Notes under the pieces: model-generated | What the model saw: only the letters and a program-made list of their open reading frames with translations | The model's database searches: none | What the model was told of the DNA's origin: nothing | Source of the DNA: Deltaproteobacteria bacterium | Lineage (GTDB): Bacteria; Myxococcota_A; JAADFL01 | Direction of reading: 5' to 3' | Assembly: GCA_013152945.1 (NCBI GenBank) | Contig: JAADFL010000049.1 | Location: forward strand, 1-29,968 | DNA length: 29,968 nucleotides | Translations under genes and position numbers: made by a program | Part shown: positions 1 through 29,968 of the stretch, in pieces | How positions within the stretch are numbered: the first letter of the stretch is position 1 | Layout: each line of letters opens with the position of its first letter

Positions 1-2
1 AC

Positions 3-1139
3 TCAGTGGATGCAGACATGAACGATGATGACAGGGAAGCAAACGATTTGATTGAGCCCATCGACTTGCTGGATTCAGACATAAAGGATGACATCCACTC
101 CGAATTGGTCGAAGATGTTTATTCCGAGAATCTGGAGCCCTCGTGGTTCAGGTGCAGGGAAGATGTCTTGGATGTAGAAAGCATAACAGTGACCAGCATG
201 GAGGAGCTTGAGAAGCTTCGGGGTTACAGGAGGATTACAGGCGAGGTCACCATTGGTGACCGCAATCAATCGTTTGCATCACTTGATGAGCTTCGATGCC
301 TTAGAGAGGTGAAGAGTCTTGATATTAGTTCTTTTGTAGTGGACATGTCAGGTATCTCTGGACTGACAAGGATATTCGGCAAGGAGGGCGCGCTTTCAAT
401 AATGGCTGGTTTTTCGCAGGTTCCTGAATTCGAGCACCTGGTCGAGGTCCATACAATAGATATTGTAATAGGCCCAGTGCCGACAGGTACGCTCAAGGAG
501 ATACGGGGGTTCAACGCCTTGAGTCGTGTTGGCGAGTTGATTATTGTCAATCAGAGCTATAGCACTGAGCCGGCAATTGAGCTTGTATCCATCTCCGGCT
601 TCAACAACCTCGAGGAGGTTGTAGGTAATATATTTATAGACGGACTCTCATCGATGGATGGAGAGTCGAAGTTGAAGTCCATATCAGGTTTTGAAAGTTT
701 GCGTTCAGCAGGAGGCCTGGGCCTGGACAAACTCAATGGAACGAGAATCGATGCATTTAAGAATCTAGAGACACTCGGGGCCCTGGGGATCAGTGATTCC
801 AGCTTTACTACGGAAGGTGCGTTCGAGAGGCTGCATACAATAAAAGGCGTTTTCAACTTTGAGCGTAACAGGGTGAAGAGCATGGATGAGTTCGCGGCAC
901 TGAAGAGTGTAGCCTCTATCGGAGTACCATATATAAGCATATCTTATAATCCGGAGCTTGAGGACATCAAGGGACTCTTCAATATCAAAGAAGCCGGATT
1001 TGATGAAATATACATTACCGACAACCCCAAGCTCCCGACCTGCCAGGTGGAGAAGTTCATAGAGCACTTGAGGTCCCTGGGCTGGGCCGGAAAAGCTTAC
1101 ATCGATGGAAACGATGACCAGGCCACGTGTGACCCATAG
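3..1139 (+). CDS. Receptor-L/leucine-rich-repeat-like secreted protein, 5' end cut by window
   Basis: The reading frame is open from the first bases of the window. A GTG at position 6 is available, but no signal peptide follows it, so the true start and export signal probably lie upstream. The visible part begins with an Asp/Glu-rich linker of about 45 residues. It then shows repeating blocks of the type 'ISGF-NLEEV-G-I-I', for example SISGFNNLEEV and SISGFESLRSA, separated by 25-45 residues. This is the beta-helix pattern of receptor L-domain/LRR-like proteins. The C-terminus has a Cys pair (PTCQVEKF and ATCDP) around a GWAGKAYIDGND stretch, a common ending of such lipoproteins and secreted proteins in deltaproteobacteria. 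The role is unknown; surface binding or recognition is the usual guess. The family is fairly sure, the function is not. Confidence 0.75.
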   Translation, partial: SVDADMNDDDREANDLIEPIDLLDSDIKDDIHSELVEDVYSENLEPSWFRCREDVLDVESITVTSMEELEKLRGYRRITGEVTIGDRNQSFASLDELRCLREVKSLDISSFVVDMSGISGLTRIFGKEGALSIMAGFSQVPEFEHLVEVHTIDIVIGPVPTGTLKEIRGFNALSRVGELIIVNQSYSTEPAIELVSISGFNNLEEVVGNIFIDGLSSMDGESKLKSISGFESLRSAGGLGLDKLNGTRIDAFKNLETLGALGISDSSFTTEGAFERLHTIKGVFNFERNRVKSMDEFAALKSVASIGVPYISISYNPELEDIKGLFNIKEAGFDEIYITDNPKLPTCQVEKFIEHLRSLGWAGKAYIDGNDDQATCDP

Positions 1140-1384
1140 CTGTAACCATGGACGAAGGCACAGCCCAACTGCATGGGCGATTTGGCGTAACACTTTGAGA
1201 TGTAATCGGGAACCCGTCCCTGGTCTTCCTCCAAGGAGCGCTTAAGGACCTGGCCGGCTTGGTTGATATCCTTTGCTTTGGCGAGGCGTAGTTCTACGAC
1301 CAGGCCTTTGGGCGGTATCTCCCCAAAGCCCGGTATCATGCTTCCCGGCCCGGTACCTTCGAGCTTCTCTCCAGGTACCCTGGT
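1140..1384. other. Gene-poor stretch, possible decayed minus-strand ORF
   Basis: There is no convincing gene between the receptor-L protein and the tRNA promoter. The minus strand carries an open frame (1339 down to 1097) whose translation has protein-like stretches such as PPKGLVVELRLAKAKD and VPDYISKCYAKSP. It overlaps the end of the neighbouring gene, has no clear ribosome site, and stops separate it from protein-like sequence in another frame just upstream. A decayed gene fragment is possible. I recognise no family with confidence. Confidence 0.3.
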
Positions 1385-1410
1385 ACCGGCATTTTAATTC
1401 GGCTACCACA
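1385..1410 (-). repeat. 26-base repeat element, copy 1
   Basis: Read on the minus strand this begins tgtggtagccgaat and ends aaaatgccggt. A second copy lies at 21095-21120 on the plus strand, with 24 of 26 bases identical (T/C at the 15th base, C/T at the 22nd). Similarity stops sharply on both sides. This copy sits 16 bases before the -35 box of the tRNA-Phe promoter. It could be a protein binding site or the terminal remnant of a mobile element; the sequence alone does not decide. Confidence 0.6.
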
Positions 1411-1426
1411 CTTTGGCTCTTTCTCC

Positions 1427-1455
1427 TTGACTGATTCGGCCATGGTACGTATAAA
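1427..1455 (+). promoter_or_regulatory. Sigma70-type promoter of tRNA-Phe
   Basis: A -35 box TTGACT (1427-1432) and a -10 box TATAAA (1450-1455) are separated by exactly 17 bases. Transcription would start near 1462, about 11 bases before the mature tRNA. It is one of the best sigma70 matches in the window, which suits a stable RNA gene. Confidence 0.75.
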
Positions 1456-1472
1456 TCCATGCACTGCCATGA

Positions 1473-1548
1473 GCCCAGGTAGCTCAGTCGGTAGAGCAGG
1501 GGACTGAAAATCCCCGTGTCGGCGGTTCAATTCCGTCCCTGGGCACCA
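1473..1548 (+). tRNA. tRNA-Phe (anticodon GAA), CCA encoded
   Basis: A full cloverleaf can be drawn. The acceptor stem pairs GCCCAGG (1473-1479) with CCTGGGC (1538-1544). The D arm is GCTC...GAGC. The anticodon stem is GGGGA/TCCCC with loop CTGAAAA, giving anticodon GAA for phenylalanine. The T arm is GGCGG TTCAATT CCGTC, with one G-T pair. The discriminator is A1545 and CCA is encoded at 1546-1548. It has its own promoter upstream and a hairpin terminator downstream, so it is probably a single-gene transcript. Confidence 0.97.
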
Positions 1549-1578
1549 TGAATTTTACTTGTTTACCTGTTTATCGAG

Positions 1579-1597
1579 AGCCCAAAACAGGGCTTTT
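1579..1597 (+). terminator. Intrinsic terminator after tRNA-Phe
   Basis: AGCCC (1579-1583) pairs with GGGCT (1590-1594) around the loop AAAACA, and a short T run follows. It lies 31 bases after the tRNA. The stem has only five base pairs, so the strength is moderate. Confidence 0.6.
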
Positions 1598-1601
1598 CCC
1601 G

Positions 1602-2375
1602 TCATCTCTGATCGGCTCCGATAAGGGCTGCTCCCAGCGCACCGGCGTACTGGGAAAGTTCATGGAAGTTGATTTTCATGCCGAGGCGTTTTTCCAGTGC
1701 TTTTCTCACTCCCTCGTTGATGGAGACTCCGCCCGTGAACAGTATGGGTTCTTCAATGGGTAATCTTCCCGCCATTCCCGCCACCCTGGAAGCTACGGAC
1801 ATGCAAATACCTGCGGATATTTCTTCGATAGGGGCGCCGGAATTTACCTGGCCGATTACTTCCGATTCTGCGAATACAGTGCATATCGAGCTTATGGGCA
1901 CCGGGTTTTTCATGCCTGTAAGGGCAATATTGGAAAAGCTGTCAAGGTCGAAATCCAGGGCTTTTGCCATCACCTCCAGGAACCTGCCCGTCCCGGCGGC
2001 ACATTTATCGTTCATGGCGAAATCAATCACCCGCCCATTTTGGTCCAGGGCGATAGCCTTTGAATCCTGTCCGCCTATATCGATCACGAACCTGCACCCC
2101 TGAAGCAAGGCCCAAGCCCCCCTTGCATGACATGTAATTTCCGTTACCACCTTGTCGGCGACCCTCACCCTGGCCCTTCCATAGCCCGTGGCAATGCACA
2201 TCCCGATGTTGGATTTCCCGTATCCCGTTTCCAAGAGGCTGCGGTTCAACAATGCCTCCGCTACCTCGTGGCCCTTAAATCCGGCCCGGCCCAAGGCCTT
2301 TTTGATTACATGCTCCTGTTCCAACAGGACGACTTTTACAGTCGTGGACCCGACATCGATTCCAGCGAATATCAC
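1602..2375 (-). CDS. Acyl-CoA dehydratase activase (HgdC/BadF family ATPase)
   Basis: This 257-residue protein matches the activator component of 2-hydroxyacyl-CoA dehydratases and benzoyl-CoA reductases (BadF/BadG/BcrA/BcrD family). Such proteins form an ATP-driven homodimer holding one [4Fe-4S] cluster and inject an electron into a partner enzyme. The ASKHA phosphate loop IDVGSTTVK is at residues 6-14. The adenosine loop FTGGVSIN is near the C-terminus. The two expected cluster ligands are Cys125 in CAAGTGRF and Cys165 in SSICTVFAESE. Length is normal. The start overlaps the stop of the preceding KtrA-like gene by four bases (ATGA), so the two are translationally coupled. No dehydratase subunit gene lies in the window, so the partner must be elsewhere. 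Family assignment is firm; the substrate is unknown. Confidence 0.92.
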   Translation of the reverse strand: MIFAGIDVGSTTVKVVLLEQEHVIKKALGRAGFKGHEVAEALLNRSLLETGYGKSNIGMCIATGYGRARVRVADKVVTEITCHARGAWALLQGCRFVIDIGGQDSKAIALDQNGRVIDFAMNDKCAAGTGRFLEVMAKALDFDLDSFSNIALTGMKNPVPISSICTVFAESEVIGQVNSGAPIEEISAGICMSVASRVAGMAGRLPIEEPILFTGGVSINEGVRKALEKRLGMKINFHELSQYAGALGAALIGADQR

Positions 2376-3049
2376 AAGGATTCCCCGGTATCTTGCCTGA
2401 ACATCTCCAGGTCTTCTCTCTTCCCGAGCATGAGGAGCACATCGCCTTTTTTCACGACTTGGTTCGCAGTTGCAGGTAAGGATTTTTCCCCGTTCTCGTC
2501 TTTCCTGCGTATCAGGGCAGCCGTGAGATGGTACTTCGAACGAAGGCGGGATTCACCCAAGTTTTTCCCCCAAATCGTTTTTGGAGCCTGTACTTCTAGC
2601 AACGCAAAGCCTTCCAGAAACGGGATCCTGGCGATGACCTCGGGCTCTGTCAGTTGAACGGCCAGCCTTTTTGCAATGTCCCTTTCCGGATGTATCACCT
2701 CGGTGGCTCCGGCCCTTTCCAATATATGCCCGTGGTCGATCGAAACGGCCTTTGCGATGATCTCCTTGATGCCGAATTCCTTTAGGAACATTGTTACCAA
2801 AATGGAAGCAGCTATCTTGGATCCGAGGCCGACTATTCCCACGTCGGCATCCTGAACGCCGATTTTTTCCAAGGCGGTCCGGTCGGACACATCGATTACT
2901 GCGGCCCTGGAACAGTAGCTCCTGGCTGCCTGGACCGCTTTTTTACTCTTGTCCAGGGCCAGAACTTCATGGCCCATCTGGTGCAGTGACATGGTCACGG
3001 GTTTGCCGAAACTACCCAGTCCGATTATTACGAAACGCCTGCGGTCCAA
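2372..3049 (-). CDS. TrkA/KtrA-type K+ transport regulator, second copy
   Basis: This 225-residue protein has one RCK unit: an N-terminal Rossmann domain (TrkA-N) with GLGSFG at residues 10-15 and an acidic residue, Asp33, ending the second strand, then a TrkA-C domain over roughly residues 140-220. Such cytosolic regulators form octameric rings that bind ATP/ADP or NAD(H) and gate a TrkH/KtrB channel. The nucleotide-binding residues look intact. It follows another RCK gene by two bases and precedes the HgdC-like gene with a four-base overlap, so it is inside one operon. Having two single-RCK genes rather than one is unusual for a Ktr system; together they equal one full-length TrkA, which has two RCK units in one chain. 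Confidence 0.9.
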   Translation of the reverse strand: MDRRRFVIIGLGSFGKPVTMSLHQMGHEVLALDKSKKAVQAARSYCSRAAVIDVSDRTALEKIGVQDADVGIVGLGSKIAASILVTMFLKEFGIKEIIAKAVSIDHGHILERAGATEVIHPERDIAKRLAVQLTEPEVIARIPFLEGFALLEVQAPKTIWGKNLGESRLRSKYHLTAALIRRKDENGEKSLPATANQVVKKGDVLLMLGKREDLEMFRQDTGESL

Positions 3050-3051
3050 AC

Positions 3052-3705
3052 CTATGCCTCCCTCATCCTTTTAACCCCTTCTTCAGGACCGATTACTACG
3101 AGTATGTCACTGTCTTTTACCTTGTGATCAGCCCCGGGGGATATTACCGTGCGTTCGGGCACTAATTCCTTTACTGCCAGCACCTGGACCCCGTATCGTT
3201 TTCCAGGATCCAATTCTGCAAGAGAACGGCCCACGATTCTCTTGGAGGGAGCCAATTCCACCAAGCTGAAGCCCGATGGCAGGGAAAGATAGTAAAGTAC
3301 ATTTTCCGAGCAAAGCCTGCGGGCGAGTTGAAACGCTCTTTCCTGCTCCGGGAAGACCACGTGAGTCGCTCCGATACGTCTCAATATTTCAGCATGATCT
3401 TCATCCAGGGCTTTTGCAACGATCTGCGGCACACCCAGCCTGGTGAGATGCAGGACTACTCTTGTGACGGCATCCATGCTGCCTCCCAGGCTGACCACTA
3501 CCACGTCCATCTTGTCCACGCCCATGGCCACAAGATTGTCCCTTTGAGTCGCGTCGGAAACCATGGCCTTGTCCACTTCGGGTTGGACCGCCTTGGCCCG
3601 GTCCGGATCGCCGTCGATGGCTATTACGTATCGGCCCAGCCTGCTCAACTCGAGAGCCATGGTCATTCCGAATTTGCCGAGGCCGATGACAGCATGCTTT
3701 TTCAT
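3052..3705 (-). CDS. TrkA/KtrA-type K+ transport regulator, first copy
   Basis: This 217-residue single-RCK protein has the Rossmann motif GLGKFG at residues 8-13 and Asp31 at the end of strand two. A TrkA-C domain follows in the last 80 residues (FSLVELAPSKRIVGRSLAELD and onward). It starts 10 bases after the stop of the KtrB-like channel gene and is followed two bases later by a second RCK gene, so channel and regulators are made together. It should form the cytosolic gating ring of the channel, alone or mixed with its neighbour. The two RCK proteins are clearly related but quite diverged, which suggests an old duplication or a two-subunit ring. Confidence 0.92.
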   Translation of the reverse strand: MKKHAVIGLGKFGMTMALELSRLGRYVIAIDGDPDRAKAVQPEVDKAMVSDATQRDNLVAMGVDKMDVVVVSLGGSMDAVTRVVLHLTRLGVPQIVAKALDEDHAEILRRIGATHVVFPEQERAFQLARRLCSENVLYYLSLPSGFSLVELAPSKRIVGRSLAELDPGKRYGVQVLAVKELVPERTVISPGADHKVKDSDILVVIGPEEGVKRMREA

Positions 3706-3715
3706 CGAGCTGGCC

Positions 3716-5074
3716 TCATCCTACCACCACGTTTTCTTCTGCATACTGGAACCTGCCTTTCTTTTCACCGGGTCCGAGGGCCATGGCAAGAGTCAATGGC
3801 CCGAGCCGGCCCGCCAGCATGGTGAATACTATAATAATTTTACCCACAGGGGAAAGATTGGATGTAATGCCGGTAGAGAGCCCTACAGTGCCGAATGCGG
3901 ACATGACTTCGAAAAAGAGCTCCATGAAGGTGCCGCCCCCGCCCCTGTGGGGGACGGATGAAACTTCGGCAGCCATCAAGAGGAAGGTCATGATTGTTAC
4001 GAATACAAAAGAGAGCATGATGATCGCCAGGGCCTTTGAGATAGTACGTTCCGGTATGGTCCGCTGGAAAATGTTCACGGTGTGCCTGGATTTGAGCCCT
4101 CCCCTGAACATTGATGCCACTATGGCCACGGTGCTCGTCTTGACTCCTCCACCGCAGGAACCCGGACTGGCGCCGATGAACATCAATATCATGGTAAGGA
4201 AGAGAGACGTATTTGTGAGCATCGAGTAATCCAGGGTGTTGAAACCGGCCGTCCTGGCGGTAATGGACTGGAAAAAAGAAGCCATCACCTGCTCTCCAAC
4301 CGGGAGTTGCTCCAGGGTGTTGTTCCTTTCGAACAACCAGATGCCGATTGCTCCGCCGATTATCAGAATGGCGGTCGTGGAAAGAACCACCTCGGTATGA
4401 AGCGTCAGGCGGACCGTTTTTCCCTTTCTTCTCCTGGTCCAGGCCTTCAACATGTCCTGAAGAACCAGGAAACCGATTCCTCCAAGAACTATCAGGAACA
4501 TTATGGTGACGTTTATTATGAAATCTCCCCTATAATGAATAAAACTGTCCGAGTACAGAGAGAAACCGGCATTGCAAAACGCTGAAACGCTGTGGAAAAT
4601 TCCCGAATAGAGAGCTTGCTCAAAGGGCATATGGCTTGAAAATCCAAGGGATAAGAAAAGTGCTCCCACAGCCTCTATAGTCAAGGTGAAGATGAATACG
4701 TTGCGAACCATGGCAGTAATGGAAGACCGTCTCGTGTTGCCCAGGGTGGAAGACAACACGTCCTGGTTGCGGAAAGAAAGCCTTTTGCCAAGGAGCACCA
4801 AAAAGATGCTGGAGAATGTCATGATGCCGAGCCCGCCGAGTTGTATCAGCGCAAGCACGGTACCCTGCCCGAAGGTGGATAACTTGGAGCCCGTATCCAC
4901 GACTATCAACCCGGTTACACACGTCGCCGATGTTGCAGTGAACAAGGCATCGACCCATGAAAGAGGATCACCCCGGCTGGCCCAAGGCATTGCCAGAAGC
5001 ACGGCGCCTGCAAGTATCACAACCGAGAATGATAACAAGAGTGTCTGTGCTGGTTTCAGGGCGGGAAGTTTCAA
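3716..5074 (-). CDS. TrkH/KtrB family potassium uptake protein
   Basis: This 452-residue inner-membrane protein has the four pore repeats of the Trk/Ktr/HKT superfamily. The filter loops can be read as SATCVTGL (residues 49-56), SAFCNAGFS, TARTAGFNT and SAFGTVGLSTG, each flanked by hydrophobic helices. Length fits KtrB better than the longer TrkH proteins. Start choice: TTG at 5074, because a GGAGG lies five bases upstream and the first hydrophobic helix begins right after a short basic N-terminus. It is the first gene of a likely four-gene unit (channel, two RCK regulators, HgdC-like activase). In known Ktr systems uptake is often coupled to or stimulated by Na+; that is family knowledge and cannot be read from this sequence. 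Confidence 0.93.
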   Translation of the reverse strand: MKLPALKPAQTLLLSFSVVILAGAVLLAMPWASRGDPLSWVDALFTATSATCVTGLIVVDTGSKLSTFGQGTVLALIQLGGLGIMTFSSIFLVLLGKRLSFRNQDVLSSTLGNTRRSSITAMVRNVFIFTLTIEAVGALFLSLGFSSHMPFEQALYSGIFHSVSAFCNAGFSLYSDSFIHYRGDFIINVTIMFLIVLGGIGFLVLQDMLKAWTRRRKGKTVRLTLHTEVVLSTTAILIIGGAIGIWLFERNNTLEQLPVGEQVMASFFQSITARTAGFNTLDYSMLTNTSLFLTMILMFIGASPGSCGGGVKTSTVAIVASMFRGGLKSRHTVNIFQRTIPERTISKALAIIMLSFVFVTIMTFLLMAAEVSSVPHRGGGGTFMELFFEVMSAFGTVGLSTGITSNLSPVGKIIIVFTMLAGRLGPLTLAMALGPGEKKGRFQYAEENVVVG

Positions 5075-5087
5075 CCGGTCCTCCGAC

Positions 5088-5117
5088 CCCGGCCGGACTA
5101 CACAATAGACGGCCGGG
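5088..5117 (-). promoter_or_regulatory. GC-rich hairpin in the leader of the K+ channel gene
   Basis: CCCGGCCG (5088-5095) pairs with CGGCCGGG (5110-5117) around a 14-base loop. It begins 13 bases upstream of the channel start codon and just before the GGAGG ribosome site. No T run follows on the minus strand, so it is not a classical terminator. It could influence translation or protect the mRNA end. Confidence 0.4.
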
Positions 5118-5220
5118 CCTCAAGAATGTTGTGATTCTAACCTGGTTGAACACCACCGAGTCAAGGCTAGAGTCGTTGCCGATAGAGTTTTCCGTTATAA
5201 CGCTGAGCGATCGGAGTGAC

Positions 5221-5280
5221 CGGCAAGGCGCAACAACGAAGTAATACCTCCAGGTATTTCGAGCAAGAGTAACGCAGCCG
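5221..5280. repeat. Interrupted palindrome in the intergenic region (REP-like candidate)
   Basis: The 254 bases between the decarboxylase beta and K+ channel genes hold no gene. They contain two 28-base arms around a TCCA centre. The inner six pairs (AATACC/GGTATT) and outer four (CGGC/GCCG) match exactly, the rest only in part. Beyond the palindrome a similar motif, gagagcttcgaggtccggc, echoes the left flank near 5206-5224. This layout is like a dispersed extragenic repeat. I see no second copy in this window, so repetition in the genome is an expectation only. Confidence 0.4.
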
Positions 5281-5328
5281 AGAGCTTCGAGGTCCGGCTG
5301 GATGCGAAAAATATTTTCGGCACCGGCT

Positions 5329-6459
5329 CTAGAACAAACCCAGGAAGTAGCCGGCTGCCACGGCCGAACCGATTACGCCCGCTGCGTTGGGCCCCATGGC
5401 GTGCATCAGGAGGTAATTCTTCTTGTTCTCTTTTTGCCCCATGTAGTGAACCACCCTGGCAGCCATGGGCACTGCAGACACGCCGGCTGCACCCAACATC
5501 GGATTGAACGGCTTCTTGCTGAACCATGACATCACCTTTCCAAGCAATACACCGCCTGCAGTGCCGAAACCAAAGGCGCACAGGCCCAGGAAAAGGACCA
5601 GCAATGTATCGGGTTCCATTACCCGGTCCGCGGGCATGGATGCACCTACTCCGAGCATGAGCAGTATGGTCACTATGTTGACGAATTCATTTTGAGCCGT
5701 CTTGGTGAGCCTGTTCACAACGCCGCTTTCCCTGAAAAGGTTTCCCAGGAACAAGAGTCCGACAAGGGGAGCGCTTCTTGGAATCATCAGGATGATGAAG
5801 ATCGGCACGAATATGGCGAAAAAGATCTTCTCCTTTTTCGATACCGGCCTCAACATCGGCTTCATGTAGATCTTCCTTTCTCTCCCGGAGGTCAGCAACC
5901 TGATGATTGGCGGCTGAATCAATGCCACCATGGCCATGTACGAGTATGCGGCGGTGGCTGTTATTCCCATGATGTGCGGAGCGAGTCTTCCCGTCGTAAA
6001 AATGGTGGTGGGTCCGTCGGCGCCGCCTATTATGCCGATGGAACATGCCTCGGGTATGCTGAAGCCATAGGCGACAGCGCCGAGGAATGCCACATAAATG
6101 CCGAGTTGTGCCGCCGCTCCAAGTATAAAAGCCTTTGGATCAGCTATCAAAGGACCGAAATCCGTCAATGTACCTATACAGAAGAAAATGAGCTGCGGCA
6201 AAATCATGTATTGGTACAGGCCGAACTTGAGCAAGATGCCAAGGAAACCGGCGGATCCCATCGGCTGGCCCGCCGCCGGCTGGACCATAAGTCCTGTAAT
6301 TGGAAGATTGGCCAGGATCATGCCTGCGCCGATTGGCAGGAGTTCAAGAGGCTCCCACTCTTTGACGATTGCCAAAGTAATGAAGCTGAGCCCGGCGATT
6401 ATCATAATGGCTTGGCCCAGAGTCAGGCTTGAAAAACCGGTTTGCAGGCCAATGCTCAT
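5329..6459 (-). CDS. Na+-translocating decarboxylase beta subunit (OadB/GcdB family)
   Basis: This 376-residue, very hydrophobic protein matches the beta subunit of oxaloacetate, glutaconyl-CoA and methylmalonyl-CoA decarboxylases, which couple carboxybiotin decarboxylation to Na+ export. Family signatures include TDFGPLIADP (residues 99-108) and IGGADGPT (144-151), where Asp148 corresponds to the Na+/H+-binding aspartate of the family. GVGASMPAD and a late PMAARVVHYMGQ stretch also fit. The start overlaps the stop of the gamma-like subunit gene by four bases. No biotin carrier or carboxyltransferase (alpha) subunit is encoded in the window, so the substrate cannot be told; the catalytic part must be encoded elsewhere. 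Family is very sure, the exact complex is not. Confidence 0.93.
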   Translation of the reverse strand: MSIGLQTGFSSLTLGQAIMIIAGLSFITLAIVKEWEPLELLPIGAGMILANLPITGLMVQPAAGQPMGSAGFLGILLKFGLYQYMILPQLIFFCIGTLTDFGPLIADPKAFILGAAAQLGIYVAFLGAVAYGFSIPEACSIGIIGGADGPTTIFTTGRLAPHIMGITATAAYSYMAMVALIQPPIIRLLTSGRERKIYMKPMLRPVSKKEKIFFAIFVPIFIILMIPRSAPLVGLLFLGNLFRESGVVNRLTKTAQNEFVNIVTILLMLGVGASMPADRVMEPDTLLVLFLGLCAFGFGTAGGVLLGKVMSWFSKKPFNPMLGAAGVSAVPMAARVVHYMGQKENKKNYLLMHAMGPNAAGVIGSAVAAGYFLGLF

Positions 6460-6650
6460 GAAGCGACTCCGGATTTATTGTGGTCTTCAGCCAAGCTTGT
6501 ACTCTCTTTTTTCACGGAATTCTTTTTCTTGTCCAATGCCATGAATACCTTGCCAGAGATCCATGTTGTAAAAGCTATTATTGCCATCACTCCGAACACG
6601 ATACCAAGGCCCGTGCCCGTAATTACCAAGGCTTGGCTGAATTCATTCAT
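6456..6650 (-). CDS. Small OadG-like gamma subunit of Na+-pumping decarboxylase
   Basis: This 64-residue protein has one membrane helix near the N-terminus (about residues 8-32, ALVITGTGLGIVFGVMAIIA) and a polar Lys/Glu-rich tail, the build of OadG/GcdD subunits that hold the decarboxylase complex together. ATG at 6650 is preferred over the upstream GTG at 6671 because GGAG lies at proper spacing before it and the helix then begins at the usual place. It overlaps the beta subunit gene by four bases, so the two are translationally coupled. About 80 bases separate it from the exchanger gene upstream, with no clear terminator. Confidence 0.85.
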   Translation of the reverse strand: MNEFSQALVITGTGLGIVFGVMAIIAFTTWISGKVFMALDKKKNSVKKESTSLAEDHNKSGVAS

Positions 6651-6729
6651 TGAACAACTCCGTTTAATCACTACGTGAGTTTCGAAAAAAACAACTTTTT
6701 CTCTAAACCCTTTTCTCTGCTGATTCTCT

Positions 6730-7665
6730 TTACCAACTAAAGATATCCAGTGTCCAGCGTATTGCTCCGGCCAATACCAGCAACAGGCCTTCCATGCGCG
6801 TCAATCTCCAGCCTGTTCTCATGAATGCCACGGCCATAACGCACATGGCCAGAAGCATCCACATGCTTGAACCGGCTTCCCGGACAACGCCCATCGGCTT
6901 GATTAGGCCTGCCGTTCCGAGAACTCCAAGGAGGTTGAAGAGATCCGATCCTATCAAATTACCCAGCGATATGCTTGATTTACCCTTGACGGCAGCCATG
7001 AGGGAGGTGGCCAGCTCAGGGGCCGAGGTTCCTGCTGCAACAATGGTTACCGCTATTACCCACTCGGAAATGCCGAGTACCCTTGCTATGCTGGAAGCGG
7101 AATCCACAAGCAGGTCACCTCCTCCTACGACACAAGCTATTCCGATTAGAAGTTTTGCGCCGTCCCTTATGCCGGCCTTATCATTACCCACGGCCTTGTA
7201 TTTCCTGTCTCTTCCCCGCCAGAGTAGAAACAGGTAGGATACCAGGCCGAGAAGGAGGATGCCTGCTTCCCACCTGGCAAGAAATCTATCCCTGAAGAAA
7301 AAAATAAGAAGGGAGGCTGTTAGTATCAACAAGAGTCCGTCACGGTATACTACTTCCCTTGATGTCTTCAGGGTTCCGAACAGGGCGCATCCTCCCAGGA
7401 TGAAGCCGAGGTTGAATATGTTGGAGCCTACTATGTTTCCTACGGAAATATCGGCGTGACCCTGGAACGCCGCCGCTACTGTGACTGCGAACTCAGGCGC
7501 TGATGTGCCGAATGCAACTATTGTCAATCCTATGGTCAAATCCGAGAGACCAAGGGTCTTGCCGATAACGGATGCCCCTTCTATGAGCCATTCCGCACCC
7601 CTCCATAAAAGAGCTACGGACAAGATCAACAGCAGTATGTCTAAAGCCGATTTAACCATTGTCAT
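6730..7665 (-). CDS. Na+/Ca2+ exchanger, CaCA superfamily (YrbG-like)
   Basis: This 311-residue inner-membrane protein shows the two inverted alpha repeats of calcium/sodium antiporters. Repeat one is VAFGTSAPEF (residues 50-59) followed by GNIVGSNIFN (76-85). Repeat two, past residue 200, is VAAGTSAPEL followed by GNLIGSDLFN. The acidic residues in GTSAPE coordinate the ions in this family. About ten hydrophobic segments can be counted. It lies 24 bases after a barrel-like envelope gene and before the Na+ pump subunits. Together with the Na+ pump it suggests sodium-gradient use, here for calcium export. The start is not marked by a clear ribosome site; ATG at 7659 is an alternative. Confidence 0.93.
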   Translation of the reverse strand: MTMVKSALDILLLILSVALLWRGAEWLIEGASVIGKTLGLSDLTIGLTIVAFGTSAPEFAVTVAAAFQGHADISVGNIVGSNIFNLGFILGGCALFGTLKTSREVVYRDGLLLILTASLLIFFFRDRFLARWEAGILLLGLVSYLFLLWRGRDRKYKAVGNDKAGIRDGAKLLIGIACVVGGGDLLVDSASSIARVLGISEWVIAVTIVAAGTSAPELATSLMAAVKGKSSISLGNLIGSDLFNLLGVLGTAGLIKPMGVVREAGSSMWMLLAMCVMAVAFMRTGWRLTRMEGLLLVLAGAIRWTLDIFSW

Positions 7666-7689
7666 CCATAAAGGGGCATGTCGGCAGCC

Positions 7690-8511
7690 TTAAAAGCCGC
7701 CCAATGCAATGCCGATAAGGTGTAATGTATCTTGTCCGTCGGTGACCACGCGGTAATGCAATCCCACTGTAAGCGGCATTTGGACAGGGCCGTAGTTGAG
7801 AAACACGCACAAGGAACCAACAAGGTAAAAACTTTCCGTGTTTACCAGTGTTTCAGCCTCTGCTTCCAAACCGAGTATGGAAAACGGCATGTAATAGCCC
7901 CTCAATACTATGGGCAAACCTATCATCGCATTTTCATCACCAATTCCCGGTTCTGAAACCTGCTCGACCCCGGCAAGCAAGATGAGACCCAAAATGCCTC
8001 GCGCATCTATGAATTGCTCTTTGCCCTTGGGATCGAGTTTTGGGAAATCGAAGTTCCTCCACAGGGACAAGGCTCCAAGGGCTTCAAGCCTGTAGTCGAT
8101 TTCTTCGTTCTTTATTTGCTTGGTAACCCCGTAGTTGAGCAGCTCCGTGTTGACTTCCGCGCCGAACATTCCATTTCCAAAGAATGAGCCTGTCCTCAAT
8201 CCAAGGTACATCGTGTCGGCTCCGCCCCCGGCTTGTGATTGGTTCGTGGCCCCTATTGAGAATCGAAGAGTGCCCCTTGGAGATGTGGGTATATCATCCA
8301 TATCCGAAAGCCACATGCCTGTCAGGATGGCAAGAGGCGGGACTGCGGCCACGGCCAGGCCAAAACCCGCGTTGTTCCAGAAATCGGGCAGGCCCGCAGG
8401 TTTGCCGCTGGCCATGGCTGCCGAAGGTACCAACAAACCTGCTGATATTGCCGCCCAAGTCATCATCCTTGCGGCGATTTGAAACCGGTTGGAAAGTTTT
8501 TCTAAGAGCAT
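7690..8511 (-). CDS. Predicted exported barrel-like envelope protein, unknown function
   Basis: I do not recognise this 273-residue protein. It has a signal peptide: basic start, then a hydrophobic run MMTWAAISAGLLVPSAAMAS with an AMA-S cleavage site. The mature part has alternating polar/hydrophobic strands rich in Gly and Tyr (for example TMYLGLRTGSFFGNGMFGAEV and YYMPFSILGLEAEAE) and ends in Phe (ALGGF), as outer-membrane beta-barrels often do. A possible membrane helix at residues about 50-65 (GFGLAVAAVPPLAILTGMW) is less usual for a barrel. ATG at 8511 is used because AGGAAG lies nine bases upstream; ATG 8517 and GTG 8520 are in frame but too close to that site. It lies between pgsA (27 bases) and the exchanger gene (24 bases). 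Confidence 0.7.
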   Translation of the reverse strand: MLLEKLSNRFQIAARMMTWAAISAGLLVPSAAMASGKPAGLPDFWNNAGFGLAVAAVPPLAILTGMWLSDMDDIPTSPRGTLRFSIGATNQSQAGGGADTMYLGLRTGSFFGNGMFGAEVNTELLNYGVTKQIKNEEIDYRLEALGALSLWRNFDFPKLDPKGKEQFIDARGILGLILLAGVEQVSEPGIGDENAMIGLPIVLRGYYMPFSILGLEAEAETLVNTESFYLVGSLCVFLNYGPVQMPLTVGLHYRVVTDGQDTLHLIGIALGGF

Positions 8512-8538
8512 CTGCATCACCTTCCTTTTCGAGCCTTG

Positions 8539-9123
8539 CTACCTGTTGCCTGCTGCCGGAAGTTGTTTTAGAGTCATCACATAAGGATACAGAGATGTCA
8601 CCGACAGGAGAGTAACGCCGCCAAGGAGTGCATAGCAGACGCTGCCGGTCCATATCTCCCAGGTCTTTTGCGAAATCGAGCCAAGTATAAAGGGATGTAA
8701 ACCCAGCGTGGTGACTATGATCTGGGACACGATACTTTGGGTTACGGTTTTGGCCTTGCCGATTTTTTTTGCCGCTACAACTATTCCCCTGGCATTACAG
8801 TAGGGCCTTAGAAAAGCGTTTTGGAATGATTCTCGTATTACTATCAATAATAACATCCATAGGGGCATGAGGCCCACCCAGGTAAAACAAAAAAACACAG
8901 TGACGAAGAAGGTGCTGTCAGCAATGGGATCGAGGAATTTTCCAAGGTCTGAAATCTCGCCTCGCTTTCTGGCGATCTTGCCGTCCATGACGTCTGAAAA
9001 CGCGGCCCACCACAATAGTGCCAGGCAAACCCACTTGCCGGCCGTTCCAAGGAACAAGAAAGACAAAAGGTAAATCGGCGCCGCTGCGAGCCTGGATACG
9101 GTCAGCTTGGTCGAAGTATTCAT
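8539..9123 (-). CDS. pgsA: CDP-alcohol phosphatidyltransferase, PgsA-like
   Basis: This 194-residue membrane protein carries the complete CDP-alcohol phosphotransferase motif D-x2-D-G-x2-A-R-x8-G-x3-D-x3-D: Asp44, Asp47-Gly48, Ala51-Arg52, Gly61, Asp65 and Asp69. The start MNTSTKLTVSRLAAAP is the usual N-terminus of phosphatidylglycerophosphate synthases, so ATG 9123 is chosen although the frame stays open for another 82 codons upstream. The likely reaction is CDP-diacylglycerol plus glycerol-3-phosphate to phosphatidylglycerophosphate in the inner membrane. Other alcohols (inositol, serine) share the motif, so substrate is less certain than family. A TTGACA box and a terminator lie just upstream, and a barrel-like protein gene follows. 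Confidence 0.85.
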   Translation of the reverse strand: MNTSTKLTVSRLAAAPIYLLSFLFLGTAGKWVCLALLWWAAFSDVMDGKIARKRGEISDLGKFLDPIADSTFFVTVFFCFTWVGLMPLWMLLLIVIRESFQNAFLRPYCNARGIVVAAKKIGKAKTVTQSIVSQIIVTTLGLHPFILGSISQKTWEIWTGSVCYALLGGVTLLSVTSLYPYVMTLKQLPAAGNR

Positions 9124-9130
9124 GGCCTGC

Positions 9131-9159
9131 AAGGTACCTGTGGCAGGACATGATGTCAA
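9131..9159 (-). promoter_or_regulatory. Candidate sigma70 promoter of pgsA
   Basis: On the minus strand a perfect TTGACA (9159-9154) is followed after 17 bases by TACCTT (9136-9131), a weak -10. Transcription would begin within a few bases of the pgsA ATG at 9123, giving a leaderless or nearly leaderless mRNA. No good ribosome site is visible before that ATG, which agrees. It lies just after a minus-strand terminator. Confidence 0.45.
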
Positions 9160-9182
9160 GAAAACCCGGTTCCCTGGCTCGA

Positions 9183-9219
9183 AACAAAAAAGCCGGCTCC
9201 ACAATTCATACTCCGGCTT
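9183..9219 (-). terminator. Minus-strand intrinsic terminator upstream of pgsA
   Basis: Read on the minus strand, AAGCCGG (9219-9213) and CCGGCTT (9196-9190) form a seven-pair stem with a 16-base loop, and a run TTTTTGTT follows directly. It ends about 60 bases before the pgsA start codon. Nothing recognised is transcribed into it, so it would end a short leader or small RNA starting in the 9220-9357 gap, or antisense transcription from the gene at 9358. Confidence 0.6.
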
Positions 9220-9286
9220 ATCACCAAGCTGTCGGAAGTTGCGAAATGCATTGGACGCGCACTGACTTGTGATCTCAACATGCAAA

Positions 9287-9317
9287 TATCTTGCGTATCC
9301 GGGATATCCTTGGTATC
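9287..9317. promoter_or_regulatory. Four TATC motifs at exact 9-base spacing, operator-like
   Basis: TATC occurs at 9287, 9296, 9305 and 9314 with five variable bases between copies. The array also contains the dyads TATCCgGGATA (9296-9306) and GGATATCC (9303-9310). It lies between pgsA (minus) and the large operon starting at 9358 (plus), 41 bases before that start. Its place and symmetry fit a transcription factor site, but no consensus is recognised. Confidence 0.4.
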
Positions 9318-9357
9318 CAAATCGTGAAAAGAGATATCGGCGGGATAGTGGTGTGTC

Positions 9358-12300
9358 TTGACGGAACATTGCATCAATAAATCCATATCGAGCCTGGTTC
9401 TTGCTTTTTCTCTCTTTTTTGCCACTGCCTTTTCACCAATGCTCGTTCGTGCGTCATTGGATTCTGCCGGGGATTCTGCCGGGGATTCTGCCGGGGATTC
9501 TGCCGGGACGGTGGAAGAACAACGCCTGGACGATTTGTCACGACAGGTAAAGGCTGAAGAAAGCAAAGCCACAACAGCCTTGTTACTGCACAAGATGTTT
9601 GATCTCTGGAGCTTTCTTCCAGGTGAGGAAAAACTCGTGCAGGTGTTGGCAGAGGTGGGAGCATCACAAAATGCTCACCCGCTCGTAAGGGACCATGCAA
9701 GGTACCTGGCGGCCAGACTTGCAAGGATCCGCGGTGATATAAAAACAGAAAGATCGCTCCTGTCCAGGATCGGGATTGTCCTTGACTACTATGTCTTGGG
9801 ACCTTTCTCCAACCAGGGAACAAGGTCCTTTCTTGCCAGGAAGAAGCCCGAGTTTGAAGGATTCAAACCCGGCAAGGATTACAAAGGAAAGGATAGGCCG
9901 GTAAAGTGGAGGAAATTTCCTGTTGCACTGGTGTCCGGGGGATCTGTTGACCTTGCCTATTACCTGAACCAGAAAAAAGAGGCATGCGCATACCTGGCTA
10001 CTGATATTGAAGCCGGGAGGAAAGTTCCGGCTTCATTTCGTATAGGTTTTTCCGGGCCGGCGGCTCTTTGGTTGTCCGGCAATCTCGTGTTTGCCTCCAC
10101 GGACAGGCACTATGCAGCATTAGACCAGGCGGCTGTTCCCGTGGTCCTGCAAAAGGGCTCGAATCCGGTTCTCGTCAAGACCTGCGCCGGTGACCAGGGC
10201 TGGGAAGTGATATTCAGGGTAACAAGGCCCAGGGGAGAGCCTGTTCCGGGCGTGTCTGTATCACTTGGGCCCAACCAGACAGGGCCGGTCGAACCGGGTG
10301 TGGGTCGGGTCGGGTTGCCTTTTGCAAGGAAGGCAGGACCGAACGAGACCAGGCCGGCAGACCTGGTCGACAAGCTGAGAAAGGAGGCGGAGTCGGGAAT
10401 ACCAAGTGCGGAACAGATACTGGATTTGGCTTATGCACTAAAAAAATTCATGCCATTCGACATGGAGCAGGAACTTGAAGTCAAGGCAGCCGAGACAGCA
10501 GTGGCCATGGCGCAGGACAATGCCCGTATTCTTTGTGATGCATCCAAATTGTTCAGGGATCCGAACAAGGCGAGAGGCATCCTGGAGATTGCACAGCATG
10601 TGAAACCCGAAGATGTCCGGGTTCTTTCATTGTCGGCAGAGCATGCATTATCGGCAGGTAGGTTTTTCGAGGCGGTTGACTTGGCAAAAAAGGCTGTTTC
10701 AGCGGATCCGGTGGACATGGAGGCCAGGCTGGTCCTGGCCAGAGTAATGTCTGCGGCGGGTTTGCCTGAAATAGGTATCAAGAACCTCTTGACCTTGGGA
10801 AATTACCGTTTACAGGCATTGGAGCCGGCCGTCCTGTTGCTCTCCCTGGCCGAACAGGCAGGGCTTGATAATATGGCGGATCAATGGGCGGAGAAAATAC
10901 TGGAAAGGGCTCCGGGCAACCGGGAGGCGTTGCAAAGGGTATTGGATCGTAATTTTGCTGCAGGTAATTTGGATGAATATCTGAAGAATTTGAGAAAGGC
11001 CCTGGAAATCAACCCTTCGGCCGAGGAGCTTTGGATTGATCTGGCCGGGGTCCTTCAGGCTAACAAGAGAGGGAGAGAGGCTCTCAAAACATTGGACAGG
11101 GCTATCGAATTGTCTCCCCAATCAGCGGAACTACATACATCGCTCGGAAGGATTTTGGATCTTCTCGGCAGGCACCAAAGAGCCGAATCCGAGTACAAGG
11201 CCAGTCTCGAATTAAGACCGCAGAACCCGGATTTAAGGGATTATCTCGAATTCAAATCACCGGCAACAAAGGGATTTTTCGAACGGTTCGAGAAAAAGGG
11301 AACTGCCTTTGTCCGGAATCTGGCACAAAATGTTCCTGTAAGTAAATATCCGGCGGACAAGTTGTTCGATCTCATTGTTACAAGGGTTCATGACAATGGG
11401 CTTGCATCCAGGTTCGAACAACTGGTAGTCAGGGTGAACAACAGCAACGGAGTTCGAAACTACAGTAGCAGAATGATACAATTTTCCCCGGAAAATCAAA
11501 GGGTTCGTATCTTGGCCGCACGGATATACCGCCCTGACGGCACAATTACAGAGGCATCCACTGTTTATGAGAAGTCTCTTTCAGATCCGTCCCACCGGAC
11601 TTATTACGATGTCAGGGCCAAGGTTGTAGAACTTCCTGAATTACACCCTGGAGATGTAGTGGAGCTGGAGACAATGATATCGGACCGGGGTGAAAACCTG
11701 TTCTCAAAGGAGTTCGGTGACATCGTGTCTTTTCAGGATGTTGTGCCGATCCACAGGATCCGGTACGTATTGTTGATGCCGTCCGGCCGAAAGGTATTCT
11801 TCAGCCGGTTGCCGAGGGGAGTAAAAAAAGAAGATCTGAAGCCACAAGAACAGGGCTTCAATGTATTTGCCTTTGAAGCTCGAGATATACCTCCCATAGA
11901 GCCGGAGCCGAATATGCCGGGCCTGGCCGAGGTATCCAGGTTACTGCATGTTTCCACGAGTGAGAGCTGGATCAAGCTTGGTAAGTGGTACGGAGGCCTG
12001 ATAAAGAATCAATTTTCACCGGATCAGGATCTCAAGAAACAGGTTGCCATGCTGACACAAGGTTTGACCGGTGCCAGGGCCAAGGTGGAAGCAATATATC
12101 AGTTCGTAGTCAGCAAGACGAGGTACGTGGCACTCGAGTTCGGCCGTCACAGCTATAAGCCATATCCTGCGTACCAGGTTTTGTCCAGGGGCTTTGGAGA
12201 TTGCAAGGACAAGGCTGTCTTGATGATTACCATGTTGAAACAAGCTGGAGTCAAGGCATATATGGCGTTGTTGAGAACCAGGCAACTCGGGTCATTGTCC

Positions 12301-13161
12301 CGCAGGCCGGCTTCTTTGAAACTGTTGAATCATGCAATAGTGTACGTCCCGGCCTTGAAGATGTTTATGGATCCGACTGCGGAGTGGTCCGGGCCGTACG
12401 AATTGCCGCCTGTAGATCAAGGTGTTTTCACCCTCCTGGTGTCACCCGATGGAGGGGCGGAAGTCGCTGTCACTCCCGTATCATCGCCCGCCGACAATGT
12501 TGAAGACCGGACCGAGGTGATTATCCTTGGTGCGGACGGAAGCGCTTTGATTAAAGGAAAGACGGTTGTAAAGGGCGGTTATGCGGGGGTTCAAAGAAGG
12601 CGTTACGAATCCAAGGCCGACAGGAAGGACAAGTACGAAGAGGCCATCTCATCCCTGTTGCCCGGAGCCAGAGTGGAAAAATTCAGTGTAAGCAATCCCA
12701 GGGACTTGTTGTCCCCATTCACAATGAATTACAAAGTCCAGGTTCCGAACTATGCAAAGCAGGACAATGGATCTTTGTCCCTGGTGTTTTCAGGTCACCC
12801 GTTAAGCTTTTCCCGGAATTTTGCAAGGCTTTCATCCAGGAGATATGATTTGCTGATTAACCTGCCCTTTCTGTACAAAGCCAGGGAATCAATCACAATT
12901 CCCAAGAAGTTTTCTTGTCATGTTCCACAAGGAGGAAAGGTTGAATCTCGTTTCGGCCAGGCATCTTTGACTTTTAGTTGCAGGGGGAGAAACATAGAGA
13001 TCAAGGGGGAAATGGCTATCCGGGTAAGAAGGGTAAAGGCCGCTGATTACCAGGCATTCAGGAAATTTGTTGGGCAGGTTGACGATCTCCTCTCAAGGAC
13101 TGTACGACTTGATATGCCGGATGACAAAGGTAAGCACGAAAAAGCCGGGGGCGATTCGTGA
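9358..13161 (+). CDS. Secreted TPR / DUF3857 / transglutaminase-like protein with intact triad
   Basis: This 1267-residue protein begins with a signal peptide (basic start, hydrophobic LVLAFSLFFATAF, cleavage near VRA-S at 32). An in-frame TAG at 9346 leaves TTG 9358 as the first start that keeps this peptide. A DSAG repeat of four units follows directly. Next come an N-terminal beta-rich region with a 'YVLGPFSN' motif (about residues 135-300), TPR-like helices (about 400-640), a DUF3857 domain (about 690-870) and a transglutaminase-like core. The core triad is readable: Cys949 in GDCKDKA, His992 in LNHAIVY, Asp1005 in FMDPTAE. A beta-rich C-terminal domain ends the protein. The family's substrates are unknown; amide bond formation or cleavage in the periplasm is the general expectation. 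Its stop overlaps the next, paralogous gene by four bases. Confidence 0.88.
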   Translation: MTEHCINKSISSLVLAFSLFFATAFSPMLVRASLDSAGDSAGDSAGDSAGTVEEQRLDDLSRQVKAEESKATTALLLHKMFDLWSFLPGEEKLVQVLAEVGASQNAHPLVRDHARYLAARLARIRGDIKTERSLLSRIGIVLDYYVLGPFSNQGTRSFLARKKPEFEGFKPGKDYKGKDRPVKWRKFPVALVSGGSVDLAYYLNQKKEACAYLATDIEAGRKVPASFRIGFSGPAALWLSGNLVFASTDRHYAALDQAAVPVVLQKGSNPVLVKTCAGDQGWEVIFRVTRPRGEPVPGVSVSLGPNQTGPVEPGVGRVGLPFARKAGPNETRPADLVDKLRKEAESGIPSAEQILDLAYALKKFMPFDMEQELEVKAAETAVAMAQDNARILCDASKLFRDPNKARGILEIAQHVKPEDVRVLSLSAEHALSAGRFFEAVDLAKKAVSADPVDMEARLVLARVMSAAGLPEIGIKNLLTLGNYRLQALEPAVLLLSLAEQAGLDNMADQWAEKILERAPGNREALQRVLDRNFAAGNLDEYLKNLRKALEINPSAEELWIDLAGVLQANKRGREALKTLDRAIELSPQSAELHTSLGRILDLLGRHQRAESEYKASLELRPQNPDLRDYLEFKSPATKGFFERFEKKGTAFVRNLAQNVPVSKYPADKLFDLIVTRVHDNGLASRFEQLVVRVNNSNGVRNYSSRMIQFSPENQRVRILAARIYRPDGTITEASTVYEKSLSDPSHRTYYDVRAKVVELPELHPGDVVELETMISDRGENLFSKEFGDIVSFQDVVPIHRIRYVLLMPSGRKVFFSRLPRGVKKEDLKPQEQGFNVFAFEARDIPPIEPEPNMPGLAEVSRLLHVSTSESWIKLGKWYGGLIKNQFSPDQDLKKQVAMLTQGLTGARAKVEAIYQFVVSKTRYVALEFGRHSYKPYPAYQVLSRGFGDCKDKAVLMITMLKQAGVKAYMALLRTRQLGSLSRRPASLKLLNHAIVYVPALKMFMDPTAEWSGPYELPPVDQGVFTLLVSPDGGAEVAVTPVSSPADNVEDRTEVIILGADGSALIKGKTVVKGGYAGVQRRRYESKADRKDKYEEAISSLLPGARVEKFSVSNPRDLLSPFTMNYKVQVPNYAKQDNGSLSLVFSGHPLSFSRNFARLSSRRYDLLINLPFLYKARESITIPKKFSCHVPQGGKVESRFGQASLTFSCRGRNIEIKGEMAIRVRRVKAADYQAFRKFVGQVDDLLSRTVRLDMPDDKGKHEKAGGDS
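9460..9507 (+). repeat. Four perfect 12-base tandem repeats (DSAG)
   Basis: The unit gattctgccggg occurs four times without mismatch and encodes DSAG each time. The array begins two codons after the predicted signal peptidase site. Perfect identity at the DNA level suggests recent expansion; a change in copy number would keep the frame. Confidence 0.95.
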
Positions 13162-16100
13162 AACAAGCAACAAAAGCATTACCGGCCTTGTTTGTTGTTA
13201 TGGCAGTGGTGTCATGTGGCCGGTCCGGTTTACTTGTGCCGGCATTTTCTCCGTTCGATTCTTCTCTTATGGCAGTGCCGTCGAAAAGGGCTGCAGTACA
13301 AGGCTGGCAACTTGTACTCGCTGGAAACAGGGTGGAAGCCATGCGTTTCTTCAAGAGAGGGGGAAGCGCCGAGGCATTGGCAGGCAGGGCTATTCTTGAT
13401 TATAGTGCAGGAAATTACCTTGATGAAGGCGATGCATGGCTGGAATTGATTTCCAAATTTGCGTTCCATCCACTGGCAATGGTTGCTGCAGCGAGGCTGG
13501 AGCGTCTGACCAGGACCGGTACACGGTTCGACAGTGATATTGTAAGAGTGGCAACCAGAACACTGAACCAAACAGTAAAAATGGATCCATGGGCCAGGTA
13601 CTGGCTGAGGGTGATGCTGGCGCGGGTGATGGACCGCTCCAAGAGGAGCCGGGAGGCCGGAAAAATCAGGTCTGGTATTGGTTATCTGAAAAATTGGTCA
13701 CAGACCGGTCCCTTTGGCAGGTATCCCAGCCTTGAGAGCTTTGATGCATATTGGCCGAATCCGAAAGCGGGAAAGTCAGGGAAAAATGTTACAGGCCCGG
13801 GTTTGCCTAAAAATCCGTTCTTTACCGCCGCAAGGATCTTTCATCCGGCTGAAACCAACCTGGGCCAGGTTGTTTTCCATTCAGTGCCTGCCAGGGGAGG
13901 CGTTTTTTACGCACGAACCGTATTTGAAAACAGCAAGACAGAGACAGCCTGGTTCTGCATGTCGAGTTCAAGCTCGTTTGCCCTGTTTCTGGATGGAAAG
14001 AAGTTGTTCGCCCGGGACAGGTACAGGAATTACACTCCCGACGCAAGGTGCGTGCCGGTGAAACTTGCTCCTGGAAATCACTTGGTAGTGACGTCCGTGA
14101 TATCGGACATGATATCTCCTTCATTCACTTTGTTTGTTCAGCCGTTGGACAAGGGCGCAGAACCATTACGCCAGCCAAAACGCTATACCAGTGATTTCAC
14201 GGGCCGTCGTTGGGCCGGGTTCGACCGGCAAACAGGATATCTTTATACGGAAAAACATTTTTCCACTGAAATTTCCCTTTATCCAAAGAACCCGTTGCCG
14301 AGGCTGTGGTTTGCACTTGTAGAGCTTTTCTTGGGGGATGAAGTCGGCGCGGAAAAGAGTATGAGCAAGGCCTTGGAAATTGCAGGGCATTCCGGTGTTA
14401 TTGATTTCCTTGCGGCCAGGATGGTGCTGGTAGACCATGCATTGCCTGTGCAGGAAAGAAGGGCTGCGGCAAGAGCAGGATTCGAGACCTGCCGCAAGGA
14501 GGACCCGGGCGCGGCCGCCTGTCTGTACTGGCTTTCTATTCTTGAAGGTATGGAGGGACGGCCGAAAAAACAATTGAGCCTCTTGAAACAAGCTTTGGCC
14601 AATCAGCCTGACGCATGGCTGTGGTTGATTCGACTTCATAAGATATTGGCCCGCATGGGCTGGAAGGCCGAGGCTGAGGATGCTTTGGATTCGCTCAAAG
14701 CCGTGGATCCCGGTGCTGCTGTTGATTTGCAGCGAAGATGGGCCAACAGGAACAGGCGATTTCATGAATCCGGTGAGTTGACGAAACTCTGGGCTTCCAT
14801 GAATCCAAGGAGCATTGTTGCTGCAAGGAAATCGGCAAGGGCTGGGCAAGTGACCACTGCCTTGGCAGAGGTGGAGCGAATCTTGTCCGGCATGGGGCCG
14901 TCACACTGGTTGCTTAAATTCAAGGCCGGTCTGCTGGCGGAAATTGCGGAATATGGAAAAGCGGCCGGAATACTTCTGAAAATGCCGTGGGAATTACCAT
15001 CCGACCTTAAAAAAGCGGCCATGTACGAGGCAATGGCCGGGGACATGAAAGAAGCATACAAGAATATCCTGCGAGGCGTCAGACTGCAGCCCGAAGGAGG
15101 CGGGTTGACATTGCAGGCTGCGATCATGTCAGGGGTGACTCCTTTGCAGGAATTTCGTTTGGATGCGGAAAAAATACTCTCCGGCTTGAAGGCTGTGGAC
15201 ATCGGTGCAGCTTCACATGGCGCTTCGGCGGAGTTGTTGCTGGATCAATATGTGTTGGATTTATCGCGGCCCGGTCCGGGTATAGAACTAGTGCATACAC
15301 TGAGGAGGATTCTGACCAAGAAGGCAGTACAGGAAATGGGTGAGGTAAGGGTGCCGCAGGATGCATGGTTGTTGAACTTGAGGGTGATAAAACCGGACGG
15401 ACATATTCTCGAGCCCGAGGATATCGCCGGCAAGGATACGGTAAGTTTGCCCGGTCTCGAACCCGGCGATGCAATTGATTTCGAGTACCTGTCAGAGGCG
15501 CCGTATTCTTCGGTTTTTGCAGGAGGCTTTCTTTCCGATGCCTTCTTTTTCAGAACCAACAGGGAGCCGGTTCGACATTCCCAGGTTATAATCAGGGCCG
15601 GCCCGGGACAGGATCTGGAAATAAATCTTTTCAACCATGCCAAGGAGCCGGTAGTAAAAGACAATCCGGATGGAGGTAAGACATATACATGGGAAGCCCA
15701 TGACCTGGATCCAATTCCGCCCGAACCGGTTTCGGTCCCGGCAATGGAATACCTGCCCTACCTGAAGGTGGGAATGAATGTAACCAGGCGGGATCTTTAT
15801 AAGGTCTTGTCTTCCCTGGTGCCTGAACGGGTCAGGTTGGATCGGAGAATACGGGAGTTTGCTGAAAAAGCGGTGCATGGCATGAATGCCCCTAGGGACA
15901 AGACCAGGGCCGTATTCAAAGCAGTATTGAAAAAGGTGATATCGGATTCCGGCGGTATCAGGAGCTCTGCCGCATATACCCTGGCCAGGGGAAAGGGCAG
16001 CAGGGTGATGCTGTTGACTGCGGCATTGAGGGCTGTGGGCGTACCCGCCGACGTGGTGGCTGTAAAGCCGTTTAGCGCTCCGAGACCGCATGCAACGGAT

Positions 16101-16955
16101 AAAGGGCAAAAACCGCTACCCTCGCCCGGCGAATACACGTCATTTGTGGTCAGGGCCAGGCCGGACCGGCGTTCTCCCGTTTGGCTCGATGTTGGATCTA
16201 GGTTCGGCGAGTTCGATTACCTGCGTCCGGGTTTCCAGGAAAGTCCGGCCATCGTGCTTTCACCGCAAGGTCCTGCAGAAATAACGACTCCGGCCTATCC
16301 GGCATCCAGGGAGAGACACGAAGTTGCTTTGCAAGTGGATATACACGAGGACGGGTCGGCCCGGTTAAAGGGAGTTGAACTTTTCCGTGGCTGGGAAGGC
16401 GCTGTATTTCGATCCGGCCTCGCGAGGTTGACCGAAAAACAGGTGGGCCAGGTCCTCCAGGTCGGGCTTGGAAAATTTTTTCCAGGGATGAACCTGAAGA
16501 AATTCGACATCAAGGACCTCGAAGCCGGCTGGGACCAAACCCCGTTGAGAGTGGAATACGAGCTGGAGATTCCATTGTTTGCAAGGCTCAAGGATCACTC
16601 CCTTGTCATAGAGAAGGGTTTGTACCCGGTTAAACTTGGACAGATGTTCCTGAGGGCGGCCGAGCCTAAACTGCCTTTGCTGGTAAGCGTGTCAAGCAAT
16701 GTCCACCAGGAAGTAGTAATTAAGGTGCCGCCTGGATACATTGCCTTACCTGTGGGCAAGCTGAGCTTGAAAAGCCGTTTTGGAGAATACGAGTTGAAAA
16801 CAGAGGTGCTGGCCCATGGAATCGGCATGGACAGGCGTCTAGTCATGCCCATGGCCAGGGTGGAGCCCGGGAATTTTGCTGAATTTGCAAATTTTTGCCA
16901 CAAGGTCGATCAGAGCGAATCCAGGGAAATTGATTTTGAAAAGAGACTGAAGTGA
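13158..16955 (+). CDS. Lipoprotein paralogue with TPR / DUF3857 / degenerate transglutaminase-like domain
   Basis: This 1265-residue protein starts at GTG 13158, overlapping the stop of its paralogue by four bases (GTGA). A lipoprotein signal ends at Cys20 (AVVSC). The order of parts follows the upstream protein: a beta-rich region with 'GPFGRYP' near residue 180, TPR-like helices in the middle, a DUF3857-like part (about 690-860), and a transglutaminase-like core at about 900-1015. In the core, GDCKDKAVLM of the paralogue becomes GSRVML here: three residues and the catalytic Cys are lost (Ser948). The His position reads YTSFVV (Thr), and only the Asp (Asp1011 in WLDVGS) remains. It is therefore probably catalytically dead, perhaps a scaffold or regulator of its neighbour. 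The reading frame is undamaged over 3.8 kb, so it is not a pseudogene. Confidence 0.85.
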   Translation: MKQATKALPALFVVMAVVSCGRSGLLVPAFSPFDSSLMAVPSKRAAVQGWQLVLAGNRVEAMRFFKRGGSAEALAGRAILDYSAGNYLDEGDAWLELISKFAFHPLAMVAAARLERLTRTGTRFDSDIVRVATRTLNQTVKMDPWARYWLRVMLARVMDRSKRSREAGKIRSGIGYLKNWSQTGPFGRYPSLESFDAYWPNPKAGKSGKNVTGPGLPKNPFFTAARIFHPAETNLGQVVFHSVPARGGVFYARTVFENSKTETAWFCMSSSSSFALFLDGKKLFARDRYRNYTPDARCVPVKLAPGNHLVVTSVISDMISPSFTLFVQPLDKGAEPLRQPKRYTSDFTGRRWAGFDRQTGYLYTEKHFSTEISLYPKNPLPRLWFALVELFLGDEVGAEKSMSKALEIAGHSGVIDFLAARMVLVDHALPVQERRAAARAGFETCRKEDPGAAACLYWLSILEGMEGRPKKQLSLLKQALANQPDAWLWLIRLHKILARMGWKAEAEDALDSLKAVDPGAAVDLQRRWANRNRRFHESGELTKLWASMNPRSIVAARKSARAGQVTTALAEVERILSGMGPSHWLLKFKAGLLAEIAEYGKAAGILLKMPWELPSDLKKAAMYEAMAGDMKEAYKNILRGVRLQPEGGGLTLQAAIMSGVTPLQEFRLDAEKILSGLKAVDIGAASHGASAELLLDQYVLDLSRPGPGIELVHTLRRILTKKAVQEMGEVRVPQDAWLLNLRVIKPDGHILEPEDIAGKDTVSLPGLEPGDAIDFEYLSEAPYSSVFAGGFLSDAFFFRTNREPVRHSQVIIRAGPGQDLEINLFNHAKEPVVKDNPDGGKTYTWEAHDLDPIPPEPVSVPAMEYLPYLKVGMNVTRRDLYKVLSSLVPERVRLDRRIREFAEKAVHGMNAPRDKTRAVFKAVLKKVISDSGGIRSSAAYTLARGKGSRVMLLTAALRAVGVPADVVAVKPFSAPRPHATDKGQKPLPSPGEYTSFVVRARPDRRSPVWLDVGSRFGEFDYLRPGFQESPAIVLSPQGPAEITTPAYPASRERHEVALQVDIHEDGSARLKGVELFRGWEGAVFRSGLARLTEKQVGQVLQVGLGKFFPGMNLKKFDIKDLEAGWDQTPLRVEYELEIPLFARLKDHSLVIEKGLYPVKLGQMFLRAAEPKLPLLVSVSSNVHQEVVIKVPPGYIALPVGKLSLKSRFGEYELKTEVLAHGIGMDRRLVMPMARVEPGNFAEFANFCHKVDQSESREIDFEKRLK

Positions 16956-17122
16956 TAGTTGACTTGGTATCGTTGTATCGTCTGGTGTGAAATCCTGCAA
17001 CAGGTAGTGGCTCTCAGTCACGGAAAATAATGATTACCACTTGAAAATGCTGAAATAACAAGCCGGTGACTCTTGGCATGACCATTGCTGTAGTTATTGT
17101 TGCAAGTCAAGGAGGTGAATAC

Positions 17123-17740
17123 ATGAGGACGGTAGCTGTCTTTTTGTTTTGTATTTCTTTTCTTTTTACAGGTCTCGTGCCCGGGCAGGTTTCTGCCGGC
17201 ACTGGAACTCATTTTGCCCTGGAATTGGATGGAGGGGCTGCTTTCGGCCTTTCGTACGACGAATGCAAACCAGGTTATACTGCAGGTGCGTCATTCGGCC
17301 TGGGCGGCCGGCCGGGAGGCAGCCCGTTAGTGTTCTATTTTCTCACCGCGTACAAGAGAAACAACATGGAACTCGACGGAGGGCAGTTGAGCCTGGACCG
17401 TACTGTCAATTCGCTGCTGTTCGGCCCAAGGATGGTGTTGCCCTTGTTCTATGGATTGAGATTTTTTATTGAAGGCCTGATTGGGCCGGCATGGGTGAGT
17501 TCAAAATTGAGGGCCAAGTCCGACGTGTCGTTGGAGCAGGGCACGGAAACGAGATTTGCATACAGCCTGGCCGCCGGCTTCCAATATAGGATTATAGAGA
17601 GCCTGTCTATAGGGATTAAAGCCACCTATGCCGACGAGTACAAGGATGAGCAGGATCCGCTGGTGCTCTTGGTTAATGGTTCCGGGGGCGACCCGGGAAG
17701 GCGTGTAACAACCTCGGCCTTTGTGACTTTTCATTTCTAG
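17123..17740 (+). CDS. Small predicted outer-membrane beta-barrel protein
   Basis: This 205-residue protein starts at ATG 17123, preceded by a strong AGGAGGTG at good spacing; an upstream GTG at 17066 lacks such a site. A signal peptide (VAVFLFCISFLFTGLVPGQVSA-G) is followed by alternating-residue strands such as HFALELDGGAAFGLSY, FFIEGLIGPAWV and SLSIGIKATYADEY. It ends TSAFVTFHF with a terminal Phe, the classical barrel end. Eight strands would suit the length (OmpA/OmpW-like size). No specific family is recognised. It lies 167 bases after the pseudo-transglutaminase gene and 18 bases before the Cys-rich lipoprotein gene, and probably shares a transcript with the latter at least. Confidence 0.8.
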   Translation: MRTVAVFLFCISFLFTGLVPGQVSAGTGTHFALELDGGAAFGLSYDECKPGYTAGASFGLGGRPGGSPLVFYFLTAYKRNNMELDGGQLSLDRTVNSLLFGPRMVLPLFYGLRFFIEGLIGPAWVSSKLRAKSDVSLEQGTETRFAYSLAAGFQYRIIESLSIGIKATYADEYKDEQDPLVLLVNGSGGDPGRRVTTSAFVTFHF

Positions 17741-17758
17741 CCGAAAAGGGAGCATGTC

Positions 17759-18715
17759 ATGAGAGATGATTTTACCCCGGACAGAATGGCTGCCTGGGCC
17801 GGCATATTGTTGCTTGTGGCACTTGGCCTGTTGTGGTTGCAAGGGTGCGGGGAATCACGGACAAGGGGAAAGGCTTTTGTCAATGTATGCGGACCGGGCC
17901 AGGATGTGTCCCAGTGCCGGAGTTTTGACAACCTCCGGGTAAATACGGCATTTTTCTCCAGGGAGTGGTCCAAGTTCGGATCTTCGGGACTTGCTGTTTT
18001 TTTTGAACTGTCTTTGGGAGAGGGAGGGAGCGCGCCACAGGCGTTGGTATGGTTGGACATGGATTTGTCTACTGCCGGGCCCGAAGGCAAGAGTGTTGTT
18101 TCAGGCGATGATTTACAAGCGGAACTGCTGATACTCGATGGCCCGGAACATTCCAGGAAGTTAAAGGGGACAGGCGAGTTTCAGGTAGAGAAAAATAATC
18201 CTGGGGGCAGAAGCCCTCTGATCATAAGCGGCAACCTCTCCCTGAAATTCCCTGATCAAAATGGTGATACGTGGTTTGTAATCGGCGCCTTGATGACCGA
18301 CCGGCAGTCTGCGGGCGAGGGTCAAGAAACGGACGGACAGGAAAACATGCATGGCGGTTACTACTATGATGATTATTGCTATGACTGCTATGGGTGCGGC
18401 GGCGCATATTATGATCAAGACAGTAATGCAAGCGCGGATTCTTCCGGATGCGGGGGAGATGAAACCACGACTGACGACTCGGGTTGCCAGGGAGATGACA
18501 TGTCCGGTTCGAACAATTCCAATTATAATTCATCTTATGATTCATCCGGATGTAGCGGCGATTCTTCTGATTCCGGTTGCGAGGGGGATGCCAAGGCGGG
18601 CTCGCGGCCTTGCAAGGTCCATGGTCACAAACACGGCCGTTCCATGCCAGGGTTCCTGAGGATCCTTGTTCCCATGTTGCTGATATGGGCCATCAGGCAC
18701 GGCAAGAGGTACTAA
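17759..18715 (+). CDS. Lipoprotein with Tyr/Cys-rich region and DSGCxGD repeats, unknown family
   Basis: This 318-residue protein has a hydrophobic N-terminal segment ending in a lipobox, LQGC at Cys30. Residues about 35-195 look like one folded beta-rich domain. A striking low-complexity part follows: a Tyr/Asp/Cys cluster (YYYDDYCYDCYGCGG, about 200-215), then four copies of D-S-(S)-G-C-x-G-D at about residues 227-234, 240-246, 261-268 and 271-277, in a Ser/Asp/Asn linker. The end is a basic/His stretch (CKVHGHKHGR), a hydrophobic run FLRILVPMLLIWAI and a basic tail RHGKRY, the build of a C-terminal sorting or anchoring signal. The Cys/acid repeats could bind metal or form disulfide cross-links. 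I know no described family with this pattern. Confidence 0.8.
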   Translation: MRDDFTPDRMAAWAGILLLVALGLLWLQGCGESRTRGKAFVNVCGPGQDVSQCRSFDNLRVNTAFFSREWSKFGSSGLAVFFELSLGEGGSAPQALVWLDMDLSTAGPEGKSVVSGDDLQAELLILDGPEHSRKLKGTGEFQVEKNNPGGRSPLIISGNLSLKFPDQNGDTWFVIGALMTDRQSAGEGQETDGQENMHGGYYYDDYCYDCYGCGGAYYDQDSNASADSSGCGGDETTTDDSGCQGDDMSGSNNSNYNSSYDSSGCSGDSSDSGCEGDAKAGSRPCKVHGHKHGRSMPGFLRILVPMLLIWAIRHGKRY

Positions 18716-18743
18716 TGCAGGGAGAATCTCCGGACTTCATGTT

Positions 18744-20606
18744 TCATATTTTACGTTTTTTGTGTTTAGCATCCTTTGATGAGACATGTTTTACTATTTT
18801 TTCAGCCAAGCCGGGGCCGATTCCGTGAACTTCCGTGATTTCTTCCGGTGATGCATCCTCGATTCCCTTGTAACTGCCGAAGCGGACAAGCAATGCTTTT
18901 GCTCTGGCCTTTCCGACGCCTTTGATGTTTTCAATTCTGCTCCTGGTCATTTCCCTCCTGTGCATCTTCCTTGTGTAAGTAATCCCGAAACGGTGAGCCT
19001 CGTCCCGGGCCAATTGCAAGAGCCGCAGGCCGGGTCTCTTGCTTGATACCGGGATAGGATTCTTGATTCCTTCGAGAAATATCCTGTCCGGGATATCACC
19101 CTGCTTGCTGTTTTTTCTGCGTTGCTTGGCGATTGCGGCCAGGTTGAATAATCCTTCAAGGCCCATCTTCTGTAAGACATTCAAGGCAACGTTTAGCTGT
19201 TGTCTTCCTCCGTCCAGCAATAAAAGGTCGGGTAGGGATGAATATTTTCCATCCTTCCCGGTATCGCCGGGCCTGAACCTTCGCGACAATACCCGTGACA
19301 TGGCCTTGTAGTCGTCTCCGCCTGATATGCCGAGTTTGAACCTCCTGTATTCATCGGGAGCGGGTTTCCCGTGTACCAGCACGGACATGGATGCATTGGT
19401 GAAGCCTCCTGAAAGGTGTGAAATATCGAATGCTTCTATCCTGGCCGGGGGCCTTGGTAAATCCAGCAGCTTCTTCAATTCCATCAGCTCCCTGGATAAA
19501 GACTTTTGTTCCCTTATTTCCGCCTCCAATGCAAAGGATGCGTTTTTTTGTGACAAAGACAAAAGCTTTTTGAGCCTGCCACGCATCGGCACACGTATTT
19601 CCACTTTCTTTCGAGCTAAACTGGAAAGCTCTTGTTCGAGCAGGTCCTTGTCATCCATCTTAACGGGCAAGAGTATCTGTGACGGGATGTCGCCGGACTT
19701 GTCGTAGAACTGAAACAGGAAAGACGAGACCAGGTCGCTCGTCCAAAATTGCTGGTTGTGAAAATGAAAGGGACGGCCGTGTGTGATTGCACCGTTTCGC
19801 ATGGCCAGCAAGTAGATTGTCAGGTCGCTTTTGACTCTCGAAACTCCGAAAATGTCCCTGTCGACCCGGTCGGGGCCGACTACATACTGCTCTTGAAGAG
19901 TGGCCCGGACAGCCCTTGTCTGGTCACGTAGTTTTGCAGCTCTTTCGAACTCCAAAGAAGCGGATGCCTCTTCCATCCTGGTTTCGAGGAGAGACAAGAG
20001 ATCGCCCGCCTTGCCGGACAGGAACATGACTACCTCGTCCACCCGGGCGCGGTAATCAGCTTTGCTAATCCCTCCTGCACAAGGTGCGGGGCATCGCCCC
20101 ATCTGTCCTTGAAGACATGGCCTGGTGCGGTTTTTCATTTCTCTATCCGAGCATGTTCTCAGACCAAAGTGCCGGTTTATCAGTCCATAAGTATTCCTTG
20201 CCTTAAACGCGGCATGGTAAGGCCCGAAGTATTTCGCTCTATTGGAGCTCCTCTTCCTGACGAGCTTGAGCCGTGGAAAGTCGTTCGACATGTCCAACTC
20301 GATGAGCAGGAATCTTTTATCGTCCTTCAACTGCACGTTGAAAGGAGGCCTGTAGCGTTTAATCAGTTCGTTTTCAAGGAGCAGGGCTTCTTTGCTGGTA
20401 GAAGTGATCATCGTGTCTATTTTCGCAAGTCGAGCAGGCAGCAGCGGAATCCATGGCCTGTCATCCCCCGAGCGATTGAAATAACTGGAAACCCTGTCTT
20501 TCAAGCACTTGGCCTTGCCTACGTACAGCACACGGCCATGCGTATCCCGCATGATATATACGCCGGGTTCCTTGGGAAGATTTTGGAGGAGTGTTTTCTT
20601 ATCCAC
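18744..20606 (-). CDS. uvrC: UvrABC excinuclease subunit C
   Basis: This 620-residue protein is a full-length UvrC, which makes both incisions around bulky DNA lesions in nucleotide excision repair after UvrA and UvrB load. The GIY-YIG nuclease domain is at the N-terminus (GVYIMRD and LYVGKAKCL, residues 15-35). Four cysteines (152, 164, 172, 176, within TCSDRE and CLQGQMGRCPAPC) match the Fe-S ligands known from E. coli. A UVR motif lies near 205-240. The RNase H-like endonuclease part has FDISHLSG and LLLDGG, and two helix-hairpin-helix motifs are at the end (IKGVGKARAKALL, VHGIGPGLAEKI). The start is GTG at 20606, with AGGAGGAG just upstream. It is 22 bases after a small unknown gene and likely cotranscribed with it; it converges on the Cys-rich lipoprotein gene. 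Confidence 0.97.
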   Translation of the reverse strand: MDKKTLLQNLPKEPGVYIMRDTHGRVLYVGKAKCLKDRVSSYFNRSGDDRPWIPLLPARLAKIDTMITSTSKEALLLENELIKRYRPPFNVQLKDDKRFLLIELDMSNDFPRLKLVRKRSSNRAKYFGPYHAAFKARNTYGLINRHFGLRTCSDREMKNRTRPCLQGQMGRCPAPCAGGISKADYRARVDEVVMFLSGKAGDLLSLLETRMEEASASLEFERAAKLRDQTRAVRATLQEQYVVGPDRVDRDIFGVSRVKSDLTIYLLAMRNGAITHGRPFHFHNQQFWTSDLVSSFLFQFYDKSGDIPSQILLPVKMDDKDLLEQELSSLARKKVEIRVPMRGRLKKLLSLSQKNASFALEAEIREQKSLSRELMELKKLLDLPRPPARIEAFDISHLSGGFTNASMSVLVHGKPAPDEYRRFKLGISGGDDYKAMSRVLSRRFRPGDTGKDGKYSSLPDLLLLDGGRQQLNVALNVLQKMGLEGLFNLAAIAKQRRKNSKQGDIPDRIFLEGIKNPIPVSSKRPGLRLLQLARDEAHRFGITYTRKMHRREMTRSRIENIKGVGKARAKALLVRFGSYKGIEDASPEEITEVHGIGPGLAEKIVKHVSSKDAKHKKRKI

Positions 20607-20628
20607 CGGACTCCTCCTGGGACCGGTG

Positions 20629-21021
20629 TTACTTTGGAGTCGGGCCTATATTAAAGGCCTTGGCTGCGCGAGTACCCATGTTGTTTGCCAAGAGTTCGCT
20701 GATTGCGGGACAATCCGGGAATCTCTCCGCATGCCGCTGGATTGCTATGTGCTCAAGTTGCCTGGGCAATGCCTTTCTGAGTTCGTACCGCTTGGTATCG
20801 TCCTGAAAAGTCAATAGATCCAGGCCCATGTAATCCTCGACCTGCGGCTGTTTCATGTGTGGAATCGTGGCTTTGAACCTTGTGGTTCCGCATTCGCACT
20901 TGATTTCAAATCTCGGCCTGCCGTCTTTGCCGGGATACCACTTGGTTTCAACAGGATGTTCTCCTTGTGTCCTGTTGATTGCATCGGGTTTGCAAATCTC
21001 ATTTTTTGGTTTCGTACTCAA
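20629..21021 (-). CDS. Conserved-looking small cytosolic protein, unknown function
   Basis: I do not recognise this 130-residue protein. TTG at 21021 is chosen because GGGAG lies six bases upstream; the open frame extends further, but that part covers the promoter and the 26-base repeat. It is hydrophilic with no signal peptide or membrane segment. Features are a CxC pair (Cys42, Cys44 in IKCECGTTRFK), a basic/aromatic N-terminal half, and a helical second half with YELRKALPRQLEHIAIQRHAERF. The single CxC could be half of a metal site. It precedes uvrC by 22 bases, so a nucleic-acid-related job is conceivable, but nothing in the sequence proves that. Confidence 0.7.
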   Translation of the reverse strand: MSTKPKNEICKPDAINRTQGEHPVETKWYPGKDGRPRFEIKCECGTTRFKATIPHMKQPQVEDYMGLDLLTFQDDTKRYELRKALPRQLEHIAIQRHAERFPDCPAISELLANNMGTRAAKAFNIGPTPK

Positions 21022-21050
21022 TTTCGACTCCCTTTCAATAAAACCGAGTA

Positions 21051-21079
21051 AACATAACGCTATTTGATACGATTGTCCA
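21051..21079 (-). promoter_or_regulatory. Candidate promoter of the small gene and uvrC
   Basis: On the minus strand TGGACA (21079-21074) and TATGTT (21056-21051) are 17 bases apart, five and four matches to the sigma70 boxes. Transcription would start near 21044, leaving a leader of about 20 bases that includes the GGGAG ribosome site. It faces away from the metK promoter. Confidence 0.5.
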
Positions 21080-21094
21080 GGCAAATTGCCCTTG

Positions 21095-21120
21095 TGTGGT
21101 AGCCGAATCAAAATGTCGGT
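21095..21120 (+). repeat. 26-base repeat element, copy 2
   Basis: This copy reads tgtggtagccgaat and then caaaatgtcggt on the plus strand, and matches 1385-1410 (minus) at 24 of 26 positions. It lies 25 bases before the metK -35 box, between the two divergent promoters. Confidence 0.6.
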
Positions 21121-21145
21121 GGGACTGCCGGCGCAGGTACCGTAC

Positions 21146-21173
21146 TTGACAAGTATTTTCCTGGTGATAATTT
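21146..21173 (+). promoter_or_regulatory. Sigma70-type promoter of metK
   Basis: A perfect TTGACA (21146-21151) is followed after 16 bases by TAATTT (21168-21173). Transcription would start near 21180. The leader of about 59 bases opens with a small hairpin, CTG and CCC pairing with GGG and CAG around TTTT (21181-21199). No SAM riboswitch class that I know can be drawn in it. Confidence 0.65.
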
Positions 21174-21238
21174 CGTTTTCCTGTCGCCCTTTTGGGCAGT
21201 CCGAAGATTGGAGTATTAATGCACTTGGAGGCTTTGAG

Positions 21239-22411
21239 ATGAGCGAAGGAAACTACCTGTTCACGAGCGAATCGGTTACAGAGGGGCATCCTGACAAGGT
21301 GGCGGACCAGATATCGGACGCCATACTTGATGCCGTGTTGATGCAGGATCCGAATGGCCGCGTGGCATGTGAAACCCTGGTTACCACAGGCCTTGCAATG
21401 ATTGCCGGTGAAATCAGTACGGATTGCTGGGTCGATATGCCGCAAGTCATAAGGAATACCATCAAGGACATAGGTTATACCGATGCCACCATGGGCTTTG
21501 ATCATCACACCTGCGCAGTGGTAACATCCATAGACAAGCAGTCGCCCGACATCGCCCGGGGTGTGGAGGGCAAGGGAGTCAGCAAGGGGGAACAGGGAGC
21601 AGGCGATCAAGGCCTCATGTTCGGTTTTGCTTGTAACGAAACACCCGAATTGATGCCCTTGCCTATATCATTGGCGCATAGGCTCACGAAAAAGCTGGCC
21701 GACACACGCAGAAAGGAGATCCTTCCCTTCCTGCGGCCTGATGGAAAAAGCCAGGTGACAGTGGAATACGATGGCTGTTGTAAGCCAAAGAGGGTTGATG
21801 CCATAGTGATTGCGGCCCAACATACGCCGGAAGCAAAGATATCCCAAATAAGAGAAGGAATAATCGAGGAAGTAATCAAGAAGGTAATCCCTGCATCAAT
21901 GCTGGACAAGAAAACCAAGATTCATATAAACGCCACGGGCAGATTCGTGATCGGCGGACCCCAGGGGGATTGCGGACTGACCGGCAGGAAGATAATAGTT
22001 GATACATACGGCGGCCAGGGGAGCCATGGCGGCGGTTGTTTTTCCGGTAAGGATCCCAGCAAGGTGGACAGGAGCGCGAGTTACATGGCCAGGCACATAG
22101 CAAAGACTATTGTTGCAGCCAGGCTGGCAAGCAAATGCGAAGTACAACTGGCATATGCGATAGGCGTGGCGGATCCGGTTTCAGTTCTTGTCGATACTTT
22201 CGGCACGGGCAAGGTGTCCGATACCAAGCTCTCCGGTGCGGTCCGGGAGATCTTTCCCTTGAAGCCGAGGATGATAATCGAGTACTTGGATCTGTTGAGG
22301 CCGATTTATAAGAAGACAGCCGCGTACGGGCACTTCGGCAGAAGAGACAAGGATTTTACTTGGGAAAAGACCGACAAGAAAGACGCCTTGAAAAAGGCAT
22401 GTGGCCTTTAA
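21239..22411 (+). CDS. metK: S-adenosylmethionine synthetase
   Basis: This 390-residue cytosolic enzyme makes S-adenosylmethionine from methionine and ATP. It has the normal length and family signatures: [16 protein letters not shown] near the N-terminus (His17 and Asp19 bind substrate in the family), [10 protein letters not shown] in the middle, and the conserved [21 protein letters not shown] and GGGCFSGKD loops. ATG at 21239 is preferred to the upstream start because GGAGG sits eight bases before it and MetK proteins begin just like this. It has its own promoter, and uppP follows after 20 bases, so metK may lead the whole plus-strand set down to the ROK kinase. Confidence 0.98.
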
Positions 22412-22431
22412 CCTAACCAACTGTAGGGACA

Positions 22432-23250
22432 ATGGAAATAATCGAGGCCGCGGCCCTGGGAGCTATTCAGGGCCTGACAGAGTTCCTGCCCGTGTCCAGC
22501 AGCGGACACTTGGTGCTGGGGCAAAAATTGCTGGGCTTGGACCTGGGAGAGTTCGCCACCGCCTTTGATGTGGCGGTTCACCTGGGCACATTGGTCGCCG
22601 TGTTCGTCGTGTACAGAATGGATTTGGCTGACATTATTGCAGGATTTTTCAGGGGTATCGGTATTGCCCGGAGTGACAGGAGCCTGTCGGGATTCTTTAG
22701 AGACAAGGGAGCCATGTATGCATCACTCCTGGTTTTGGGCACTTTGCCGGCTGCAGTTGTGGGCCTTGTATTCAAGAATAAAATCGAGGATTTGTTTTCG
22801 AACCCCGTATCCGCGGGTTTCGGCTTGATTTTTACGAGCTTGGTGTTGGGCTCTACATTGTTTGTCCGTAAGAGCAAGAATAAAACGCCGGGGCCGGTTA
22901 CCTCCTTTGTTATAGGAATCGCCCAGTCCGTGGCCATTATTCCCGGAATATCACGTTCAGGATCGACCATTGCAACAGGGTTGCTCCTTGGAGTGAAGCG
23001 CAACGAGGCTGCCCGGTTCTCATTTCTCTTGTCTGTCCCCGCCATATTGGGAGCGGTCGTCCTGGAGGGAAGGCACATTGTAGGCTCATTGCCTCTTGGA
23101 CCTCTCCTTGCAGGCTTCGTGGTATCAACAGTTGTTGGTTATATCGCCTTAAGGGCGTTACTGGTTGTAGTGGATCGGGGAAGGATCTATCTTTTCGCGC
23201 CGTACTGTGGCCTATTAGGTATTATTGCCCTGGTTGCTTTTTGGAGGTGA
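22432..23250 (+). CDS. uppP: Undecaprenyl-diphosphatase (UppP/BacA)
   Basis: This 272-residue inner-membrane enzyme removes a phosphate from undecaprenyl diphosphate, recycling the lipid carrier for peptidoglycan and other surface glycans. Both signatures are present: GLTEFLPVSSSGHL at residues 14-27 and GISRSGST at 172-179, which form the active site in the known structure. About eight hydrophobic helices can be seen. It lies 20 bases after metK and four bases before the GDP-mannose gene, so it is in an operon. Its presence next to sugar-nucleotide genes agrees with glycan assembly on the carrier lipid. Confidence 0.97.
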   Translation: MEIIEAAALGAIQGLTEFLPVSSSGHLVLGQKLLGLDLGEFATAFDVAVHLGTLVAVFVVYRMDLADIIAGFFRGIGIARSDRSLSGFFRDKGAMYASLLVLGTLPAAVVGLVFKNKIEDLFSNPVSAGFGLIFTSLVLGSTLFVRKSKNKTPGPVTSFVIGIAQSVAIIPGISRSGSTIATGLLLGVKRNEAARFSFLLSVPAILGAVVLEGRHIVGSLPLGPLLAGFVVSTVVGYIALRALLVVVDRGRIYLFAPYCGLLGIIALVAFWR

Positions 23251-23254
23251 CAAG

Positions 23255-24337
23255 ATGCGCAGGCACATATACTGCGTCCTCATGGCCGGTGGTTCGGGAA
23301 CAAGGTTCTGGCCCCTGTCGAGAAGGAAGAAACCAAAACAGCTACAGAACATCGCCAGTAACAAGAGTATGCTCAGACTCACGGTTGAGCGAGTGTTACC
23401 TTTGTCTTCTTTTGATAGACTCCTGGTGGTTACCGGGGCCGACCAGGCTGCTGAGGTAAGGAAACAAATACCGGAAATTCCAAGTGCCAACCTTATAGCC
23501 GAGCCTGTACCCAGGAACACGGCGCCATGTGTGGGCTTGGCTGCTATACATGCTTTGAAAAAGGATCCGGATGCCGTAATGGTGGTTTTACCTGCAGACC
23601 ATCATATCAAGCCGGTATCCAAGTTCAGAACCGCCATTTCAACTGCTGCAAGGCGGGCGATAAAAGGCGGCCTTGTTACAGTGGGTATCAGGCCGACCAG
23701 GCCCGAGACAGGATACGGGTACCTGGAATTGAAGGAGAAGCCGGGATCAGGCCAAAAGCCGGTAATGGTCAAGAGATTCGTGGAGAAGCCGGACTCGGCA
23801 ACCGCGAAAAAATACATTCGCGGAGGCAGGCACCTGTGGAATGCGGGCATCTTCGTGTTTACAGCACGGAAGATAATGGATGAGTTGGAGACCCACATGC
23901 CTCGACTACACACGGGCCTCATGGAAATTGCAGATTCTATAGGCACCAGGCTGTATAACAGCACGTTGGAGCATGTCTTTCCCAGGCTGGAGGCACAGTC
24001 CATAGACTACGGAGTGATGGAGAAAGTGGATCAAAACGAGATATTCACCGTGCCTGCGTGTTTTCATTGGAGTGATGTAGGCTCTTTTGCAGCACTGCCG
24101 GAAGTGGCCAGGAAAGACAAGGCCGGTAATGTGGTCCAGGGTGATGCATTGCTGCTTGATACGAACGAATCAGTGGTCTTGGCCAGGGGCGGACGGCTGG
24201 TGGCGGTCCTGGGCCTTGATGACGTGGTAGTGGTCGATGCCGGAGATTCCGTGCTTGTATGTCCGGTATCCAAGGCACAGAAAGTCAAGGAAGCGGTAGG
24301 GGTTTTAAGGAAAAAGGGAAGAACCGAGTTACTATAG
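23255..24337 (+). CDS. manC: Mannose-1-phosphate guanylyltransferase
   Basis: This 360-residue nucleotidyltransferase should make GDP-mannose from mannose-1-phosphate and GTP. The GTP-binding signature GGSGTRFWPLSRRKKPKQL is at residues 12-30. VLPADHHI and FVEKPD motifs follow, and ETGYGYLE is present. Length matches the single-domain enzyme; the extra isomerase domain of the long ManC/AlgA type is missing. ATG at 23255 is used because GGAGGTG lies five bases upstream; the frame extends back into uppP without a ribosome site. It is four bases after uppP and is followed, after a 194-base gap with a leader ORF, by the mutase that would supply its substrate. Confidence 0.93.
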   Translation: MRRHIYCVLMAGGSGTRFWPLSRRKKPKQLQNIASNKSMLRLTVERVLPLSSFDRLLVVTGADQAAEVRKQIPEIPSANLIAEPVPRNTAPCVGLAAIHALKKDPDAVMVVLPADHHIKPVSKFRTAISTAARRAIKGGLVTVGIRPTRPETGYGYLELKEKPGSGQKPVMVKRFVEKPDSATAKKYIRGGRHLWNAGIFVFTARKIMDELETHMPRLHTGLMEIADSIGTRLYNSTLEHVFPRLEAQSIDYGVMEKVDQNEIFTVPACFHWSDVGSFAALPEVARKDKAGNVVQGDALLLDTNESVVLARGGRLVAVLGLDDVVVVDAGDSVLVCPVSKAQKVKEAVGVLRKKGRTELL

Positions 24338-24424
24338 TAAAGGGCATCCTGAATTTTCTGCTTTTTTGGGGCAGGGGCATTTGGTTAATGGATGTTTTTC
24401 TTGGTTTTGTGTAACTTTCCATCA

Positions 24425-24447
24425 AGGAGCATAATCAACATGCTCTT
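24425..24447 (+). promoter_or_regulatory. Hairpin covering the ribosome site and start of the leader ORF
   Basis: AGGAGCAT (24425-24432) can pair with ATGCTCTT (24440-24447) over eight pairs (one G-T) with a seven-base loop. The left arm holds the AGGAG ribosome site, the right arm the ATG of the small ORF at 24440. Folding would block translation of that ORF. Confidence 0.5.
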
Positions 24448-24529
24448 GTTGGCCGGGATATTCGAAAAAACGGCCATGATCATGGATCTGTTACAGGACA
24501 AGGTGCCGGGTTTTTCCCATGGAGGCTGA
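24440..24529 (+). CDS. Small leader ORF (29 aa) upstream of phosphomannomutase
   Basis: ATG at 24440 has AAGGAG nine bases upstream, and the frame runs 29 codons to TGA at 24527-24529, two bases before the mutase ATG at 24532. The mutase ribosome site GGAGG (24521-24525) overlaps the last codons. The peptide begins MLLLAGIFEKTAMIMDLL and has no recognised family. Its place suggests translational coupling or a regulatory leader peptide. The evidence is position and ribosome site only. Confidence 0.45.
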   Translation: MLLLAGIFEKTAMIMDLLQDKVPGFSHGG

Positions 24530-24531
24530 AA

Positions 24532-25887
24532 ATGAATCCATATGTCTTCAGAAAGTATGATATCAGGGGCAAGGCGGACAGGGATCTGACGGATGACTTT
24601 GTCAGGGATCTCGGCAGGGCCGTCGGTACTTATGAAATTCGCCATGGAGCAAGGAAAATCTCCCTTGGAAGGGATGTACGTCTGTCTTCCGACAGGCTCC
24701 GGGCAACACTCTTGGAAGGTATATTGGGTACGGGCGTGGATGTCGTTGACATCGGTGTGGTTCCGACTCCGGTTTTGTATTTCTCCATGTTCCACCTGGA
24801 AGTGGACGGATCCGTGATGATAACCGGAAGCCACAATCCGCCTGATGAGAACGGATTCAAGGTCGGCCTCCAAAAAACCACCATATTCGGAGATGAAATA
24901 CTGAAGCTCAAGGAACTGATAGAGAATCGAGACTTTGAAAGCGGAAGCGGCAGTATTACGGAACAGGACGTGGTTCAAGCCTACATTGACAGGATTGCCG
25001 GTGACATACGTATCGACAACAAGGAAGTATCAGTGGTTTTCGATGCAGGCAACGGCACGGCCGGACCGGTCGTCCATCCCCTGATGGAAAGGTTGGGCAT
25101 CAAGCCTGATGAGCTTTTTTTCGAGCCTGACGGAAACTTTCCGAACCACCATCCGGACCCAACGGTTGTGAAGAACCTGGATGCCTTGATCGATCGGGTC
25201 AAGTCAAGAAATGCCATCGCAGGCATTGCCTTCGACGGTGATGCGGATCGAATCGGCGTGGTGGATGCTTCAGGGGAGATCATCTGGGGAGACAAGCTGA
25301 TGATCATTTTCTCAAGGGATATTTTGGAGCAAGAGCCGGGCGGGGTTTTCGTGTCCGAGGTGAAATGCAGCAAGACCATGTATGATGATATCGAGAAGCA
25401 TGGGGGCAAGGCTATCATGTGGAAGACCGGCCACTCGCTCATCAAAGCGAAGATGCATGAGGAAGGGGCATTGCTCGCAGGTGAGATGAGCGGTCACATG
25501 TTTTTCCGGCACAGGTACTATGGATATGATGATGCTATATATTCAGCGGCCCGGTTGCTGGAAATACTTTCAAAAAAAGGGGAAACTCCGTCCCAGCTCT
25601 TGGCTGACGTGCCGAAGACCTTTTCCACGCCGGAAATCAGGAGAGATTGTCCTGATGAGCAAAAGTTCAGGGTCGTGGATCACGTAAAAAAGGTGATGAA
25701 GGAAAAGGGATACCATGTGATAGACGTGGACGGGGTCAGGGTGACATTCGAAGACGGATGGGGTTTGGTGAGGGCATCGAACACCGGGCCGGTTCTGGTG
25801 CTCAGGTTCGAGGCGGAGAGCGAGAGCAGGTTGCAGCAGATCCAGGAAATGATCGAAGCAGAGGTAAAGACCGCCATGGCCTTATAA
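24532..25887 (+). CDS. manB: Phosphomannomutase/phosphoglucomutase
   Basis: This 451-residue enzyme of the alpha-D-phosphohexomutase family interconverts hexose-6-phosphate and hexose-1-phosphate. The phosphoserine loop is TGSHNPP with Ser100. The metal loop is DGDADR with Asp235, Asp237 and Asp239. The sugar-binding loop is GEMSGHMFF, and the C-terminal phosphate-binding loop is RASNTGPVLVLRFEAES. Length and motif order equal those of the bifunctional PMM/PGM (AlgC-type) enzymes, so both mannose and glucose phosphates may be used. GGAGG stands before the ATG. It lies between the guanylyltransferase and the sugar kinase genes, which fits GDP-mannose synthesis. Confidence 0.93.
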   Translation: MNPYVFRKYDIRGKADRDLTDDFVRDLGRAVGTYEIRHGARKISLGRDVRLSSDRLRATLLEGILGTGVDVVDIGVVPTPVLYFSMFHLEVDGSVMITGSHNPPDENGFKVGLQKTTIFGDEILKLKELIENRDFESGSGSITEQDVVQAYIDRIAGDIRIDNKEVSVVFDAGNGTAGPVVHPLMERLGIKPDELFFEPDGNFPNHHPDPTVVKNLDALIDRVKSRNAIAGIAFDGDADRIGVVDASGEIIWGDKLMIIFSRDILEQEPGGVFVSEVKCSKTMYDDIEKHGGKAIMWKTGHSLIKAKMHEEGALLAGEMSGHMFFRHRYYGYDDAIYSAARLLEILSKKGETPSQLLADVPKTFSTPEIRRDCPDEQKFRVVDHVKKVMKEKGYHVIDVDGVRVTFEDGWGLVRASNTGPVLVLRFEAESESRLQQIQEMIEAEVKTAMAL

Positions 25888-25902
25888 ACAAGGTGAAGAA
25901 GC

Positions 25903-26877
25903 TTGACCAGGTACGCCTTCGGAGTCGACTTGGGTGCCACCCACTTGAGGGCTATCAAGGTCCGTACCGGCAGAGAAGGAATCGAAATAGTTTCAAGGAC
26001 AAGGTTGAAGGTCAATGAAAAGAACCCCAAGGCAGTCTGTCGAATCATTGCAAGGGCTCTGGAGAAAGCCGGGGGACCGGGACAAACAGTAGGTGTGGCT
26101 GCGGCAGCCCAACTTTCAGCCGATTCCAGGATGGTCTTGAATTCACCGAACTATGGGTGGAGAAACTTCGACTTTGCAACCATGCTGGAAGAGACATTGG
26201 GCACTAGAGTGATCGTGGACAATGACATCAATGCCGCTGCAGTAGCAGAAGCTGAATATGGCGCAGGCAGGGGTTTTAAAAGCGTTCTTACGGTTCTTCT
26301 CGGCTCCGGGATAGGAGCCGGCCTTGTCCTGGACGGCAACCTGTACAGAGGGGCGACCGGGGTCGCAGGTGAAATAGGACACGTAAAAATAAGGGGTCCG
26401 AGATCCAGGAGGTGCGGCTGTGGCCAGAGGGGTTGCCTGGAGGCTTACGTGGGCGGAATCAACTTAGCCGCCAGGCTCCGCGAAGATCTGGAAAGGGGCG
26501 TTGATTCGAGTCTTCAGGAGATGTTCAGAGATGATCCTTCCAGGATAAGTACGGCTCTCATGGAAAAGGCCGCTCTTTCAGGAGATCGATACGCTAAAAG
26601 GATCTGGGGACAGGTTGCAGGTATGCTCGGTGATAGTTTGGCCAATGCAGTTACGGTCTTGAACCCGGATGTCTTGATTCTGGGAGGAGGCGGTTTCCTG
26701 CACTGTCCGCATCTTCGTGACCATGTTGGAACAAGGGTCAAGGAAAGGGCACTTTCTGCCTGTGGTTTGGTGTTGAATGTTCGCACAGCGGAACTAGGGG
26801 ACGACGCAGGTGCGCTCGGTGCGGCTTTCTTGGCGGATAAAGAGCACGGGGTAAAGCTGAAGAGGCGGTATGTATAA
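25903..26877 (+). CDS. ROK family sugar kinase
   Basis: This 324-residue cytosolic protein is a ROK kinase, probably acting on glucose, mannose or a related hexose with ATP. The N-terminal phosphate loop is DLGATHLRA (residues 9-17). The catalytic Asp lies in VDNDINAAA (Asp106 or Asp108). GEIGH at 156-160 and CGCGQRGCLE at 171-180 form the ROK zinc site. No DNA-binding helix-turn-helix is present, so it is a kinase and not a ROK repressor. Start: TTG 25903 with AAGGTGA upstream, 15 bases after the mutase stop. With the mutase and guanylyltransferase it would complete a hexose to GDP-mannose path; the true sugar cannot be read from sequence. Confidence 0.9.
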   Translation: MTRYAFGVDLGATHLRAIKVRTGREGIEIVSRTRLKVNEKNPKAVCRIIARALEKAGGPGQTVGVAAAAQLSADSRMVLNSPNYGWRNFDFATMLEETLGTRVIVDNDINAAAVAEAEYGAGRGFKSVLTVLLGSGIGAGLVLDGNLYRGATGVAGEIGHVKIRGPRSRRCGCGQRGCLEAYVGGINLAARLREDLERGVDSSLQEMFRDDPSRISTALMEKAALSGDRYAKRIWGQVAGMLGDSLANAVTVLNPDVLILGGGGFLHCPHLRDHVGTRVKERALSACGLVLNVRTAELGDDAGALGAAFLADKEHGVKLKRRYV

Positions 26878-26897
26878 ACCTGAATTCGCCTTGGCCG

Positions 26898-27458
26898 TTA
26901 TTTTTTCTTCTGGTATGTGCCGATCATTTCCGTCTTTGCAAGGACATGTCCTTCCATTGCCTTTAACAGGTCTTGTTTGGTCGGTTCATGCAGGTCCGGG
27001 AGCTTTTCATCCAAGGCATAGAGCTTGAAAAAGTACCTGTGCCTGCCTATTGGCGGACATGGCCCGCCGAAACCGGTTTTCTTCCAATCATTGAGGCCCT
27101 GCCTGGTTCCGGCAGGCAGATCCTTTACATTTTCGGCAAGTCCTTTTGTAGAAGCAGGTATGTCGTACAGCACCCAGTGCACCCAGGTCATTTTCGGAGC
27201 ACTGGGATCGGGCGCATCAGGATCATCTACGATCAGGGCGAAACTGGCGGTTTTATCAGGTGGGTCTTCCCAGTTCAGGGCTGGAGATATGTCTGCTCCT
27301 TCACAAGTGTACTTTGATGGTATCTCCTCGTTGTGTCCAAATGCTGGAGAGCTGATCTTGAAACCAGGCATTGTTTTTCCTCCTTTTCCGTTGGCCGTGT
27401 TGCATCCAGGCGCGGCCAGTGTTGATATCAAAGCTAGTAATAACGGTATCTTCCCCAT
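26898..27458 (-). CDS. YbhB/YbcL-type PEBP family lipoprotein
   Basis: This 186-residue protein belongs to the phosphatidylethanolamine-binding (Raf kinase inhibitor-like) family. The ligand pocket motifs are DDPDAP (residues 78-83), HWVLYDIP and GRHRYFF (138-144). Unlike cytosolic YbhB it starts with a signal segment ending APGC (Cys19), a somewhat atypical lipobox, so it is probably a periplasmic lipoprotein. ATG 27458 has GGGAGG eight bases upstream. It is a single gene: it converges with the ROK kinase gene (20 bases) and diverges from the peptidase gene. Bacterial members have no firmly known role; small-ligand binding is assumed. Confidence 0.9.
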   Translation of the reverse strand: MGKIPLLLALISTLAAPGCNTANGKGGKTMPGFKISSPAFGHNEEIPSKYTCEGADISPALNWEDPPDKTASFALIVDDPDAPDPSAPKMTWVHWVLYDIPASTKGLAENVKDLPAGTRQGLNDWKKTGFGGPCPPIGRHRYFFKLYALDEKLPDLHEPTKQDLLKAMEGHVLAKTEMIGTYQKKK

Positions 27459-27506
27459 TTGTCTTGCCTCCCGTGATTGATTGTCTCCAGTTCCAAATTC
27501 CTTATG

Positions 27507-27535
27507 ATTCTACTGTCTGGATGAAACACCTGCAA
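27507..27535 (-). promoter_or_regulatory. Candidate promoter of the PEBP-family lipoprotein gene
   Basis: On the minus strand TTGCAG (27535-27530) and TAGAAT (27512-27507) are 17 bases apart. The -10 box has five matches, the -35 only three. It would give a leader of about 40 bases. Confidence 0.4.
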
Positions 27536-27559
27536 GAGGGCTTTGATCCGCTGCCGATA

Positions 27560-27573
27560 GTTTTTTAAAAAAC
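27560..27573. repeat. Perfect 14-base AT-rich palindrome
   Basis: GTTTTTTAAAAAAC lies in the divergent gap between the PEBP lipoprotein and peptidase genes, which holds no recognised gene. It could be an operator or merely an A/T-tract promoter element. Confidence 0.4.
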
Positions 27574-27595
27574 GGCCAATGGATTATTCATCCTC

Positions 27596-27624
27596 TTGAA
27601 GATGTTGGTGCGAGGTGCTAATAA
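27596..27624 (+). promoter_or_regulatory. Weak candidate promoter of the peptidase gene
   Basis: TTGAAG (27596-27601) and TAATAA (27619-27624) are 17 bases apart, about 130 bases before the start codon. The match is modest. A short GC hairpin (GCCTG CGG CAGGC, 27702-27714) lies in the leader. Confidence 0.3.
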
Positions 27625-27753
27625 GGTTCATGGTTTCAGGCTCGATGTATGAGATCCTATTGATAGGTTTGTGGTATGGAGGATTTTTCACAACAAACTG
27701 GGCCTGCGGCAGGCATGTAGTGCCGTGGCCCTTATGAAAGGGAGAATGATCTC

Positions 27754-29697
27754 ATGAGGCATTTAGTTTCCACCATTTTTGTAGTTGCCATGTTATTTTC
27801 CACGATTTCCTGCGGAAGCGGGAACAACCTGTCCGTAAAAGACGAGCAGCATACCGGGGAGACAAAAGCCGGCTCGAACAAAGTGCCGGAGCGAAAACAG
27901 ATTCCAGACAAGTATAAGTGGAACCTCAAGGAGATTTATGCAAGCGACAATCTTGTAGACAAAGACGAGAAGACTTTCAAGGAAATGCTCGAAAAGGGAA
28001 AGGCCTATAAAGGTAAACTAGGCAACGGCACGGGTGTTGTAAAGGAATGCCTGGATACCTTTGACAAGGCGAGCCAACTCTTGGAGAAAATGTGGGTGTA
28101 TTCTCACCTAAAGAGCGATGAGGACACGAGGGTGGACAAGTACAGGGCAATGGCGGATAGGTGCCAGACCCTGGAAGGTGAACTTGGAAAGGCATCGGCC
28201 TTTGTAGATCCCGAGCTGTTGGCTCTGAATCCGAAAAAACTCGAAGCATATGCGAATGCACCGGAACTAAAGGACTATGACAGAAAACTTCACGAACTCA
28301 TCAGGCGTCGCAAGCATATATTGAGCCCGGAAGCCGAAGCTATACTGGCCGGGCTTTCGCCGGTGGCATCGTCCGGCATGAGGATCTACGAAACTTTCAG
28401 CGGTGCGGAAATACCCTTCCCGGAAGTCAAGATAGATGGGAAAATGGTGAAACTTTCTCAGCAGAGATATGTGCAGTACAGGGTAAACAAGGACAGGAAT
28501 ATTCGTCGGCGGGTGTTTGAGGCCTTTTGGAATACCTACAAGAAATTCCAAAAAAGCATGGCAAGCATGCTCTACTCCCAGATCCTGGCATACGTATCAT
28601 ATGCCAAGGATCACCATTATGATAGTGCGCTTGATGCCAAGCTTGATGAAGATGCCATTCCCAAGGCCGTCCTTGACAACCTTTTCAAGGCCATTCACGA
28701 GGGCCTGCCGATTTTTCAAAGGTACCTGAAATTGAAGAAGAGAGCTCTTGGACTAAAGGACCTGGCGTACTATGATATCTATTCGCCCCTCACAAAGGGC
28801 TCTACTGCTCATTATACGTTGGACAAGGCCAGAGAAATAGTGCTCTCCGCACTGGCGCCTATGGGAAGCGAATACCTTTCAGTGTTCAAGAAAGCCATTG
28901 CAGACGGATCCGGCCGGGTAGACTACATGCCGAATGCAGGCAAGCGGTCAGGGGCTTATTGCTCGAGCGGCGTATATGGACAACATCCTTACGTACTCAT
29001 GAATTTCAATGGAGATTACGAGTCCATGTCGACGTTGGCACATGAAATGGGACATTTCATGCACAGTTATTTTTCCAATACGAACCAGCCTCATCCGAAA
29101 GCAGACTATGTAATATTCGTTGCAGAGGTCGCTTCGACAGTGAACGAGACCCTGCTTATCGAACATGTGCTCAAGCAGATCAAGGATCCAAGAGAAAAAC
29201 TGGCTCTAATCGGAGATTACCTCGAGGGCTTCAGGGGAACCGTGTTCAGACAAACCATGTTCGCCGAGTTCGAAGAAGAGTTGTACAAAACAGTGGAACA
29301 GGGCAAGGGTCTCACGTCGGACCAGATTTCAAAAGAGTACTTTCAGTTGCTCAAGAAATATCATGGCGCAGACAAGGGAGTAATGCACTTGGACGATCTC
29401 TACAGCGTTGAATGGGCATATATTCCGCATTTTTATTATGATCACTATGTATTTACGTATGCCACGGGATTGATTGCCGCGACTGCACTGGCAGAGAGAA
29501 TCAGGACCATGGGACCGGAAGCGAGAGATGCATATATAAACAGCCTGCTGAAAGGAGGAAATTCCAAGGATCCTGTGGAATTGCTCAAAGGGGCAGGTGT
29601 TGACATGACATCGCCCGAGCCGTACAAGGCTGCTCTGGCCGTATTCGAACGAAGAATATCAGAGGCAGAGGCCCTGCTTACAAAATTAGGCCGGTAA
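27754..29697 (+). CDS. pepF: Oligoendopeptidase F (M3 family), predicted lipoprotein
   Basis: This 647-residue zinc metallopeptidase cleaves short peptides. The active site HEMGH is at residues 430-434 (His430, Glu431, His434), and the third zinc ligand is most likely Glu458 in FVAEVAST. The helical N-terminal PepF domain (about 50-350) and the late HFYYDHYVFTYATG substrate-binding stretch are typical. Most PepF enzymes are cytosolic; this one begins with a signal ending TISC (Cys20) and a Gly/Ser/Asn-rich linker, so it is probably anchored in the envelope facing the periplasm. The start is ATG 27754, with GGGAG nine to ten bases upstream. It stands alone, with no partner gene downstream in the window. 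Confidence 0.95.
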   Translation: MRHLVSTIFVVAMLFSTISCGSGNNLSVKDEQHTGETKAGSNKVPERKQIPDKYKWNLKEIYASDNLVDKDEKTFKEMLEKGKAYKGKLGNGTGVVKECLDTFDKASQLLEKMWVYSHLKSDEDTRVDKYRAMADRCQTLEGELGKASAFVDPELLALNPKKLEAYANAPELKDYDRKLHELIRRRKHILSPEAEAILAGLSPVASSGMRIYETFSGAEIPFPEVKIDGKMVKLSQQRYVQYRVNKDRNIRRRVFEAFWNTYKKFQKSMASMLYSQILAYVSYAKDHHYDSALDAKLDEDAIPKAVLDNLFKAIHEGLPIFQRYLKLKKRALGLKDLAYYDIYSPLTKGSTAHYTLDKAREIVLSALAPMGSEYLSVFKKAIADGSGRVDYMPNAGKRSGAYCSSGVYGQHPYVLMNFNGDYESMSTLAHEMGHFMHSYFSNTNQPHPKADYVIFVAEVASTVNETLLIEHVLKQIKDPREKLALIGDYLEGFRGTVFRQTMFAEFEEELYKTVEQGKGLTSDQISKEYFQLLKKYHGADKGVMHLDDLYSVEWAYIPHFYYDHYVFTYATGLIAATALAERIRTMGPEARDAYINSLLKGGNSKDPVELLKGAGVDMTSPEPYKAALAVFERRISEAEALLTKLGR

Positions 29698-29968
29698 AGC
29701 GGGTCAGGTCATTATCATTGAATTTGATTTACAGGTATTATCAAGATTACGCCTTCCTGCGAACAGGACAGATTGGTACAAAGATCCTATGAAAAGTTAT
29801 TTATAATAGTGGAGTGGAATAATTGCATAATTGTCCAAACCCTTTGTAATGCTTGATGATTTATTGTTTTACCAGCGTTTTTTATTTGACTTTGCTGTAA
29901 AAATATGGTAATCGGTTGTTAATATTTACTTTTTCGGCGAAGACACGGAGGTGTTCGTCGTTATTAGA
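29698..29968. other. AT-rich intergenic tail without a gene
   Basis: I find no gene here. It contains a TATAAT (29802-29807) without a well-spaced -35. At 29935-29960 there is a hairpin, CGGCGA and ACAC pairing with GTGT and TCGTCG with a two-base bulge, whose loop is GGAG. Neither strand has a proper T run after it, so it is not a clear terminator. The region may hold the promoter and leader of a gene beyond the window. Confidence 0.4.

Follow-up and report, generated by a model that had tools for sequence, protein, structure and literature searches.

The window, by which we mean the whole stretch of 29,968 nucleotides that was analysed, carries two very large genes in tandem, here called A and B, whose features are collected in Table 1. 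The original prediction described them as overlapping by four bases, as almost equal in length and as sharing a domain order; the open reading frames are as described, and the shared order extends over almost the whole of both proteins. BLASTP aligned A with B at 22% identity over 561 aa (E 6e-21), and a profile-profile comparison of the A family with the B family aligned 1116 columns (probability 100%, E 1e-87), from which we conclude that the two are homologous, running from an N-terminal helical/beta-sandwich region through a TPR solenoid to a C-terminal beta domain.

Table 1. Positions in the window of genes A and B and of the features discussed in the text.
Feature	Position	Strand	Remarks
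Gene A	9358..13161	+	TTG start, 1267 aa; apparently catalytically intact DUF3857/transglutaminase-like protein; predicted signal peptide without lipobox
A N-terminal beta-sandwich domain, ~residues 144-302	9787..10263	+	AF2 model of A 30-690
A TPR superhelix, ~residues 336-633	10363..11256	+	Pfam TPR and structural matches
A DUF3857 domain, residues 680-847	11395..11898	+	Profile match, E 1.8e-30
A transglutaminase-like core, ~residues 898-1007	12049..12378	+	PF01841 profile match
A catalytic Cys949 codon	12202..12204	+	C in 98/98 A homologues
A catalytic His992 codon	12331..12333	+	H in 98/98 A homologues
A catalytic Asp1005 codon	12370..12372	+	D in 97/98 A homologues
GTGA, A stop overlapping B start	13158..13161	+	4-base overlap
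Gene B	13158..16955	+	GTG start, 1265 aa; predicted pseudo-transglutaminase DUF3857 lipoprotein
B lipoprotein signal peptide, ending VVSC20	13158..13217	+	Lipobox Cys invariant in 19 B homologues
B DUF3857 domain; H713, E729 and K759 conserved specifically in B	15291..15716	+	E 4.9e-13
B pseudo-transglutaminase domain, ~residues 900-1016	15855..16205	+	Model aligned to 3kd4_A and transglutaminases
B G947-S948-R949 where A has GDCKDK	15996..16004	+	Cys lost, 3-residue deletion; homologue alignment

Domains and signal peptides of the two proteins

DUF3857 (PF12969) scored 106.7 bits in A and 49.9 bits in B, both above the Pfam gathering score of 24.6, while Transglut_core (PF01841), with a gathering score of 23, was exceeded in A (33.3 bits) and fell short in B (16.0 bits, E 0.015). 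The TPR repeats of A were likewise above the Pfam cut-offs. DUF3858 (PF12970) reached 18.7 bits in A, under its gathering score of 27, and no profile match to it was listed for B, though the model of B spans the whole of the structure 3kd4_A. The AF2 model of residues 30-690 of A (pLDDT 89.5) matched mostly TPR proteins in a structure search, with Z of 17-18 between the TPR region and both consensus TPR proteins and the TPR of O-GlcNAc transferase, and the search returned no identity for the beta-sandwich domain. The model of residues 676-1265 of B (pLDDT 92.4) aligned with 3kd4_A at Z 19.2 and 4.0 Å over 465 residues, and its middle matched human transglutaminases and factor XIII at Z ~9. On this model the C-terminal half of B is predicted to have a transglutaminase-like fold, as the original prediction had it.

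The TTG of A is the sole in-frame start that yields a signal peptide; because it overlaps a divergent gene (8539-9369) and is preceded by no evident ribosome site, the exact start of A is uncertain. The lipobox pattern occurred in 5 of 87 A homologues. The lipobox noted originally in B is borne out by the invariance of its cysteine, and the strict pattern was present in 52 of 82 B homologues; many of the others have a Cys behind a hydrophobic stretch that the pattern missed, or a mis-set start. Some B proteins from Planctomycetota and Acidobacteriota have no lipobox. Since a few B proteins (L108, L115, L117 and L126) lack the lipobox Cys, anchoring of B in the membrane would not be universal. 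In E. coli lipoproteins, Asp at position +2 marks the protein for retention in the inner membrane, and it was seen at +2 in none of the 52 B homologues with a strict lipobox.

Four residues stand out in the B family: H713 is conserved in 79 of 81 homologues, E729 in 75, K759 in 73 and R949 in 67. A usually has Gln (Q688) at the position of H713, and H713, E729 and K759 are candidates for an interface or for binding a ligand. On the same strand, downstream of B (17066-18715 of the window), lie genes for a small protein resembling an outer-membrane beta-barrel, by a weak match below the cut-off, and for a 318-aa protein; they may form one operon with A and B here, and were not seen as conserved neighbours.

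Fate of the active site in A and B

The segment written GDCKDKAVLM in A reads GSRVML in B, which is three residues shorter between the flanking glycines and has R949 at the place of the Cys; B has lost the His as well. In all 98 A homologues this segment comprises 18 residues and contains the Cys; the Cys-His-Asp triad claimed for A is complete in 97 of them, the remaining one having a gap at the Asp. In 79 of 81 B homologues the segment has 15 residues, usually in the form GSR, GNR or GDR. A further 20 pairs from Planctomycetota gave the same picture, with 15 residues and no Cys in every B and GDCKD in 19 of the A proteins. Altogether, the catalytic Cys was present in 117 of 117 A homologues checked and in none of 101 B homologues, drawn from Myxococcota, Acidobacteriota and Planctomycetota, of which 99 share the deletion. 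As a test of the loss of Cys and His first noted in B, a B homologue with an intact Cys-His was sought among the 81 and among the 20 added from Planctomycetota, and none was found. Cys residues close by in 18 of the 81 were considered as the catalytic residue and rejected, because they sit at other places in the helix or past its end. Asp1011 of B, which had been listed as a retained feature, did not hold up as a feature of the family, since just 32 of about 80 B homologues have Asp at that position. By its residues, A is apparently a working enzyme.

In phylogenetic trees the A proteins form one clade and the B proteins another (SH-aLRT 99 for the single B clade), with inner branches that largely match. 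That the deletion is shared and that all B proteins fall in one clade indicates a single inactivation event, predating the divergence or exchange of the copies in these phyla. Identity among B homologues is only about 20%, and B has diverged faster than A. In five Myxococcaceae, dN/dS was 0.33-0.57 for B and 0.28-0.41 for A, values that are indicative only, as they come from simple NG86 counts on high-GC genes; they suggest that B is maintained under purifying selection. The reading frame of B, whose retention had already been remarked on in this genome, runs uninterrupted for 3.6-3.9 kb in virtually all genomes of the three phyla.

Co-occurrence and linkage of the pair

The survey covered 237 genomes of the window's phylum, which named relatives indicate to be Myxococcota. 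A occurred in 109 of them and B in 108; 105 had both, 4 had A only, 3 had B only and 125 had neither (Fisher p 4e-58, phi 0.94, the counts being of species, which are not independent events). A piece of B adjoins A in three of the four A-only genomes, and the A gene of the fourth stops about 300 bases short of the start of its contig; of the three B-only genes, two are cut off by a contig end and the third is that of genome G140. The pair was also detected, as judged by score, in roughly an eighth of the sampled Acidobacteriota and about a quarter of the sampled Planctomycetota.

Wherever the genes adjoin, A precedes B (98 of 98), and the stop of A overlaps the start of B by four bases, as ATGA or GTGA, in 47 of 67 homologous pairs. 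Six genomes (G107, G164, G174, G185, G198 and G210) have two complete A-B pairs, the genes having been duplicated as pairs. In 13 survey genomes, about one in eight of those with both genes, A and B are unlinked. When 18 named or metagenomic genomes without B beside A were searched, all 18 had B elsewhere, with the same dead motif; genera in which the two lie apart include Myxococcus, Corallococcus, Archangium, Polyangium and Minicystis. The original prediction of an old tandem duplication that left a maintained pseudo-enzyme in a functional pair is strongly supported by this co-occurrence and synteny.

No gene family generally accompanies the A-B pair as a conserved neighbour. At nine loci only (L035, L038, L088, L096, L097, L106, L113, L122 and L129), genes for an MglA-like GTPase and an MglB-like roadblock protein lie divergently just upstream of A, which may indicate a tie to polarity or gliding, or merely old synteny. 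The record BNCN01000002.1, titled Comamonas sp. KCTC 72670, has Myxococcaceae-like A and B genes in a 9 Mb genome, and its name looks wrong.

Proposed roles of the two proteins and related tandems

We consider it rather probable that A and B are an envelope enzyme/pseudo-enzyme pair, in which A is an exported Cys-His-Asp enzyme and B, usually a lipoprotein, anchors or regulates it. A would be exported and, to judge from its transglutaminase-type site, would hydrolyse or transfer an amide or peptide bond; the TPR superhelix and the N-terminal beta-sandwich probably hold the substrate and suggest a protein or glycoprotein. B would be translated together with A from the overlapping start, its own site having been disabled once, through the three-residue deletion and the loss of Cys and His. 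As a lipoprotein in most lineages, B could hold A at the membrane, and it may position or regulate A through the domains that the two have in common, the pair probably descending from a homodimer of which B now makes up one half. What the analysis establishes is the homology, the retention of the site in A and its loss in B, the predicted fold of the C-terminal half of B, the co-occurrence, the synteny and the selection; the export of A, the membrane location, contact between the proteins, the homodimer origin, the reaction and the direction of control are inferred, and so is any specific anchoring, scaffolding or regulation of A by B.

This reading is drawn from the presence of the site in all 117 A proteins and its loss in all 101 B proteins, the joint occurrence in 105 of 237 genomes, the invariant order, the six double pairs, the 47 overlaps, the matching trees, the dN/dS values, the second, short tandems described below and the retention of a dead B in the 18 unlinked genomes. 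The pair has been kept in at least three bacterial phyla, which suggests that the apparently working enzyme A requires its dead twin B. We counted against it the one in eight unlinked pairs, the faster divergence of B, the B proteins without a lipobox, the fact that activity of A is read from its residues, and the use of species counts.

The main rival, which we regard as unlikely, is that B gained a separate job after the duplication, for example binding a ligand or giving structure to the envelope as a lipoprotein, and acts in the same pathway as A without forming a complex with it, their adjacency reflecting the ancestral tandem and shared regulation. The survival of B in the 13 survey genomes and the 18 others in which it lies apart from A is what one would expect of such a pathway-linked job, as are its faster divergence and the conservation of H713, E729, K759 and R949 specifically in B; however, the near-perfect match between the presence and absence of A and B and the duplication of whole pairs in six genomes argue for a closer tie, and the frequent 4-base overlap fits stoichiometric co-translation. 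The same four residues, conserved above most of the protein, could also mean that B is an enzyme after all, its activity relying on a new site made up of different residues, such as H713, E729 and K759 of DUF3857 or R949 in the old pocket. We find this improbable, because they form no known catalytic motif, lie in the beta-rich DUF3857 domain and at the start of a helix and, being charged, would equally suit an interface. That B is a decaying paralogue on its way to becoming a pseudogene would agree with its lost active site and with the low identity among its homologues, but we give this hardly any credence: the frame is intact across three phyla, dN/dS is below 1, the predicted fold is of high confidence and the deletion is a single, shared and ancient one. 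Chance, or a pseudogene, is ruled out by conservation across the three phyla.

Enzyme/pseudo-enzyme pairs, in which an active and an inactive paralogue occur and are expressed together, are a familiar arrangement. In animals, erythrocyte membrane protein 4.2 is a dead transglutaminase homologue that serves as a membrane-associated structural partner. B resembles it in having a transglutaminase fold without the catalytic residue (structural match, Z 7.8-9.1), whereas protein 4.2 is eukaryotic, belongs to the transglutaminase 2/3 lineage, and has neither DUF3857 nor an active tandem partner. A itself is one of the TPR-DUF3857-transglutaminase proteins of myxobacteria and other bacteria that are annotated only as 'DUF3857 domain-containing protein'. 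The open-licence literature searched yielded no description of the pairing or function of A and B, nor of an enzyme/pseudo-enzyme pair in which a transglutaminase-type enzyme is matched by an equally large lipoprotein twin; the one mention of DUF3857 there places it next to lolA in Xanthomonas (PMC6341742). The two families are known as domains of unknown function. A widespread envelope enzyme family of no known function appears to have a dedicated dead twin, which offers a handle on that function, and pseudo-enzyme biology gains a bacterial case, inactivated by one datable deletion of three residues.

A second tandem, without TPRs, lies on another contig of the same genome (L166 3526-7664, G000:C9), again with a 4-base overlap. 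Its active member (5457-7664) adjoins a dead predicted lipoprotein of 644 aa (3526-5460) in which M, K and S replace the catalytic Cys, His and Asp. Short active/dead pairs also occur in two other Myxococcota genomes (G114 and G033; loci L173 and L174), and in Parabacteroides distasonis (NZ_OY725779.1, L162 5552-9107) an intact homologue is followed by a dead gene that encodes the protein of structure 3KD4. The four dead proteins of the short pairs group together in a single clade (SH-aLRT 97), and they lack the three-residue deletion of B. Their placement in the tree and the missing deletion first suggested a separate origin; a single clade of all dead proteins, short ones and B together, was not rejected (AU test p 0.51), so the short proteins and B may have been inactivated either once or independently.

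The 3KD4 protein (BDI_1141, DUF3857/DUF3858), deposited as a 'putative protease', resembles B in its three-domain fold, in missing the catalytic Cys, His and Asp, and in being encoded by the second gene of a tandem behind an intact first gene. It differs from B in having no TPR region, no three-residue deletion and an ordinary signal peptide instead of a lipobox, and its tandem has a 13 bp gap where A and B overlap. We tentatively propose, at somewhat less than even confidence, that tandem DUF3857 transglutaminase-like envelope enzymes are obligate enzyme/pseudo-enzyme pairs, with 3KD4 as a dead partner and with an ancient split that perhaps came before the long forms with TPRs parted from the short ones, and Bacteroidota from Myxococcota. 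If so, a misnamed solved structure would become the known half of a complex. Though labelled a plasmid, the Parabacteroides record looks like a chromosome, with genes for menaquinone and DNA repair.
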